Assembly (NCBI RefSeq): GCF_022267315.1
Contig: NZ_JAIKLE010000032.1
Location: forward strand, 1-64,000
Length of the DNA stretch: 64,000 bases
Direction: 5' to 3'
Source: Maribellus maritimus
GTDB lineage: Bacteria; Bacteroidota; Bacteroidia; Bacteroidales; Prolixibacteraceae
A program made the translations under genes and the position numbers. Shown here in pieces: positions 1 to 64,000 of this stretch. Within the stretch, counting starts at the first letter, position 1; each line of letters begins with the position of its first letter. The notes beneath the pieces were generated by a model. It worked only from the letters and a program-made list of their open reading frames with translations, was not told where the DNA came from and made no database searches.

Positions 1-49
1 CAAGTTCTTTTAAATCCTCTTTTATATTGAATTTGCTTTGTCTTCCCAT
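1..49 (-). CDS. N-terminus of a possible transposase (cut by window edge)
   Basis: An ATG at 49 on the minus strand opens a frame that runs off the window after 16 residues (MGRQSKFNIKEDLKEL). A short basic start followed by a charged helix is common in helix-turn-helix N-termini of IS630-like transposases, but 16 residues cannot prove a family. REP-like hairpins sit about 100 bp upstream, which fits a mobile-element neighbourhood. It could equally be an unrelated DNA-binding protein. Confidence 0.3.
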   Translation of the reverse strand, partial: MGRQSKFNIKEDLKEL

Positions 50-140
50 GCTTCAAAGATAATACAGCGGCACTATATACTCAAATTGGTATAAGAACTA
101 AATGACCTATGGCTTTTACATCTAATCACTTTGGGGTTAG

Positions 141-214
141 TTCCCCGCTGCTTGCAGCGAATTGACGAACTCATTCCTTTGTGATACCCCGTCTGCTTGC
201 AGCGGGGTAGTTCA
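141..214. repeat. Two REP-like palindromic units
   Basis: Two related GC-rich units lie in otherwise AT-rich DNA. Unit A has the perfect hairpin CGCTGC-TT-GCAGCG at 146-159. Unit B (187-207) has CCCCG plus CTGC, a TT loop, then GCAG plus CGGGG, with one bulged T. Both share the core CTGCTTGCAGCG. Such short palindromes resemble REP sequences mobilised by RAYT-type transposases, but no RAYT gene is visible here. Unit B overlaps the apparent 5' end of the next gene. Confidence 0.6.
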
Positions 215-910
215 TTAAATCAATTGAATATTAATAAGATTTTTACTGTTGCTATAGGAATTGTTCAATTTGGGATTTATTGGCTATCATTAATTTACCT
301 TTATAAATTTTTCAAGATGCTTTGGATTTATAAAAGTGAAATATTGATATTTCAATTGAGTAAATTTCTAATCTTAATTATACTTATTGTTGGAACTATT
401 TATATTTCTGTAAATTACAAAAGAAGCATTGTAATTAAGAACCGTTTAGAAGAAATTAATAATAGTGGATGCTGTTATGAAATAAACGGATTTAAATTTA
501 ATTTGACAACAGATGAATTTGAAAGAAATTTTCCTAAGGAGCAATGGGATATGCATAGCAAAAAAGTTTTATTTGGTAAAGAGTATCTTTCTAAAGGATC
601 ATTCCCATTTTATGAGTACAACACAAAGAATATAAATTTAATATTTGAGCAAGGTGTATTAAATGAAATCAATTTTACTTTTGATGTTAATAATCAAGAT
701 GACTTTTATTATTTATCAAAAGAATATGGAGAAATAAATACGATTTCTTCCTTTAGTTCATCTAACCAATATTTTGTAAATGAAAATATAATATATAAAA
801 TAAATGATTGTACATCGATGGGTATTGAATTTGTTGAATATATTAAAGAAAGTAAAAAGTTTATAAGAATTAGATTCAAGGGAATCTTTCAGAACCACTA
901 TTTAAATTAA
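197..910 (+). CDS. Hypothetical AT-rich membrane protein
   Basis: I do not recognise this protein. The frame is open for 237 codons from TTG at 197, but that start lies inside REP-like unit B; an in-frame TTG at 224 avoids the repeat and is at least as likely, and no upstream ATG exists. Two hydrophobic segments lie in the first 75 residues (around VAIGIVQFGIYWLSLIYLY and FLILIILIVGTIYISV), followed by a polar domain of about 160 residues rich in Asn, Lys, Phe and Tyr with a conspicuous CC pair. Composition is more AT-rich than the housekeeping genes nearby, so it is probably accessory. The repeat may have truncated the original N-terminus. Confidence 0.55.
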   Translation: MQRGSSLNQLNINKIFTVAIGIVQFGIYWLSLIYLYKFFKMLWIYKSEILIFQLSKFLILIILIVGTIYISVNYKRSIVIKNRLEEINNSGCCYEINGFKFNLTTDEFERNFPKEQWDMHSKKVLFGKEYLSKGSFPFYEYNTKNINLIFEQGVLNEINFTFDVNNQDDFYYLSKEYGEINTISSFSSSNQYFVNENIIYKINDCTSMGIEFVEYIKESKKFIRIRFKGIFQNHYLN

Positions 911-1183
911 GAGAAAAAACTATTAGACGTTTGATCAAACTACCACTATTCCAACCCTTGTATATCTATTCCGAAACCAGATCTGCGAAACCGGCATATA
1001 CACATCATTTTAAACCAATATGACTAAATTAAGAAAAGCGAATACTTCCTCTTGTAGCCTCCCATATAAGGCAAATTGGCACTTTCACTAATTGTGTGAA
1101 TACTTGTATCAGAAAAACCAGTTTAAGCCTTTAATTCATATATTGGTAAGCTATTTATTGGTATATGAAAACTTGCTGGAATA

Positions 1184-1216
1184 AGTAAAAAAAGTGGGAG
1201 GTTGTTCAGGCCTCCC
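1184..1216 (-). terminator. Rho-independent terminator on the minus strand
   Basis: GGGAGG (1196-1201) pairs with CCTCCC (1211-1216). Read on the minus strand the stem is followed by a seven-T run (the A run at 1187-1193), as in an intrinsic terminator. It lies downstream of the tmRNA gene and may act as a second, backup terminator. Confidence 0.5.
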
Positions 1217-1233
1217 AAATATGTTCAAATGTT

Positions 1234-1253
1234 GTATTACGGCAACGTAATAC
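1234..1253. other. Perfect 8-bp hairpin with GCAA tetraloop
   Basis: GTATTACG (1234-1241) and CGTAATAC (1246-1253) form a perfect 8-bp stem closing a GCAA loop, a GNRA-type tetraloop when read on the plus strand. There is no T run on either side, so a simple terminator is unlikely. It may be part of a transcript or a protein-binding palindrome. Confidence 0.45.
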
Positions 1254-1329
1254 TTTACAAAGTATAAGGAATTGTAAAAACACGTGGAAATAGTCAAAAA
1301 TTAGAATTATTGACTATATGCTGACTAAA

Positions 1330-1362
1330 AATAGAAAAGAACTCAATTAATAAGTTCTTTTT
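1330..1362 (-). terminator. Terminator of the tmRNA gene
   Basis: AAAAGAACT (1335-1343) and AGTTCTTTT (1353-1361) form a 9-bp stem with an AT-rich loop, 24 bp beyond the 3' end of ssrA on the minus strand. A T-rich tract follows in the minus-strand direction. Confidence 0.55.
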
Positions 1363-1385
1363 CAATTAATTATGATTCATTGAGG

Positions 1386-1782
1386 TGGAGCTGGCGGGAG
1401 TCGAACCCGCGTCCAAACGAGGAAGCAACAAGCTTTCTACATGCTTAGCCCCGACTTGTTTTTCGTGTAAACACCGGATCAAGGCCACCCATGTTTACCT
1501 TAGCTCCTAAATTTTCGCAGAAATTCCGGAGCAAAATTTCCACTAGCTTCGATTTATTTGCACCGCCGGTTCGGACCGCTTCAAAGCATTAGCATCCGGG
1601 CGATGTCTTGTCCCGGAACCTTGTTCCGGGATTAAGCGGATAACCTACTGTGATTCGGTTACGCAGCAAGAGCGTAATTTTCTTCGCCAATTAATGTTTT
1701 GATTATTATTTTAAAGGGTCAACAACCAAAACCCTGCATGCTTACCTGCCTCTTCTACCCGCTGTCAAAACCAGTCAGCCCC
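1386..1782 (-). ncRNA. ssrA: Transfer-messenger RNA (tmRNA)
   Basis: tmRNA rescues stalled ribosomes and tags incomplete proteins for proteolysis. On the minus strand the RNA begins GGGGCUGACUGG (1782-1771) and ends with a T-arm GGUUCGACUCCCGCC and acceptor CAGCUCC-A at 1386. GGGGCUG pairs with CAGCUCC, giving the 7-bp acceptor stem with one G-U pair. The genome continues CCT after the discriminator A, so the terminal CCA is not fully encoded and must be completed enzymatically. The tag frame lies at 1659-1688. Its length of 397 nt is normal. It is flanked by a hairpin terminator on one side and a TATTTTTG box on the other. Confidence 0.96.
1659..1688 (-). CDS. tmRNA proteolysis-tag reading frame
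   Basis: Inside ssrA, codons GGC GAA GAA AAT TAC GCT CTT GCT GCG TAA encode the tag GEENYALAA and a stop. The NYALAA ending is the kind read by ClpXP/ClpAP adaptors in Bacteroidota; the more familiar Bacteroides form is GENNYALAA. Confidence 0.9.
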   Translation of the reverse strand, partial: GEENYALAA

Positions 1783-1792
1783 AAAGAGGATA

Positions 1793-1800
1793 CAAAAATA
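1793..1800 (-). promoter_or_regulatory. Possible -7 box of ssrA
   Basis: Minus-strand TATTTTTG matches the Bacteroidota -7 consensus TAnnTTTG and ends 10 nt before the mature tmRNA 5' end. No clear -33 TTTG is seen, and a short 5' leader removed by processing would have to be assumed. Confidence 0.4.
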
Positions 1801-1909
1801 TTCTTTTTTCATGAAATACCATAAAAATTTATTCTTCGTTCATCCCTTTCTGCATTTTGCTCGTTTTATTATTGCAAGTGTTACAAGTTCTTTAATAACT
1901 ACAAAAATT

Positions 1910-3874
1910 ATGAGAAAATTACTTTTGTTTTTTGTTTGTTTAATTTCCGTTTCTCCGGGTATACTACAGGCACAGGAAGAGGAGATGGGAGAACCCTTAG
2001 AATCTCAGAATTATAATAATATTGGTGTTTTTGATTTTCCTGGAGTGAGTTGCAAACCTTTGGGAGTTGCTTATTTATCAGGGAAAGAATACCCTGATCT
2101 ATTTTTAGCATCAGATAAATGGAATCCCGGATTTTTCTATTATGAATTTGCAGGCTTTTCCCAGAAAGGAGTTCCTGTGTTTTTAGAAGCAAAGGAATTT
2201 AAAACTCCGGCTACATATAAGAATTTAGGTTGTGTAAAAGAAATCGGAGGGAAAATCTATGGATTTTGGTATATCGACAAAAAAATTGTTTCCTGCGTTT
2301 TTGATTCCAAGTCTTTTGAGTTTAAAAGAGAAAAAGAATTAGCTGTTTCATTTCCCCGAAATCCAGGGCCGTTTTCAGTGGAAATCAATCAAAAAGGAAA
2401 TTATGTTTTTGTCTTTTCGATTGGTGATGGTGTAAATACAAGAGCTCCCGGCGATGGAAGAGATGCTGATTATATTCCTTACAGACCGGATGGCGTGTAT
2501 AATGGAGGAATCTCTTACTCTGATTTATATAAAGTTGAGGTTGCAAATGATTTTAACTCAGTTGTAACGGAAGCAACAAAAATTTCAAAAGGAGATGTAA
2601 AGGTAAGATCAAGTCATCAGGGAATTACAAAAATAGAGGTGAACGATAATCGGGAAGGATTGGTGACGGGATCCTGGTTTGGTAATTTGTATTTTTTTGA
2701 GTTGTCAAAAGATTTTGATGTTCAGGAAGAAGGAATAGTTAGTGGAGCCGATTTGATAACACTTCGACATCCAACAATTTGGCCAACACCGCTTGTCTAT
2801 CCCGGAACGGATCGGAAATGGAATAACTTAATTGCATCCGGAGAAGGAGGAATTTATTTTTATAAATACCTTGGCTTTTCTGAAAAACGTAACGCCCCGA
2901 TTTACGATACTCCGCAGCATTTATTAAAACAAAATTCAAATTTAAAAGGAGGTTCGCTGGTTGTTCCAACAATGGTTGACTGGGATGGAGACGGAAAAAC
3001 GGATATTGTTGCAGGGAATTCACTCGGACAGATTTTGTTCTTCAGAAATTTAGGAGATAACCAAACACCGCAATTTTCTGCCGGAGTTCCACTGGAAGCT
3101 GGTGGCAAAGAAATTCATATACAGCCCGGTTATGGAGAAGATATTCAGGGGCCGTTTGAATCGCGATGGGGATATACTTGCCCAAATGTTATTGATTGGA
3201 ATGACGATGGTGTGTATGATATTGTGATGGGCGATAGCAGAGGAAAACACACTGTTTATATAAATAAAGGAACACCTCAAAAGCCGGAATTGGCAGAGGA
3301 ACATCCGATTTATTTGGAAGGATTGGAACTTCATGGAACGTGGCGTTGTAAACCGGGAGTAGCAAAAATTGGAGATAAAATGGCTTATGTTACGCTCGAC
3401 GATGACGATGTATTTCATTTATATTGGCAAATTGATGCCTATAACCTGAAGGAGGGATTCAAACTTTGTTTGGAAGATGGAACGCCAATAGAAGGTAATT
3501 TCCTGGAAGCTGGAGGTACCGGTCGTTTAAAATTTAATATTGTTGATTGGGATCTTGACGGAACTTTGGATTTAATTGTCGGCACGCCGCGACACGGTTG
3601 TGTCCCTAATCCGAAAGAGGGATTACCCTGGAGGTATCTGGATGAAGGACGCCCTGGTTCAGCCGTTCTTTTTCTGAAAAATGTAGGTACAGATGAATCA
3701 CCGAAATATCACTTCCCAAAACTCTTAAGATATAAAGGAAAGCCAATTTATTTGGGACAGCATTCCTGTGCACCGACACCTTGGTACAGAAATAGTAAAA
3801 CCATTCCCGATATACTTGTTGGAAGAGAAAATGGAATGTTTTATTATTTCGACAGAAAAGATATTAGTTGGTAG
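1910..3874 (+). CDS. Secreted VCBS/FG-GAP repeat protein
   Basis: The frame is open from 1811, but the ATG at 1910 starts a standard signal peptide (MRKLLLFFVCLISVSPGILQAQ), so I choose that start; the product is 654 residues. Several repeats carry Ca2+-binding Asp-rich loops followed by an I/LVxG strand: DWDGDGKTDIVAG, DWNDDGVYDIVMG and DWDLDGTLDLIVG, each the hallmark of a VCBS/FG-GAP beta-propeller blade. No catalytic motif is visible, so it is probably an exported binding or adhesion propeller, periplasmic or on the surface. It has no lipobox and no T9SS tail. It stands alone between tmRNA and a bidirectional terminator. Sequence context gives no substrate. Confidence 0.8.
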   Translation: MRKLLLFFVCLISVSPGILQAQEEEMGEPLESQNYNNIGVFDFPGVSCKPLGVAYLSGKEYPDLFLASDKWNPGFFYYEFAGFSQKGVPVFLEAKEFKTPATYKNLGCVKEIGGKIYGFWYIDKKIVSCVFDSKSFEFKREKELAVSFPRNPGPFSVEINQKGNYVFVFSIGDGVNTRAPGDGRDADYIPYRPDGVYNGGISYSDLYKVEVANDFNSVVTEATKISKGDVKVRSSHQGITKIEVNDNREGLVTGSWFGNLYFFELSKDFDVQEEGIVSGADLITLRHPTIWPTPLVYPGTDRKWNNLIASGEGGIYFYKYLGFSEKRNAPIYDTPQHLLKQNSNLKGGSLVVPTMVDWDGDGKTDIVAGNSLGQILFFRNLGDNQTPQFSAGVPLEAGGKEIHIQPGYGEDIQGPFESRWGYTCPNVIDWNDDGVYDIVMGDSRGKHTVYINKGTPQKPELAEEHPIYLEGLELHGTWRCKPGVAKIGDKMAYVTLDDDDVFHLYWQIDAYNLKEGFKLCLEDGTPIEGNFLEAGGTGRLKFNIVDWDLDGTLDLIVGTPRHGCVPNPKEGLPWRYLDEGRPGSAVLFLKNVGTDESPKYHFPKLLRYKGKPIYLGQHSCAPTPWYRNSKTIPDILVGRENGMFYYFDRKDISW

Positions 3875-3879
3875 AAAGA

Positions 3880-3920
3880 AAAAATGTCAGCTGTTATTTG
3901 TAAATAGCTGATATTTTTTT
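3880..3920. terminator. Bidirectional terminator between convergent genes
   Basis: TCAGCT (3887-3892) pairs with AGCTGA (3906-3911). The stem is flanked by an A-rich run on the left and a T run on the right, so it can end transcription from both the VCBS gene and the galU operon. Confidence 0.7.
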
Positions 3921-3921
3921 G

Positions 3922-4791
3922 CTATAGTTTTCCTACAAAGTCTTTTAGCCATACTTTAATTGATTCTCCAATTTCCGGATCTTCCAAGGCAAATTCAATA
4001 TTGGTTTTCAGAAAGCCCATTTTATTTCCGATATCGTACCTTTTTCCATTGAATTTTAACCCGTACATGGCTTGCTTTTTTACCATCTCGCGCATGGCAT
4101 CAGTAAGTTGAATTTCGTTATTTTTTCCTGGAGGTGTTTTCTCCAATAAATCAAAAATTTCAGGAGTAAAAATATAACGACTGGCAACTGCAAGGTTGGA
4201 AGGTGCTTCTTCCGGTGACGGTTTCTCAATCCAGTCTTTGGCTTTAAATACGTTTTCTGTAACTGCTTCCCCGTCAATAATTCCATAGCGATGAACCAGT
4301 TCGAGTTTTACCTCTTCGAGCGCAATGACCGAACTTTGGTACTTTTCATAAACATCGATAAGTTGTTTGGTTACCGGACCGTCTTCGCTTTTAACCAGCG
4401 TGTCGCCCAGCAAAATCACAAAAGGCTCATTGTTTACATGGTAGCGCGCATGGAGAATGGCGTCACCCAAACCGTTCATTTCTTTCTGCCAAACAAAATG
4501 GATGTTTGCAAGGTTAGAAATCGAGCGAATTTTATCGAGTGTTTTTAAGTCTTGTTTTTTTAACAGTGATTCTTCCAGTATAGGGCTTCTGTCAAAATGT
4601 TCTTCAATAGCTCGTTTGCCTTTCCCGATAATCATCAGAATATCAGTAATTCCGCTTTCAACGGCTTCTTCAACTACGTGTTGTATTACTGGAGTATCTA
4701 TAATAGGAATCATTTCCTTAGGCTGAGATTTTGTGGCCGGGAGAAACCGGGTTCCATATCCTGCCGCAGGAATAACTGCTTTTTTGATCAT
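3922..4791 (-). CDS. galU: UTP-glucose-1-phosphate uridylyltransferase (GalU type)
   Basis: A 289-residue sugar-1-phosphate nucleotidyltransferase that makes UDP-sugar and pyrophosphate from UTP and hexose-1-phosphate in the cytoplasm. The N-terminus has the nucleotide-binding signature AAGYGTRFLPATKSQPKEM, followed by DTPVIQHVVEEAVESGI, the GDTLV region near residue 130 and the conserved WIEKP segment. Length fits GalU. It starts 2 bp after the stop of a glucuronokinase-like GHMP kinase, so the two are almost certainly co-transcribed. That pairing raises the possibility that it accepts glucuronate-1-phosphate besides glucose-1-phosphate (inference). The bidirectional terminator at 3880-3920 closes the operon. 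Confidence 0.9.
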   Translation of the reverse strand: MIKKAVIPAAGYGTRFLPATKSQPKEMIPIIDTPVIQHVVEEAVESGITDILMIIGKGKRAIEEHFDRSPILEESLLKKQDLKTLDKIRSISNLANIHFVWQKEMNGLGDAILHARYHVNNEPFVILLGDTLVKSEDGPVTKQLIDVYEKYQSSVIALEEVKLELVHRYGIIDGEAVTENVFKAKDWIEKPSPEEAPSNLAVASRYIFTPEIFDLLEKTPPGKNNEIQLTDAMREMVKKQAMYGLKFNGKRYDIGNKMGFLKTNIEFALEDPEIGESIKVWLKDFVGKL

Positions 4792-4793
4792 AT

Positions 4794-5798
4794 TTAATTG
4801 TTGTTTATAATATTGGGTTTTATAACTTCAATTTCGTTATTGTTCATTATGTCGTGCAATTTATTGTACATTATTTCGTCAGCGTACGTTCCTATTATTG
4901 CACCTCCTGAACCAGTAAATTTTGCACTTGCTCCAACAGAACGGGCCAACTCTACCATTTCAATATTTCCTTGTGATACAGGAATTAGATTTCTTCGCAA
5001 ATCGAAATTTTCATTGATCAGTTCATGCATTTTTTGTTTATCCCTCTTTTCAAGAGCGGCTTTAAATTCTTCGGTTATTTGCGCCCATCTCTTCATCGCC
5101 TGCAGTACTTTTCCTTCCTTTATTTCAAATCGTGCTTTCAGGTTATTGTGTACCGTTTCTGTCCCTTCCGACAGGTTTTTTCGGTAGGCGATATAAAAAT
5201 TTGGAAAATGAACATTGTGCAAAGTTTCATATTTGCCATACCCTTGTTTTTCCATAATTTTTTTATCGAAATTCATAAAGACAGGTTTCTCGTATGCCTG
5301 GGCAACTCTGTCCTGGAGACCTGCCGATATGCCCAGTTCATTGGTTTCAACTGAAAGTACCAGATTCGCAAAAATGGCAGGTTCAATGTAAACTTCATAA
5401 AATAAACAAAGGGCTTTTAAGCAGGCTGTAAGAATAGCACTTGAGCCAGCCAGTCCTAACCTTAAAGGAATATTGGAATTGTAGGTAATCGTAAAATTCT
5501 TCGAAGCTAGTTTTATATTGTTCCTTTTACAATATTCGTAAAACACTTTTACGATCCCTTTTATCAAACGCATACCTCCGTAATATCCTGCAAAATTGAT
5601 ATTGTCTACCAACTCATCCAGATTATTGTAGGTTGTTTTGTCAGCACGCTGAGGTTTTATTTCAAGCTGAGGTGTTTGGTAAAGCTGAACTTTTACGATA
5701 AAGTTTGAAAAAACAAATGCGATGGTTTTTCCAAAATAGCCATCGGAAGGGTTGCCGATAACTGCAGCCCGGGGATATGAATATGTCTCAATAATCAT
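4794..5798 (-). CDS. GHMP kinase resembling plant glucuronokinase
   Basis: A 334-residue GHMP-superfamily small-molecule kinase. The phosphate-binding motif 2 is GLAGSSAI (near residue 117) and motif 3 is KFTGSGGAI (near 295). From memory of Arabidopsis glucuronokinase, many segments match closely: GNPSDGYFGKTI, YYGGMRLIKGIVKVF, GISAGLQDRVAQ, NFDLRRNL and NIEMVELARSVGASAKF. That family phosphorylates D-glucuronate at C1 with ATP. Archaeal and bacterial sugar kinases of the same superfamily cannot be excluded. It lies between an acyl-CoA synthetase (24 bp upstream) and galU (2 bp downstream), which would use a sugar-1-phosphate product. Confidence 0.8.
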   Translation of the reverse strand: MIIETYSYPRAAVIGNPSDGYFGKTIAFVFSNFIVKVQLYQTPQLEIKPQRADKTTYNNLDELVDNINFAGYYGGMRLIKGIVKVFYEYCKRNNIKLASKNFTITYNSNIPLRLGLAGSSAILTACLKALCLFYEVYIEPAIFANLVLSVETNELGISAGLQDRVAQAYEKPVFMNFDKKIMEKQGYGKYETLHNVHFPNFYIAYRKNLSEGTETVHNNLKARFEIKEGKVLQAMKRWAQITEEFKAALEKRDKQKMHELINENFDLRRNLIPVSQGNIEMVELARSVGASAKFTGSGGAIIGTYADEIMYNKLHDIMNNNEIEVIKPNIINNN

Positions 5799-5821
5799 AA
5801 TCGAATTTTAAAGCCGCAAAT

Positions 5822-7726
5822 TTACGAATTCCATTTTTTAATGGCTTCCAGATTCAATTCATTTTCAATATTTTTTGCTTCAGAAGTATAAAGAAAATCT
5901 AAATGAGTTTTGAAATATTCAGTTATTTTTCCACGTACAACTTTCATTGAGGCATTAACAAGTGCATTTTCCTGAGTGAACGCTTCCGGCAAAACAACTA
6001 TGTTCGCGGGCAACCATCTTTCAGGGAATTCGCCTTCATATATCCCGCCTTTTTTATATTGTTGCACATCGTTAAGGATGATTTTTAAAGACTCTCTGTT
6101 TCCTTCTTCCGAACCCGGTGTAATGTTTCTTTTTTTAAGCTCCCTGTTTATTGCTTCAACATCAGGAATAAGCATTCCAACGGTAAACGGATTTTGATTA
6201 TTGTAAAGCATTGCCTGCTGAATAAAAGGCGATTTGTCAACCAGTGCCTCTTCAATTCCTTCGGGGCTGTATTTTTCACCGTCATTCCCAATGAGCAAAC
6301 TTTTAAAGCGTCCAAGCACAACCAGGAAATCATCTTCATCCATATAGCCCATGTCACCGGTATGTAACCATCCTTCTTTTAAGGTATTGGCTGTTGCCTG
6401 TGGATTATTCCAGTATCCCAGCATCACATTATCTCCTTTTACAACAATTTCCCCTTTTTGTCCTTTGGGTAATTCATTTCCATTTTCATCGAGAATTTTT
6501 AGCTCCAAATCTTTTATTAGTTTTCCGGAGGTGCCAAATTTTACAACTTGTGGTGTATTTGAGGAAATTACAGGTGCTGCTTCGGTTAATCCATATCCCT
6601 GGCAAATTGGAATCCCTACAGCGTAAAAGAAGCGTTGCAACTCGGTGTCGAGAAGTGCGCCTCCTCCTATGAAAAACTGAAGATTTCCCCCAAATCCATC
6701 ACGTATTTTTTTGAAAAGAATAGAGTCAAAAAGAGATAAGAGAGGTTTTAGAAATATGCGAAATCCTTTGCCTCGGTTATGTCCTTCGCCATTGTATTTG
6801 TACGCAATATTTAATGCAAATTGAAATAATTTATATGTGCTTTCACCTTTTTTTCGTATTCCGGCTTCAATATTTTTTCGAAAGGTTTTCGAAAATGCGG
6901 GAACACTCATCATAAGTGTTGGCTTAATTTCCTGAATATTTTTTGGAATATTTTTTAGTGTTTCAAGCGGTGTATTTCCAATTTCAACCGATGCAATACT
7001 TGCTCCTTTGTACATAAAAACGTACAAACAGGTTGTGTGGGCAAAGGCATGATCCCAGGGAAGAATGGCCAGTGTTTTCCAATCCGGTTGTAAATCGAGT
7101 AATGAATTTGATTGGACTACGTTTGCGGCATAGTTGAGTTGTGTCAGCATAATTCCTTTTGGATCGGCTGTTGTTCCTGATGTGTAAGAAATATTGGCCA
7201 CATCGCCAGGCTGAATATTTTTCCAAATGGAATCAAATTTCTCAGCATTGTTTTTTAAGTATTCCTCACCAAGTTTAAAAAGCTCTTTGTAGTCGAGGTC
7301 TTTTTCTCCGGGATTCTCTTTCCCGTCCAGATATATTACTTTTTTTAATTCAGGAAGTTCATCTCTGATTGCCTCAACTTTATTTGCATGTTGTTTGGAG
7401 ACAAAAATATATTTACTCCCACTATGGTATAGGCGAAAAGAAAGTTCATTTTTTTCAAGTCTGATGGATAAAGGGACGTTGATGCCACCGGCATATAACA
7501 TAGCCAGTTCACTTATTATCCAATCATTTCTTCCATCGGAAATCAACCCGGCTCTGTCACCCTTTTCAAATCCAATGGATACGAGTCCTGCTGCGAGTTT
7601 TATAACTTTTTTACGGGTTTCTGTATACGTTGTTCCCTGGTATTTTCCGTCTTTTTTTTCCCATAAATATACGTTTTCGGGAAATTTATTTACCGCTGTT
7701 TCAAAGAGCTCAATAATCGTTTTCAT
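5822..7726 (-). CDS. Long-chain acyl-CoA synthetase (AMP-forming)
   Basis: A 634-residue ANL-superfamily enzyme that activates a fatty acid with ATP and CoA via an acyl-adenylate. The frame extends three codons to a TTG, but the ATG at 7726 (MKTIIELF) is the natural start. Motifs are the P-loop YTSGTTADPKG near residue 185, YGLTEAAPV near 385, GWLHTGDMG near 445 and the hinge LGRFKSLL. Length and the insert between the P-loop and YGLTEAAP fit the FadD15-like long-chain group typical of Bacteroidota. It is probably the first gene of the unit with the GHMP kinase and galU, with a 24-bp gap, though its lipid chemistry does not obviously belong to sugar-nucleotide synthesis. Confidence 0.88.
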   Translation of the reverse strand: MKTIIELFETAVNKFPENVYLWEKKDGKYQGTTYTETRKKVIKLAAGLVSIGFEKGDRAGLISDGRNDWIISELAMLYAGGINVPLSIRLEKNELSFRLYHSGSKYIFVSKQHANKVEAIRDELPELKKVIYLDGKENPGEKDLDYKELFKLGEEYLKNNAEKFDSIWKNIQPGDVANISYTSGTTADPKGIMLTQLNYAANVVQSNSLLDLQPDWKTLAILPWDHAFAHTTCLYVFMYKGASIASVEIGNTPLETLKNIPKNIQEIKPTLMMSVPAFSKTFRKNIEAGIRKKGESTYKLFQFALNIAYKYNGEGHNRGKGFRIFLKPLLSLFDSILFKKIRDGFGGNLQFFIGGGALLDTELQRFFYAVGIPICQGYGLTEAAPVISSNTPQVVKFGTSGKLIKDLELKILDENGNELPKGQKGEIVVKGDNVMLGYWNNPQATANTLKEGWLHTGDMGYMDEDDFLVVLGRFKSLLIGNDGEKYSPEGIEEALVDKSPFIQQAMLYNNQNPFTVGMLIPDVEAINRELKKRNITPGSEEGNRESLKIILNDVQQYKKGGIYEGEFPERWLPANIVVLPEAFTQENALVNASMKVVRGKITEYFKTHLDFLYTSEAKNIENELNLEAIKKWNS

Positions 7727-7803
7727 AATAAACAATTTGTTCGATTTATTACGTTTAGCGATTCAAATGTAAGAAAAAAAGACAAAAAGGGAACTGTATT
7801 GTG

Positions 7804-7829
7804 AAAACGCCCGGTTAACCGGGCGTTTT
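7804..7829 (-). terminator. Terminator downstream of galM
   Basis: A perfect 13-bp inverted repeat, AAAACGCCCGGTT / AACCGGGCGTTTT, with its own A/T ends, sits 7 bp after the galM stop. It separates galM from the acyl-CoA synthetase operon and can function in both directions. Confidence 0.85.
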
Positions 7830-7835
7830 GAAATG

Positions 7836-8879
7836 TCATATTTTGAATTTATAGACGGTTTTTTCCTTGTATTTTTCTCCGGGGTTTAATAACGTAGTTG
7901 GAAAATTATCGTGATGAACCGAATCCGGATAGTGTTGTGTTTCAAGAGCAACTCCCGAATAGCTTCCAAATTTTTTCACTTCGTCAATATGTAGTTCCGG
8001 ATTCCAGTAGCCGGTGTAAACCTGCATTCCGGGTTGAGTTGTGTAAACCTCAACTTTTCTTCCTGATTTTTCTTCTTTTAAACAAGCAATATATTTGAAT
8101 TCTCCTTTTTCATTGTCAAAAACAAAATTGTCGTCGTAACCGGTTGGCAGTCCTTCCATGTCACGAATAAATGTTTTTGACGAAGTAAAATCAAACGGAG
8201 TATTTTTAACCGGAACGATTTTTCCTGTAGGTATTTGTTCTACCATCTCAGTCATTTTTGTTGCCGTTAATTCCAGTTCATGGTTCAGAATATTTTCTTT
8301 TCCGCCGGTTAAATTAAAGTAGGTGTGATTGGTTAAATTTACAACTGTCGTTTTATCGGTTTCAGCCGAGTATTCAATACCCAGTTCATTATCGTTGTTT
8401 AATGTGTAAGTGCAGGTTACGTTTAAATTTCCGGGATAATTTTCTTCCAGATCAGGACTGAGATAAGAGAGTTTTACCCCAATATACTCATCGTTTTCAA
8501 TTGTTTCAGCATCCCAAAGTTTTTTGTCGAAACCAACCAGGCCACCATGCAAATGATTTGGCCCGTTGTTTATTGCCATTTCATACGTTTTTCCTTCAAT
8601 TTCCAGAAGCCCTTTTGCAATCCGGTTTCCACAACGACCGATAATGGCACCAAAGTATGGGTAACTTCCCAGATAGGCTTCACTGATGTAATCTTCCAGC
8701 CTTTCAAATCCGCAAACAATATTTTCTTTACTGCCCGTTTTGTCAGGGGTGAAAATGCTTGTTATTATTGCACCATAGTTGGTAATTTTAACAGTTACAT
8801 CATTGTTGTTTGTTAGCGTAAACAAAGTAGCTTCTTTGCCGTCGGTTAATTTGCCGAATATTTCAGATTGTATTTTCAT
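7836..8879 (-). CDS. galM: Aldose 1-epimerase (galactose mutarotase)
   Basis: A 347-residue cytoplasmic mutarotase converting beta- to alpha-D-galactose ahead of galactokinase. Family motifs are IIGRCGNRIAKG near residue 85, NNGPNHLHGG near 107 (catalytic His), and NLTNHTYFNLTGG near 185 (second His). Near 250 the TGYDDNFVF segment and near the C-terminus ALETQHYPDS carry the expected conserved acids. It is divergent from the GntR-type regulator at 9006, and a tandem ACTGGTrGGT operator sits 45-64 bp upstream of its ATG, matching one ahead of galT-galK. That links it to one galactose regulon. Confidence 0.93.
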   Translation of the reverse strand: MKIQSEIFGKLTDGKEATLFTLTNNNDVTVKITNYGAIITSIFTPDKTGSKENIVCGFERLEDYISEAYLGSYPYFGAIIGRCGNRIAKGLLEIEGKTYEMAINNGPNHLHGGLVGFDKKLWDAETIENDEYIGVKLSYLSPDLEENYPGNLNVTCTYTLNNDNELGIEYSAETDKTTVVNLTNHTYFNLTGGKENILNHELELTATKMTEMVEQIPTGKIVPVKNTPFDFTSSKTFIRDMEGLPTGYDDNFVFDNEKGEFKYIACLKEEKSGRKVEVYTTQPGMQVYTGYWNPELHIDEVKKFGSYSGVALETQHYPDSVHHDNFPTTLLNPGEKYKEKTVYKFKI

Positions 8880-8923
8880 TGTTTTTTAATTTTAATTACA
8901 AAAATGCAAAAATGATTGATCTA

Positions 8924-8943
8924 ACTGGTGGGTACTGGTGGTG
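8924..8943. promoter_or_regulatory. Tandem direct-repeat operator upstream of galM
   Basis: Plus-strand half-sites ACTGGTGGGT (8924-8933) and ACTGGTGGTG (8934-8943) are adjacent 10-bp direct repeats, one helical turn apart. Read in the direction of galM transcription they follow a TATACAA hexamer, in the same orientation as the copy ahead of galT. It is probably the binding site of the adjacent GntR/LacI-type repressor. Confidence 0.75.
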
Positions 8944-8955
8944 TTGTATAGCATG

Positions 8956-8985
8956 TTGATTTAAAATTGGTTTCCCTTATTTTTG
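8956..8985 (+). promoter_or_regulatory. Promoter of the gal regulator gene
   Basis: TTG (8956-8958), a 19-bp spacer and TATTTTTG (8978-8985) match the Bacteroidota -33/-7 pattern. The -7 box lies 20 bp before the GTG start of the regulator. Confidence 0.5.
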
Positions 8986-9005
8986 TAATGGCTAAAATCT
9001 GAATT

Positions 9006-10007
9006 GTGAAAAAAGTAGTGACTATAGATTCAGAATCCTCAAAACCAAAATACAGACAAATAATTGATTCGGTTGTAAACGCTATCGAAAGGAAATGTTT
9101 GGTAAAAGGAGACAAGATTCCTTCGATAAATCAGATTTGTGGGGAATTTGGTCTGAGTCGGGATACGGTAATGATGGCATTCAACGAACTAAAAGCCAAA
9201 GGAATTTTGTTAAGCCAGCCAGGAAAAGGCTATTATATCGCTTCGACTGATGTGCAGCATGATGAAAAGATTTTTGTGCTTTTTGATGAATTAAATGCTT
9301 TTAAAGAAGATTTGTATAATTCACTCATAAATACGCTGAAAAACCGTGCTAGTGTTGAAGTTTATTTTCATCATTTTAATTATAAGGTTTTTAAAAATTT
9401 ACTTTTAGAAAGTATTGGTAATTATACTTCTTACATAATAATGCCGGCAACTTTTGACAATACAAACTATTTAATTTCAAAGCTGCCCAAAGACAAAGTT
9501 TTTATTTTAGATCGCTTAAAAAATGATTTGAAAAATTACCCGGTGGTTTACCAGCACTTTGAGCAGGATTTTTATGACGCACTTGTTGAAGGTCAGACGT
9601 TGCTTAAAAAATATCGAAAACTGGTTTTTGTTAATCCGGGCGGAAAAGAACCAGGTCAGCGGAGTACAGGGTTTAAAAAGTTTTGTGAGGAGTTTGATTT
9701 CAGTTACGAAATAATAAAAACACTCGATGGAATTCGCCCCGGATTATATGAAGCCTACTTTCTAATTTCAGATCGCGATTTGGTTGAATTGGTGAAGATT
9801 GCAAAAAATTACAAGTATAAACTGGGAAAGAAATTTGGAGTTGTTTCATTTAACGATACGATGTTGAAAGAAGTGGTTTCTGGAGGAATAACAACTATTT
9901 CTACTGATTTTGTTGAAATGGGAAAGAACCTGGCGCAAATGGTTCTTGATCGGAAAAGTGGCAAGGTCAGAAATCCGTCAAAGCTGATTGTGAGAAATAG
10001 TTTATAA
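9006..10007 (+). CDS. GntR-family HTH regulator with LacI-type sensor, probable galactose repressor
   Basis: A 333-residue regulator starting at GTG 9006 (no better start exists). Residues 10-75 form a GntR winged helix (SKPKYRQIIDSVVNAIE, IPSINQICGEFGLSRDTVMMAFNELKAKGIL, QPGKGYYI). The rest resembles the periplasmic-binding-protein fold of LacI/GalR sensors, ending with the NDTMLKEVVSGGITTISTDF strand seen in that fold. Such GntR/LacI hybrids regulate sugar operons in Bacteroidota. It sits between galM (divergent) and galT-galK (same direction), and both targets carry the same tandem 10-bp operator. Galactose or a derivative is the likely effector (inference). Confidence 0.85.
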   Translation: MKKVVTIDSESSKPKYRQIIDSVVNAIERKCLVKGDKIPSINQICGEFGLSRDTVMMAFNELKAKGILLSQPGKGYYIASTDVQHDEKIFVLFDELNAFKEDLYNSLINTLKNRASVEVYFHHFNYKVFKNLLLESIGNYTSYIIMPATFDNTNYLISKLPKDKVFILDRLKNDLKNYPVVYQHFEQDFYDALVEGQTLLKKYRKLVFVNPGGKEPGQRSTGFKKFCEEFDFSYEIIKTLDGIRPGLYEAYFLISDRDLVELVKIAKNYKYKLGKKFGVVSFNDTMLKEVVSGGITTISTDFVEMGKNLAQMVLDRKSGKVRNPSKLIVRNSL

Positions 10008-10037
10008 AATAATTTCTGTTGCTAAACATTATATGAA

Positions 10038-10070
10038 TTTACAAAGGGAAAAAATTAAAATATATATTTG
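10038..10070 (+). promoter_or_regulatory. Promoter of galT-galK
   Basis: TATATTTG (10063-10070) is a perfect TAnnTTTG box, with a TTTA (10038-10041) about 21 bp upstream as a degenerate -33 element. The tandem operator begins 2 bp downstream, so a bound repressor would cover the transcription start. Confidence 0.65.
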
Positions 10071-10071
10071 C

Positions 10072-10091
10072 ACCTACCAGTACCTACCAGT
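10072..10091. promoter_or_regulatory. Tandem direct-repeat operator of galT-galK
   Basis: Two perfect, adjacent copies of ACCTACCAGT (10072-10081 and 10082-10091; ACTGGTAGGT on the minus strand). It is the same element as at 8924-8943 and is placed over the predicted start of transcription. Confidence 0.8.
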
Positions 10092-10154
10092 TGGTCGGAA
10101 ATGTATTGGTTAAAAGGTAGTTTAGTCAGAATTAAGAAAAAATAACCGCTTACT

Positions 10155-11195
10155 ATGAGTTTTAATATTGAAGAACATCCCCATAAAAGATATAATCCCT
10201 TAAACGGCGACTGGATTTTGGTTTCTCCGCATCGTGCAAAACGTCCCTGGCAGGGGCAGGTTGAAAAACAGGCCAGTCAGGAGAGACCAAAGTATGAGCC
10301 CGGATGCTATTTATGTCCCGGAAACGAAAGGGCAGGAGGCCATAAAAATCCGGATTATAACCGAACTTTTGTTTTTACAAACGATTTTAGCGCACTTCTA
10401 ACCGATACTCCTCCCGGTGAAATTAGTGATGGAGAACTTTTTCAGGCAAAAAGCGAAAGCGGTATTTGTAAAGTAATTTGTTTCAGTGAAGATCACAGTC
10501 TTACTATCCCTGAAATGGAGGTGGCGAATATTCGTAATGTTGTGGATTTATGGTGTCTGCAGTTTGAAGAGCTGGGAAATAATCCTCAAATTAATTATGT
10601 GCAGATTTTTGAAAACAAAGGTGCAATAATGGGCTGTTCCAATCCGCATCCCCATGGGCAAATATGGTCATCAGAGGGTATTCCGGTAGAACCGGAAAAG
10701 GAGAGTAGAGCTCAGAAAGCCTATTTCGAAAAACATGGCAGAACACTTCTGAACGATTATTTGCAAACTGAACTTGTAAAAGAAATCCGTGTATTGAATC
10801 AAAACGATTCATTTGTGGCTTTGGTACCTTTTTGGGCAGTTTGGCCATTTGAAGCGATGATTGTAAGCAGACGCCCGGTGCAAAATATTCTTCAGCTAGA
10901 AGAGAAAGAACGTACCGACCTGGCTGATATATATAAAAAATTAACCATTATGTACGATAATCTTTTTGAGACTTCTTTTGCCTACTCAGCCGGACTACAT
11001 CAGGCACCAACTGATGGAAAAGATTATCCGGAGTGGCATTTACATATGCATTTTTATCCGCCGTTGTTGCGATCAGCTACAGTCAAAAAATTTATGGTTG
11101 GTTATGAAATGCTGGCTACTCCACAGCGTGATATTACACCCGAACAGGCTGCCCAGCGTTTACGGGATTTACCAAAGATTCATTATAAGAAATGA
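10155..11195 (+). CDS. galT: Galactose-1-phosphate uridylyltransferase
   Basis: A 346-residue Leloir-pathway enzyme exchanging UMP between UDP-glucose and galactose-1-phosphate. The active-site motif NPHPHGQIW lies near residue 160, with the nucleophilic His within HPH. The metal-site cysteines CYLCPG lie near residue 50, and the second-half [10 protein letters not shown] segment near 295 completes the HIT-type fold. It is the first gene of galT-galK, 40 bp ahead of galK, and is driven by the promoter/operator at 10038-10091. Confidence 0.95.
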
Positions 11196-11235
11196 AATAA
11201 ATCAAACAATAATTATTTAATCGATAAATAAAGTT

Positions 11236-12525
11236 ATGACTAAAATTAACAGCTTAATTGAAAAAATTAATGGCGGAGATAATCCGTTGTTTCAGGAATT
11301 ATATGGAACTGAAACTGCAGTTTTAAAAGAACAGGCCGACAGATATGCGGGTTTGATGAGTGAATTTGAACAAACATTTGGGTCTGATGATGTAACACTT
11401 TTTAGTTCGCCCGGACGTACCGAGATTGGTGGAAACCACACAGACCACAATTTTGGTCGTGTTTTGGCTGGTGCGGTAAACCTTGACAATATCGCTGTTG
11501 CTGCAGCAAACGGAACTAATGTTGTTAAAATAAAGTCGGCAGGTTATCCTGAATTTCAGGTCGATTTGTCGGATTTAAGTATTGATGAATCCAATTTTTA
11601 TACTTCAAATTCTCTGGTGAAGGGTATCTGCGCCAAAATGAAGGAAAACGGTTATGAGATTGGCGGTTTTAATGCTTGTATCGAAGGTCGGGTGCCTAAA
11701 GGTTCCGGTTTAAGTTCTTCTGCTTCTTTTGAGGTGTTGGTTGGAGCAATTATCAATGCGCTTTTTAACGACGGAAAAATGTCAGCAGTTGAAAATGCAA
11801 TCATCGGTCAATGGTCAGAAAATAATTATTTTGGGAAACCTTGTGGTTTAATGGATCAGACAGCATGTTCAGTGGGAGGCTTAATTACCATTGATTTTAA
11901 AGATCCGGCCAATCCGGTAGTAAAAGAGGTTGATTTTGATTTTGTTGCAACCGGATTTTCGCTCGTAATTACTGATGTTGGTGGCGGCCACGATGATCCC
12001 GCCTCTCAGGCGGAGTATGCATCGTTGCCTACTGAAATGAAATCGGTTGCTGCCGAACTTGGCGCGAATGTTTTACGGGAAGTAACGTTGGAGCAAATTG
12101 TTGACAAAATTCCAGAAATCCGCAAAAAAACAGGCGACAGAGCCATCTTACGCGCCTATCATTTTCAGGGAGATAACCAGCGTGTTGTGGATCAGGTGAA
12201 CGCTTTGGAAAACAACGATTTTGAATCATTCCTGAAAATGGTTGTTGAATCAGGTTATAGTTCTTATATGTATAATCAGAATATTTTTGACGTTGTTCAT
12301 AAAGATGAGCAGGTGGTTTCATTGGCTCTGGCTTTAAGCGAGATGGTGCTGAAAGGAAGCGGTGCATGGCGTGTGCATGGTGGTGGCTTTGGTGGAACAA
12401 TTCAGGCTTTTGTTCCGCAAAACAAATTGGATGAATACGTAAGCACACTGGAACATGTGTACGGAAAAGGAGCTTGTCATAAATTGTTTATCAGGTCAAA
12501 AGGTTCGGTGAAGCTTGATTTTTAG
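11236..12525 (+). CDS. galK: Galactokinase
   Basis: A 429-residue GHMP kinase that phosphorylates alpha-D-galactose at C1. The substrate motif GRTEIGGNHTDHNFG lies near residue 60, the ATP loop GRVPKGSGLSSSAS near 153, and the third motif VHGGGFGGTIQAF near 382. The length is slightly above E. coli GalK (382) because of an N-terminal extension of about 40 residues, common in Bacteroidota. It is transcribed with galT and is followed by a strong terminator at 12661. Confidence 0.95.
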   Translation: MTKINSLIEKINGGDNPLFQELYGTETAVLKEQADRYAGLMSEFEQTFGSDDVTLFSSPGRTEIGGNHTDHNFGRVLAGAVNLDNIAVAAANGTNVVKIKSAGYPEFQVDLSDLSIDESNFYTSNSLVKGICAKMKENGYEIGGFNACIEGRVPKGSGLSSSASFEVLVGAIINALFNDGKMSAVENAIIGQWSENNYFGKPCGLMDQTACSVGGLITIDFKDPANPVVKEVDFDFVATGFSLVITDVGGGHDDPASQAEYASLPTEMKSVAAELGANVLREVTLEQIVDKIPEIRKKTGDRAILRAYHFQGDNQRVVDQVNALENNDFESFLKMVVESGYSSYMYNQNIFDVVHKDEQVVSLALALSEMVLKGSGAWRVHGGGFGGTIQAFVPQNKLDEYVSTLEHVYGKGACHKLFIRSKGSVKLDF

Positions 12526-12660
12526 GTGTTATTGCAACTTCGTTGATTGACGCAGCTATTTTGCCGGTCATGAGGGCTGCTTATTTATTATGAGTATCTG
12601 ATATTATTTGCAAAAAAGGTTCTAAGATCAGAACATTATAAATTTGGTTAAATTATTTTT

Positions 12661-12697
12661 AAAAGCCTGTCATAATTTTTTTGGCAGGCTTTTTTTA
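12661..12697 (+). terminator. Terminator after galK
   Basis: AAAAGCCTG (12661-12669) pairs with CAGGCTTTT (12685-12693), followed by more T. It marks the end of galT-galK and separates it from the NUDIX regulator. Confidence 0.8.
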
Positions 12698-12763
12698 TAC
12701 TCCAAAATCCCCTTAGTTTCTGTTATAAAACATTTTTTTTAATAAAAGTGAACATCGATAAAG

Positions 12764-12782
12764 AAAAGTAAAAATTACTTTT
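12764..12782. promoter_or_regulatory. Palindrome AAAAGTAA-AAA-TTACTTTT, candidate NUDIX-regulator operator
   Basis: A perfect 8-3-8 inverted repeat ending 27 bp before the ATG of the NUDIX-type regulator. Its size and position suit a dimeric autoregulatory operator. AT-rich DNA produces such palindromes by chance at some rate, so this needs a comparative check. Confidence 0.45.
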
Positions 12783-12809
12783 ATAAATTTATGCCGATTA
12801 AATCTAATT

Positions 12810-13490
12810 ATGAGTTACTACGAGAATCAACCCAAATTTTTGGTGTCAGTTGATTGTGTCATTTTCGGCTACGAAGAAGAACAACTGAAATTATTGGTTT
12901 ATCCGCGTGCCTTTGAACCGGTAAAAGGTTCATGGTCGTTAATGGGGGGATTTGTAAAACAGCTTGAATCTGCTGACGAAGCTGCATACAGGGTATTGCA
13001 GGAAACAACGGGGTTAAGTAATATTTTTCTTGAACAAGTAAGTGCTTTCTCCGGACCTACCCGGGATCCCTTTGAAAGAGTCATTAGCGTGGTGTATTTT
13101 GCATTAATTCGAATCAATCAGTCGGATGAGGAACTGATAAAAAGTCACGGTGCAAAATGGTGGCCTGTTACAAGTCTTCCAAAATTAATTTTTGACCACC
13201 AGGAAATGGTTGAAAGATCAATGAATATTTTACAGCAGAAAGCAGGATCAAGTTTAATCGGAACTGAGTTGTTGCAAAAGAAATTTACTTTTATGCAGCT
13301 CCGAAAATTGTACGAAGCCATTTATCAGCGGGAATTTGATCCGGGAAATTTCAGAAAGAAGATTTTGTCTCTGGGAGTACTTGAGAAACTGGATCAAAAG
13401 AATTCAACAGAATCAAAAAAAGGAGCTTATTATTACCGGCTAAAACCAAATTTACAAGTGGAGGTTTTGGATAGGATTGTTAAAATTTAA
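12810..13490 (+). CDS. NUDIX-fold transcriptional regulator (NrtR/AraR-like)
   Basis: A 226-residue protein with a NUDIX domain (residues 8-145) and a C-terminal winged helix (about 150-225). The NUDIX box aligns as GFVKQLESADEAAYRVLQETTGL; consensus REUXEEXGU is RVLQETTGL here, so two catalytic Glu positions are Val and Thr and hydrolysis is probably lost. That is the pattern of NrtR-type regulators, which use the fold to sense ligand; in Bacteroidota one such group (AraR) controls sugar uptake. It is 43 bp upstream of an SGLT-type symporter, so it probably regulates sugar transport in response to a sugar-derived ligand (inference). Confidence 0.85.
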   Translation: MSYYENQPKFLVSVDCVIFGYEEEQLKLLVYPRAFEPVKGSWSLMGGFVKQLESADEAAYRVLQETTGLSNIFLEQVSAFSGPTRDPFERVISVVYFALIRINQSDEELIKSHGAKWWPVTSLPKLIFDHQEMVERSMNILQQKAGSSLIGTELLQKKFTFMQLRKLYEAIYQREFDPGNFRKKILSLGVLEKLDQKNSTESKKGAYYYRLKPNLQVEVLDRIVKI

Positions 13491-13533
13491 ATTTTTAAGA
13501 AATAATTAAACTAATAACTAAAAACATCGAAAA

Positions 13534-15195
13534 ATGAGTACACTGGACTGGATTGTTCTCGGGCTGTTTTTTTTAGGCCTGGTTGGAGTCATTATTTGGG
13601 TTCTGAAAAAGAAAGATAAAGATACTTCCGATTATTTTCTTGCGGGAAGAGACGCTACCTGGATTGCGATAGGTGCTTCAATCTTTGCTTCAAATATCGG
13701 TTCTGAACACCTGGTGGGATTAGCCGGAGCCGGAGCCGAAAGTGGTATGGCTATGGCACACTGGGAGATGCATGGCTGGGTGATACTGATGCTGGGATGG
13801 TTGTTTGTGCCGTTTTATGCACGAAGTAAAGTCTTTACCATGCCTGAGTTTCTGGAGCGAAGGTATAATCCCGAGGCAAGATCTTTTCTTTCTATCATAT
13901 CGATAGTAAGTTACGTGCTTACAAAGGTTGCGGTTACTGTATATGCCGGCGGCGTTGTGTTTAAAGATGTTTTTAATATCGATTCAATTAGCTTTTGGGG
14001 ATATAATGTGGATTTCTTCTGGGTGAGTGCAATTGGATTAGTTGTATTAACCGGACTTTATACCACTTTTGGAGGGATGAAAGCTGTTTTGTATACATCG
14101 GTTTTACAAACGCCAATTTTGCTAATAGGTTCGATAGCCATATTGATTTTAGGTCTGATCAAAGTTGGCGGCTGGGGTGAATTGATGGAAATAACAAGAA
14201 CAAATGTTACTGTTCATGGAGACTCAATGGCCAGTTTGATGCGCTCTCATAATGATCCGGATTTTCCGTGGACAGGAGTAATTCTTGGCTCCGCGATTAT
14301 CGGTTTTTGGTATTGGTGTACCGACCAGTTTATTGTACAGCGTGTACTCTCAGGCCGCGATATGACACAGGCGAGAAGAGGAGCTATCTTTGGAGCTTAT
14401 CTGAAGTTAACACCGGTTTTTATCTTTTTAATTCCCGGAATGATTGCTTATGCATTAAACCAGAAAGGATTAATAACACTTAATTCAAACGATGCTGCAT
14501 TTTCCACTCTAGTAACCGAATTACTTCCGATTGGATTCAAAGGAATTGTTATTGGCGGTATTCTGGCTGCTTTAATGAGTTCACTGGCCTCTTTGTTTAA
14601 TTCATCGGCAATGTTGTTTACTGTCGATTTCTATCAAAAATACAAACCCAACGCATCCGATCGGCATTACGTTGTTGTTGGAAGAATTGCCACCGTTGTT
14701 ATTGTTATCCTGGGAATTGCCTGGATTCCGGTTATGAAAGGGCTTGGAAAAGTATTGTATGAATATCTTCAGGAGGTGCAGTCTCTTCTGGCACCGGGAA
14801 TTGCAGCAGTTTTCCTACTCGGTATCCTGTCAAAGAAGACAACGCCCAAAGCAGGCTTCTATGGATTGGTTATTGGTTTTGTGTTGGGAATGACCCGCCT
14901 GGTTATAAATGTGTTTAAAGGTTCGGTAACAGAAGGAACATTCATGCACAATATTTTTATAGAAATGAATACATATCACTACGAAGGATATATTTTTGCA
15001 TTTGTTATTATTGCAATGATAGTGATTAGCTATTTTACAAAAGTAAAAGATCCGAGTGTAATTCAAGGCCTTACCATTGGCTCTGCAACCGCTGAACAGC
15101 GTGCTGAAGTCAGGGCCAGTTGGAGTAAATGGGATGTGATAAATTCTGCAATTATTATTGCTGTCATTCTTGTATTCTACTCCTATTTCTGGTAA
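13534..15195 (+). CDS. Sodium/sugar symporter, SGLT type
   Basis: A 553-residue inner-membrane sodium:solute symporter (SSS family) with about 14 hydrophobic segments. The signatures FASNIGSEHLVGLAGAGAESG, TMPEFLERRYNPEARSF, GGMKAVLYTSVLQTPIL and WYWCTDQFIVQRVLSGRD match the SGLT/vSGLT branch, whose best-studied bacterial member takes up galactose with Na+. It is encoded directly after the NUDIX regulator and close to galM, galT and galK, so galactose or glucose is the likely substrate. A terminator follows at 15219. Confidence 0.9.
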   Translation: MSTLDWIVLGLFFLGLVGVIIWVLKKKDKDTSDYFLAGRDATWIAIGASIFASNIGSEHLVGLAGAGAESGMAMAHWEMHGWVILMLGWLFVPFYARSKVFTMPEFLERRYNPEARSFLSIISIVSYVLTKVAVTVYAGGVVFKDVFNIDSISFWGYNVDFFWVSAIGLVVLTGLYTTFGGMKAVLYTSVLQTPILLIGSIAILILGLIKVGGWGELMEITRTNVTVHGDSMASLMRSHNDPDFPWTGVILGSAIIGFWYWCTDQFIVQRVLSGRDMTQARRGAIFGAYLKLTPVFIFLIPGMIAYALNQKGLITLNSNDAAFSTLVTELLPIGFKGIVIGGILAALMSSLASLFNSSAMLFTVDFYQKYKPNASDRHYVVVGRIATVVIVILGIAWIPVMKGLGKVLYEYLQEVQSLLAPGIAAVFLLGILSKKTTPKAGFYGLVIGFVLGMTRLVINVFKGSVTEGTFMHNIFIEMNTYHYEGYIFAFVIIAMIVISYFTKVKDPSVIQGLTIGSATAEQRAEVRASWSKWDVINSAIIIAVILVFYSYFW

Positions 15196-15218
15196 AAAAC
15201 GCTATAAGATATATTTTA

Positions 15219-15259
15219 GAAATAGTCGTCTGACATTCGTCAGATGGCTATTTTTTTTT
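15219..15259 (+). terminator. Terminator after the symporter
   Basis: AAATAGTCGTCTGAC and GTCAGATGGCTATTT form a long stem with an ATTC loop and a T8 tail. It rules out the upstream start codon at 15244 for the next gene, which would lie inside the hairpin. Confidence 0.85.
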
Positions 15260-15282
15260 ACTTTAGATTTCATTTTTACAAT

Positions 15283-16203
15283 ATGTATGATATAATCGGA
15301 GACGTACATGGGCAGGCGTCCATACTAAAAAAGCTTTTGCTGGAGATCGGGTATCAGAAGTCTGAAGCAGGATACGTTCATCCTGAACGTAAAGCAGTAT
15401 TTGTAGGCGATTTTATCAACCGGGGGCCCGAAATAAAAAAAACAATCCGGATAATTCGCTCTATGGTTGAAAATGGGAATGCTTTGGCTGTTCTCGGAAA
15501 TCATGAAATAAATGCCATAATATATTATCTGAAGTTTAAGACAGGGGATCCTTTGGTAAAATCTTCCAATAAAAATTTTTTCGCATTGTTTAAAACCATT
15601 AATCAATTTGCAGGAAATGCAGATGAATTATTAGGGCATTTGAAATGGATGCGGACATTGCCGTTATTCCTGGATATGGGAGATTTTAGAGTTGTTCATG
15701 CATGTTGGTCGCAGCCTGCAATTGACTTTTTTAAAGAAAATATTCCTGCCGGAAAGATAAAAAAGAGCGTTTTTCGCGAAGCTTACCGGAATTCAAAATC
15801 AGAAATAGGTAAACATATTTGGACATTAACCAAAGGAATTGATTTTAGTCTTCCCGGTGATCTGAAGATAATCAACAATAAAGGAGTGTCTCCCCGCATG
15901 TTCAGGATGCGATGGTGGGAGAACCCACAAGGCAAAACATTTGAAGAGATGTCGTTTGAGAGTAAATTTTTACTTCCGAATTATACTATTCCGCAACAAA
16001 TTATCCCGGAAAACTATGTTTATCCCGAAGATGCTCCCATTGTCTTTTTTGGGCATTATTGCAGGGGAAGAGGACCACATATTGTAAAATCAAATATTTG
16101 TTGTGTCGATTCGTGTGTAAATGGTACAAAAAAACTAACTGTTTACCGCTGGAATGGTGAAAAAACATTAAACAAAGAGAATTTGCTTCAGGTTGGAAAA
16201 TAA
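15283..16203 (+). CDS. Metallophosphoesterase (PPP/PrpE-like)
   Basis: A 306-residue cytoplasmic phosphoesterase; the start at ATG 15283 puts MYDIIGDVHGQ at the N-terminus. Metal motifs are GDVHG (residue 6), GDFINRGP (near 45) and GNHE (near 77), with VVHACW near 140 as a further His. In canonical PPP enzymes the second motif is GDxxDRG; here the acid before RG is Asn. The fold is close to PrpE-type Ap4A hydrolases and bacterial Ser/Thr phosphatases, and which it is cannot be settled by sequence. It stands alone between a terminator and the tRNA-Asp promoter. Confidence 0.8.
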   Translation: MYDIIGDVHGQASILKKLLLEIGYQKSEAGYVHPERKAVFVGDFINRGPEIKKTIRIIRSMVENGNALAVLGNHEINAIIYYLKFKTGDPLVKSSNKNFFALFKTINQFAGNADELLGHLKWMRTLPLFLDMGDFRVVHACWSQPAIDFFKENIPAGKIKKSVFREAYRNSKSEIGKHIWTLTKGIDFSLPGDLKIINNKGVSPRMFRMRWWENPQGKTFEEMSFESKFLLPNYTIPQQIIPENYVYPEDAPIVFFGHYCRGRGPHIVKSNICCVDSCVNGTKKLTVYRWNGEKTLNKENLLQVGK

Positions 16204-16265
16204 ATTTATTTTAATTAATTGATTTTTAGGTGTTTGGAGTGTTTTTAAAAAAATCGTTTTTTATA

Positions 16266-16295
16266 TTGCAGAAAAAAAAAGAAAGTATATATTTG
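16266..16295 (+). promoter_or_regulatory. Promoter of the tRNA-Asp pair
   Basis: TTG (16266-16268), a 19-bp spacer and TATATTTG (16288-16295) fit the Bacteroidota housekeeping promoter. It lies about 55 bp upstream of the first tRNA. Confidence 0.6.
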
Positions 16296-16350
16296 CAACA
16301 CCTTTGAAAAGCGTATTTGGCGAAATCAAAGGTAGTTCATTAAAAGAAAC

Positions 16351-16424
16351 GGTGGCGTAGTTCAGTTGGTTAGAATGCCGGCCTGTCACGCCGGAGGTCG
16401 CGAGTTCGAGTCTCGTCGTCACCG
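16351..16424 (+). tRNA. tRNA-Asp(GTC), copy 1
   Basis: A 74-nt cloverleaf. Acceptor GGUGGCG pairs with CGUCACC; the D-loop is AGUUGGUU; the anticodon arm CCGGCCUGUCACGCCGG holds GUC; the T-arm contains GUUCGAGUC. The discriminator is G and CCA is not encoded. Confidence 0.96.
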
Positions 16425-16454
16425 CTTATTTTTTTTGATGGACACCATTTTATT

Positions 16455-16528
16455 GGTGGCGTAGTTCAGTTGGTTAGAATGCCGGCCTGTCACGCCGGAG
16501 GTCGCGAGTTCGAGTCTCGTCGTCACCG
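16455..16528 (+). tRNA. tRNA-Asp(GTC), copy 2
   Basis: Base-for-base identical to the copy at 16351-16424, after a 30-bp spacer, and in the same direction. It is closed by the terminator at 16530. CCA is not encoded. Confidence 0.96.
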
Positions 16529-16529
16529 C

Positions 16530-16565
16530 AAAGCATCATTCCGATAAGAGTGGTGCTTTTTTTAT
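16530..16565 (+). terminator. Terminator after the tRNA pair
   Basis: AAAGCATCA pairs with TGGTGCTTT (one G-T pair) and is followed by T7. It ends the tRNA transcript next to the convergent gene at 16566. Confidence 0.75.
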
Positions 16566-17795
16566 TTAGTTTAATACAGTCTTATTAAAATCGTTTGAGT
16601 AAAAGGTGTTGTTTTGTTTATCTTTTAGTTCGATGGAATCGATTTTACCTGAACCAAAAAAGGAGTATTTGATTTCAAGAAGTTTTCCGAGTGAATAAAC
16701 ATAATCACTTTCAAAAATAACTTCCCCGGCCAGAAATATTTGGATATAGTTGTTTTTTGTAGTGACTTTTACATCAAGCCAATCAGACATATCAACCGAA
16801 AATGCAGACAGATCATTAAATTCTCCATCCAGTTTTTTCTCTGAAACCTGAAAAGTTGCGTACCTGGAACACTTTAGTTGTGTAAATCTGAGATTTACAA
16901 CTCCTGACTCAGCTGTTAATACAATATCTATATCGTAACAGGAAAGACTTCCGCTTGTTGCATTGTTTTGCACTCTTGTTTGAAAAGTGAGAGAATCAAG
17001 ACTTTTTTCAAAAGGATAGGTGCATCTGTAGCTCGTCCAATAGTTTGCTTGCCAGTTGGTAACCTGTGTTTTTAATTGTTCGGGAGGACTATAAAAGAAA
17101 TGTTCAAGACGATAGAAACTTTGATTTTGAAATGGTTTAAAAAGTTCGGGCTGATTGTTTGGAAAACAACCGGCAATCCATTCTTTTGTCCAGCTAATAA
17201 CTGAAATTGTATCCAGTGTTTTTGCCCGTGTGTATAAAAATACATTATAAATACCTGGCTCGCTGTAAAAATAATTTACCATTTTTTTATCAGGGGGGAG
17301 GAAAGTTTCCTGGTTATGGTTAAAGGAACAGAAAACACTGTCTTTTATTTTACTCACATCGTATTTGAATGTCGCAGTAAAAGGAGCTTCATCTCTCTTG
17401 TTTTCGCAAGAAAATAAAAAAGCTTGAGCTTGAAACGGGCTATATTTTGTAAGAAGAAGCCCAAGCAATAAAATGACGAGAATTAACAAAAAGGAAATTA
17501 TATATATTTTAGGTAGATTTATTTTTAGGGATTTAGAAGGTTCTTTTTTTGCTAAGCTGTCAATATACTTATTTAGTGCATGTTGAGTAAATGCCTGTGG
17601 TTGATAGTTTTCTGAACTGACTTTTCTTTTACCAAAAACTCGTTTTAATGTTTCGTCGCTAATTCTGTCTCCTGTTTTCTCCTCAATGTTTTTACTAAGT
17701 TCTTTAAAATGGAAATTAGTCCACTCTTCCAGAACAGGCCAGTTGTAAGATTCAATAATTGAACGTTTTATTTTATCCGGATCGAACTTTTTCAT
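16566..17795 (-). CDS. Membrane protein with cytoplasmic N-terminal domain and extracytoplasmic sensor-like domain
   Basis: A 409-residue protein of unknown function. Residues 1-80 form a soluble helical domain with RISDETLKRVFGKRK, a pattern found at N-termini of many Bacteroidota proteins and reminiscent of a helix-turn-helix. Residues 97-117 are a single strong transmembrane helix (IYIISFLLILVILLLGLLL). The rest lies outside: a PKD-like beta domain around 130-200 (SEPGIYNVFLYTRA) and a C-terminal jelly-roll-like part. Topology suggests a one-component membrane sensor or adaptor, but no DNA-binding activity is proven. It is alone, convergent to the tRNA genes. Confidence 0.6.
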   Translation of the reverse strand: MKKFDPDKIKRSIIESYNWPVLEEWTNFHFKELSKNIEEKTGDRISDETLKRVFGKRKVSSENYQPQAFTQHALNKYIDSLAKKEPSKSLKINLPKIYIISFLLILVILLLGLLLTKYSPFQAQAFLFSCENKRDEAPFTATFKYDVSKIKDSVFCSFNHNQETFLPPDKKMVNYFYSEPGIYNVFLYTRAKTLDTISVISWTKEWIAGCFPNNQPELFKPFQNQSFYRLEHFFYSPPEQLKTQVTNWQANYWTSYRCTYPFEKSLDSLTFQTRVQNNATSGSLSCYDIDIVLTAESGVVNLRFTQLKCSRYATFQVSEKKLDGEFNDLSAFSVDMSDWLDVKVTTKNNYIQIFLAGEVIFESDYVYSLGKLLEIKYSFFGSGKIDSIELKDKQNNTFYSNDFNKTVLN

Positions 17796-18048
17796 CGTAT
17801 TTGTAAGGTGTTGTTAATTAGCCGCTCTCTGGCGTGACCAATAATGCTTTTCTTTGCTCTGTATTCTGCTTTCCCTAAAATTCTTAATTCTTATTTTATT
17901 GAAATAGCTTTAAAGCTTAATTACAAAAATATCAAAATATACAGATTCAGGAAATTATGAAGTGATTCTTCAAAGATCTTCCTGCCGGGTAAGAAAGCGA
18001 GACGACAAATTATTAGCAGACCATAGTTTAATATTCAAAAGAATAGTT

Positions 18049-19548
18049 ATGAAAAAGTACTCAATTTATTTATTAACGGGCTTGAGAATTTTGGTAGGCT
18101 GGCACTTTTTGTATGAAGGAATTGCCAAGTTGATGACACCAGGTTGGAGTGCAAAACTTTACCTGCTCGGCTCCAGATGGGTTTTTTCGGATGTTTTTCA
18201 TCGTATGGCTGAATCGGATGCTATCATGAAGATCGTTGATTTTATGAATATTTGGGGGCTAATTTTGGTGGGGATTTCATTGTTTCTTGGATTGCTTACT
18301 CGTTGGTCCTCAATTGCGGGTGCATTGCTGTTGTTTTTCTATTTTGTAGCCTATCCGCCCATTCCCGGCTATACTTTTGGAACAGTTATGGAAGGAAGTT
18401 ATGTATGGGTAAATAAAACTTTGATAGAATTTTTTATTCTTTTGGTATTTGCTTTTATTCCGTTTGGCTTTTTATTTGGAGTTGACCGTTTACTGAAAAG
18501 CTGGAAGGAAGAAAAAGCCAATGCGCCAGTTCCGTTAGAGAAAAATGAAACGAGTTCGCTGCAACGAAGAGAGGTATTAAGAAATCTAATTAGTGTGCCT
18601 TTTCTGGGAGCTTTTGCTTATGCAGCTTATAAAAAACAACGTTGGGATAGTTATGAAGAAAAGTTCTTAAATACAGGTGAAACAGACGCTGTTTCCGGGG
18701 CAACGTTGAAAAGCTTTAACTTTTCTTCATTGGATGATTTAAAAGGAGAAATTCCAAAAGGTAAAATTGGGGACCTTGATTTTAGCCGTCTGATTATGGG
18801 CGGAAACTTAATTGGTGGATGGGCGCATTCCCGCGATTTGATTTATGTTTCCCGCCTTGTTAAAGAATATCATAGCGACGAGCGCGTAATAATGACGCTT
18901 CAGTTGGCAGAAAGATGTGGTGTTGATTCAATCATTACCAACCCTTCATTGGGAAGAATTATGAACAAATACTGGCACGAAACCGGTGGTAAAATAAAGT
19001 TTATTTCAGATTGTGGGTACGGAAAAGGATTTTTGGAAGGGATAGAAAAATCACAGGAAGTAGGTGCATCTGCAATGTATTGTCAGGGAGGGATTGCCGA
19101 TCGTATGGCTCAAAACAACGATTTTGAAACCATTCAAAAAGGAGTGGATTTAATAAGAAGTTATGGAAAACCCGCAGGGATTGGTGCACATAAAATTGAA
19201 ACAATACAAGGTTGTGTAGAGAGGGGAATAAAACCCGATTTTTGGGTGAAAACATTACACCATCATAATTATTGGTCGGCGCAGCCCAATGCAGAGCAGC
19301 ACGATAATATGTTTTGTTTTAAACCAACCGAAACCATAAAATTTATGAATCAGCTGGAAGAGCCTTGGATTGCCTTTAAAGTGTTGGCTGCTGGTGCTAT
19401 TTCTCCGCAAGAGGGATTTAAGTTTGCCTTTGACAATGGTGCCGATTTTATTTGTGTGGGAATGTACGATTTTCAAATCGTTGAAGACTGCAATATGGTG
19501 GTTGATTCACTTGCAAATGTAAATCGAATCAGGCCATGGAGAGGATAA
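18049..19548 (+). CDS. DoxX-like membrane domain fused to a TIM-barrel domain
   Basis: A 499-residue protein; ATG 18049 (MKKYSIYLLTGLRIL) is preferred over an in-frame ATG at 17962 because it starts directly at the DoxX domain. Residues 5-140 have four helices typical of DoxX (GWHFLYEGIAKL near 15). A linker then carries a twin-arginine segment RREVLRNLISVPFLGAFAYAAY near 185, like a Tat signal in mid-protein. Residues 230-499 resemble an aldo/keto-reductase or related TIM barrel (DFSRLIMGGNLIGGW, ADFICVGMYDF). The substrate is unknown. If the Tat-like segment inserts, the barrel would face the periplasm. Confidence 0.75.
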   Translation: MKKYSIYLLTGLRILVGWHFLYEGIAKLMTPGWSAKLYLLGSRWVFSDVFHRMAESDAIMKIVDFMNIWGLILVGISLFLGLLTRWSSIAGALLLFFYFVAYPPIPGYTFGTVMEGSYVWVNKTLIEFFILLVFAFIPFGFLFGVDRLLKSWKEEKANAPVPLEKNETSSLQRREVLRNLISVPFLGAFAYAAYKKQRWDSYEEKFLNTGETDAVSGATLKSFNFSSLDDLKGEIPKGKIGDLDFSRLIMGGNLIGGWAHSRDLIYVSRLVKEYHSDERVIMTLQLAERCGVDSIITNPSLGRIMNKYWHETGGKIKFISDCGYGKGFLEGIEKSQEVGASAMYCQGGIADRMAQNNDFETIQKGVDLIRSYGKPAGIGAHKIETIQGCVERGIKPDFWVKTLHHHNYWSAQPNAEQHDNMFCFKPTETIKFMNQLEEPWIAFKVLAAGAISPQEGFKFAFDNGADFICVGMYDFQIVEDCNMVVDSLANVNRIRPWRG

Positions 19549-19875
19549 TTTGACAAACTCCAAACAAAATAACAGATAAAAAATCGGGGATGGCAAATTT
19601 GTCATCCCCGTTTAATTTCGATTGGGTTAAGTTTACATTAAGGGAAGGAGTGCTTAATAATGTAAGCGTTGTTTCAATTTTGTTGCTTACGCTCTCCAAT
19701 AGTCTTTTGTAGCCATCGCTATTATAGTGTACATCATCTTTTTTGCTACTGTAATTTTCCATTTCGGGCTCCCTTCGGTTATTAATACCGATAAACGGAA
19801 TATTATTTTCATCATTCTTTCTGTACAGTTTTTTCCGAATGACGCTTAACTCCGGGAAGCGAAAAAGGATTTAAA
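19529..19875 (-). pseudogene. Remnant of a sialate O-acetylesterase-like (SASA/SGNH) gene
   Basis: The minus strand encodes PFIGINN, a MENYSSKKDDVHYNSDGYKRLLESV stretch and a divergent tail. DVHYNSDGYKRL is the C-terminal Asp-x-x-His block of SGNH/SASA carbohydrate esterases. An in-frame TAA lies at about 19876, and no catalytic Ser block or signal peptide is found upstream, so this is a C-terminal fragment of an esterase normally of several hundred residues. It overlaps the 3' end of the DoxX fusion gene. Its position beside SusC/SusD suggests a polysaccharide locus that has lost an enzyme. Confidence 0.65.
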
Positions 19876-20098
19876 GGTGCTGTGAGTAAGCAAGCTTGCA
19901 ATTTTTATACTTAATTTTTTTTTAATGAACATAGTTTTCAGTCCTTTTTTTTAATTATTCCACATTAAGGTGCTAACTGTACAGCCCGTTATTGTCGTGG
20001 ATTCCCGAGTGGCTGTGTTTGTCCAAGGTGTTTTTTATTCATTTTATCGATTTTATTTCTACTCTATTAGCCGGTTAATAGTTCAGCCAGAGATGAAG
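19876..20098. other. AT-rich gap without recognised genes
   Basis: No convincing frame, repeat or RNA is seen. It probably contains further decayed sequence of the esterase gene, but nothing can be aligned by eye. Confidence 0.4.
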
Positions 20099-20131
20099 TA
20101 TGGAAGTTGAGAAAAAATTCCAACTTCCATA
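20099..20131 (-). terminator. Hairpin after susD
   Basis: TATGGAAGTTG (20099-20109) and CAACTTCCATA (20121-20131) form a perfect 11-bp stem 14 bp beyond the SusD stop. The loop is A-rich on the plus strand (U-rich in the transcript), but there is no T run after the stem, so termination efficiency is uncertain. Confidence 0.6.
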
Positions 20132-20144
20132 AAATCATTGATTA

Positions 20145-21734
20145 TTAATTATATGCCTGGTTTAGTTCCTCTTCCTGAATAGGAATAGACCAAACAAAAC
20201 CTTTGTCGGTGTAAGGAACAGAACCATCTCCCCGTTCACCGTTTCCAACATCAATTTTTAGTCCGCGTAAATAGTCAATCCTGTCGCCTTCCATAAACAT
20301 TTCGATGAGGCGTTCGTCATTAATCATTTGTTCGGTAATATTGCCGGAAGTTACATAACTGTCTGAAGACTCGTAGGATTCTCCTGCTACCGTTTCATCC
20401 CATGCTCTTTTCCGGATCATATTCAGATCATCGGCAGCACCTTGTTTGTCGCCCATTTTAAACAAGCAAATTGCTCGGGTGAGATACATTTCAGCCAGCC
20501 GGATTGTAGGAACATTAGTGTGCTCTTCACCGGGTCCTCTGAAATACTTATTGGCAAGAATGGTTCTCCATTCCAGGTTCGTCCGGGTTTCATAATATTT
20601 GTCATCATCTCTTTTTTCTTCCGGAATATTTGCAGCCTCTCTAATCGCCATCAATTGTTGAAACCGTTTGTCTCTTTTGGCAATAATGGTTATTGTTGTA
20701 TCGCTTTTGGGAGCTTCCATCCAGCCTAAACGTTGTAAAGTTGAATAATCCATATGAGTTGCCACAAACGGACAGGGAGCTGACCTTAGCATGTGACTAA
20801 AACACCCTGCATGGAGGTTTTGGTTTCCGGTTGTTTCATCATAGCAAGGAGTGTACATAATGGTTTCCATTCCTCGCGCAAGCGTACTTTTATTAAATGC
20901 TTCAATAGGCTCTTCATTTAAATTAAAATCACCTCCATTTTGCTCAATAACAAAACTTACATAATTTTCTGTGTTTTCGTAATCGCCCATAGCAAAGTAC
21001 GAGCGTGCAACCATGGCGGCTGCAGCAAATTTATTTGCCCGCCCCGCCTGATATGAGATGTGCATAAGGCCTTCTATATAACGCTCCGGTAATATTTCAT
21101 AAGCTTTCTGAAAATCAGCAAGAATTTGCATCCAGATCTCTTCGGTGGTTCCAATTTCTGAATTTGAGGCTTCTTCATATGAACTTGCTTTCGTTGTTCG
21201 AAGTGGAATTTGTGGAGAACTGTTGTCTCCTCCCGGAACATAAGCATCACAAAAAGTAGTTGCTAAAGTATAATATGCAAACCCCCGCAGAAAATAGAGT
21301 TCTCCAACAATTCTGTCAAGATTATTTACTTTGTCTTCTTCTGTGATTTTTGGATATGGATTTCCATTGTTTTCTTCAACAAACTGAAGGGCATCGTTTA
21401 CCGAGGCTATCACTTGATAACAATTTTGAAATAGAGAATTTAGCCACGATTTGTTGTTCTCTGTGTCACGGTACCATCCCCATGCTGCATCGCCCGGAGT
21501 TGCCCATGCAACGTCATCGGCAACAGCATTTTTATATAAATACCAGTAGTTATATCCGTTTCCCCATGAAAGATTTGTCGAAAATAATTGCCGGTACGAA
21601 CCAATAGGAGCTCTTTCAAATTCGTATAAGGAAAGCCACGGACTTTCCACCGGCCGTTCAAGGTCGAAAAAATCGTTGTTTTCGCAAGATGAAACAAAAA
21701 TTAGTAGCAGTGCCAGATATATTATTTTTTTCAT
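20145..21734 (-). CDS. SusD/RagB-family outer-membrane lipoprotein
   Basis: A 529-residue surface glycan-binding partner of a SusC-type transporter. The N-terminus MKKIIYLALLLIFVSSCENN has a lipobox Cys at about residue 17, so it is lipid-anchored. Helical TPR-like repeats and the SusD signature RGFAYYTLATTFCDAY lie near residue 150, with LAEMYLTRAICLFKMG and the PIQEEELNQAYN end typical of the family. It is separated by 12 bp from susC, so the two form a pair. The substrate is not predictable from this sequence; no glycoside hydrolase is encoded within the locus. Confidence 0.95.
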   Translation of the reverse strand: MKKIIYLALLLIFVSSCENNDFFDLERPVESPWLSLYEFERAPIGSYRQLFSTNLSWGNGYNYWYLYKNAVADDVAWATPGDAAWGWYRDTENNKSWLNSLFQNCYQVIASVNDALQFVEENNGNPYPKITEEDKVNNLDRIVGELYFLRGFAYYTLATTFCDAYVPGGDNSSPQIPLRTTKASSYEEASNSEIGTTEEIWMQILADFQKAYEILPERYIEGLMHISYQAGRANKFAAAAMVARSYFAMGDYENTENYVSFVIEQNGGDFNLNEEPIEAFNKSTLARGMETIMYTPCYDETTGNQNLHAGCFSHMLRSAPCPFVATHMDYSTLQRLGWMEAPKSDTTITIIAKRDKRFQQLMAIREAANIPEEKRDDDKYYETRTNLEWRTILANKYFRGPGEEHTNVPTIRLAEMYLTRAICLFKMGDKQGAADDLNMIRKRAWDETVAGESYESSDSYVTSGNITEQMINDERLIEMFMEGDRIDYLRGLKIDVGNGERGDGSVPYTDKGFVWSIPIQEEELNQAYN

Positions 21735-21746
21735 AACGAATAGATT

Positions 21747-24700
21747 TTAAAATTTAACAGAAACGCCAAATGTTGCAGTAAATAATTGTGGTATATCCCA
21801 TTGTCCAACCGTACCTAGTCCTTCCGGATCCCAGCCCGGGTATTTGGTAAGAGTGAGTAGGTTCTCAAACGTTGTATATACCCGTAACCCTTTAAACAGT
21901 CGCCCAGCTTTTGACGACTCGGGAAGGGTGTATCCGAGTGTTACCGATTTTAGTTTTAGGTAGTCTCCTTTAAAAAGAAATTGATCGGTGTTGGTTCTTG
22001 GGTCTCCCAGGCCAACAACACTTCCATCATTCAGAACAACATTCCCTTGCCAGTTTACTCGTTGGTACTTTGCATTGTCTCCCGGCGACTTCCAATAATT
22101 GTCGTATACTTCTTGTAACATACGTCTTGTCCCGCTGTAGTCAGTAGCCATATTTCGCATAAACTCATCAAAAATATAGTTGCCCCCTGAGAAGGTGAGC
22201 AGAAAGCCGAGGTCAAAAGCTTTGTACATAAATTTGTTGGTAAGTCCGCCATAAAACGCAGGTATTTGGTTTTTTCCTTTTAAGTGGAACTTGTTTGCAT
22301 TTGCATTTGCATTGCTGTTAATTATTTTGACATCATTTCCGCTTTCATCTTTTAATCTTTGCGTTTCACCTGTTTCGTCATAATGTTCAGTATCCAGGGC
22401 GTATATCATTGATATTCCTGTCTCCGGATCAACTCCTGCAAATTCAGCAAGATAATACTCCCGCACGGGGTAACCTGTTTTTGTGATGTATGCGCCACTT
22501 ACCATGCCTGCTCCTGTTTCGTCAACTCTGGGAACCAGTTTTTTAACTTCATTATGGTTAAAGGAGATATTAAATGAAGTTTGCCATTTAAAGTTTTGCG
22601 ATTCAATATTCATGGACGTAAAATTTAGCTCGACTCCGGAATTAACCAAATCTCCGATATTTCCGTAAATGGAACTTATCCCGGAGGAGTATGGGAGCTC
22701 TGTAGCTAAAAGTAAATCCTCAACATATTTGTTATAGTAAGCCAGCGAACCGTTAACCCTGTTGTTTAAGAAGCCAAAATCTACACCAATATCAAAATTG
22801 TTTGTCGTTTCCCAGGTTAGGTTCGAGACACCAATACTTGAAATCAGGGTTCCGTTGGTTGCTATTAAATCGACACTTCCATACGCATATCCGGTTCCGT
22901 ATTTTGAGGCATCCAAGCCTGATGGAATATTGGCATTTCCGGTTTGTCCAAAACTACCTCTGATTTTCAGGAAGTTATTTTCACCAAAAGCGCCCATGAA
23001 TTCTTCATCGGAAATGATCCATCCAGCCGAAAGCGCGACAAAAGTCCCCCAGCGGTATTCAGACGTGAATACCGAAGATCCATCGCGGCGGAGACTGATT
23101 CCAGCCAGGTATTTGTCTTTGTATTTATAATTGGCACGTCCAAAATAGGCCAAAAGGTAACTTTCTCCGTATAAACCCGAACTCATGGTAATCATTTGAC
23201 TGGGTGTTCCCAGCTGTTTATAGCTTCCAACCAGATCTTGTCCTTCCATTTTTCTTCCCCAGGTACGTGAACGCTGAGCTTCTGCTCCTCCCACTGCGTT
23301 AAAACTGTGGTCTCCTATGGTTTTGTCATATTTCAGAAACAGGTTGTAATTATATGTGCGAATTGTATTGGCTACATCCTGAGCCCAGGAACCATCCCAT
23401 CTTACTTTTTCTGATAACCAGGTATTTCTGTTTACCTGAACAAAATCAACTGAGATTTCCGATCGCAATGCAAGCTCTCTTAAAAAGGGGAGAGAATATT
23501 CTCCATATATGTTTGCCAATGCCCTGTACATCTCAACATCCTGTACGATGTTGTCCCTGTCGCTCAAAGCCACCGGATTTCCCAGGTAAGGGTTAAAATA
23601 TTCATTTGGATTTTCAAGGCTGTAAACCGGGTTAAAAGTTGCTGCGCTTACATTTAAAAAGCTAAAACCGCCTGCACGGCCACTGTTATTTCCGCTGCTA
23701 GCATCATAAAAGTTTTTTCCCCGGTTGCTGTTTGATAAAGAGAAATTTAGTTTTGCCCCGGTTTTAAAATTTTCGTGTGGGTGTAAATCAACATTTGCGC
23801 GTAATCCGTATCTTTCTAGATCATCATTTAGCATTACGCCTTTGTCTTTTCTGTAATTGGAGGAGATAAAATAGCTAACTTTTTCAGCCCCCCCCACAAA
23901 TGAGAGGTTTACGCTATGGAAACTACCTTTTTGCATTGCCTCTTTAAACCAATCGATATTTGTTGTTTCAGCCTGATTACGGGTGAGTTTTTCGGTAGCA
24001 TAACCTGAACCTCCATAGAAATCATCCATGGTGTAGTTTCCTAACCCGTATGATTGTTTTGCTTCATCTCTGATTTCAAACCATTGAGTTGTGTTAACAA
24101 AATCAACTTTTTGAAGCGGAAGGTCTGAAATACCTGTACTGTAATCGATATTAATTGAGCTCTGTCCGGCTTTTCCCGTTTTGGTGGTTATTATAATAAC
24201 GCCATTTGATCCGCGGGAACCATAAATGGATGTAGCTGCCGCATCTTTTAATATTTCTATTGATTCAATATCGGCCTGATTTATAAGCGACATTGGCGAT
24301 TGCTCTGATGTATAATCTGCACCGGTACTTGCACTGGTAATAATTGGCACTCCATCAATAATCCAAAGCGGAGAAGTCCCGGCACTTATCGAACTTAAAC
24401 CTCTTACTTTTACGGAAACTGAAGAACCGAGCCGGCCGGATGAAGTTTGCACACTGGCTCCTGCCGCCTGGCCTTGTAATAACGATGTAAAGTTGCTGAC
24501 GCCGGAAATCGTTTCAATGTCTTCCGATTTTATTGATGCTATACTTCCTATTACATCCCTTTTCTTTTGTGTTCCGTAACCAACAGCAACAACTTCTTCA
24601 ATACCTATGGCGTCTTCTTCCATTGTAATATTTATCGAGCTTAGTCCGCTGACAGCTACTTCCTGCGATTTCATCCCCACAAATGAAAATTTGAGAATTC

Positions 24701-25241
24701 CGTCATCTGGTACTCCGGTTAAGGAAAACTCTCCGCTTGCGCCGGTGACGGTTCCTTTTGTTGTACCTGTTAAAACAACAGTAACACCGGGTAGAGGTTG
24801 TCCACCGGAATCAGTTACTTTCCCTGTGACTGTTTTTTGTTGCGCTTTCGATTGAGATTCTTCTTCGGACAATTTAGAACTGGACAACACGATAAATTTG
24901 TCTCTGATTTCATAATTTGTATCCGTTCCGGCAAACAGAATGTTTAGTAGTGTTTCTATTTTCTGATTTTTTACATTTATCGAAACCTCTCTGTTGACAT
25001 CAATAAATTTTCCACTGTACATAAAATAGAAGTCACTTTGTTCTTCAATTACAGATAAAACCTCTTTAACGGTAGATTTTTCCATGTCAAGACTTAATGT
25101 CTGGGTCTGCGAGTAGGTTTTGCTCGCGAAAACGCCGGCAATGGAAATCATAAAAAACAGGCTTGTTAGCTTCATAACCAAAATAATTTTTTTTAGTTTG
25201 AGAACCCACGAACTCTCAAACAAGTCAGAATTTTTTTTCAT
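21747..25241 (-). CDS. SusC/RagA-type TonB-dependent transporter with STN domain
   Basis: A 1164-residue outer-membrane transporter. Order of parts: signal region to about residue 45, STN signalling domain (about 55-120, QTLSLDMEKSTVKEVLSVIEEQ), CarboxypepD-like domain (about 140-220, GKVTDSGGQPLPGVTVVL), TonB box region and plug (VVAVGYGTQKKRDVIGS, SIEILKDAAATSIYGSRG, NGVIIITTK), then a 22-strand barrel ending in FGVSVKF. STN domains let a transporter signal to a FecR anti-sigma factor; the matching FecR and sigma genes are immediately upstream. It imports an unknown oligosaccharide or similar ligand with SusD. Confidence 0.95.
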   Translation of the reverse strand: MKKNSDLFESSWVLKLKKIILVMKLTSLFFMISIAGVFASKTYSQTQTLSLDMEKSTVKEVLSVIEEQSDFYFMYSGKFIDVNREVSINVKNQKIETLLNILFAGTDTNYEIRDKFIVLSSSKLSEEESQSKAQQKTVTGKVTDSGGQPLPGVTVVLTGTTKGTVTGASGEFSLTGVPDDGILKFSFVGMKSQEVAVSGLSSINITMEEDAIGIEEVVAVGYGTQKKRDVIGSIASIKSEDIETISGVSNFTSLLQGQAAGASVQTSSGRLGSSVSVKVRGLSSISAGTSPLWIIDGVPIITSASTGADYTSEQSPMSLINQADIESIEILKDAAATSIYGSRGSNGVIIITTKTGKAGQSSINIDYSTGISDLPLQKVDFVNTTQWFEIRDEAKQSYGLGNYTMDDFYGGSGYATEKLTRNQAETTNIDWFKEAMQKGSFHSVNLSFVGGAEKVSYFISSNYRKDKGVMLNDDLERYGLRANVDLHPHENFKTGAKLNFSLSNSNRGKNFYDASSGNNSGRAGGFSFLNVSAATFNPVYSLENPNEYFNPYLGNPVALSDRDNIVQDVEMYRALANIYGEYSLPFLRELALRSEISVDFVQVNRNTWLSEKVRWDGSWAQDVANTIRTYNYNLFLKYDKTIGDHSFNAVGGAEAQRSRTWGRKMEGQDLVGSYKQLGTPSQMITMSSGLYGESYLLAYFGRANYKYKDKYLAGISLRRDGSSVFTSEYRWGTFVALSAGWIISDEEFMGAFGENNFLKIRGSFGQTGNANIPSGLDASKYGTGYAYGSVDLIATNGTLISSIGVSNLTWETTNNFDIGVDFGFLNNRVNGSLAYYNKYVEDLLLATELPYSSGISSIYGNIGDLVNSGVELNFTSMNIESQNFKWQTSFNISFNHNEVKKLVPRVDETGAGMVSGAYITKTGYPVREYYLAEFAGVDPETGISMIYALDTEHYDETGETQRLKDESGNDVKIINSNANANANKFHLKGKNQIPAFYGGLTNKFMYKAFDLGFLLTFSGGNYIFDEFMRNMATDYSGTRRMLQEVYDNYWKSPGDNAKYQRVNWQGNVVLNDGSVVGLGDPRTNTDQFLFKGDYLKLKSVTLGYTLPESSKAGRLFKGLRVYTTFENLLTLTKYPGWDPEGLGTVGQWDIPQLFTATFGVSVKF

Positions 25242-25267
25242 ACTTTTGTTTTGATTAGTTTTAAATT

Positions 25268-25332
25268 TCCCTGTGCCATAAAAACAGGGTTATTTGCTTA
25301 TTTTACAGGGAGATGTTGGCGCATTTCCCTGT
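25268..25332 (-). promoter_or_regulatory. Leader with four mutually complementary segments ahead of susC
   Basis: Two ACAGGG copies (25284-25289, 25305-25311) and two CCCTGT copies (25268-25274, 25326-25332) lie in 65 bp. In the susC leader transcript the order is ACAGGG, CCCTGT, CCCTGT, ACAGGG, so at least two exclusive foldings are possible. This resembles an attenuator, but no function is proven. Confidence 0.45.
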
Positions 25333-25392
25333 TGCTTTTAGTGCGTTTATGTTGATATATTCGTTTTCTTCATAAGTTGATTATTTTTTCGT

Positions 25393-26442
25393 TTAGTTTC
25401 TTGCTTCGATAATTATTTTTTGTTTTGAAAATGTTCCGTTAGCTAATTTCTGACGAGGAAGTATTTTATAGTTTATTGGTGTTGCAATTGCCATCAAATC
25501 CAAGATCTGATAAAGAGGTTCATTATCAAAAGTTACGGTGTAATTATAATCCCTGATTTTTTCATGTATTTCTATTTCGACACCAAACATCCTTTCAAGT
25601 TTTTCAGCAACTTCCGTTAATGGTGCATCTTCAAAAATTAGTTTTCCTTCTCTCCATGATATATATTTATCAATGCTTCCCTGTGAGCTGGTAATTTTAC
25701 CGTCGGTGTTATCGTAGCTTACGTGTTGCCCCGGTTTCAAAGCTCCAATTATTTTTGTTGCTCCTTCTGAATTCTTCTTTTCAAGTACAACTTTACCTCT
25801 GACAAGGGTTGTTTCAGTCTTCTTTGTATTTGGATAAGCAGAAACGTTAAAAGATGTACCTAATGCTTTTATATCCAGTTTTTTTGTTTTAACTATAAAT
25901 GGAATTTTTGTGTTATGAGCGACATCAAAAAAGCCTTCTCCTGCCAACACTACTTCTCTTGTTTTTCCTGAAAACCTTCGGGGGTATTTTAGTTTGCTTC
26001 CATAATTCAAATGTGCAATTGAACCGTCGGAAAGTTGAACGATAGTTTTGGAGCCTGCAGGAGCTATTGTTTCAATCGAGTCTTGTTGGAGCTGGTTTGT
26101 GTATACAGGGTTCTGATTTGTTAGCGTATAAAATAGAAATATCGACACAGGAATCAACAAAACAGCTGCAACGCGGGTAATCCAATTTAAAATAGGAATT
26201 GTTTTGTTGCTTTTCTCTTTCAGGTCATTTCTGTTTATTTCATTTTGAATTTTGTCAAATAGTTTTTGAAATGTTTTGTCGCTAAGCTTTTTATCATCAA
26301 ATAAAAATGAATCCCAATCTTCACGGGCCCAGTCAATACTAGCTTTATTTGTTGCTTCTTTGTTGGCCCAGCGAATAACTTCTTCCAGTTCCTTTTCGCT
26401 GCACTGGTTATTCATGAATTTTATAAGCGTTTCTTTTGTCAT
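25393..26442 (-). CDS. FecR-family anti-sigma factor
   Basis: A 349-residue inner-membrane regulator that holds the ECF sigma factor until the SusC STN domain signals. The cytoplasmic part is residues 1-85 (KELEEVIRWANKEATNKASIDWA), the single transmembrane helix is about 93-113 (VAAVLLIPVSIFLFY), and the periplasmic FecR domain follows (IAPAGSKTIVQLSDGSIAHLNYGSKLKYP; FFDVAHNTKIPFIVKTKKLDIKALGTSFNVSAY). The C-terminal DUF4974 module spans about 270-345. It sits between the sigma factor (133 bp) and susC (151 bp), all on the minus strand. Confidence 0.95.
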   Translation of the reverse strand: MTKETLIKFMNNQCSEKELEEVIRWANKEATNKASIDWAREDWDSFLFDDKKLSDKTFQKLFDKIQNEINRNDLKEKSNKTIPILNWITRVAAVLLIPVSIFLFYTLTNQNPVYTNQLQQDSIETIAPAGSKTIVQLSDGSIAHLNYGSKLKYPRRFSGKTREVVLAGEGFFDVAHNTKIPFIVKTKKLDIKALGTSFNVSAYPNTKKTETTLVRGKVVLEKKNSEGATKIIGALKPGQHVSYDNTDGKITSSQGSIDKYISWREGKLIFEDAPLTEVAEKLERMFGVEIEIHEKIRDYNYTVTFDNEPLYQILDLMAIATPINYKILPRQKLANGTFSKQKIIIEARN

Positions 26443-26574
26443 TTTTTTCTTATTTACCGTTCCGATTTACTTTTCAGATATTTATGCCAAATTAATGGCG
26501 ACACACGATTGTTCCCATAGTACATTAAGTTATACGCCGGAGTTTTGGGGAGGAAGTATCGAAAATGTGTTTTT

Positions 26575-27159
26575 TTACAAAAATAAATAAACGAACAACA
26601 AGCAGATTACTGCCTGGTTGGTAAGGTGAGACTTTAAGAATGAAAGGGTATTTGTTATGTGTTTTTTTACTGTATTAACTGAAATACCAAGTTTTTCTGC
26701 GATTTCGCTGTGGGTTAATCCTTCTTCTCTGCTTAACTGAAATATTTCTTTTTGTCGGGGGGTAAGCCGGTTTAATAAATTTTGAATCGTTGCATCTAGT
26801 TCGCTAAATTGAATTTCATCAATAATATCGGGAGAAGCTGTTATTTGCTGCAACGATTTTAAATTCTCAAGATACTTTTTTTCTCTGAGCCTTTTTCTGA
26901 ATAAATTTATTGTGGTGTTGTAGGCGATAGTAAAAAGGTAGGAGTCAAAAGAGGAATTTTCATCAATGGTTTCCCGTAAATTCCATATCTTAACAAATAC
27001 TTCCTGAACAATTTCCTCCGCATCTTCTTCTTGTTTTATATATCTGTAAACGAAGGCATAAATTCTTTTGCTGTATTTTTCATAAATGTTATAGAAAGCT
27101 ACCCTGTCTCCTGTCCGGAGAAGTGACAAAAGCTCTTTATTTGTCTTTGTAACTTTCAA
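26575..27159 (-). CDS. ECF sigma-70 factor
   Basis: A 194-residue ECF sigma factor. Region 2 contains FYNIYEKYSKRIYAFVYRY and EDAEEIVQEVFVKIW; region 4 contains LTPRQKEIFQLSREEGLTHSEIAEKLGISVNTVKKHI. The C-terminus ends in a hydrophobic tail (VICLLFVYLFL), common in Bacteroidota ECF factors paired with FecR. It heads the sigma-FecR-SusC-SusD set. Confidence 0.95.
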   Translation of the reverse strand: MKVTKTNKELLSLLRTGDRVAFYNIYEKYSKRIYAFVYRYIKQEEDAEEIVQEVFVKIWNLRETIDENSSFDSYLFTIAYNTTINLFRKRLREKKYLENLKSLQQITASPDIIDEIQFSELDATIQNLLNRLTPRQKEIFQLSREEGLTHSEIAEKLGISVNTVKKHITNTLSFLKSHLTNQAVICLLFVYLFL

Positions 27160-27379
27160 ACTTATTGGTAATAATATATATTTTAAATTTATTTTATGTC
27201 TGTTTTTCAGCGGGTAAACTGATTTTAGCCAATATACATATTTCTCTTAAAGTAATAAAATCCTAATTGGTCTTTTTTTTGTCAGTATTGATGATCGAAA
27301 GATATGAAAGGTTAGAGCGCGCCCAGATTTTTAAAAATTTAATTTGATTTTTAGGAAAAACGAAAAGACGATAAATGCA

Positions 27380-27393
27380 TTGATATAGATCAA
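27380..27393. promoter_or_regulatory. FNR/CRP-like box TTGAT-ATAG-ATCAA
   Basis: A perfect match to the FNR consensus TTGATnnnnATCAA, 149 bp upstream of a doubtful small reading frame and about 220 bp upstream of the divergent sigma gene. FNR-type regulators respond to oxygen or nitric oxide; Bacteroidota have homologues, though their sites are less studied. Confidence 0.5.
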
Positions 27394-27541
27394 TATAGAA
27401 TTTTTTCTTTATTGTATCCTGTAAATCAATAATTTAGAATCGCTTAAATGTAGGTTTTATTTATTAAAACTGTCTTAACTTTTATATAAAACTTTAAATA
27501 ATTTAACCTAAAATTTTAATTATTCTTATTTCTTTACGACA

Positions 27542-27877
27542 ATGATTAAAATTTTTCTTTTAAATATAATCATAGCACTTGTACATCTGGGGTCGTATGA
27601 AACCTGTGGAAAGCTTTATGGCATTAACATTATTTCCAATGGAATATGTAATAATACGATTGCATTTGGGGTTAATAATGGTTTTTTTAAAAATGCTACG
27701 ACCTGTTCACCTGGCAAGGATTTTCCCGCAACAGGAAGTTTTTCCGGAGGTCGGGACTTTGGTGTAAAATTTGTAAAATCTGACATTGAGAATTTCAGGT
27801 TTGAATCAAAAAGTTACCGAAACAGATTTTTGTTTTTTCTTACCGGTGTTTCCCCTCCTGTTAGAACGGAAGTATAA
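27542..27877 (+). CDS. Doubtful small reading frame, or structured RNA
   Basis: A 111-codon frame (MIKIFLLNIIIALVHLG...) with a hydrophobic start but an unfamiliar, Asn/Gly/Phe-rich remainder. I see no family. The same DNA can fold: GGTCGTA (27591-27597) pairs with TACGACC (27697-27703), and TCCCG (27724-27728) pairs with CGGGA (27752-27756) around an inner GGAA/TTCC hairpin. A terminator follows 10 bp after the stop. It may therefore be a non-coding RNA instead of a protein gene. Confidence 0.3.
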   Translation: MIKIFLLNIIIALVHLGSYETCGKLYGINIISNGICNNTIAFGVNNGFFKNATTCSPGKDFPATGSFSGGRDFGVKFVKSDIENFRFESKSYRNRFLFFLTGVSPPVRTEV

Positions 27878-27886
27878 ACCGTTTTT

Positions 27887-27921
27887 AAGGTTCGCCATCT
27901 GTAGGAACCTTATTTTAATAT
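27887..27921 (+). terminator. Terminator closing the unit before oadG
   Basis: AAGGTTC (27887-27893) pairs with GAACCTT (27905-27911), followed by ATTTTAATATTTT. It isolates the FNR-box unit from the oad operon. Confidence 0.65.
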
Positions 27922-28021
27922 TTTGAATTTAAGTTCATTTTAAAATAAACAGTAGAAATTTTGCTGTAATGGGGATTATTGTTTTAAAAAAATAAAATCA
28001 AATCTAAAATTGAATTGAAAT

Positions 28022-28282
28022 ATGGGACAAAATTTAGGAGATGTAATATCGATAATGGCTGTTGGAATGGTCACGGTGTTTGTTATTCTTTGGTTAGTTG
28101 TGATAATCGGAAATGTGATAATACGAATTACAAACAAATATTTCCCGGGAGTTGAGACTGTAAAAACACAGAGAACTCAAACTTCGGAAATGTCGTCATC
28201 AGGAAAAATAGCAGCTATTGTTGCGGCTGTTGATATTGTAACCAATGGAAAGGGACAAATAGCAAAAATAACAAAAGTATAA
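28022..28282 (+). CDS. oadG: Sodium-pumping decarboxylase gamma subunit
   Basis: An 86-residue single-pass membrane protein. The helix at residues 9-32 (ISIMAVGMVTVFVILWLVVIIGNV) is the OadG signature; the C-terminal tail is short and charged. The gamma subunit assembles the biotin-dependent decarboxylase and helps anchor the alpha subunit to the membrane. It is the first gene of oadG-oadA-oadB, 20 bp ahead of oadA. Confidence 0.88.
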   Translation: MGQNLGDVISIMAVGMVTVFVILWLVVIIGNVIIRITNKYFPGVETVKTQRTQTSEMSSSGKIAAIVAAVDIVTNGKGQIAKITKV

Positions 28283-28302
28283 ACCAGATAAAATCAAAAA
28301 AA

Positions 28303-30222
28303 ATGTCAAAAGAAATCAAATTTAGCTTATTATATCGCGATATGTGGCAGTCTTCGGGAAAGTACGTGCCACGCGTAGACCAATTGTTAAAAGTTGCTCC
28401 GGCAATTATTGATATGGGATGTTTTGACCGTGTTGAAACCAATGGCGGTGGTTTTGAGCAGATAAATCTCTTATTCGGGGAAAATCCAAATGTGGCAAAC
28501 CGGCAGTGGACACAACCTTTTAACGATGTTGGTATTCAAACCCATATGCTGGAGAGGGCTTTGAATGGAATTCGGATGAGTCCGGTACCTGCAGATGTGC
28601 GTAAATTAATGTATAAAGTGAAAAAGAAGCAGGGAACAGATATCGCCCGTTCTTTTTGTGGGTTAAATGATCCACGAAACCTGGAAGGTTCGATTAAGTA
28701 CGCCAAAGAAGGAGGAATGATTTCTCAGGCAGCATTAAGTTTGACCATCTCAAAAGTTCACACCGTTGAGTATTATACAAACCTTGCAAACCAATTGATT
28801 GAAATGGGAGCTGATGAGATTTGTATAAAGGATATGGCAGGAATTGGTCGTCCGGCTTACCTGGGAAAATTGGTGAAAAATATTAAAGATAGTCATCCGG
28901 AAACCGTTGTTCAGTATCACTCGCACTCTGGTCCCGGTTTTGCCATGGCCTCTATTTTGGAAGTAGCCCGTGCCGGAGCCGATTATATTGATGTGGGTAT
29001 GGAACCGCTTTCATGGGGAACCGGACACGTCGATTTATTGGCTGTTCAGGCGATGTTAAAAGATGCAGGTTTCTCAGTGCCGGATATTAATATGAAAGCC
29101 TACATGGAAGTACGTTCGCTGACACAAAGTTTTATTGACGACTTTTTAGGTTTTTATATCAATCCGAAAAACAGGCTGATGAACTCGCTGTTGATTGGTC
29201 CCGGTTTGCCCGGTGGAATGATGGGAAGTTTGATGGCTGATTTGGAAAATAATCTGTCGAGTTTAAATAAATGGAAAGCTAAACGAGGCCAGAAAGAACT
29301 TACTCAGGATGATTTGCTTGTTAAATTGTTTGACGAAGTAGAACACATTTGGCCAATGTTAGGATATCCTCCACTGGTAACGCCATTTAGCCAGTATGTA
29401 AAAAATCTGGCGCTAATGAATGTAATTCAGCTGGAAAAAGGAAAAGAACGCTGGTCGATGATTGCTGATAATATCTGGGATATGATTTTGGGCAAATCAG
29501 GAAAATTACCCGGAGAATTGTCTCCTGAAATTATAAAGTTGGCTGAAAAGCAAGGCCGCGAATTCTACACTGAAAATCCACAGGACTTATATCCCGATAA
29601 CCTGAATTCTTTCAAAGAAGAAATGAAAGCCAATAATTGGGATTTTGGGCAGGATGATGAAGAATTGTTCGAATTGGCAATGCACCCGGAACAGTACCGC
29701 GCATATAAATCAGGCGAGGCGAAAGCTGCATTTGAAGCCGATTTGGCAGCAAAAAAGGCTCCGAAAGAGGAAGCTAAACCTGCTGCTAAAAATGGGAAAA
29801 CAGTTGCTGCAGATTCAAACGGCTGTGAGCCTCGAAACCTGAATATTGAAGTGAACGGAGAAAAATTTGTTGTTAAGGTTTCTTGTGGCGATGCCGATAA
29901 AAATGGATCAGCCAATGGAAAAGCCCGGGAGGAAAGTGCTCCCCTTAACGGAAACGGGAAAGTCAATGGGAATGGCAATGGAAGCGCTAATCTTGCAGAA
30001 GTAATTGCACCATTGGAAGGAAAATTCTTTTTAACCAAAGATTCATCGGAAACAGCTGTAAAACCAGGCGATAATGTAAACGAAGGAGATGTGATTGGAT
30101 ACATCGAATCGATGAAAACTTACAATGCCATTATCGCAGAAACCTCGGGAAAGGTAGTTGAGGTATGTTTGGCAAACGGAGAAGCAGTTGAAGAAGATGA
30201 CGTACTTTTAAAGTTGCAGTAA
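28303..30222 (+). CDS. oadA: Biotin-dependent decarboxylase alpha subunit (OadA-like)
   Basis: A 639-residue carboxyltransferase with biotin carrier. Residues 1-450 form the TIM-barrel carboxyltransferase: metal/substrate motif YRDMWQSSGKYVPR (residue 11), the carbamylated-Lys motif CIKDMAG near 180, and the His pair YHSHSG near 205. Common OadA/PycB proteins have RDxHQS, so the W in RDMWQS is a Bacteroidota variant. A Gly/Asn-rich flexible linker lies at about 500-560, and the C-terminal biotinyl domain has ESMKT, whose Lys carries biotin. The substrate (oxaloacetate or methylmalonyl-CoA) is uncertain because the motif variant is not diagnostic. Confidence 0.88.
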   Translation: MSKEIKFSLLYRDMWQSSGKYVPRVDQLLKVAPAIIDMGCFDRVETNGGGFEQINLLFGENPNVANRQWTQPFNDVGIQTHMLERALNGIRMSPVPADVRKLMYKVKKKQGTDIARSFCGLNDPRNLEGSIKYAKEGGMISQAALSLTISKVHTVEYYTNLANQLIEMGADEICIKDMAGIGRPAYLGKLVKNIKDSHPETVVQYHSHSGPGFAMASILEVARAGADYIDVGMEPLSWGTGHVDLLAVQAMLKDAGFSVPDINMKAYMEVRSLTQSFIDDFLGFYINPKNRLMNSLLIGPGLPGGMMGSLMADLENNLSSLNKWKAKRGQKELTQDDLLVKLFDEVEHIWPMLGYPPLVTPFSQYVKNLALMNVIQLEKGKERWSMIADNIWDMILGKSGKLPGELSPEIIKLAEKQGREFYTENPQDLYPDNLNSFKEEMKANNWDFGQDDEELFELAMHPEQYRAYKSGEAKAAFEADLAAKKAPKEEAKPAAKNGKTVAADSNGCEPRNLNIEVNGEKFVVKVSCGDADKNGSANGKAREESAPLNGNGKVNGNGNGSANLAEVIAPLEGKFFLTKDSSETAVKPGDNVNEGDVIGYIESMKTYNAIIAETSGKVVEVCLANGEAVEEDDVLLKLQ

Positions 30223-30225
30223 AAT

Positions 30226-31431
30226 ATGCAGGATATTTTTTCGAGATTGTTTGAAATGACCGCTTTGGGAGACATTACATTCAAAACGGTTATTATGTGG
30301 GTTATAGCATTTGTTTTGCTGTATTTGGGAATTAAAAAGAAGTACGAACCATTATTGCTTGTTCCGATTGGTTTTGGCGTATTACTGGCCAATTTCCCCG
30401 GAGCAAACATGGGAATCGTTCCATCAGATTTTGTTGAACTTGATGCTGGAAGGTATAAAAACCTGTTCGAAATTGCCCACGATTACGGAATTATGAACTA
30501 CCTGTATTATTCTCTGATTAAGACAGGTTTCCTTCCACCTATTATTTTTATGGGTGTAGGCGCTTTAACCGATTTTGGACCGATGTTACGAAACCTGAGA
30601 CTTGCCTTCTTTGGGGCTGCTGCTCAAATCGGAATATTTACGGTTATGATTGCCGCTATATATATGGGATTTACCACAAAGGAAGCAGCGTCACTCGGAA
30701 TTATCGGTGGTGCTGACGGACCAACAGCAATTTATACAACCATCATGTTGGCTCCGCATCTGCTCGGGCCAATCGCAATTGCCGCGTATTCCTACATGGC
30801 GTTGGTGCCGGTAATTATTCCCTTGGTGGCAAAGACTCTAATGAATAAAAAGGAGTTTACGATTAGTATGAAGGAAATGGATAAAAAGTATCCGCCAAAA
30901 CATCAGATTAAAAACCTGAAAACGGTAAAAATAGTCTTCCCGATTGCACTCGGAACAGTTGTAGCTATTTTGGTTCCTTCTTCAGTACCACTTTTGGGGA
31001 TGTTGCTTTTTGGTAACCTTGTAAAAGAAATTGGGACTTCAACAAGTCGTTTGTCAGAAGCAGCCACCGGGCCAATTATGAATACGGCGACTATTTTTCT
31101 TGGGCTGGCTGTTGGAGCTACAATGACTTCGGATGTTTTTCTTACTCCTAAAACACTGGGAATTGTGGTTGGTGGTTTTATCGCCTTTGCAATATCAATT
31201 AGCGGAGGTATTTTAGCGGTGAAAGTGTACAATATTTTCTCTCAAAAGAAAATTAATCCGCTTGTAGGCGCAACCGGATTAAGCGCTGTTCCGATGGCGT
31301 CGCGTGTAGCAAATGAACTGGCTTTAAAGTATGACCCGAAAAACCATATTTTACAGTACTGCATGGCGAGCAACATATCTGGTGTTATTGGTTCAGCTGT
31401 CGCAGCCGGGGTATTAATTTCTTTGGTTTAA
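30226..31431 (+). CDS. oadB: Sodium-ion-translocating decarboxylase beta subunit
   Basis: A 401-residue multi-pass inner-membrane protein that couples decarboxylation of carboxybiotin to Na+ export. It has about ten helices and the family's central motif GIIGGADGPTAIYTT near residue 163, whose Asp takes part in Na+ binding. It starts 3 bp after oadA and ends before a strong terminator, so oadG-A-B form one operon. In Bacteroidota this pump recovers energy in fermentation. Confidence 0.94.
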   Translation: MQDIFSRLFEMTALGDITFKTVIMWVIAFVLLYLGIKKKYEPLLLVPIGFGVLLANFPGANMGIVPSDFVELDAGRYKNLFEIAHDYGIMNYLYYSLIKTGFLPPIIFMGVGALTDFGPMLRNLRLAFFGAAAQIGIFTVMIAAIYMGFTTKEAASLGIIGGADGPTAIYTTIMLAPHLLGPIAIAAYSYMALVPVIIPLVAKTLMNKKEFTISMKEMDKKYPPKHQIKNLKTVKIVFPIALGTVVAILVPSSVPLLGMLLFGNLVKEIGTSTSRLSEAATGPIMNTATIFLGLAVGATMTSDVFLTPKTLGIVVGGFIAFAISISGGILAVKVYNIFSQKKINPLVGATGLSAVPMASRVANELALKYDPKNHILQYCMASNISGVIGSAVAAGVLISLV

Positions 31432-31458
31432 CAGAGAACTATTTTTTTTAATAACTGT

Positions 31459-31501
31459 TATCCTGATACTATAATACAACTTATAGTATCAGGATTTTTT
31501 G
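31459..31501 (+). terminator. Terminator of the oad operon
   Basis: TCCTGATACTATAA (31461-31474) and TTATAGTATCAGGA (31481-31494) form a perfect 14-bp stem with a six-base loop, followed by T6. Confidence 0.88.
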
Positions 31502-31644
31502 TTGTGATTTCTATGAAACAACGATTGTTATCGGGCCAGAATTGCTTAACAAAAAGTTAAATGAAAAAAATTGATGTGTTTAAATAATTATCATAATTTC
31601 TAAAAAATTCGAATAACAATTAAATCTTTTAAAACATTACGTTC

Positions 31645-32163
31645 ATGAAAAAGATCACTTTAGTTTTTTGCGCATTATTATTTGTCGGTACAATTGCTAA
31701 AGCGCAGGCACCTTTACAGGAAGGAGAAATGCAGATAAATGGCGGAGTTGGTTTATCAAATTATGGATTGCCGTTATACGGCGGACTTGAGTATGGAATT
31801 GGTTACAATATTTCGGTTGGAGGCGAAGTAAGTTATCGCGGTTACCACGAAACTTATTCATCTACCAAATGGAATCATGCTATTTTTACTATGGCAGCTA
31901 TCGGAAATTACCATTTTAATGAATTACTGGAAATTCCCTCTGAGTGGGATTTTTATGCAGGTTTGTCACTCGGATACTCTGCCTGGTCTTCAAAATACGA
32001 TGGAAACGGAAGTTTTAGCTATGCCGGTAGTGGTGGCTCCGGTTTATATCTGGTTGGCCAAATTGGCGGGCGTTATTTCTTTAATGAAAATGTTGGTTTG
32101 AATGTTGAATTAGGAGGTGGAAATTATTCCGGTGGTAAAATTGGAGTTACTATAAAGTTGTAA
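31645..32163 (+). CDS. Small outer-membrane beta-barrel protein
   Basis: A 172-residue protein with signal peptide MKKITLVFCALLFVGTIAKAQ. The mature part alternates polar and hydrophobic residues in short glycine-rich strands (YGGLEYGIGYNISVGGEVSYRG, GLYLVGQIGGRYFF, VGLNVELGGGNYSGGKIGVTIKL), which suits an 8-stranded barrel of the OmpA/OmpW-like or OMP_b-brl kind. No channel or enzyme motif is seen. It is monocistronic, with a stem-loop after the stop. Confidence 0.75.
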   Translation: MKKITLVFCALLFVGTIAKAQAPLQEGEMQINGGVGLSNYGLPLYGGLEYGIGYNISVGGEVSYRGYHETYSSTKWNHAIFTMAAIGNYHFNELLEIPSEWDFYAGLSLGYSAWSSKYDGNGSFSYAGSGGSGLYLVGQIGGRYFFNENVGLNVELGGGNYSGGKIGVTIKL

Positions 32164-32203
32164 AAGAAACAGGTAGTTACGTGCTTGTATTTAATAGAGC
32201 ATC

Positions 32204-32244
32204 AGGAGTTGCTGTTGAATATTTTTAATTTAACAGCAACTCCT
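32204..32244. terminator. Stem-loop between convergent genes
   Basis: AGGAGTTGCTGTT (32204-32216) and AACAGCAACTCCT (32232-32244) form a perfect 13-bp stem. A T run is lacking on both sides, so it may terminate weakly or protect transcript ends. Confidence 0.5.
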
Positions 32245-32283
32245 AAATCTTTATTACTTTTTGAACCAAATTTGATTAGACAT

Positions 32284-33435
32284 TTAGATATCCCCAAGTC
32301 CTACGCCAAGCGAAATCGTAAAATAAAGATCTCCTCCTTTTGAAATTTCCTTATTCGAAAGAAAATAGTCGTAGCCAACACTTGGCCTTATAAACAAAAA
32401 TCCTCCGGGACTGTAAATATTTTTACTCTGCCATTTTTTTAAAACAAAATCGCAGGACGCACCAACTCCCGGGCAGAATGTTCCGATGAGGTTGTTTTTG
32501 GGTTCCGAGTCGTTATCGTCAGCCAGCGATGATTGAGAGTTTATCTCATATCCACCAATAACGAGGTATGGGTAAAAGTTCACTTTGTCAGTCGAATACA
32601 ACGATTGTCCGATTTTTAGACCGTATTTTAGACTGCTTATTTTGTCGCCGGCGGGATGTGTCCAGTTTTTATCTTTTACAGGCAAATCGTTTATCGAAAC
32701 TTCACGGCTTACGCTTCCGCTCATAAATAATGAAAGATACAGACGATTCAGAAAACCATCAATTTCAAAATTCATTATGTGCATATGCGAATCAAAATTG
32801 TCTGTAATGTTTCCGTTCAGAAATTCATTCCCGTACCCTAAACAAAAATTCATTCTTCCTGTAAATGTTAATTGCCGGAGTTGATTTATAAAAACAACAT
32901 ACTCAGAATCGGGATTACCTTTTACATAATTTTTTAGCGATTTATTGAGCTCAGAATAATCGTCGTTCATATAATACCTGATGTATAAACGAATCACTTT
33001 TTTATCGGCCTCGGAAAGTTGGCTTTTGTCTAAATCTTCCATGATAAAAGACATTTCTGTTCCAAGATACTGGTGAATTTGATCTGAAATCGATTCTACC
33101 TGAAAGGTTTGTACTTTACCTTCCAGCAGCGAATCCCAGTTTTTTGCATTATAAAGGAAAAGTTCAAAATTCCGGTTCGCCAGCGAAAAAAGAATCTCTT
33201 CCGCGGGATACAGAACAATGTATTTTTCATCTACTGTATTTTTCAGATAATTAAGCGTTGAAACCGCTCCGTCATGGTCTCCCGAAATGGTTTTATCGGC
33301 CAGTAGTTTTCTGCCGTTTCTGATGATTAATTCCGTAGAGTCGGTAAATGCTATGATTTCCTTTTTTATGTCGTCTTGTGCGATAGTTGTTAATGTAAAA
33401 AACACCAGAAGAAAAAGGATGATGTATTGTTTCAT
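32284..33435 (-). CDS. Exported hypothetical protein with barrel-like C-terminus
   Basis: A 383-residue protein; ATG 33435 starts the signal peptide MKQYIILFLLVFFTLTTIAQ and is preferred to the upstream ATG at 33513. Residues 25-180 are helical and charged, without known motifs. The C-terminal half (about 190-383) has repeated short strands with aromatic ends (GRMNFCLGYGNEFL, YGLKIGQSLYS, FYPYLVIGGYEI, GDLYFTISLGVGLGDI) like an outer-membrane barrel. Function is unknown. It lies 83 bp downstream of argF on the same strand. Confidence 0.65.
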   Translation of the reverse strand: MKQYIILFLLVFFTLTTIAQDDIKKEIIAFTDSTELIIRNGRKLLADKTISGDHDGAVSTLNYLKNTVDEKYIVLYPAEEILFSLANRNFELFLYNAKNWDSLLEGKVQTFQVESISDQIHQYLGTEMSFIMEDLDKSQLSEADKKVIRLYIRYYMNDDYSELNKSLKNYVKGNPDSEYVVFINQLRQLTFTGRMNFCLGYGNEFLNGNITDNFDSHMHIMNFEIDGFLNRLYLSLFMSGSVSREVSINDLPVKDKNWTHPAGDKISSLKYGLKIGQSLYSTDKVNFYPYLVIGGYEINSQSSLADDNDSEPKNNLIGTFCPGVGASCDFVLKKWQSKNIYSPGGFLFIRPSVGYDYFLSNKEISKGGDLYFTISLGVGLGDI

Positions 33436-33518
33436 AGTTGTATTGGTTACGTTGTGTTGGCCGAAGCTAACAGTTTTTTTAACTGTTTGTTTTAAGACGT
33501 TAAAAAAATTCAAAAATG

Positions 33519-34517
33519 TTAAGTCAATGTTGCCACCATCACCGCTTTTATGGTATGAAGTCGGTTTTCAGCCTGGTCAAAAACAACAGAAGCTTTGCTT
33601 TCAAAAACTTCTTCTGTTACCTCCATGGCTTCGATACCAAATTTCTGATAAATTTCTTCACCAATTTTTGTATCACGGTTGTGAAAAGCAGGTAAACAAT
33701 GCAGAAATTTCACATTCGGATTTCCGGTTAATTTTATCACATTTGTGTTGATCTGGTAGGGGAGAAGCATTTGAATCCGATCGGCCCAAACTTCCTGAGG
33801 TTCACCCATTGAGACCCATACATCGGTATATAAAAAGTCGCAATTTTTTACCGCTTCCTCAACGTTCTCAGAAACAGTCATTTTTGCTCCCGTGGTTTTG
33901 GCAATTTTAAGACATTCGTTTTGAAGTTCTCCCGAAGGTTGACAGTTTTTTGGCGCAGCCGCCCTGAAATCCATTCCAAGTTTTGCCGCTCCTACCATCA
34001 ATGAATTGCCCATATTATTTCTTGCATCTCCTAGAAAGCAGAGTTTTATCTCAGAAAAAGGCTTGTTTGAGTGTTCTTTTATGGTAAGAAAATCAGCCAG
34101 GATCTGAGTGGGATGAAATTCATTTGTCAATCCGTTCCAAACCGGAACACCTGCATATTTTGCCAGTTCCTCAACAACATTTTGTCCAAATCCGCGGTAT
34201 TCAATTGCGTCATACATTCTGCCCAAAACACGTGCGGTATCCTTCATCGATTCTTTTTGACCAATTTGCGAACCGGTTGGACCAAGATACGTAACATGAG
34301 CTCCCTGGTCGTAGGCAGCCACCTCAAAAGCACAGCGTGTGCGTGTTGATGCTTTTTCAAAAATGAGAGCTATATTTTTTCCTTTTAATAGACGATCTTC
34401 TGTCTGGCTTTTTTTTGCATATTTTAAATCTTCGGCAAGTTCCAACAGGTAATAAATTTCTTCCGGTGTAAAGTCAAGTAATTTTAAAAAGCTCCGGTTT
34501 TCAAGGTTAATGGCCAT
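33519..34517 (-). CDS. argF: Ornithine carbamoyltransferase
   Basis: A 332-residue cytoplasmic trimeric enzyme interconverting ornithine plus carbamoyl phosphate and citrulline plus phosphate. Carbamoyl-phosphate motif [22 protein letters not shown] lies near residue 54, [18 protein letters not shown] near 85, ornithine loop [15 protein letters not shown] near 130, and catalytic HCLPAFH near 272. It resembles true OTCases, not the acetyl- or succinyl-ornithine enzymes typical of Bacteroidota arginine synthesis. It is 26 bp downstream of arcC, which points to a catabolic, ATP-yielding role (arcB), though no arcA is in the window. Confidence 0.92.
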
Positions 34518-34543
34518 ATCTTTCTTTTTTGTTTTTTTTAAAT

Positions 34544-35500
34544 TTAGTTTTCGTATTCCATCGTTATTTTCGAACCAAACGATTTATCTTCCAGTTTTTT
34601 GGCTTCTGTTATCACACTCTTTTTGCCCCCGTTTTTTACAAAATTGAGACATGCTTTAATTTTGGGTTCCATTGTTCCTTCTGAAAATGTCCCCATTTCA
34701 AGATATTTTAGCGTATCAACATAATCTAAAAACTCGAGTTTTTTCTGGGTTGGTTTTCCAAAGTTTTTATAAATAAACGAAACATCGGTAAGAATATAAA
34801 GCTCGTCGGCATTTATGTTGGTTGCCAGCAAGCTTGAAGCCATATCTTTATCGATTACAGCATCCAGTGTTCTTACATTTTTCTCGTCATCATAATACAC
34901 CGGAATTCCTCCACCTCCCGCAGCAATAACAATGTTGCCGTTTCTGACCAACGATTCAATCGTATCTTTATTTATTATTTCCAGCGGAACTGGTGAGGGA
35001 ACAACCCTTCTGTATTTGCCTTCAGCTTTTGTTGTGGTTTTAAAAATCCAGTTTTTTTCTTTTGCCAGCCTGTCAGCTTCTTTTTGGGTATATAGTTTCC
35101 CGATTCTTTTTGACGGATTCGAAAATGCCGGGTCATTTCGGTCGACCTCAACCAGTGTTACCATTGTAATAACATTCTTTTGAATACCATGCTGATTGAG
35201 CACATTTCGCATCATCCTCTCAAGCATGTAGCCAATCCCTCCCTGCGAATCGGCAACACATATATCAAGTGGCATAGGAGCAATATTATAAACTTGTTCA
35301 CCGGCATCGTTACGCATCAATATGTTTCCTACCTGGGGGCCGTTTCCGTGCGTTATAACCAGCTCATAACCATCATTTATCAAATGAACAAGGTTTTCCA
35401 GTGTCTCTGTAGAATTTTGTTCCTGTTGTTCAATCGTACCTTCCTCATTTTCTCTTAAGATGGCATTGCCACCAAGAGCTACCACTGCCAGCTTTTTCAT
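34544..35500 (-). CDS. arcC: Carbamate kinase
   Basis: A 318-residue amino-acid-kinase-fold enzyme making ATP from ADP and carbamoyl phosphate. The start is [15 protein letters not shown]; further motifs are [10 protein letters not shown] near residue 52, [17 protein letters not shown] near 78, [10 protein letters not shown] near 205 and [12 protein letters not shown] near 225. It is transcribed ahead of argF. The pair would produce ATP from citrulline, ammonia and CO2 being released. Confidence 0.94.
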
Positions 35501-35747
35501 GACAAATCATTTAATCTTCAAACAAACTTAAAGATTTAGAGGAACCTAAAATATGGAGTTTTGTCATTTTTAAAACTGCTTACTATATTATAAAACAGTG
35601 GCTTGAATTTTTTAGTTACAATTTTTCGGATGACATCTGTTTGGTATGACAGATTGTTGAAAGGATATTTTTTTTATTAACACTTTGCATTTTAGGGGAT
35701 TCAATTTTATGAAGAAAATATTCGCCTGCTACCTGCGTTTTTTTAGT

Positions 35748-35755
35748 TAGATTTG
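35748..35755 (+). promoter_or_regulatory. Possible -7 box of ftsK
   Basis: TAGATTTG matches TAnnTTTG and lies 27 bp before the ftsK ATG. The -33 element is not clear. The remaining divergent spacer 35501-35747 shows nothing else. Confidence 0.45.
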
Positions 35756-35781
35756 CATTTTATTAAACAAATATTTTTGAA

Positions 35782-38181
35782 ATGGCCGTAAAACGAAAAA
35801 AGCCAAAAAATCCAACAAAAAAAGCTAAAAAATCAAGAACTCCATTTTTTAAAAATGAGAAGTTTAAGTTTGTTTTTGGAGTTTTGGTTTTATTGGTTGC
35901 AACCTATTTGTTGATAGCCTTTATTTCGTTTCTGTTTTTTGGGGCTGCCGATCAGAGCAAGCTTGACTTGCCGTGGTCGAAACTCATATTTGATTCAACA
36001 ATTAAAGTTCAGAATAAAGCTGGTAAAACAGGAGCCTGGCTCTCTGAAGTTATCTTTAATCAGGGATTTGGACTGGCTTCTTTTATTTTTATTTATCTGC
36101 TGGCTATAATCGGATTTAAAATACTGGGGAGAAATAAAGGGCGATTTAGCAAAAACTTCTTTTTTAGTTTTGTTCTGCTGATATGGTTGTCGGTGACACT
36201 CGGGCTGATTTTTACAAAAACCGATGGAGGCTCAGCTATATATGCCGGTGGGAAATACGGTTTTGTATTAAGTAACTGGTTGAGTTCACTTATCGGCACA
36301 TTTGGTGTTGTTTTGCTTTTGTTTGTTTGTGCTGTTATAATTTTTGTTGTCCGTTTTGACAAAGGTTATCACTGGCTTAAAAACCGGCTAAAGAGAAAAG
36401 ATAAAGTTGACATTGCAGCTCCCGGAGAGGAACAGGAATCCGCAGAAGAACCTGATATCACTGACGATTCAATTTCAAAAGTTATTGAAGACGACGATAT
36501 CGTAAAAGCAATTTTTGAACCCGACTCGGAAGAAGATGATTCACTTGAAGTGGAAATTGCATCAGAAAAAGAAGAGGAAGTAAATGAAGAAAAAAGTGAA
36601 GAAGAGGAGGAACTGGAATTGACCGTTAAAAAGATTCAGGAAGAGGAAAGAGACCCACTTCAAAACGAGGAAATGGAAGATTACGATCCCACTCTCGATT
36701 TATCTGAATTTAAATTCCCCACACTTGAACTTTTGGAAGACCATAATCTTGGAAACGCTGAAGTAAGCAATGAGGAGTTAATTTCAAACAAAAACAAAAT
36801 TGTTGAAACACTTCGTCATTATAAGATTGAAATTACAAAAATCAGGGCTACCATTGGGCCAACGATTACTTTATACGAAATAGTACCTGCTCCCGGTATT
36901 CGCATTTCAAAAATTAAAAATCTGGAGGATGATATTGCACTTAGCCTGGCGGCTTTGGGAATTCGAATCATCGCCCCAATTCCTGGCAGAGGAACCATTG
37001 GTATTGAAGTTCCAAATCAGAGTCCGGAAGTGGTTTCAATGCGTTCGATTTTGAGTTCAAAGAAATTTCAGGAGAATACGGCAGAACTTCCGGTTGCACT
37101 TGGGAAGACCATTTCGAATGAAACCTATTTGTTCGATTTGGTTAAAATGCCACATATTCTGGTTGCGGGGGCCACTGGGCAGGGAAAATCGGTTGGAGTA
37201 AATGTAATTATTACTTCCTTGCTGTATAAAAAGCATCCTTCGCAATTAAAATTCGTTTTTGTAGACCCTAAAAAGGTAGAGTTAAACCTTTATTCGGTGC
37301 TTGAAAAACACTATCTCGCAAAACTTCCCGGCGAAGAAGAACCGGTTATTACCGATATTCAAAAAGTAAAAAATACATTGAATTCCATTAACGTTGAAAT
37401 GGATCAGCGTTATGACCTGCTAAAAAAGGCACATGCACGAAATGTAAAAGAGTACAACAAAAAATTTATAAGCCGCAAATTAAATCCTGAAAAAGGGCAC
37501 AAATATATGCCTTATATTGTGGTTATTATAGATGAGTTTGCCGATTTGATAATGACTGCCGGCAAAGAAATTGAATTGCCAATTGCAAGGATTGCACAGT
37601 TGGCACGTGCCGTTGGTATTCATATGATAATAGCCACACAACGTCCTTCAACGAATATTATAACGGGGGTAATAAAAGCGAACTTCCCTGCGCGAATTGC
37701 ATTTAAGGTGGCTTCGATGATTGACTCCAGAACAATTCTGGATACACCGGGTGCAAACCAGCTTATCGGGAAAGGAGATATGTTAATCGCATCAGGAAGC
37801 AATATTACCCGAGTACAGTGTGCATTTGTAGATACACCCGAAGTGGAAAAAGTATGCTCCTTTATTTCGGAACAAAGGGGGTACCCAACCGCATTTTTGT
37901 TACCTGAATATGTTGGAGATGATGAACCAGGGCCGGGAGAAGTTGACCTGAACAATAAAGATGAATTGTTTGATGATGCGGCGCGTGTGGTTGTGATGAA
38001 CCAGATGGGATCGACATCAATGATTCAGCGAAAATTTTCAATTGGTTATAATCGGGCAGGAAGAATAATGGATCAATTAGAGGCTGCCGGTGTTGTCGGA
38101 CCCAGTGAAGGAAGTAAAGCACGACAGGTACTTATTCAGGATGAATACAGTTTGGAACAATTGTTGAATAATTTAAATTAG
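35782..38181 (+). CDS. ftsK: DNA translocase FtsK/SpoIIIE
   Basis: A 799-residue septal DNA pump that moves chromosome ends and activates XerCD at dif. Residues 1-210 contain a basic start and four transmembrane helices. A very acidic linker (about 215-300, EEDDSLEVEIASEKEEEVNEE) replaces the usual Pro/Gln-rich linker. The RecA-like motor has Walker A GATGQGKSVG near residue 460, Walker B YIVVIIDEFADLI near 580, and a C-terminal gamma winged helix (about 735-799, DDAARVVVMNQMGSTSMIQRKFSIGYNRAGRIMDQLE). XerD is encoded 2.9 kb away. Confidence 0.96.
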   Translation: MAVKRKKPKNPTKKAKKSRTPFFKNEKFKFVFGVLVLLVATYLLIAFISFLFFGAADQSKLDLPWSKLIFDSTIKVQNKAGKTGAWLSEVIFNQGFGLASFIFIYLLAIIGFKILGRNKGRFSKNFFFSFVLLIWLSVTLGLIFTKTDGGSAIYAGGKYGFVLSNWLSSLIGTFGVVLLLFVCAVIIFVVRFDKGYHWLKNRLKRKDKVDIAAPGEEQESAEEPDITDDSISKVIEDDDIVKAIFEPDSEEDDSLEVEIASEKEEEVNEEKSEEEEELELTVKKIQEEERDPLQNEEMEDYDPTLDLSEFKFPTLELLEDHNLGNAEVSNEELISNKNKIVETLRHYKIEITKIRATIGPTITLYEIVPAPGIRISKIKNLEDDIALSLAALGIRIIAPIPGRGTIGIEVPNQSPEVVSMRSILSSKKFQENTAELPVALGKTISNETYLFDLVKMPHILVAGATGQGKSVGVNVIITSLLYKKHPSQLKFVFVDPKKVELNLYSVLEKHYLAKLPGEEEPVITDIQKVKNTLNSINVEMDQRYDLLKKAHARNVKEYNKKFISRKLNPEKGHKYMPYIVVIIDEFADLIMTAGKEIELPIARIAQLARAVGIHMIIATQRPSTNIITGVIKANFPARIAFKVASMIDSRTILDTPGANQLIGKGDMLIASGSNITRVQCAFVDTPEVEKVCSFISEQRGYPTAFLLPEYVGDDEPGPGEVDLNNKDELFDDAARVVVMNQMGSTSMIQRKFSIGYNRAGRIMDQLEAAGVVGPSEGSKARQVLIQDEYSLEQLLNNLN

Positions 38182-38239
38182 AACGCCGTAATTTTTCAAT
38201 ATAAATTGTGTTGAAAGCAATGAAAATTAGCTGGCGTTC
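38181..38239 (+). other. Long stem-loop between ftsK and lolA
   Basis: GAACGCC (38181-38187) pairs with GGCGTTC (38233-38239), and inside it TAATTTTTCA (38189-38198) pairs with TGAAAATTA (38221-38229). The structure begins at the last base of the ftsK stop codon. There is no T run after it, so it is more likely an mRNA-end or processing structure than a classic terminator. Confidence 0.5.
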
Positions 38240-38291
38240 CTGAATGTTTCCAAATTTTTTGAATATTTGCAGCCGAAAAAATTAAAAACAG

Positions 38292-38942
38292 ATGAAAAAG
38301 ATATTTCTTACAAGCATAATTTTTATTTCTTTCTTGTTCTCGTTTGCCCAGGGAGACGAAAAAGCAAAAGATATTTTAGAACAGGTAAGCAGTAAAACGC
38401 GTTCTTATACTACCATTGAAGCTGATTTCTCTTTCACAATGGAAAATAAGGAGATGGAAATTCATGAAGCAAACGACGGAACAATAAAACTCAAGGGGGA
38501 GAAATATACAGTGGTACTTCCGGATCTTGGAGTAAAAATATATTCTGACGGGGAAACACTTTGGAATTACATGGAAGATGGAAACCAGGTAATAATCTCT
38601 ACCATTGACGAAGAAAGTGGTGACTTGATGGATCCTTCCTCTCTGTTTAATATCTACGAGAAAGGTTTTCAATCAAAATTTGTTGAGGAGAAACAAGAAG
38701 GAAGCAAATCGTTATATATAATTGACTTGTTTCCTGACGAAAATTTTCAGGAAGTATCAAAAATAAATATCGCTGTCAATAAGTTAACATTAATGATTGA
38801 TTCTGCAACGCTTTATGAAAGCGGCGGTAACATGTATGGTATAAAAGTAAAGAATATGGAAACCAATAAATCTTTTCCTGATTCCGACTTTATTTTCAAT
38901 GCCGATGAATATGAGGATGTAGAAGTTATTGATTTCCGGTAG
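38292..38942 (+). CDS. lolA: LolA-like outer-membrane lipoprotein carrier
   Basis: A 216-residue periplasmic chaperone that carries lipoproteins across the periplasm. Signal peptide MKKIFLTSIIFISFLFSFAQ; the mature domain has the LolA pattern YTTIEADFSFTM, an ILEQVSSKTRSY start and YSDGETLWNYMEDGNQVIIS near residue 95, building the half-barrel. The C-terminus ends in FNADEYEDVEVIDFR as in Bacteroidota LolA. It is downstream of ftsK, the same arrangement seen in many genomes, and convergent with pyk (10-bp gap). Confidence 0.88.
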   Translation: MKKIFLTSIIFISFLFSFAQGDEKAKDILEQVSSKTRSYTTIEADFSFTMENKEMEIHEANDGTIKLKGEKYTVVLPDLGVKIYSDGETLWNYMEDGNQVIISTIDEESGDLMDPSSLFNIYEKGFQSKFVEEKQEGSKSLYIIDLFPDENFQEVSKINIAVNKLTLMIDSATLYESGGNMYGIKVKNMETNKSFPDSDFIFNADEYEDVEVIDFR

Positions 38943-38952
38943 CCTGATTTGA

Positions 38953-40374
38953 TTACTTATACATTTTTGGATCGAGCAACAATTTATCTGCCGATGAGAT
39001 TTCAATAAACGATGCTCCTGAGTCTTCACCAAACCGGCCACCGATATATATAATAAGGTCTTCTTTTTTAATCGTCTTTTCCCTGATTAGGTTTTGAATT
39101 GCCGCCTTCTGAATTTTTAGTTTATTCTTTTTCATAGGCAGGTACGACGGGTAAACTCCAAAAGAAAGTGCCAATTGTCTGACGACCTGTTCTGAATGAC
39201 ATTTGGCCAGAACTGGTGTGGTTGAACGATATGCCGAAATATATCTTGCTGTTTTTCCTGTTGTTGTTGAAGTTACTATTGCAACCGGATTAAGCTCTCG
39301 CGCCGCTCTCAAAGCCGACTGCGCCAAATATGCCGGTATTTCATGTTTTACAGGTGGTAGAATAACGTCGTAGCGCTTATCCCGATCAGGCTCCACTTCT
39401 TTGGCAATTTTTACCATCATCTGTATCGCTTCAACCGGATATTTTCCGTACGCGGTCTCTCCACTCAGCATAATAGCGTCGGTACGTGCATAAATAGCAC
39501 TGGCCACATCGCCCACTTCTGCACGAGTTGGACGCGGGTGTTCAATCATACTGTGCAGCATCTGTGTCGCAATTATCACCGGTTTTTTCTGGATAATTGC
39601 TTTTCTGATTAAATTCCGCTGCACGGTTGGAATTTGTTCCGCGGGAAGCTCAATGCCCAAGTCGCCTCGGGCAACCATAATTCCGTATGCAGATTCTAAA
39701 ATTTCATCAATTTTGTTAACACCTTCCAGGTTTTCTATTTTAGCGATGATTTTGATTTTGCTGTTCTGGGCATCCAGAATTTTTTGAACCGCTTCAACAT
39801 CTTTTTTATTCCGTACAAAAGAGTGTGCGATAAAATCCAATTCGTTTTCGATGGCAAAGTTTATAAATTCTTTGTCTTTCTCAGAAATAGAAGGAAGTTT
39901 GATTTTTACCCCCGGAATGTTTAAACTTTTATTATTTTTAATGGTGCCGCTGTTTTCAATCCGGCTAACCAAATAATCCTTTTTTTTCTCAACAACAGTG
40001 ATTTCAATATCGCCATCATCGATTAAAATTTTGTCGCCCTCGTTTACATCCCTCACAAAGTTTTTATAGTTCACACAGATATGTGCGTTTCCTGTTTCCA
40101 TTTCATGATAGGCTATTGAAATATTTTGCCCTTTGGTAACTTCAAGTTGGTTTTGGGTTTTGCAGGTTCTGATTTCCGGTCCTTTGGTGTCGATCAGAAT
40201 AGCAATTTTGTTCGAGACCGTACGTATGTTCTCAATGAGTTTTTTTCCGCTCTCTTTGCTGATGTGAGCCGTGTTTATTCTCGCTACGTTCATTCCGGCC
40301 TCGTAAAGAGATTTTATAAAATCCACATCACATTTTTGGTCGGATATTGTTGCAACAATTTTTGTTTGTCTCAT
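38953..40374 (-). CDS. pyk: Pyruvate kinase
   Basis: A 473-residue cytoplasmic enzyme converting PEP and ADP to pyruvate and ATP. ATG 40374 (MRQTKIVATISD) is chosen over a TTG 24 bp upstream because pyruvate kinases start with KIVxT. Motifs: INTAH near residue 33, IDTKGPEIRT near 58, KIENLEGV near 207, MVARGDLGIELP near 230 and MLHSMIEHPRPTRAE near 263. The C-terminal allosteric domain follows, without the extra PEP-utiliser domain. With pckA nearby it controls PEP flux. Confidence 0.95.
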   Translation of the reverse strand: MRQTKIVATISDQKCDVDFIKSLYEAGMNVARINTAHISKESGKKLIENIRTVSNKIAILIDTKGPEIRTCKTQNQLEVTKGQNISIAYHEMETGNAHICVNYKNFVRDVNEGDKILIDDGDIEITVVEKKKDYLVSRIENSGTIKNNKSLNIPGVKIKLPSISEKDKEFINFAIENELDFIAHSFVRNKKDVEAVQKILDAQNSKIKIIAKIENLEGVNKIDEILESAYGIMVARGDLGIELPAEQIPTVQRNLIRKAIIQKKPVIIATQMLHSMIEHPRPTRAEVGDVASAIYARTDAIMLSGETAYGKYPVEAIQMMVKIAKEVEPDRDKRYDVILPPVKHEIPAYLAQSALRAARELNPVAIVTSTTTGKTARYISAYRSTTPVLAKCHSEQVVRQLALSFGVYPSYLPMKKNKLKIQKAAIQNLIREKTIKKEDLIIYIGGRFGEDSGASFIEISSADKLLLDPKMYK

Positions 40375-40470
40375 GTCTTTAATTATAAAAGGCTGCAAAT
40401 GTAGAACTATTTGTCTCTTTGTATTTCATTTCGGACTAAACAAAAATTAAATTTAAGATTGAAGTAGTAT

Positions 40471-40896
40471 TTAATCTTTATTCGCCAAATAACTTTGAAT
40501 TGCAAGCGTATATGAATCCAGTCCAAAACCCATAATACATCCTTTACATACCGGCCCGATTATAGATTTGTGCCGGAAATCTTCGCGCGACAAAGTATTT
40601 GATATATGAACTTCAACAACCGGTGTTGTTACACCTGCAATTGCGTCGCGTATAGCAACTGAAGTGTGAGTATAGGCTCCGGCGTTAATAATTATGCCAT
40701 CGCAGTCAAACCCAAATTCATGAATCTTGTCGATTAATTCTCCTTCAATATTTGATTGAAAATAATTTAATTCAACTTCCCTGAAATTATTCTTTAATGT
40801 ATCAAAAAAACTGTCAAAGCTTTTGTCCCCGTATATATTCTTTTCCCGTTTTCCCAATAGATTTAAATTTGGACCGTTGATTATCAATAATTTCAT
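40471..40896 (-). CDS. aroQ: Type II 3-dehydroquinate dehydratase
   Basis: A 141-residue dodecameric shikimate-pathway enzyme. Motifs: NGPNLNLLGKREKNIYG (residue 6, catalytic Tyr within IYG), NAGAYTHTSVAIRDAI near 72 and EVHISNTLSREDFRHKSI near 96, with His in EVH acting as the acid. Length is normal. It is divergent from xerD. Confidence 0.95.
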   Translation of the reverse strand: MKLLIINGPNLNLLGKREKNIYGDKSFDSFFDTLKNNFREVELNYFQSNIEGELIDKIHEFGFDCDGIIINAGAYTHTSVAIRDAIAGVTTPVVEVHISNTLSREDFRHKSIIGPVCKGCIMGFGLDSYTLAIQSYLANKD

Positions 40897-41034
40897 TACA
40901 TTTCGATTTTAATTTTTTTTATAGTAACTTTATATGTAATCAATCGTACTAGTATTCAAATAATTAAAAAATAGTACTGATTCTATTTCAAAATTATTTA
41001 AATAAAACGATTAACAAAATATAAAATTAATGAT

Positions 41035-41934
41035 ATGAAGTGGGAGGATAGTAAAAAAGGTTACGAGAATTATTTGAGACTGGAAAAATCGCTTTCGCAA
41101 AATTCAGTTGCGGCATATATCAATGATATAAATAAGTTGGTCGAATTTTTAGAAAAGAACTTTAAAAAAATTGCACCGGATAAAGTTAAACTTTCGCATT
41201 TGAAAAGTTTTGTTGAATGGCTGAATGAAAGAGGTGTTAGTCCCAGAACGCAAGCTCGTACAATTTCAGGTATAAAATCATTTTACAAGTATCTTTTAAT
41301 AGAAGGAAAAATTAACAGCGATCCAACTGCTTTGCTGGAGTCTCCTAAAATAGGGAGAAAACTTCCTGATATTTTGACAATGGAAGAAATTGATTCGTTG
41401 ATTGAAGCAGTTGACCTGGAAAAAGCAGAGGGACAGCGTAATAAAGCAATGCTTGAAACACTATATAGTTGTGGATTAAGAGTTTCGGAACTTGTAAATT
41501 TGAAACTTACCAATCTCTTTTTCGATCAGGGGTTTGTAAAAATAGAAGGAAAGGCAGACAAGGAAAGGCTTGTACCGGTAAGCAACAGAGCAATTGAAGA
41601 AATAAATAAATATTTGAAAGGGTATCGTAAAACGTTGAAAATAAGTAAGGAAAGTGAGAATGTGCTGTTTCTGAACAGGAGAGGTAGAAAGTTAAGTAGG
41701 GTTATGATTTTCACAATTATTAAAAATTTGGCTGATAAAATTGGTTTGGAAAAAAAGATAAGCCCGCATACATTCAGGCATTCATTTGCAACGCATTTAA
41801 TTAATGGAGGTGCTGATTTGCGCGCTGTTCAGGAAATGTTAGGGCACGAATCGATATTGACAACAGAAATCTACACCCATTTAGACCGTGATTATCTTCG
41901 TACTACCATTCATCAGTTTCATCCAAGATCTTAA
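41035..41934 (+). CDS. xerD: Tyrosine recombinase XerD
   Basis: A 299-residue site-specific recombinase resolving chromosome dimers at dif. The N-terminal SAM-like core-binding domain is residues 1-90. The catalytic residues are visible: Arg in SCGLRVSELVNL (near 148), Lys in EGKADKERLVPV, His-x-x-Arg in HTFRHSFATHL (near 244), His in LGHESILTT and Tyr in EIYTHL (near 280). Functionally it is a partner of FtsK at 35782. A terminator follows immediately. Confidence 0.94.
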   Translation: MKWEDSKKGYENYLRLEKSLSQNSVAAYINDINKLVEFLEKNFKKIAPDKVKLSHLKSFVEWLNERGVSPRTQARTISGIKSFYKYLLIEGKINSDPTALLESPKIGRKLPDILTMEEIDSLIEAVDLEKAEGQRNKAMLETLYSCGLRVSELVNLKLTNLFFDQGFVKIEGKADKERLVPVSNRAIEEINKYLKGYRKTLKISKESENVLFLNRRGRKLSRVMIFTIIKNLADKIGLEKKISPHTFRHSFATHLINGGADLRAVQEMLGHESILTTEIYTHLDRDYLRTTIHQFHPRS

Positions 41935-41953
41935 AATTTTAATTTAAATAAAG

Positions 41954-41992
41954 AAAAAGAGCATTGAACAGAAAACCGATGCTCTTTTTTTT
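41954..41992 (+). terminator. Terminator after xerD
   Basis: AAAAAGAGCAT (41954-41964) pairs with ATGCTCTTTTT (41979-41989), followed by T. Confidence 0.85.
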
Positions 41993-42116
41993 GAGATCAT
42001 ATCGATAAAATTATTTAACAAGTAGAGAGCAAAAGTTAATTGTTAAGATATTGTTTAATTGGAGCTAAAAAGCGACTAAATCAAAACCTTTATCGGCCGG
42101 GGTTAGAAAAAAAAGT

Positions 42117-42124
42117 TATTTTTG
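42117..42124 (+). promoter_or_regulatory. Possible -7 box of pckA
   Basis: TATTTTTG is a perfect TAnnTTTG box 55 bp upstream of the pckA ATG. No convincing -33 TTTG at the right distance is seen. Confidence 0.45.
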
Positions 42125-42178
42125 TTCACCGAAATTACGTATTGAAAAGAGTATTATTAAGTTAATTATTAGGTAGTT

Positions 42179-43786
42179 ATGAAAAACTTGGATTTGTCGA
42201 AGTACGGTATACAAGACGTACAGGAAATTGTTTATAACCCATCTTACGAACAACTCTTCGAAGAAGAGATGAATCCTGAACTGGAGGGGTACGAAAAAGG
42301 ACAGCTTACAGAGCTGGATGCTGTAAATGTAATGACCGGAATTTTTACAGGACGTTCACCAAAAGATAAATACATTGTAAAAGATGACACAACAAAAGAT
42401 ACAATGTGGTGGACAACTCCGGGGTCTCCAAATGATAATAAACCTGTTTCAACTGAAGTTTGGAATGATCTTAAAGAAACAACAGTAAAGCAACTTTCAG
42501 GAAAGCGATTGTTTGTAGTGGACACTTTCTGTGGTGCTAACCCTGATTCTCGTTTAAAAGTTCGTTTTATTATGGAAGTAGCCTGGCAGGCTCACTTTGT
42601 GAAAAATATGTTCATCCGCCCAACCGAGGAAGAACTGGAAAGCTATGGTGAACCGGATTTTGTTTCGTTAAATGCTTCAAAAACAACGAACACAAAATGG
42701 AAAGAACACGGTTTGAACTCTGAAGTGTATACAGTATTCAACCTCACTGAAAAAATGCATGTTGTTGGGGGGTCATGGTATGGTGGTGAAATGAAAAAAG
42801 GTATGTTCGCCATGATGAACTACTACCTTCCGTTAAATGGAATGGCTGCAATGCACTGTTCGGCCAATGTTGGTAAAGACGGTGATGTTGCTATCTTTTT
42901 TGGTCTTTCAGGAACTGGTAAAACTACTTTGTCAACCGACCCAAATCGTGCTTTAATTGGTGACGACGAACACGGTTGGGATGATGATGGTATTTTCAAC
43001 TTTGAAGGTGGTTGTTATGCAAAAACCATTAATCTCGATAAAGAAGCAGAACCGGAAATTTATGGTGCTATAAAACGTAATGCATTGTTGGAGAACGTTA
43101 CTGTTGATGCTGACGGTAAAATTGACTTTAACGACGGTTCTGTAACTCAGAATACACGTGTCTCTTACCCGATTTACCACATTGAAAATATTGTTAAACC
43201 GGTTTCAAAAGCAGGTCACGCTAAAAAAGTTATTTTCCTGACTGCTGATGCATTTGGAGTACTTCCTCCGGTTGCTAAATTAACTCCGGAACAAACTAAA
43301 TATCACTTCTTATCAGGATTTACTGCAAAATTAGCAGGTACTGAGCGTGGTGTTACAGCTCCACAACCTACTTTCTCTGCTTGTTTTGGTGCTGCTTTCC
43401 TTTCTTTACACCCAACAAAATACGGTGAAGAATTAGTGAAGAAAATGGAAGAGCACGGAGCTGAGGCTTACCTGGTAAACACTGGATGGAACGGAACAGG
43501 AAAACGTATCTCTATTAAAGATACCCGTGGTATTATTACTGCAATTCTTGATGGTTCTATTGAAGTGGCTCCAACTAAAAACCTGCCGGTTTTTAACCTT
43601 GAAATTCCTACTGAACTAAAAGGTGTTGCTACTGAAGTTCTTGACCCACGTGATACGTATGCAAATGCTGCTGACTGGGATGAAAAAGCGGCTGACCTGG
43701 CCGGACGTTTCATCAAAAACTTCGAAAAATATACGGACAACGAAGAAGGAAAAGCATTGGTTGCCGCAGGACCACAACTTGACTAA
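42179..43786 (+). CDS. pckA: Phosphoenolpyruvate carboxykinase (ATP)
   Basis: A 535-residue cytoplasmic enzyme interconverting oxaloacetate and PEP with ATP/ADP. Motifs: [11 protein letters not shown] near residue 57, [22 protein letters not shown] near 200, kinase-1a P-loop [12 protein letters not shown] near 240, and [22 protein letters not shown] near 260. The C-terminal [17 protein letters not shown] arm is complete. In fermentative Bacteroidota it usually fixes CO2 onto PEP to make oxaloacetate. It is monocistronic with a strong terminator. Confidence 0.97.
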
Positions 43787-43809
43787 TCAGTTATAAAAAT
43801 TGATATACG

Positions 43810-43838
43810 AAAACCTCGCCATTTGGCGAGGTTTTTTT
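43810..43838 (+). terminator. Terminator after pckA
   Basis: AAACCTCGCC (43811-43820) pairs with GGCGAGGTTT (43825-43834) around ATTT, with T7 in the right arm and tail. It also separates the convergent TlpA-like gene. Confidence 0.88.
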
Positions 43839-43843
43839 GTTTA

Positions 43844-44395
43844 TTAGTGGATTGACGTAAGGATTGAGTCCATTTTTACGATAGTTTCTTCTGAAAAACC
43901 TTGTTCAAAAAGAAGTAACTTTCCGTTTTTAATGATAATATTCGTTGGGAGTAGCTCGGGATAGCGTCCTTTTTTAATTCCTGTTTCTGGGTTGAGTTGA
44001 AACAAATAGTTTATTAATCGTTTGTTCTCATACAACGGAAAATAACGTGGTTCGTTTTTTTGAAGTTCCACCCATTTTTCAACGTCTTTTTCTGTTTCGT
44101 CGGTAACGGACAGGAAAAGTGTATTCTCATTTTCATATTTATCTACCAATTGATTGAGCAGTGGAATTTCTTTTTGGCAAGGAATGCACCAGGTTGCCCA
44201 TAAATTAATAACCAATGTTTGTGTACCCGCTTCGTCGCTTAAAAATTCATCGCGTTGTAATTCTTTACGAATCGGATCATCGATATTTTCAAGCTGGTTG
44301 TAGAAACGAAAGGTTTTCCACTGGATGATCTTGTTGTTTGTTGCCAATGCAGATAAAAAAATTAAAGCGATGATTAACGGATATTTAAATTTCAT
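43844..44395 (-). CDS. TlpA-type membrane-anchored thioredoxin
   Basis: A 183-residue redox protein facing the periplasm. Residues 4-20 are a hydrophobic signal or anchor. The thioredoxin fold carries the active site WATWCIPCQKEIPLLNQL near residue 70, with the cis-Pro region ELLPTNIIIKNGK near 150. Such proteins reduce disulfides of exported partners. Its start overlaps the end of the broken permease gene by 4 bp, so it belongs to the ABC operon and may have served its assembly. Confidence 0.85.
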   Translation of the reverse strand: MKFKYPLIIALIFLSALATNNKIIQWKTFRFYNQLENIDDPIRKELQRDEFLSDEAGTQTLVINLWATWCIPCQKEIPLLNQLVDKYENENTLFLSVTDETEKDVEKWVELQKNEPRYFPLYENKRLINYLFQLNPETGIKKGRYPELLPTNIIIKNGKLLLFEQGFSEETIVKMDSILTSIH

Positions 44396-45115
44396 ATGAA
44401 CATTCTTTTTTGGATGGAAAGGTGGAGTAGCAGCAAAACAATCAACATATAGATAGTTATTAAAATTGTTTGCTGTGCCTGTAACAAGTTATCAGAAATA
44501 ATCTCTTTAATTGATTGCAGCGGGAAAAAGCTTCCTGCATTACTTTCCAGCTTTCGATGGATAAAATCAACCAGCCATCCTTCGAGTAGCCAATACGCCA
44601 AAACAGGCAAAGCCATAACCGGATTTGGGCGCAGAAAAGCGAGGGTTAAGGCTACGAATCCAGTTGCATTCAAGTACAAAAACTGAGAAATTAACGTGTT
44701 ATAATAACTAAATAAGAGTAATTGAAATGGGTTGGTTCCTTTAAAAAAAACTGAGCGTAGCGTAACAGATAAAATTTAACAACATAAATAAAAGTGCGTA
44801 CAGAGCAACCTGCATTATAGTGTAAAAAAATATTTTATGACGAGGCCAGCCTGCAAGCAGCAGCATTTTGTAATACCCGCTATTTATTAAATGAATGCTG
44901 CGCTGTAGTACCCAGAAAATAAAAAATAATGCAGGTAGCGTTGACTGGCTTGCGCGATTTGAAATAAATTCTGCAAGAGCCGCTCCTACCAGTAGTTTTT
45001 GACCGGCGCCATACCAGTAATCGATAAATGTCAGAAAAAGTAACGAGAGCATTAAAATTCCCGCCGGAAGTACTTGCTTTTTACTTTTCATAAGTTTTGT
45101 TTCGATGTTTATCAT
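44392..45115 (-). pseudogene. ABC-type membrane permease gene split by a frameshift in a T8 run
   Basis: The N-terminal half (ATG 45115, MINIETKLMKSKKQ, 124 residues, four helices) stops at a TAA directly after eight T on the coding strand (A8 at 44743-44750). With seven T the frame continues as SFFKGTNPFQLLLFSYYNTLISQFLYLNATGF (shown in parts) straight into the remaining 95 residues, giving one protein of about 241 residues. The total length is 3n+1, as expected for a single-base insertion. It directly follows the ATPase stop, so it is the transporter's membrane part. Phase variation, transcript slippage or a sequencing error could all explain it. Confidence 0.75.
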
Positions 45116-45817
45116 TTATTCATTCTTTAGCAGATTAAGAATAGTTGTATTAAAATCAGGAGTAGACTCTATGTGAACAGAGCCGGCCAAGTTTCCGTTT
45201 TTCATAACAAAACAGATAGTTGCCGTTACATTTATTTCGTTTAGCAGGTGTGTTGTTAGTAATATTGTCTTTCCTTTTTCACATAATTCCTGAATAACAC
45301 AGTTTAGCAGTTTTATTCCCAGCGGATCAAGCCCGTTAAAAGGTTCATCCCATAAAAGGTAGTCCGGATTTCCGGGCATTGACAAAGCTAAGCTTAGCCG
45401 CTTTTTCATTCCGGTTGATAATGTCTTAAATGGTTTTTTCCGGGCGTTCCACATTTCCCACTGAATTAACAGTTCCTTTATCTCTTTTGATGAAACACGT
45501 TTAATTAGCCGGATAATTTCTGCAATTTCTAATACTGTCAACGAAGGTTCTGTAATAAATGACTCCGTAGAAATACCCAATTGTTTTCGGCGTAAATCGA
45601 CATTGGTTATGCCGTTGAGACTGATTTTGCCTTCATCCGCATTGATTAATCCTGTAATCAGGTTAAATAAGGTGGTTTTTCCAGAACCATTATCGCCAAC
45701 AAACAGATAAAGTCCTGGTCTTTCTATTTCAAGGCTAAGTTGGTTTACGGCAGAATAGTTGTCGAATTTTTTTGTAAGACTGTTAATTTTCAGTTTGATT
45801 TGTTGAGTTTTCTTCAA
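45116..45817 (-). CDS. ABC transporter ATP-binding protein
   Basis: A 233-residue ATPase subunit. Walker A is GDNGSGKTT near residue 42, the signature is LSTGMKKRLSLAL near 134 (LSTGM is a common variant of LSGGQ), and Walker B is YLLWDEPFNGLDP near 155, with the switch His in LLTTHLL near 190. The family resembles the multidrug/ABC-2-like ATPases. The gene begins within the 3' end of the STN pseudogene (35-bp overlap) and ends at the first base before the permease ATG. With a broken permease the transporter may be non-functional. Confidence 0.9.
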   Translation of the reverse strand: MKKTQQIKLKINSLTKKFDNYSAVNQLSLEIERPGLYLFVGDNGSGKTTLFNLITGLINADEGKISLNGITNVDLRRKQLGISTESFITEPSLTVLEIAEIIRLIKRVSSKEIKELLIQWEMWNARKKPFKTLSTGMKKRLSLALSMPGNPDYLLWDEPFNGLDPLGIKLLNCVIQELCEKGKTILLTTHLLNEINVTATICFVMKNGNLAGSVHIESTPDFNTTILNLLKNE

Positions 45818-47353
45818 ATTGAATGTCCAGCGACTTTTCCCACTCCATTTCTTGGATAAATTTTTCTTCCACCGGGTTTTCCTTCAGGATGTTGTAGTTT
45901 TCCCAAAATTCAGGATTGTAGGGATATTTGGTTTTATAGGTATTTTCATCACGGGCAAGTTTTTCGCGGTAACGGATTTTATCCATTTCCTTTTTGTCGG
46001 TATTAACTTTAGTGATTAACAAAATATATTCTGCTGTTTGAGTCTCTCTTACTATTTTTTCATCTTTTGGAGCATCCGGATTTTCATATATCATAAATGT
46101 CCCATTAGGTATGGTGGTTCCATTTTTATATTTCAGATAATATTTGCTGCCAATCTTTTGGTAAGCTGCTTCCGACTTGGCAACAATTGACTCTTTCTTT
46201 CCTGTAAATCTTTTTGAATGTTGACCAAAAAATTTTGTCCAACCTTCAATTTTTAAAATTGCGTAATCTTCTGAGTTAATATAAATATATCCCGCACTTT
46301 CAGAACTTTTGCTTTCAGAAGCCAGGTTCCATCAGGCCATAGAACATTGTAAATTTTATTTTATAAACTTTCACGGAGTCTAACCATTCAAATCCGACGA
46401 ATTGGTATATAAAGTTTTTGTAATCACTAAGTGGCGATGAATATCCTGATTTTTCAATGTAGTTTCTAACACTGTTAGTATAACTTCTGTATATAATATT
46501 CCGGTGCCCAAATACTCTACTCATAGCTTCTGTAAACATTTTCTGTCTTAAATTCAACGGGATAAGGTAATTAGAACTTTTTCTGATTTCCTGAATTTGA
46601 ATACGTGTAGTTTCTGGCTGTTTGGTAACACCTTTGTCGTCGATAAGTAATGCAGCCTCAGTCAGTTGCGAGGCTAAAGTGTCACGGTAATTAATATTGC
46701 GGTAAAAAGCCTCCATTTGAGTGGTGGTGCGTGCGTAATTTCGCTTAATATTTTTAACTGCACCTATTACAATGTCAGCTGCTTCGCTTCCGTTGGGTAG
46801 CACATAAATATCGGCAAGTGTATAAGGTTTTGGGGCTAATTTTATGACTAGGTGGTTGTTGTCTTGAAAAGGAATTTTGAGTTTCCGGCGTTCGTATCCG
46901 AGAAAAGAAAACTGTACTTCACTTCCGGCTTAATGTCTCTGTATTTTAAAATCGAATTCGCCGTTGGTATTGGTAATGGTTCCGGTCCTGGCTTGCTCAA
47001 TCAGAATATTTGCATAAGGGAGAAGTTCCCCGGTTTCAGCGTCCACAACTTTTCCTTGCAAGTGAATAAACGCAGGCACTTTTGATCTTAGTAATCAAAT
47101 GCGTTTCTGTTTGGGTGATTTTGAAATTTGATACGTCCTGCAATTGCATTAAACAGGAATCAATATTTGTGCTGAATGGAAAGTCAGTACTATCCAAAAG
47201 CGAAACCAGGTCCGGGCTGTAAATGAGTTCAAGATGTTCTTTCACTGCAAGGTCTTCCAATATATTCAGATACGTGGTTTTTAACCTGGGTTGAGCAATG
47301 CCGGTAATTGTAGCGAAAGAAATTATAATCAATAATAGGAAAAGGGTTTTCAT
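45783..47353 (-). pseudogene. STN/CarboxypepD-domain outer-membrane-associated protein, disrupted
   Basis: Read with corrections this is one gene of about 520 codons. ATG 47353 starts a signal peptide (MKTLFLLLIIISFATITGIAQ) and an STN domain. At 47080-47083 an A4 run shifts the frame; with three A it continues as KVPAFIHLQGKVVDAETGE, a CarboxypepD domain. At 46930-46932 an in-frame TAA follows KIQRH and is followed by AGSEVQFSFLGYERRKL. Near 46320 a second shift separates FYGLMEP from ASESKSSESAGYIYINSED, after which the frame is open to 45783. Upstream sigma and FecR genes are intact and overlap it by 4 bp. Confidence 0.8.
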
Positions 47354-48303
47354 GGTTTTATTATGTAGGTATTTTTATCCTTCTCGTAAGAGAGATTGAG
47401 TGTCTGGCATATTATTTCGATAATTTCTTCAATGCTGGTATCGCTGTTGAATCGCCCGGATAATCTCAGAGAACCAAAGTTTTTATCGCTTAATTCTATT
47501 TTTTTGTTGAAATGCTGTTCAAGTATCTTTAAAACCTCAGATAAAGCCAGTTCTCTAAAATTGAAGTTGCCCGAAAGCCACGAGTTACGGTTTTGTTGCT
47601 GATTTATTTCTTCGCTAAGCTTTTTTGTTTTTGCATTCCAGCTTCCAATTTCATTCTCTGTGAGAATTACTTTTTCTCTCGTGAATAGTGAACCGGTGGT
47701 AAATGCAACTTTACCTTCGTCAACGGTTACTCTTTCGGCGTCGGGATTACTGGCTTCCACTAAAAATTTTGTTCCCAGAACTTCAATTTTTGTATGTTGT
47801 GTTTTTATTTGAAATGGTTTTCCCGGTTTTTTGGTAATTTCAAAATATGCGGTTCCATTTAGTTTTACATCACGTTCATTTTTTTTGAAAGTTTTTGGAT
47901 AGCTAAGACACGCATTTTTAGCTAAGATTACTTTTGAACTGTCGGGTAAAAAAACAATCTGGCGTTGTTGAGCAACAATTTCTGTCCGGTTATTTGGAGC
48001 CTGAATTTGTAAAACCAGTTGAGTTGCCAGAGCCAATAGCAATAGTGCAGCTGCAGCCCTCCAAACAATATGTTTTGTTTTTCCGGATTGAATGCGCTCA
48101 TTCACTTTTTCCAGTCCTTTTTTCGCATCGGGATTAAAATCAATTTTTAATTTGCCTGTCGCCGTGTATGTTTTTCTGAGTTCTTCAAACTGTTGCCGGT
48201 TTTCTTCTGATGACGAAAGCCATGCGTCAAGCTCTTCTTTTTCTTTTTCCGAAAGTTTGTTTTCAAAAGACTGAATGATTTGATGTATTGGAACCTGCTC
48301 CAT
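47350..48303 (-). CDS. FecR-family anti-sigma factor
   Basis: A 317-residue regulator. The cytoplasmic N-terminus is residues 1-80 (QIIQSFENKLSEKEKEELDAWL); the transmembrane helix is near 84-103 (AAAALLLLALATQLVL). The periplasmic FecR domain shows VFLPDSSKVILAKNACLSYP, TAYFEITKKPGKPFQIKTQHTKIEVLGTKFLVEA, and a C-terminal DUF4974 module with SEVLKILEQHFNKKIEL. It overlaps the disrupted STN gene by 4 bp (ATGA), a sign of former translational coupling, and is preceded by the sigma gene. Confidence 0.94.
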   Translation of the reverse strand: MEQVPIHQIIQSFENKLSEKEKEELDAWLSSSEENRQQFEELRKTYTATGKLKIDFNPDAKKGLEKVNERIQSGKTKHIVWRAAAALLLLALATQLVLQIQAPNNRTEIVAQQRQIVFLPDSSKVILAKNACLSYPKTFKKNERDVKLNGTAYFEITKKPGKPFQIKTQHTKIEVLGTKFLVEASNPDAERVTVDEGKVAFTTGSLFTREKVILTENEIGSWNAKTKKLSEEINQQQNRNSWLSGNFNFRELALSEVLKILEQHFNKKIELSDKNFGSLRLSGRFNSDTSIEEIIEIICQTLNLSYEKDKNTYIIKP

Positions 48304-48365
48304 TGTTTTTTATTACAATGAACCGCCTCAAAAAAAGAACCCCCTAAAGTTTATCGAAAATTTTG

Positions 48366-48947
48366 CTAAAGAATGATAAAAAGTAAAGTTGCAGGGATTA
48401 AATGTAAGAATGGTTTTACTTCTTCCCTTAATTTTGAAATGGCGATGGCGACTTGATTCTCAACCGTTTTGATTGATATGCCCAGATATTCCGCAATTTC
48501 TTTTTGAGTTAAACCTTCGAGTTTGTTGAGGATGAAAATCTGTTTGCACCTTTCAGGAAGCTTTTGGATAGCTTTGTTCAGGTAGGGCATAATAGTGGAA
48601 TAGTCTTCCGGCTCTTCCTGAATTAATTTGAAATTTAAGAAGTACTCTGAGATGTATTTTTTACGCGTGTTCTTTTCTCGAATTAGTTTCATCGATTCAT
48701 AATAAACCGATTTAAAAAGAAAAGCCTTGATATCCTCCGGGGCTTCCAGTTTTTTTCGGTTTTCCCAAAGCCTGACAAAGAGCTTTTGAACAAGCTCTTC
48801 CGAGTCGTTGGTATCATGTACAAAAGTCAGTGAAAAACGGCACATGTTTTTGTAGTAACGCAAAAACAACTGGTCAAACGCTTTTTTGTTGCCTGAAGTT
48901 AATTTTTTGAAAAGTTCGGTGTCGGTCACTTTTTGAAATAAAAACAA
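48366..48947 (-). CDS. ECF sigma-70 factor
   Basis: A 193-residue ECF sigma factor. Region 2: FDQLFLRYYKNMCRFSLTFV and DSEELVQKLFVRLWE; region 4: LPERCKQIFILNKLEGLTQKEIAEYLGISIKTVENQVAIAI. A C-terminal hydrophobic tail (LLFIIL) is again present. It heads the second sigma-FecR locus. With the STN gene disrupted, the sigma/anti-sigma pair may no longer receive its outer-membrane input. Confidence 0.95.
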   Translation of the reverse strand: MFLFQKVTDTELFKKLTSGNKKAFDQLFLRYYKNMCRFSLTFVHDTNDSEELVQKLFVRLWENRKKLEAPEDIKAFLFKSVYYESMKLIREKNTRKKYISEYFLNFKLIQEEPEDYSTIMPYLNKAIQKLPERCKQIFILNKLEGLTQKEIAEYLGISIKTVENQVAIAISKLREEVKPFLHLIPATLLFIIL

Positions 48948-49169
48948 ATATGTAGAATACTATTCATATTTCCAATTTACGAGATAGCTTTTAGAACAGG
49001 ATTTCCTTCGTGAGATTTTTAGATATGTTATTTTTTGTTAAATGCTCTTGTTTTAATTTTGTCTTAATAATCATAGTTTTTGTAAAAATTAAATAAAACT
49101 TACCGGATTTTTGTGATATCTTCAAAACAACGCAACCAAAATTACGTTATAAACATCAGGACGTAAAGA

Positions 49170-49442
49170 ATGATTGAAATGAAGACTCAGATGCATAAAC
49201 TTCAAAATATGATTTCCAGAGAAAGGAAATTGTGGAAAATAGGAAAAGGTGTTTTATATTTTTTCAGTTTAAGTTTTATGGTTTTTTGGGGCTATGTAAA
49301 AGCCGATATTGAATCACCGAAAGAAAAAAATATTGTTGTACCTGAAAAGCAGGAAATCTCAAGTGAACAGCAAAAAAGCGACACACTTTTTTATGCTTTT
49401 AGTAAAATAATTGATGATTTTAGTAAAAAGAATTATAACTAA
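49170..49442 (+). CDS. Small single-pass membrane protein
   Basis: A 90-residue protein; an internal ATG four codons in (MKTQMHKL) could be the start. One hydrophobic helix (VLYFFSLSFMVFWGYV, residues 28-43) is followed by a Lys/Glu-rich tail. I know no family. It ends in a 4-bp overlap with the convergent epimerase gene. Confidence 0.5.
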   Translation: MIEMKTQMHKLQNMISRERKLWKIGKGVLYFFSLSFMVFWGYVKADIESPKEKNIVVPEKQEISSEQQKSDTLFYAFSKIIDDFSKKNYN

Positions 49443-50326
49443 GAAGTTATCTGTTTTATAGCCGAATCGATGTCTGGGTATTTAAAATGAAATCCTGCTT
49501 CTATTAATTTTTTTGATGAAACGGCAGGAGATTCTGTTATTAATTTTGCCGCATCTCCATACAATAGTTTAAAAATAAGTCCCGGAATAAACAAGAAAGC
49601 AGGTCGGTTTAAACTCTTTGCCAATGCTTTGGTGAATTCTTTATTGCTTATTTTTGTTGGTGCCGTTAGATTAAAGGTTGCTGTAGTTTGATATTTTTCT
49701 GCAGCCCACAAAAATGCTTTCGTGACATCCTTTTCATGAATAAATGGAAATGCTTGCTTCCCATTTCCAATAGTTGCTCCAAGGCCTATTTTAAACGGAA
49801 GTAGTAAGTTTTGAATTGTTTTTGCTTTTTTCCCTAAAACTAATCCAATTCTGAAAGCGGTTTTTTGAATATCTTCAGGTAGTTCCTCAAGTGCATTTTC
49901 CCAGTCAAGTACCACTTTACCAACAAATCCTGAATCAAATCGATTGCTGTTTTCATCGTGGTATTCACCTGTTTTATAGATTCCGATTGCCGAAGCAGAA
50001 ATTACTTTTTTGGGTTGTTGATGGGGCGGCAGCAAACGAATCGCTTTTACCAAATTTTGAGTTGTAGTTATCCGGCTGGTATAAATAGTATTTTTGTTCT
50101 TATTTGTCCACCGTTGAAGAATTGGAGCGCCGGCAAGGTTAATTACTACATCTGCTTCCATTAGTTCGTTTTTTAACAGGTCGGTATCGCTATATAACAG
50201 CTCGCGGCTTATTCCGGAAACTTTATATCCTGCCCTAACAAATTCTTCCCAAATTAAACTGCCTAAATATCCGCCGGCTCCTGTAATCTTTATTTTTTGA
50301 TTCTTTTTAATTGTACCGGTATTCAT
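49439..50326 (-). CDS. TIGR01777-type NAD-dependent epimerase
   Basis: A 295-residue atypical short-chain dehydrogenase. The nucleotide loop is KITGAGGYLGSLI near residue 10. The NLAGAPI motif near 62, KVISASAIGIYKTGEY near 105 and the conserved FPFIHEKDVTKAFLWA near 195 identify the YfcH/SulA-like TIGR01777 group. The domain after 230 (TKISNKEFTKALAKSLNRPAF) is its typical C-terminal DUF1731. The reaction is unknown; members are thought to act as membrane-associated sugar- or isoprenoid-type epimerases. Confidence 0.88.
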   Translation of the reverse strand: MNTGTIKKNQKIKITGAGGYLGSLIWEEFVRAGYKVSGISRELLYSDTDLLKNELMEADVVINLAGAPILQRWTNKNKNTIYTSRITTTQNLVKAIRLLPPHQQPKKVISASAIGIYKTGEYHDENSNRFDSGFVGKVVLDWENALEELPEDIQKTAFRIGLVLGKKAKTIQNLLLPFKIGLGATIGNGKQAFPFIHEKDVTKAFLWAAEKYQTTATFNLTAPTKISNKEFTKALAKSLNRPAFLFIPGLIFKLLYGDAAKLITESPAVSSKKLIEAGFHFKYPDIDSAIKQITS

Positions 50327-50445
50327 TCTTTTGAAAGAAATATATTTTCACATTTAAAGCATTTGTTTTAGGATAACAAAAAATTAACAGCTTAAGTTGT
50401 GAAAATTCCTCCGTTAAGCTGAGGTTTTGTTAATTTTGCACAGGA

Positions 50446-52224
50446 ATGAGTAAAAAAATGAACATAATAGTTCGATTTCATAAGTGGCGGCTAAGAAATA
50501 TGAGTGAACGTGGATTTATTACCGCGTTGAGTATTCTGGTTGGTTTGCTGGCAGGATTTGCAGCAGTTGTCATAAAGAACATGGTCAGACTTACTCAGGA
50601 AACTGTAAATAAGCTAATTGCCAGTGAAGTACATAATTACATCTACTTTGCACTTCCCATTGTTGGTATTTTAATAACCGTTATCATTGTGCGGTTTGTA
50701 ATTCGCAGGGAAGTTCGCCATGGTATTCCAACCGTTCTTTATGGTATCTCAAAAAAGAACGGGAGAATAAGTAATCACAATTTATTTTCATCAGTTGTTG
50801 CCAGTTCTTTAACAGTCGGCTTTGGTGGTTCTGTTGGGTTGGAAGGACCTACTGTTGCTACCGGAGCTGCCTGGGGATCATGGTTATCCCGTGCTTTTAG
50901 ACTAAACTACAAAAATACAATCCTGATACTGGCCTGTGCCTGCGCCGGAGCGATGGCTGCCATTTTTAAAGCGCCTATCGCAGCAATTGTATTTGCAGTA
51001 GAAGTTATAATGATCGACTTAACTGTTTTTTCCCTGGTTCCTTTGCTGCTTTCATCGGCTACTGCGGTGGTTACCTCTTATTTTTTTCTAGGGCAAAATG
51101 TACTTTATCCTTTTGAAGTAAATGTCGCCTTTGAGCTTGCCGACCTGCCTTACTATATTGTTTTAGGAATTATAGCAGGATTTGTTTCTGTTTACTTCAT
51201 TAAAATGTACACCTTTTTGGGGAAGATTTTTGATAGGATGGAAAACAAATGGTTTCGTTTACTACTTGGAGGAGCTGGACTGGGGCTGCTGATATTTTTG
51301 TTTCCTTCTCTATTCGGGGAAGGATATGAGGCCATAAACTCTTGTTTGGCAGGGGATCTCGAATATTTGTTTAATAACAGTTTGTTTTACGGTTTAAGGG
51401 AAGAATTATGGGCGGCACTTGTGCTGTTAACAATAGTTGTTTTGTTGAAGATTGTGGCTACTTCGTTAACCTTTGGAGCGGGAGGAGTAGGAGGTATTTT
51501 TGCTCCAACACTGTTTATGGGAGTAAATACAGGAATGTTATTTGCGCAATTGATCAATCTTTCCGGTATTCGGCAAATAAATTCAAACAATTTTGCGCTG
51601 ATCGGTATGGCAGGACTAATCGCCGGGGTATTGCACGCACCTTTAACCGGCATTTTTTTAATTGGCGATATTTCCGGTGGTTATAAACTGTTTGTCCCGC
51701 TTATGATTACAGCAACTTTTGCATACATTATTGTCCGTACTTTTACTCCAAATTCAGTATATCACATTCAGTTGGCTCAACGAAAAGAGTTATTAACCCA
51801 CGATAAAGATGCAAATGTGCTGCAAATGCTAAAAGTCAGAAAACTTATAGAAACTGATTTTGAAAAACTTTCTCCCGATGCTACTCTGGGCGACTTAACC
51901 AAGGCAATTTCCCGTAATCACCGAAATTTATTTCCTGTGGTTGATGAGCAAGGAAATATGGTTGGAATGCTAAAAATGGATGATGTCAGAGATATGATAT
52001 TTAATCATGAATTATATGACAAGGTAAAAATAAGTGAATTGATGTACATGCCTGAATACCATATCGATCCCAATGATAGTATGGATGTGGTTGCCAATAA
52101 ATTTGAATCTTCCAGCAGATATAATCTGGCGGTGATTGAAAATGGTAAATATTTAGGATTTATATCGAGGGCCAGGGTTTTTACCAATTATCGCAAACAG
52201 ATTAAAGATGTATCGCATATTTAA
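50446..52224 (+). CDS. ClC chloride channel/exchanger with CBS domains, copy 1
   Basis: A 592-residue membrane protein with about 18 helices typical of ClC proteins. Selectivity motifs: RHGIPTVLYG near residue 91 (G-x-x-P position), GSVGLEGPTVATGA near 127 (replaces GREGP; the gating Glu is kept), and GAGGVGGIFAPTLFMG near 345. Two CBS domains follow (about 475-590). No external proton-Glu can be placed safely. It is followed by a paralogue with a 17-bp overlap. Confidence 0.9.
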   Translation: MSKKMNIIVRFHKWRLRNMSERGFITALSILVGLLAGFAAVVIKNMVRLTQETVNKLIASEVHNYIYFALPIVGILITVIIVRFVIRREVRHGIPTVLYGISKKNGRISNHNLFSSVVASSLTVGFGGSVGLEGPTVATGAAWGSWLSRAFRLNYKNTILILACACAGAMAAIFKAPIAAIVFAVEVIMIDLTVFSLVPLLLSSATAVVTSYFFLGQNVLYPFEVNVAFELADLPYYIVLGIIAGFVSVYFIKMYTFLGKIFDRMENKWFRLLLGGAGLGLLIFLFPSLFGEGYEAINSCLAGDLEYLFNNSLFYGLREELWAALVLLTIVVLLKIVATSLTFGAGGVGGIFAPTLFMGVNTGMLFAQLINLSGIRQINSNNFALIGMAGLIAGVLHAPLTGIFLIGDISGGYKLFVPLMITATFAYIIVRTFTPNSVYHIQLAQRKELLTHDKDANVLQMLKVRKLIETDFEKLSPDATLGDLTKAISRNHRNLFPVVDEQGNMVGMLKMDDVRDMIFNHELYDKVKISELMYMPEYHIDPNDSMDVVANKFESSSRYNLAVIENGKYLGFISRARVFTNYRKQIKDVSHI

Positions 52225-54013
52225 GTATTGGTGGTTGACGGGTTCAAAAAAGACTTTGAACAAAATTGTCGCGTGGAGAATTGCAAATATTCCTGAACGT
52301 AGGTTTCTTTATCTTTTGAGTTTAATTATTGGATTGCTTAGCGGAATAGCGGCTTTGGTTTTAAAAAATCTTATTCATTTTGTTGAAGAAGAATTAACCG
52401 GGTGGTTTGCTGTTGAGGGATTTAGTTATCTCTACCTGGTTTATCCTTTGATAGGAATATTTTTTACGGTGTTGTTTGTTCGTTTTTTTATAAAAGATGA
52501 TTTGGGGCATGGAGTATCAAAAATACTTTATGCAATTTCAAAAAAAGCAAGCCGTTTAAAACCTCATAATACCTATTCTTCTATGGTAGCCAGTTCACTG
52601 ACTATCGGGTTTGGAGGTTCGGTTGGTTCTGAGGCACCAATTGTGTTAACCGGCGCTTCCATTGGTTCAAACCTCGCACGTATTTTTAAACTGAATTATA
52701 AATATGTAACTCTAATGGTTGGGTGCGGAGCAGCAGGTGCTATTGCCGGAATCTTTAATGCTCCAATCGCCGGAATCGTATTTACACTTGAAGTTTTGAT
52801 GCTGGATATGACAATGGCTTATCTTATCCCTTTGTTAATTTCTGCAGTTTCGGCTACTACAATTTCTTTCTTCTTTATGGGAGAAGGTGTGCTGCTCAGG
52901 TTTACCCAGATTCAGCCTTTTCATATCAATTCAATTTGGTTTTTTATTATTCTCGGAATTTTTACCGGCTTTCTTGGTTTGTTTTTTACCAGGGCAACGA
53001 TGTCTCTCGAAAAAAAGTTTGCTTCCATAAAAAGTTGGGTTTTTAGGTTACTTGTCGGCGGTTTTGTATTGGGAATATTGGTTCTGCTCTTTCCTCCGCT
53101 TTTTGGTGAAGGTTATTCAAGTATCCTGAAGATTTTTAACGGGAATGGAGTTGAACTTCTTGACAGCCCCATGTTTTCCGGATGGAAAAATAACGATTAT
53201 CTGATCATCCTTGTTTTGGCAGGAATACTTTTGTTTAAAGTTGTCGCCATGTCGGCTACTACTGCTTCCGGTGGTATCGGTGGTATTTTTGCCCCAACAC
53301 TTTTTATGGGAGCTGTGGCTGGTTTTTTTCTCGCGCGTATCATCAATTTAATTTACGATGCAGGTCTTCCTGAGAATAGCTTTGCTCTTGCTGGAATGGC
53401 TGGAATGATGGCGGCCGTAATGCACGCCCCTTTAACCGGAGTTTTTCTTACTGCTGAGATCACAGGGGGGTATGGATTTTTTATCCCATTGATTGTAACC
53501 TCAACGATTGCTTATGTAACCATAATGCGTTTTGAGCCTCATTCTGTTTATACAAAACGCCTTGCTCAGCGGGGGGAATTAATAACGCATCATAAAGATA
53601 AAGCAGTTTTAAAGATGATGAAATTGCGTAAACTTATTGAAACTGATTTTGAAATACTATCACCCGATGCTACTTTAAGGGATTTGGTAAAAGCAATATC
53701 GCATTCACATCGAAATTTATATCCAGTTGTGGATTCAGAAGGGAAGATGCACGGAATGGTAAAGTTGGCCGATGTTAAGAATTTGATTTTTGAAACAGAT
53801 TTATATGATTCGGTAAAAGTTAAAGATTTAATGTACATGCCTGAATTTTATATTTCTCCGACAGATAATATGGAGAAGGCTGCTGAAAAATTTGAAACTT
53901 CCGGAAGATACAATCTCGCTGTTATTGACGAAGGGAAGTATCTTGGATTTATTTCGAGAGCGGTTGTATTTTCAAAATACAGAAAAACGCTTCAGGATTT
54001 CTCACACGATTAA
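52208..54013 (+). CDS. ClC chloride channel/exchanger with CBS domains, copy 2
   Basis: A 601-residue paralogue. Motifs: GHGVSKILYAISKKA near residue 97, GSVGSEAPIVLTGASIGS near 137 (the gating Glu remains, the following Gly is Ala), and ASGGIGGIFAPTLFMG near 355. The CBS pair includes RKLIETDFEILSPDATLRDL, nearly identical to copy 1. The start at 52208 overlaps the end of copy 1, so it is co-translated. The pair may form a heteromer or have diverged in gating. Confidence 0.9.
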   Translation: MYRIFKYWWLTGSKKTLNKIVAWRIANIPERRFLYLLSLIIGLLSGIAALVLKNLIHFVEEELTGWFAVEGFSYLYLVYPLIGIFFTVLFVRFFIKDDLGHGVSKILYAISKKASRLKPHNTYSSMVASSLTIGFGGSVGSEAPIVLTGASIGSNLARIFKLNYKYVTLMVGCGAAGAIAGIFNAPIAGIVFTLEVLMLDMTMAYLIPLLISAVSATTISFFFMGEGVLLRFTQIQPFHINSIWFFIILGIFTGFLGLFFTRATMSLEKKFASIKSWVFRLLVGGFVLGILVLLFPPLFGEGYSSILKIFNGNGVELLDSPMFSGWKNNDYLIILVLAGILLFKVVAMSATTASGGIGGIFAPTLFMGAVAGFFLARIINLIYDAGLPENSFALAGMAGMMAAVMHAPLTGVFLTAEITGGYGFFIPLIVTSTIAYVTIMRFEPHSVYTKRLAQRGELITHHKDKAVLKMMKLRKLIETDFEILSPDATLRDLVKAISHSHRNLYPVVDSEGKMHGMVKLADVKNLIFETDLYDSVKVKDLMYMPEFYISPTDNMEKAAEKFETSGRYNLAVIDEGKYLGFISRAVVFSKYRKTLQDFSHD

Positions 54014-54028
54014 TTAAAAAAAAGAAAA

Positions 54029-55024
54029 ATGGTTACCCGTCGCTCATTTATAACAAAAAGCTCGCTGGCTTTTGCCGGTTTAACACTTACAAAATATAGC
54101 TCTGCGAAGTATACTTCTCAGAAAGAAAATAAATTGCCTGTTGTTGTATCGACGTGGAATCACGGATTGCCGGCTAACGAAGCTGCCTGGGAGATATTGG
54201 GGAGCGGAGGTTATTCTCTTGACTCAGTTGAAGCGGGAGTTCGTGTGCCGGAGGCAGATCCCGAGGTGATTACTGTGGGATATGGCGGGATACCTGATGC
54301 CAAAGGAAAAGTTACATTAGACGCCTGTATAATGGACGAAAAAGGACGCGCAGGAAGTGTGACGTATTTGCAACATATCAAACACCCTGTTTCTGTAGCA
54401 CGATTGGTGATGGAAAAAACTCCGCATGTGATGTTGAGCGGAAAAGGAGCATTGGAATTTGCTTTGGAAAATGGTTTTGAAAAAGAAAAGTTGCTCACTC
54501 CCGGGCGAAAAAAAGAATGGAAAAAATGGAAAAAGGAAAAGCGCGGGTTTAGTTCTAAAATCAATATTGAAAATCAACTGGAAGAAAATCATGATACCAT
54601 TGGTATGCTGGCTGTTGATGATAAGGGAAGACTATCGGGAGCCTGCACTACCAGTGGGATGGGGTACAAATTACCGGGCAGGGTGGGAGATTCACCTATT
54701 ATTGGTGCCGGACTTTTTGTTGATGGAGAGATAGGGGGGGCAGTAGCGACAGGAACAGGAGAGTTGGTTATGAAAACATTGGGGACATTTTTGGTTGTTG
54801 AAATGATGCGCAGCGGAAAATCACCGGCACGGGCCTGCGAGGAAGCTGTGAAACGAATTGCGCGAAAAATTCCGGATTACCAAAATCACCAGGTTGGTTT
54901 TCTGGCGTTGAATGTAAAAGGGGAGTACGGCGCTTATTGTATCCAACCCGGATTTAATTACGCGGTTAAAACAACATCTTTTTCTGAACTGGTAGATGCG
55001 GAAGCCTGGTTGAAAAAGTTATAA
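54029..55024 (+). CDS. Glycosylasparaginase (N4-(beta-N-acetylglucosaminyl)-L-asparaginase), Tat-exported
   Basis: A 331-residue Ntn hydrolase that releases aspartate from N-glycosylated asparagine. The start MVTRRSFITKSSLAFAG carries a Tat consensus (RRSFIT-K), so it goes to the periplasm folded. The autocleavage/catalytic Thr is in HDTIGMLAVD near residue 190; GTGELVMKTLG near 247 and the substrate loop GDSPIIGAG near 225 support the family. Length matches. It is 15 bp downstream of the ClC pair and ends before a stem-loop at 55028-55060. Confidence 0.88.
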   Translation: MVTRRSFITKSSLAFAGLTLTKYSSAKYTSQKENKLPVVVSTWNHGLPANEAAWEILGSGGYSLDSVEAGVRVPEADPEVITVGYGGIPDAKGKVTLDACIMDEKGRAGSVTYLQHIKHPVSVARLVMEKTPHVMLSGKGALEFALENGFEKEKLLTPGRKKEWKKWKKEKRGFSSKINIENQLEENHDTIGMLAVDDKGRLSGACTTSGMGYKLPGRVGDSPIIGAGLFVDGEIGGAVATGTGELVMKTLGTFLVVEMMRSGKSPARACEEAVKRIARKIPDYQNHQVGFLALNVKGEYGAYCIQPGFNYAVKTTSFSELVDAEAWLKKL

Positions 55025-55025
55025 A

Positions 55026-55062
55026 AAGGAGCAGTCTGCATCTTTTGCAAAAACTGCCCCGT
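55026..55062. terminator. Stem-loop between convergent genes
   Basis: GGAGCAGT (55028-55035) pairs with ACTGCCCC (55053-55060) with one mismatch, around an inner TGCA/TGCA pairing. There is no long T run, so termination is uncertain. Confidence 0.4.
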
Positions 55063-55068
55063 TGAAAT

Positions 55069-58000
55069 CTATTTGATGATTACTTTTTTATTGATTACCT
55101 CCCCGTTCTTATCCTCCATTCTGAAAAGATAAATACCGGGTACAAACGACTGTATTTCTATCCAGCCAGATTGAAAATTCTTTTTTTCGAGAATTAGAAC
55201 CCCAGCTAAATCAAATGCCTTAATATGTACTGATTTATTTCCTGTTTCAACAAAAATACGTTGCTTGCCCGGATTGGGATAAATCCGGATATCCTCAATG
55301 TCAGGTTTTTCTATTCCATCGGGAATTAGCACTGAAAGTTTTAAGGTATCAGAAAACAGTGTTAATTCCGGGAAAACCGAATTTGTAACCTGGCAGGTAT
55401 ATTTGCCACTGTCAGCCACTGTTGCGTTTTCGATTGAAAAGGTCAATTGGTTTGCACCTGTAATTTCTGTTCCGTCTTTATACCATACAAGGTCGTCCGA
55501 TTCTCCGCAAGTATAGTTGCTTATTGTAAATTCAATATTTTGATTTATAAAGACAGCTGTATCGGTTAAATTGCCAATTTTTGCCTGTGGAGCGTAAATA
55601 AACTCGTTAATCGATTTTAGTTCATTAACACTTGGCTCCAAATCAGCAAAGACAAATTTGTTGTTTGCAATGTTCAGGTATTTCAACGTCGATTCTTCTG
55701 AAATAATTGAAGTTTTTAGTGCACTTTTTTCAAATAACGATGTAAATATTCCGTTGAAATCGTTATTGGATAAATTCAGCCATTTTAGTGAATCGAAGTC
55801 TGCAAAATAGGCTGAAATATTTCCTTCCAGGTTTAAGCCGGAAAGATCAAGAGCTGTTACATGTCCATTTTCAACTGTTATTCTTTCCCACTCGCCAACA
55901 GAATAATTTATTGTATCTAACCAGTTTGTATTTTCTGACCAGTTGTTTCCGCCAAAATTGTCGAAGATTTCTATAAGAGCTTTGTATTCAGAAAGCGGAA
56001 CTCCGGCTCCTTTTATTTCTTCTGTAACCTGAACGGTTATTGCCCTGCTGTATAGTGTTAATTCAGTAGCAACAGGATTGATAATTTTACAATAATATTT
56101 CCCAGCATCGGAAAGTTGCAGGTCATTTAAAGCCAGAGTTGCTGTAGTTGCCCCATAGATACTACTTCCATTCTTATACCATTGATATTGGTCAGACGGA
56201 CCAGCAAAGTAATTTTCGATGGATAAGATAAGATTTTCGCCCGGTGATGTTTGTTGCAATGTAGAAACGCCGATAGAATCCTGCGGGACATAAATAAATT
56301 CTTTAAAACTGTTGTAGTTTTCCCATGAGAAAATAGCCTCAATATCGTTAAACTGAAGCTGGTTTCCTCCAAGATAAAGTGAGTCCATTTGGAGTAAGCT
56401 CGCTAGTTCATCCGGAATTTGACGATTATTATCTATGACAGCACTTTTGTTCAAATCGATTTCTCCAAGTAAGTTATAGTCAATATCAAATCTGTAAATG
56501 CTTTCCAAATTTTTGAGTTCAACGGGCAAAGGACCTGTGAGTTGATTATGACTTAAATCCAGAGTGAAAAGATTTGTGAGAGCGCCCAGATTTCCCGGGA
56601 TTGTTCCACTTAATCCGTTGTGTTCGAGTATTAAATGCCGTAGTTTTTTAAGATTTCCAATTTCTTCAGGAATTGGGCCGGTAAGATTGTTATTATCCAA
56701 CGCTAGAAATACAAGGCTTGTATCATTTCCAATTTCCGGTGGGATATTCCCTTCAAGCTTGTTACGACTAAGTTCCAATGAATTTAGCTTTTTCAATTGG
56801 CCAATACTGGCCGGTATTTCTCCGCTTAAGTTATTATTGCCAAGATGGAGTCTTTCGAGGTTGGTTAATTCTCCAATCCACGAGGGGAGAGGTCCTGTAA
56901 TATTATTGCCAAAAGCATAAAATTTTTCCAAGAAAATTAAATCTGCAAGTTCCTCAGGCAAAGCGCCGGTAACATTTGTAGAGTCCATTCTCAACATTCG
57001 CACATGACCATCTTCAACCTGCACTCCAGCCCATTCACCAACACTGCAGGTTACCGTGTCCAACCAGTTTTCGTTCCATTTCCAATTTTCTCCGTTATTA
57101 ACCGTATAAAATTTTTCCAAAGCTTTGTATTCAGATAATCGAACTCCGGCACCATGAACATCATTTATGGTAATTGTTGTGGAATAGTTAAAGATTGACA
57201 GGTCAGGAACTACAGAATTTGATATAATACAATAATATGAACCTTCGTCAGCTAACTGAACATTTTCCAATTCAAGTGTTTCCGAATTTCCTCCTGAAAT
57301 GGGATCATTGTTTTTTACCCACTGGAAAGTATCGTAATTACCGGGAAAATAGTGTGACATTGTGACTGTTATATTTTCACCAGGTTCCGCAGTAATTTCT
57401 TTCCTTTCATGAAGGCCATTTTGATAATTGTAACTAAAATCAATGAACCCGGGATAATTTGACCATGAAAAAATAGCTTCAATATCGTTAAACTGAAGAT
57501 AATTATACGATAATCGTAATGTGTTGAGTGAACTAATATTTCCTATTTCATCAGGTATCTGTCGTGCAACACGAGAACTATTTTCTGGCATTTTACCTAT
57601 CAAGTTTCGTTCCAGGTTTAAATACTGCAATTTATTTAGATTGCCTATTTCATTTGGAATTGGTCCTTCAATATGATTGTCAAATAAATTTAAAGATTGG
57701 AGGTTGTTAATCTTTTCAATTTCTTTAGGTATGCTGTTATTTAAGTTGTTGTTGTTTAATATTATGTGGGTTATGTGTTCTTCTGAAACCGTAATTCCAT
57801 ACCAGTCGGAAACCGAATGATTTGTTGTGTCTAGCCAGTTAGTATTATTATTCCAATTGATTCCATTCATTGAATTAAAAAGTACAACCAATGCGTCATA
57901 TTCCGACCGCGGAACTCCTCCAACCAATTCTTTGATTGTAACGTGTTTGTTCTTTGATTGTAATGTTAATTCTGCGACATCGGGATTGGTAACTACCAGA

Positions 58001-59739
58001 TAGTAAGAGCCGGAATCGTTTATGGTTACATTTGTTTTGTCATAAAAATCTTCAGTTTCACCTTCTAATGGCAAGCCGTCTTTGTACCATTGGAATAAAT
58101 CTCCTGAAGAAACAAAAAACGGATTTATACTCATTTCAAGAGTCTCGCCGGGAGTTAACTCCAATTCTTCTGTGAGATCTATTTTTTTTTGTGGTGAGTA
58201 AGTAAAATCACCTGAAAAGTTACAGTAATTTGTCAAGTCAAAGATTTCGATAATATGCTTAAAAACAAAACCGTTATTCTCAATATGCAAACTCGTCAGA
58301 TTTGATAAAATATCCAGACTTGAAAAGTTGGCATCATCAAGATTGTTTCCACTCAGGTCAAGTACTTCCAGCTTTGATAGTTGAAGTGGATTTTCAAAAG
58401 CTGCTTCCTGCAAATTGTTATCGGGCAGTTCAATTTTTGTCACGTGTCCGTTTGTAACAGTTATACCATACCAGTAGTTAGCAGAGGAATTTACAGTATC
58501 AAGCCAATTTTCATTGTTGAACCATTCTTCACCGAGTGTTGAATTGTACAATTCTACTAAACTGTTATATTCTGAAAGTGGGATTTTAGTTTGATCTAAG
58601 CTACAGTTTTCCGAATAACTGGCGTTTTCGTCTTTTGCCCAATCTTCATACGTTAAAGATTTTTCCTGATTATCAACCTGAATGCAAGTAAGGTCAGGGT
58701 TATTTATAGCACTAAAACCTGTGTGAGGGTCAGCACTTGTCATATTCAGATTGTTCCCGTTTTTTGCGTTTAGCCATGCAAGCTTGTTATTGTCGCATTT
58801 AAGCAGAATTAATTTATTATTTTCACTAATATCCAGGTTTTCAACTTGGTTATCAGAACACTGTAGATAGAATAAGTTTGGATTTGTAGCTACATTTAAT
58901 GTTGAAAGTTGATTATTGGAACATAGCAAATTCATAAGTAACAAGTTATTTGAAACATCCAGTGTTTGAAGCAAATTGTTCTGACAGGTCAATTCAATCA
59001 ATTCACTACTATTACTCACATTGAGGTTGGCTATCTGATTTGAATAACATTCAATATGGCGCAGAGCGGTATTATTTGAAAGATCAAGATCTGAAATATT
59101 ATTTTCAAAACAATTAAGAAGAGTTAAATTAGAATTATTTGAGAGATTTAGTATTTTAATTTCATTAAAACAACAGTTTAAGGAACTCAATTCGGTGTTG
59201 GCACTAATGTCAATATTCGTAAGATGATTTAGGTTACAATTTAGGCTTCTAAGTTCTAAACAATTTTTTACATCCAAATTTATCAGTTGATTTTCCGAAC
59301 AATTTATACTATTTAAAGCGATATTGTTGCTAATATCCAGATTTGATAAATTGTTTTTAGAACAATCTATCCAGTGTAGCTGACTACAGCTGCTTATATT
59401 TAAATCGGTGATTTTGTTATTTTTACATTCCAGACCCCATAGATTTATATTTTCACTCAAATTGAGACTTACAATATTATTATAGTTACAATATAAGTTA
59501 AGCAAATATGTAAAATCTTCAATCCCTGTCAAGTCAGATATATTTTTAGAGTTGATATTTAAGTCAGTAATTACGTTAATATTTGCTGTAGGCACTGAAT
59601 CATTCAACTCCCCGGAATCATATCCCAGGTTGATGAGGGCTTGTTCAAAGTTGTCGTCGGGAATATAAGTGTTTTGTGCGTTAAGGTTGGCAAATGTAAA
59701 AAACAGAAGAAATGCGAAGAGGAGGTTTACTTGTTTCAT
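55069..59739 (-). CDS. Giant LRR and Ig-like surface protein with T9SS tail
   Basis: A 1556-residue exported protein. Signal peptide MKQVNLLFAFLLFFTFANLNAQ. Residues 60-355 hold about 13 repeats of 21 residues with the pattern LxxLNCxxNxLxxLDISNN. Four modules follow, starting near 386, 609, 864 and 1245, each opening (V/I)PxSEYxAL and continuing to GxxWxxNxNWLDT and a strand with ITVxxGHV, then plant-type LRRs and an Ig-like domain with WYKDG and YYC-like ends. The last 75 residues (IRIYPNPGKQRIFVETG...KKVIIK) are a type A T9SS sorting tail, so it is secreted and probably surface-attached. Confidence 0.92.
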   Translation of the reverse strand: MKQVNLLFAFLLFFTFANLNAQNTYIPDDNFEQALINLGYDSGELNDSVPTANINVITDLNINSKNISDLTGIEDFTYLLNLYCNYNNIVSLNLSENINLWGLECKNNKITDLNISSCSQLHWIDCSKNNLSNLDISNNIALNSINCSENQLINLDVKNCLELRSLNCNLNHLTNIDISANTELSSLNCCFNEIKILNLSNNSNLTLLNCFENNISDLDLSNNTALRHIECYSNQIANLNVSNSSELIELTCQNNLLQTLDVSNNLLLMNLLCSNNQLSTLNVATNPNLFYLQCSDNQVENLDISENNKLILLKCDNNKLAWLNAKNGNNLNMTSADPHTGFSAINNPDLTCIQVDNQEKSLTYEDWAKDENASYSENCSLDQTKIPLSEYNSLVELYNSTLGEEWFNNENWLDTVNSSANYWYGITVTNGHVTKIELPDNNLQEAAFENPLQLSKLEVLDLSGNNLDDANFSSLDILSNLTSLHIENNGFVFKHIIEIFDLTNYCNFSGDFTYSPQKKIDLTEELELTPGETLEMSINPFFVSSGDLFQWYKDGLPLEGETEDFYDKTNVTINDSGSYYLVVTNPDVAELTLQSKNKHVTIKELVGGVPRSEYDALVVLFNSMNGINWNNNTNWLDTTNHSVSDWYGITVSEEHITHIILNNNNLNNSIPKEIEKINNLQSLNLFDNHIEGPIPNEIGNLNKLQYLNLERNLIGKMPENSSRVARQIPDEIGNISSLNTLRLSYNYLQFNDIEAIFSWSNYPGFIDFSYNYQNGLHERKEITAEPGENITVTMSHYFPGNYDTFQWVKNNDPISGGNSETLELENVQLADEGSYYCIISNSVVPDLSIFNYSTTITINDVHGAGVRLSEYKALEKFYTVNNGENWKWNENWLDTVTCSVGEWAGVQVEDGHVRMLRMDSTNVTGALPEELADLIFLEKFYAFGNNITGPLPSWIGELTNLERLHLGNNNLSGEIPASIGQLKKLNSLELSRNKLEGNIPPEIGNDTSLVFLALDNNNLTGPIPEEIGNLKKLRHLILEHNGLSGTIPGNLGALTNLFTLDLSHNQLTGPLPVELKNLESIYRFDIDYNLLGEIDLNKSAVIDNNRQIPDELASLLQMDSLYLGGNQLQFNDIEAIFSWENYNSFKEFIYVPQDSIGVSTLQQTSPGENLILSIENYFAGPSDQYQWYKNGSSIYGATTATLALNDLQLSDAGKYYCKIINPVATELTLYSRAITVQVTEEIKGAGVPLSEYKALIEIFDNFGGNNWSENTNWLDTINYSVGEWERITVENGHVTALDLSGLNLEGNISAYFADFDSLKWLNLSNNDFNGIFTSLFEKSALKTSIISEESTLKYLNIANNKFVFADLEPSVNELKSINEFIYAPQAKIGNLTDTAVFINQNIEFTISNYTCGESDDLVWYKDGTEITGANQLTFSIENATVADSGKYTCQVTNSVFPELTLFSDTLKLSVLIPDGIEKPDIEDIRIYPNPGKQRIFVETGNKSVHIKAFDLAGVLILEKKNFQSGWIEIQSFVPGIYLFRMEDKNGEVINKKVIIK

Positions 59740-59820
59740 TGATTTTGGTTTTTATTGATTTTTAACAAAATAAAAATAACAAAATAATGAAACGAGCATA
59801 TCGTTTTATGTTTTTTAAAA

Positions 59821-59858
59821 TAAAAAAAGCCACTCAAATATGAGCAGCTTCTTTTTTT
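59821..59858 (-). terminator. Terminator of the cysteine-repeat gene
   Basis: GCCACTCA and TGAGCAGC form an imperfect stem around AATA, with A runs and T runs at its sides. It lies 20 bp past the stop of the gene at 59878. Confidence 0.7.
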
Positions 59859-59877
59859 TATATTACAAATTATGTCA

Positions 59878-60237
59878 TTATTCGGTACCTTCTTCTGATT
59901 TTTTCTCTTTACTGGTTTGCGCTTCCGCTGTCTTTACAGCTTTGTCGCCACAACCAGCAGATTTTGCAGATGCAGTACCTACTGCTTTTGGTTTATCACC
60001 ACAGCCCGCTGATTTTGCAGATGCACTGGCAGTTTTAACTGCTTTGTCTCCGCATCCTGCACTTTTTGTTGCTTTCGCTTCTTTTGCTTTTGTTTCGTCA
60101 CCTTCCGGTGCTTTTTTGTTATCTTCTGCAACAACTGTTACATTGTTGTTATCAACAACAACCATTTTCGCGCTTGCTGTTGAAACTGAAATTCCATAAA
60201 CTGCAACTAATGCCAGAACAAATAATACCTTTTTCAT
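59878..60237 (-). CDS. Exported small protein with SAGCGDK repeats
   Basis: A 119-residue protein. Signal peptide MKKVLFVLALVAVYGISVSTASA. The mature part is low-complexity, rich in Ala, Lys, Ser, Gly and Glu, and repeats (T/A)KSAGCGDK three times, each repeat carrying one cysteine. No enzymatic fold is expected; the single cysteines in GCGDK could bind metal or be modified. It is monocistronic with its own terminator. I know no characterised homologue. Confidence 0.75.
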   Translation of the reverse strand: MKKVLFVLALVAVYGISVSTASAKMVVVDNNNVTVVAEDNKKAPEGDETKAKEAKATKSAGCGDKAVKTASASAKSAGCGDKPKAVGTASAKSAGCGDKAVKTAEAQTSKEKKSEEGTE

Positions 60238-60428
60238 GATTTTCTAATTTTAAGTTATAAAATATAAATTTTACAATTCTCAATGTTAATTTAGATTCAA
60301 TAATAATAAGATTTTTAATTAACACAAAAGAATTAAAAGATATTTTTGTATTTTTATTTTAAACTGTTTGTAACTAATTGTTTTTTAGTTGATTTTGTAA
60401 AAGTTAATGAGTTGTTAATGGTGCTGTG

Positions 60429-61820
60429 TTAATTTCCGAGTTTACAGATGGCTTCAGGTGTAATTAAGCGCTCAAATTCTTCCAGTGTCATCACACCTGA
60501 TTTTAAAACCGATTCTTTAATGGAAAGTTTTTCTTTTTTTGACAATTGGGCTATTTTACTTGCTTTTTCATAACCAATTTTGGGAATAAGGGCTGTTACT
60601 GTAGCGGTTGAACTTTCAACATTCCTTAAACAAACTTCTTCGTTGGCAGTAATACCTGCAACACAATGTTTGTTAAAAATATCGCATGCATTTTTTAAAA
60701 ACAGAAGACTTTCCAGCAGTGCGTTTGTGATGATTGGCATAAACTGATTCAGTTCCAGGTTTCCTGAGCTACAGGCCTGAAAGATAATCTGATCGTTTCC
60801 TGCCACCTGTAATGCCACCTGTGCCACTGCTTCGGGAATAACCGGGTTTATTTTTCCCGGCATAATGGAGGAACCTGCCTGTTTTTGAGGGAGGTTGATT
60901 TCGCCTAATCCGGCATCAGGGCCAGAGGAAAGCAAACGCAAATCGTTACTTATTTTAAGGAGGTTGGAGGCATGTGCTTTTAAAATCCCCGATACTTCAA
61001 CAAAAACGTCGTTGTTTTGTGTTCCGTCAATGAGGTTTTCGTTTCTGGCCAATCCAATGTTTGTATTTTCACGTAAGCTTTCAACTACTCTGAAGATGAA
61101 TTTTTTAGGGGCCCCCAGTCCGGTTCCGATGGCTGTTCCTCCCAGGTTGACCACACGTAAACGTTCTTCGCATTTATATATCCGCCATCTGTCACGGTTA
61201 AATGCTTCGGCATATGCACTCATTTCGCGCCCGAGAGTAGTAAGAACAGCATCTTGCAGTTGAGTCCTCCCAATTTTTATGATGTGCGCGAATTCTTTTT
61301 CTTTTTGCTGAAAAATTTCCTGTAGTTCAAGTACTTTTTGTTCCAGGTCGCGAAGCAGACGAATTGCGGCGATTTTAAGTGCTGTCGGATAAGTATCGTT
61401 GGTTGACTGGTGAAGATTAATATCGTCGAGAGGCGAAATGATTTGATAGTCTCCCGGCTTTTTGCCTAAAATTTGTAGCGCCCGGTTGGCAATTACCTCA
61501 TTTACGTTCATATTTGTTGAGGTGCCTGCTCCTCCCTGAAATACATCAACTAAAATATGTTCGTTCAGCAATCCGTTACTCATTTCAGAACAAGCTTTTT
61601 CAATGGCCGAAGACTTCTCCTTTGAGTCCCAAAAACCAAGGTCATTATTGATTTGTGTACAGGCCAATTTTACCTCACCGTATGCACAAATAAATTCGGA
61701 AGGAATTTTTCTGTTTGTAATTGGAAAGTTCTCCACTGCGCGTGCCGTATGGATTCCCCAAAGAGCATCTGTAGGAATTTGTTTTTTGCCCAAATAGTCA
61801 GATTCTGTTCTAAATTTCAT
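60429..61820 (-). CDS. aspA: Aspartate ammonia-lyase
   Basis: A 463-residue tetrameric fumarase/aspartase-superfamily enzyme converting aspartate to fumarate and ammonia. The start FRTESDYLGKKQIPTDALWGIHTARA, GGAGTSTNMNVNEVIANRAL near residue 95, and the signature GSSIMPGKINPVIPEAV near 315 (catalytic Ser in SS) identify it. Fumarase class II also carries GSSxMPGK, but the N-terminal and NDTYPTALKIA segments fit aspartase. Aspartate can thus feed the fumarate/succinate branch of fermentation. Confidence 0.9.
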   Translation of the reverse strand: MKFRTESDYLGKKQIPTDALWGIHTARAVENFPITNRKIPSEFICAYGEVKLACTQINNDLGFWDSKEKSSAIEKACSEMSNGLLNEHILVDVFQGGAGTSTNMNVNEVIANRALQILGKKPGDYQIISPLDDINLHQSTNDTYPTALKIAAIRLLRDLEQKVLELQEIFQQKEKEFAHIIKIGRTQLQDAVLTTLGREMSAYAEAFNRDRWRIYKCEERLRVVNLGGTAIGTGLGAPKKFIFRVVESLRENTNIGLARNENLIDGTQNNDVFVEVSGILKAHASNLLKISNDLRLLSSGPDAGLGEINLPQKQAGSSIMPGKINPVIPEAVAQVALQVAGNDQIIFQACSSGNLELNQFMPIITNALLESLLFLKNACDIFNKHCVAGITANEEVCLRNVESSTATVTALIPKIGYEKASKIAQLSKKEKLSIKESVLKSGVMTLEEFERLITPEAICKLGN

Positions 61821-61877
61821 TGATATATTAATCTGTATATTTTTTTAATTTGCAAATTGCTTCTCCAATTTATAGCG

Positions 61878-63275
61878 TTAACAATACACATCATCTCTTC
61901 CCGCCTCAACACGTTTAACCAGTTTTTCGGCTCTCTGTCTGGCAATTCCGTCCATTTCGGCAATCGTTTTTTGAATCAGTTCATTTCCTGTTTTAACAGT
62001 TTCCGGTTGGGCATAATTTTGAAGATATTCCTTAAAAGAGGACAAAGCATTTGGTGCACAATGTAATTTTATATCTCCTGGTTTTGCCAAATCCATAAAA
62101 TCCTGACCGGTTCTGCCTAAACGGTAACAGGCAGTGCAAAACGACGGAACATATCCCATGGAAGCCACGTCGCGAATGACTTCATCCAGGGGACGGTGGT
62201 CGCCTAAACTAAACTGTCCGGAAGGATCATCTTCGGTTTCTTCTTCGTAACCCCCCGGATTGGTGCGGCTTCCTGCAGAAATCTGGCTTACTCCCAATGC
62301 AAAGGTTTCGCGGCGCATTTTTGCAGTTTCCCTTGTTGACATAATGATTCCGGTGTAAGGTACCGCCAGTCTCAGGATGGCAACTATTTTTCTAAAATCA
62401 ATATCGGAAACCGGAAACGGGGGATGGGATGCCAGGTCGCTTCCGGTAGCCGGTTCCAAACGCGGAACACTAATGGTGTGCGGACCGACACCAAATTTAT
62501 CTTCCAGTTCAAAAATATGCTGCATCATTGCCAGAATCTCAAAACGATAATCAAACAAGCCAAAAAGGACACCAATTCCCACATCGTCAATACCGGCTTC
62601 TATCGCACGGTGTAACGACCAAACGCGCCAGTTATAGTCGCGCTTTTTCCCTCCTAAATGAACTTTTTTATAAGTTTCCCTGTGATAGGTTTCCTGGAAA
62701 ATCTGATATGTTCCGATGCCTTCAGATTTTAACATTTTAAATTCTTCGGTACTTAACGGGGCAATATTTACGTTTACCCGCCTGGTTTCGCCGTGTTGGG
62801 TTTTAACACTGTAAATGGTCCGGATGGAATCGAGAATATACTGAAATCCCTGGTTGGGATATGACTCGCCGGCAACCATAAGGATTCGTTTGTGTCCCTG
62901 GTTAATCAGCACCTCAACTTCGCGGGCAATGTGTTCCTGCGACAAGGCATTTCTTACAATATCTTTGTTGGTAGCGCGGAAAGCACAATAAACACATTCG
63001 TTAGAGCACATATTTGAAATATAGAGCGGAGCAAATAAAACCAACCGTTTCCCGTAAATTGTTTCTTTTACTTCGTTTGCTGTATTAAATAGTTCCCCCA
63101 GCATTTCTGGATCGCTAATACCGGTCAAAACAGCAACATCGGCTAAGTTCAGGCCTTTCATTTTCCGTGCTTTTGAAAGTACTTCTCTTACTTGTGCAGT
63201 CTCAGCTTTCTGATGGTTTTTTAGAGTGTCCCAAATGTTTTGTTCGTTTATAAAATTTGCAGGTACGTTATACAT
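61878..63275 (-). CDS. hydG: [FeFe]-hydrogenase H-cluster radical SAM maturase HydG
   Basis: A 465-residue radical SAM enzyme that cleaves tyrosine to make CO and cyanide ligands for the hydrogenase H-cluster. The radical SAM cysteines are in CSNECVYC near residue 91 (CX3CX2C), and the second cluster motif near the C-terminus is CTACYRLGRTGQDFMDLAK with Cys at LHC, the CX2CX22C site of HydG that separates it from ThiH. A TM1266-type regulator lies 68 bp upstream. HydE, HydF and the hydrogenase itself are not in the window. Confidence 0.94.
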   Translation of the reverse strand: MYNVPANFINEQNIWDTLKNHQKAETAQVREVLSKARKMKGLNLADVAVLTGISDPEMLGELFNTANEVKETIYGKRLVLFAPLYISNMCSNECVYCAFRATNKDIVRNALSQEHIAREVEVLINQGHKRILMVAGESYPNQGFQYILDSIRTIYSVKTQHGETRRVNVNIAPLSTEEFKMLKSEGIGTYQIFQETYHRETYKKVHLGGKKRDYNWRVWSLHRAIEAGIDDVGIGVLFGLFDYRFEILAMMQHIFELEDKFGVGPHTISVPRLEPATGSDLASHPPFPVSDIDFRKIVAILRLAVPYTGIIMSTRETAKMRRETFALGVSQISAGSRTNPGGYEEETEDDPSGQFSLGDHRPLDEVIRDVASMGYVPSFCTACYRLGRTGQDFMDLAKPGDIKLHCAPNALSSFKEYLQNYAQPETVKTGNELIQKTIAEMDGIARQRAEKLVKRVEAGRDDVYC

Positions 63276-63343
63276 GGTCGTAGTTTTTATTTGTTTTAGA
63301 AATAGAAAATTTCATTTTTTGAAGATTTTACCTGTCAACCTTC

Positions 63344-63652
63344 TCACTTTTTTGCCAGTCCAGATTTTACAGAAACACCGGGAATATTTCCCAATTTTCC
63401 GGTTAATGTTCCAAGTTGATCTGTTGTTGCATCAATTACCAGTGTTATAATCGAAGTATTTCCTTTGGCATTGGGCAATCCGGTTCTGGCCAAAATAATA
63501 TCAGAATACTGACTTAATGCCTGGTTTACCACACCTGCACATTTCTCACGGTCATCAATAATAATTCCGACAAAGCCAAGTCTTTTTTGATTTTCTTTCA
63601 CGTATAAAAATTTTACGCGGGAATTTTTTTGGGAAGCGATTGAATAAACCAT
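63344..63652 (-). CDS. TM1266-type iron-only hydrogenase system regulator
   Basis: A 102-residue ACT-like protein. The motif KRLGFVGIIIDDREKCAGVVNQAL and the ending LGNIPGVSVKSGLAKK match the TM1266 family found with [FeFe]-hydrogenase maturation genes. Family members are about 80 residues; an in-frame GTG about 17 codons in (VKENQKRLGF) would give that length, while ATG 63652 gives a longer N-terminus. It is next to hydG on the same strand. Confidence 0.85.
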   Translation of the reverse strand: MVYSIASQKNSRVKFLYVKENQKRLGFVGIIIDDREKCAGVVNQALSQYSDIILARTGLPNAKGNTSIITLVIDATTDQLGTLTGKLGNIPGVSVKSGLAKK

Positions 63653-63811
63653 CTGAATTTCAGAATAATCCTCTATCTTCTTAATTTATTCTTTTAAATT
63701 TTCCCTAAAGTCAGCTATTGGCCTTCCCGCAGGATTCTGTTGTAAAAGTAATGGATAAATGTTCAGAATTAAATGAGAAATGCCGCAAAGTTTTTATGTT
63801 GTTCAACCTGT

Positions 63812-64000
63812 TTATTGCGAAATAATAGTGCCTCGGTAATAACGTGAAACAGACTTTTGTGTGGAAGTGGTAAGTTCAAAGTTGATTGGGACGGTATAAC
63901 TTACATTAACAGGCTTCCCTTTTTGAGAGCCGGGTTTCCAATCCGGCATTTCTTTTATAACCCTGATTGCTTCGGCATCAAGTAATGGATGAACACTTTT
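63812..64000 (-). CDS. C-terminus of a TonB-type energy transducer (cut by window edge)
   Basis: 62 codons before a TAA: KSVHPLLDAEAIRVIKEMP, then DWKPGSQKGKPVNVSYTVPINF, the exact pattern of the TonB C-terminal domain that contacts outer-membrane TonB boxes. The N-terminus lies outside the window. The gap 63653-63811 shows no other gene. Confidence 0.88.
   Translation of the reverse strand, partial: KSVHPLLDAEAIRVIKEMPDWKPGSQKGKPVNVSYTVPINFELTTSTQKSVSRYYRGTIISQ

What the first reader, a model, noticed from the sequence alone, without database searches (positions are those of the whole stretch)
3922..5798. Possible UDP-glucuronate salvage pair: glucuronokinase-like GHMP kinase plus GalU
The kinase resembles plant glucuronokinase over nearly its whole length and ends 2 bp before a UDP-sugar-forming nucleotidyltransferase. 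In plants these activities turn free glucuronate into UDP-glucuronate. A bacterial two-gene version would bypass UDP-glucose dehydrogenase.
Basis: partly seen in the sequence, partly recalled or inferred. Interest (0 to 1): 0.6.

Follow-up and report, generated by a model that had tools for sequence, protein, structure and literature searches.

The report
Bacterial glucuronokinase-like kinase paired with GalU
Some bacteria carry two side-by-side genes, a sugar kinase resembling the plant enzyme that activates glucuronic acid and a matching GalU-type enzyme, which probably recycle a free sugar acid directly into a building block for polysaccharides, as plants and some animals do.

Summary
In detail: a 334-aa GHMP kinase (4794-5798, minus) ends 2 bp before a 289-aa GalU (3922-4791, minus). 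The kinase passes no named kinase model. It aligns at 44% over 306 aa with Arabidopsis glucuronokinase 1, a sequence I could only recall, so that is a lead; it stands apart from HddA-like kinases and galactokinases. The new finding is how strictly the genes go together: in 395 sampled Bacteroidota genomes the same 11 have the kinase and a true GalU, and in 41 kinase-bearing records the genes are neighbours in 40, in either order and once on a plasmid. All 26 partner GalUs compared have Thr/Ser131 and Ala203, each seen in 1 of 22 other GalUs. Best reading: the pair phosphorylates a free sugar at C1 and makes the UDP-sugar, most likely UDP-glucuronate. Against it: nothing was assayed, the neighbourhood names no sugar acid, galactose genes lie close in the window's relatives, and this GalU is the only UDP-glucose pyrophosphorylase I found in the genome. 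A bypass of UDP-glucose dehydrogenase is not supported, since a dehydrogenase-like gene is present. My paper searches listed no bacterial glucuronokinase.

The parts
4794..5798 (-). GHMP-superfamily sugar kinase, glucuronokinase (GLCAK)-like, 334 aa; one match in the own genome
   Evidence: AlphaFold model mean pLDDT 83.3 matches GHMP kinases in the PDB
5310..5312 (-). kinase Asp163 in AGLQDR, presumed catalytic Asp by position (GHMP motif recalled), invariant in 22 of 22 aligned kinases
3922..4791 (-). GalU-type UTP:sugar-1-phosphate uridylyltransferase, 289 aa; the only GalU over the cut-off found in the own genome
4399..4401 (-). GalU Thr131, where 18 of 22 comparison GalUs have Asp (a glucose contact in PaUGP, predicted in YngB; mapping of positions is mine); Thr or Ser in 26 of 26 paired GalUs
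4183..4185 (-). GalU Ala203, next to the backbone glucose contact that I map to 202; Ala in 26 of 26 paired GalUs and in 1 of 22 comparison GalUs
4462..4464 (-). GalU Asp110 (GLGD), where all 22 comparison GalUs have His; Asp in 21 of 26 paired GalUs, His in the other 5
5822..7735 (-). context: AMP-binding long-chain acyl-CoA synthetase-like gene, 23 bp upstream of the kinase; beside the pair in 12 of the 26 loci compared, all of the window's genus or labelled Prolixibacteraceae or Bacteroidales
7836..8879 (-). context: aldose 1-epimerase (GalM-like), upstream on the same strand; near the pair in 6 of the 26 loci compared

Best explanation
The two genes form a compact salvage unit. The kinase uses ATP to phosphorylate a free sugar at C1, and the neighbouring GalU couples the sugar-1-phosphate to UTP to give the UDP-sugar and pyrophosphate. 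The sugar is most likely D-glucuronate, so the product is UDP-glucuronate, used for surface or exopolysaccharide. Shown here: homology, strict co-occurrence and adjacency, and partner-specific GalU substitutions at or next to positions that touch glucose in other GalUs. Inferred: coupling of the two reactions, the choice of glucuronate (from kinship with glucuronokinase) and the use of the product.
For: Kinase and GalU occur in exactly the same 11 of 395 sampled Bacteroidota genomes, in 8 genera. Of 37 related genomes searched for both, the same 12 have the kinase and a GalU over the cut-off. The genes are neighbours in 40 of 41 distinct records; in the exception, G250, both are present on different contigs. 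Order is kinase-GalU or GalU-kinase (L083-L087), with otherwise unrelated neighbours outside the window's relatives, so the pair rather than an operon is what is kept. A pair sits on a Rufibacter tibetensis plasmid. A tree of 35 rows puts 22 bacterial kinases with the recalled Arabidopsis GLCAK1 (100/99), apart from HddA-like kinases and galactokinases. The recalled sequence was typed after I had seen the window kinase and 12 relatives but before the distant ones were printed, and fits those as well (46.7% with L081). All 26 paired GalUs compared share Thr/Ser131 and Ala203, at or next to residues that contact glucose (PMC7961091 and PMC11796359, passages). Zebrafish glucuronokinase accepts only glucuronate among nine sugars (PMC3938481, passages). 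Glucuronate isomerase-family genes (PF02614) are in 32 of 32 kinase-positive genomes searched, three of them with weaker scores, so intracellular uronate is plausible.
Against: No enzyme was assayed. The plant sequence was recalled, not fetched, and the tree program warns that long branches meet there. No scanned neighbour names glucuronate; galactose genes lie beside the window pair and several relatives, and a galK-like gene lies about 3 kb away in G050 too. This GalU is the only UDP-glucose pyrophosphorylase I found in the genome. Residue 131 is not decisive: Klebsiella GalU has Val there and tolerates change. PF02614 is also in 12 of 16 kinase-negative genomes of the genus. MIOX, the plant source of glucuronate, is absent from the own genome; it is in 3 of 32 kinase-positive genomes, and in the phylum sample in 3 of 11 kinase-positive against 25 of 384 others (Fisher p 0.036, uncorrected, two of the three in one family). 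The genome already has a UDP-glucose dehydrogenase-like gene.
Confidence: 0.65

Rival explanations
1. Same two-step salvage logic, another sugar: the kinase phosphorylates galacturonate, a pentose, galactose or another hexose at C1 and GalU makes the corresponding UDP-sugar.
For: The pair lies beside galM, galT and galK in the window, beside galM or galK in several relatives, and about 3 kb from a galK-like gene in the order-level relative G050. The changed GalU positions do not by themselves name the sugar.
Against: The genome has its own galK, with the galactose-binding signature PF10509, which did not match the pair kinase. In the 12 more distant loci (L045, L079-L089) none of the galactose gene clusters appears, within the 8-31 kb held. 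Plant galacturonokinase is described as very different in sequence from glucuronokinase (PMC3938481 discussion).
Confidence: 0.19
2. GalU is simply the UDP-glucose pyrophosphorylase of these genomes, and the kinase is an unrelated or loosely related salvage gene beside it.
For: This is the only GalU over the cut-off in the genome and no PF01704 enzyme was found there. The catalytic and UTP-binding positions checked keep the GalU residue in 26 of 26 paired proteins.
Against: 384 of 395 sampled phylum genomes show neither such a GalU nor the kinase; 24 of the 25 related genomes without GalU still have NDP-sugar dehydrogenases over the family cut-off. GalU goes with the kinase even when neighbourhood, order or linkage changes. 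The paired GalUs share substitutions that the compared GalUs mostly lack.
Confidence: 0.12
3. A heptose-phosphate or fucose kinase of a GDP-sugar pathway that has been mislabelled.
For: Closest solved sequence is an HddA-like kinase (3k85, E 4.6e-8).
Against: HddA model 50.5 bits, where five HddA-like rows of relatives score 403-443 (the curated cut-off is 600, which those rows miss as well). Recalled GLCAK1 has 21-24% identity with HddA-like rows, and the clades are separate at 100/99. The partner is a GalU, not a GDP-heptose or GDP-fucose enzyme. No fucokinase row was tested in the tree.
Confidence: 0.03

Closest known systems
Plant glucuronokinase GLCAK plus UDP-sugar pyrophosphorylase USP (myo-inositol oxygenation pathway)
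   Same: GHMP kinase of the same type by alignment with recalled AtGLCAK1; two steps from free sugar acid to UDP-sugar.
   Different: The second enzyme is a prokaryotic GalU, not USP; the two genes are adjacent; no MIOX was found in the own genome.
Zebrafish DrGKUP, fused nucleotidyltransferase-glucuronokinase (PMC3938481)
   Same: Kinase paired with a short bacterial-type nucleotidyltransferase; in L083-L087 the order is nucleotidyltransferase first, as in the fusion.
   Different: Separate genes here. The partner passes the GalU model; the paper says that the prokaryotic relatives of the zebrafish domain are pyrophosphorylase only. Whether that domain and GalU are close relatives was not tested. 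The zebrafish pyrophosphorylase activity was extremely low.
GalU, UTP-glucose-1-phosphate uridylyltransferase (YngB 7o2n/7b1r, HpGalU 3juk)
   Same: Full-length homology (YngB E 1.5e-87), catalytic residues kept.
   Different: Thr/Ser131, Ala203 and mostly Asp110 in the paired proteins; strict link to a kinase.
HddA-like heptose-phosphate kinase and galactokinase
   Same: GHMP fold and motifs.
   Different: Much lower model scores than the HddA-like and galactokinase proteins of related genomes; separate clade.

Membership tests
Glucuronokinase (GLCAK, EC 2.7.1.43) | GHMP kinase motifs and fold | tested here: met
   PF00288 over cut-off; the named kinases among the listed PDB fold matches are GHMP kinases
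Glucuronokinase (GLCAK, EC 2.7.1.43) | Full-length sequence kinship with plant or animal GLCAK | tested here: inconclusive
   43.8% over 306 aa and 100/99 clade, but against a GLCAK1 sequence recalled from memory; no eukaryotic GLCAK could be fetched
Glucuronokinase (GLCAK, EC 2.7.1.43) | Specific ATP-dependent C1 phosphorylation of D-glucuronate | not testable with these tools
   needs an enzyme assay
GalU (TIGR01099) | Score over the curated GalU cut-off | tested here: met
   369.6 against 326.8 bits
GalU (TIGR01099) | Conserved uridylyltransferase residues (G11, R15, K25, E26, Q102, G109, D130, E189, K190) | tested here: met
   26 of 26 paired GalUs
GalU (TIGR01099) | Preference for glucose-1-phosphate | not testable with these tools
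   needs an enzyme assay; pocket substitutions raise doubt
HddA heptose-phosphate kinase (NF049969) | Score over the curated cut-off | tested here: not met
   50.5 of 600 bits; five HddA-like rows of relatives reach 403-443
Galactokinase | Galactose-binding signature PF10509 | tested here: not met
   no match at E 0.001 in the pair kinase, 59.1 bits in the window galK
Mevalonate kinase (TIGR00549) | Score over the curated cut-off | tested here: not met
   65.9 of 163 bits

The most novel reading that the evidence does not exclude
A portable two-gene UDP-glucuronate salvage unit in bacteria, in which a GalU has been retuned from glucose-1-phosphate to glucuronate-1-phosphate (no acidic residue at 131, which faces glucose in other GalUs, plus Ala203), possibly recruited twice from different GalU lineages to the same kinase family. 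It would be the efficient glucuronate-1-phosphate pyrophosphorylase that the zebrafish work lacked as a positive control.
Probability: 0.42. Interest if true: 0.7.

Novelty: new variant of a known kind. Interest (0 to 1): 0.56.

Why it matters
Bacteria are taught to make UDP-glucuronate by oxidising UDP-glucose. A kinase plus GalU that are inherited together would be a direct salvage route like the plant one, but with a different second enzyme. It would add a sugar acid to what GalU-type enzymes accept, explain scattered GalU genes in a phylum where most sampled genomes show none, and give a simple two-enzyme route from glucuronate to UDP-glucuronate.

Tried and rejected
Heptose-phosphate, galactose and mevalonate kinase labels: disfavoured on model scores and tree. 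Galactose metabolism as the defining context: not kept in the 12 more distant loci, though kept in several relatives and near in G050. MIOX as a constant partner: rejected, 3 of 32 kinase-positive genomes searched. Independent double recruitment of GalU: the free tree needs two changes but a single clade is not rejected (p-AU 0.336), so it stays a possibility only. Viral homologues: none in viral contigs, phage records, and no significant match in the viral structure library. The viral-contig scan used two short patterns and would miss distant relatives. The GalU model (mean pLDDT 80.3, residues 13-32 below 50) was made but not used. Sampling another phylum was not possible.

Rows dropped or overlapping: 7 of the 15 loci are the same contigs as hits (contig lengths) and are counted once, giving 41 distinct records (22 + 8 + 10 + 1). 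Eight weak hits (E 5.4e-10 to 2.3e-4) are not counted as the kinase; of the seven scanned, five are HddA-like, one weakly so, and one is a galactokinase. The phylum searches scored at most 5 (kinase) or 6 (GalU) candidates per genome in the rows shown, and a very divergent GalU could fall under E 1e-60. The GalU residue counts use 26 of the 41 pairs and 22 comparison GalUs (16 from plasmids, 6 from the PDB, some closely related). Of the comparison records 11 plasmids were scanned for the kinase and gave none, with no positive control in that call and without their chromosomes. The kinase tree has 22 of the 41 kinases. Twenty neighbour genes were scanned with Pfam, not all.

Full report
What is there. 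The window holds a 334-aa GHMP-superfamily kinase at 4794-5798 on the minus strand and, two bases downstream, a 289-aa GalU at 3922-4791 on the same strand. Upstream on that strand lie an AMP-binding acyl-CoA synthetase-like gene (5822-7735) and a GalM-like epimerase (7836-8879); a galactose gene set (GntR-type regulator, galT, galK, sodium/solute symporter) runs away on the plus strand. GalU passes the curated GalU model with 369.6 bits against 326.8. The kinase passes no curated kinase model: 65.9 of 163 for mevalonate kinase, 50.5 of 600 for HddA, 34.6 of 443 for galactokinase. Cut-offs alone are a weak test, since five HddA-like kinases of relatives (403-443 bits) and the window galK (168.3 of 499) miss theirs as well; the size of the gap is what tells. 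Its best solved relatives by sequence are HddA-like kinases at E 4.6e-8 and 4.8e-7 and mevalonate kinases near 1e-6; a profile of 13 kinases gives the same leading entries. An AlphaFold model (mean pLDDT 83.3) matches mevalonate kinases, galactokinases, a heptokinase and a fucokinase at query TM 0.64-0.80, which fixes the fold but not the sugar.

Kinship with glucuronokinase. No eukaryotic glucuronokinase could be fetched from the collections on hand. It aligns with the window kinase at 43.8% over 306 aa, and with a profile of the bacterial kinases at 318 bits over nearly the whole length. In a tree of 35 rows, 22 bacterial kinases and this sequence form one side of a branch (100/99) against HddA-like kinases and galactokinases; the program warns that long branches meet at the plant sequence, and no fucokinase row was included. 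HddA-like and galactokinase rows give 21-30%, mostly over partial lengths.

The pair is a unit. In 61 genomes around the window's genus, 22 have the kinase at E below 1e-100. In the 37 of them also searched for GalU, the 12 with the kinase are exactly the 12 with a GalU over the cut-off, and the hits are adjacent. In an even sample of 395 Bacteroidota genomes, 11 have the kinase (E up to 1e-30) and the same 11 have a GalU (E up to 1e-60). The chance of two random sets of 11 coinciding is about 1e-21, an overstatement since the genomes are related (8 genera) and since each search scored only a few candidates per genome. Over all distinct records, 41 have the kinase and 40 have GalU beside it. 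The exception, G250, has both on different contigs. The order is GalU-kinase in five genomes of one family (L083-L087) and kinase-GalU in the others. Around the pair nothing else is constant in the 26 loci compared: the acyl-CoA synthetase is beside it in 12 and galM near it in 6, all of the window's genus or labelled Prolixibacteraceae or Bacteroidales, and the more distant pairs sit beside genes such as MgtE, DUF885, an ABC transporter ATPase, carbohydrate esterase-like, FG-GAP or FAD-oxidoreductase genes. In the order-level relative G050 a glycosyltransferase gene lies just upstream and a galK-like gene about 3 kb away. One pair lies on a 235-kb plasmid of Rufibacter tibetensis.

A GalU with an altered pocket. 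I aligned 26 of the paired GalUs with 22 others, 16 from plasmids and 6 from the PDB. The catalytic and UTP-binding positions checked are kept in all 26. Residue 131 is Thr or Ser in 26 of 26 (others: Asp 18, Met 2, Thr 1, Val 1); residue 203 is Ala in 26 of 26 (others: Ala 1 of 22); residue 110 is Asp in 21 of 26 and His in 5 (others: His 22 of 22); position 23 also differs (Gln 21 of 26 against 2 of 22). In YngB Asp134 and Val204, which I map to 131 and 202, are predicted to touch glucose (PMC7961091, passages). In P. aeruginosa UGP, Asp131 coordinates glucose and its Ala mutant is almost inactive, whereas Klebsiella GalU has Val there and tolerates change (PMC11796359, passages). Lacking an acidic residue where the substrate might carry a carboxylate fits glucuronate-1-phosphate, but it is an inference, and residue 131 alone proves nothing. 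In a GalU tree the paired proteins fall in two places, yet one clade is not rejected (p-AU 0.336).

Metabolic setting. The own genome has a full-length UDP-glucose 6-dehydrogenase-like gene (551 bits to TuaD, below its 700 cut-off; over the TIGR03026 cut-off), so no bypass is needed. No other GalU and no PF01704 enzyme was found; three other nucleotidyltransferases examined read as RfbA, a glucose-1-phosphate cytidylyltransferase and a MurU/GlmU-like protein. This GalU might therefore also supply UDP-glucose. A glucuronate isomerase-family gene is in 32 of 32 kinase-positive genomes searched (weaker, 256-286 bits, in G122, G239 and G314) and in 12 of 16 kinase-negative ones. MIOX is in 3 of 32 kinase-positive and 0 of 16 kinase-negative genomes of that set; in the phylum sample it is in 3 of 11 kinase-positive and 25 of 384 other genomes, and not in the own genome.

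Literature. I searched the held library for glucuronokinase with bacteria (26 papers, listing), with GHMP and bacterial (4), with UDP-sugar pyrophosphorylase or Bacteroidetes, two of three terms (19), for glucuronic acid kinase (2), glucuronic acid 1-phosphate with UDP-glucuronic acid and bacteri (1) and bacterial glucuronokinase (0). None of the listed titles or abstract openings shows a bacterial glucuronokinase; most subscription papers are not held. PMC3938481 (abstract, sequence-analysis section, discussion and passages read) describes a zebrafish fusion of a nucleotidyltransferase and a glucuronokinase specific for glucuronate among nine sugars, with extremely low pyrophosphorylase activity and no positive control, and says that prokaryotic relatives of the nucleotidyltransferase stand alone. 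PMC12203929 (passages) reports six UGPases specific for glucose-1-phosphate, with the cassava and potato enzymes below 10% on other sugar phosphates, glucuronate-1-phosphate among them. PMC9721052 and PMC6604206 were read in passages only. PMC11005391 was opened but no passage matched.

Verdict. The most likely function is salvage of a free sugar acid, probably glucuronate, to its UDP form. The sugar and the GalU preference are open to a simple assay.

Noticed in passing
G009:C4 about 2464006-2467775 and G016:C13 about 1902-5644 (L060-L063): In two genomes of the genus an ORF of about 1,110 aa with pieces of PF01704 (UDPGP) lies within a few kb of a 291-297 aa GalU-like ORF below the GalU cut-off; a different nucleotidyltransferase arrangement.
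   Followed up: no
window 50446-54013: Two tandem CLC chloride-channel genes with CBS domains, 592 and 601 aa, followed by an asparaginase-family gene.
   Followed up: no
L086:6047-8008 and L088:6546-8672: An FAD_oxidored (PF12831) gene lies near the kinase in two distant genomes.
   Followed up: no
window 5822-7735: A long-chain acyl-CoA synthetase-like gene sits directly upstream of the kinase in 12 of 26 loci compared, with no clear metabolic link to sugar activation.
   Followed up: partly
phylum sample of 395 genomes: 384 of 395 Bacteroidota genomes gave no GalU at E up to 1e-60, and PF01704 was found in only 2 of 37 genomes searched, which leaves open how many of them make UDP-glucose.
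   Followed up: no
window 1811-3874: An FG-GAP repeat protein (687 aa) ends tail to tail with GalU, 47 bp apart.
   Followed up: no
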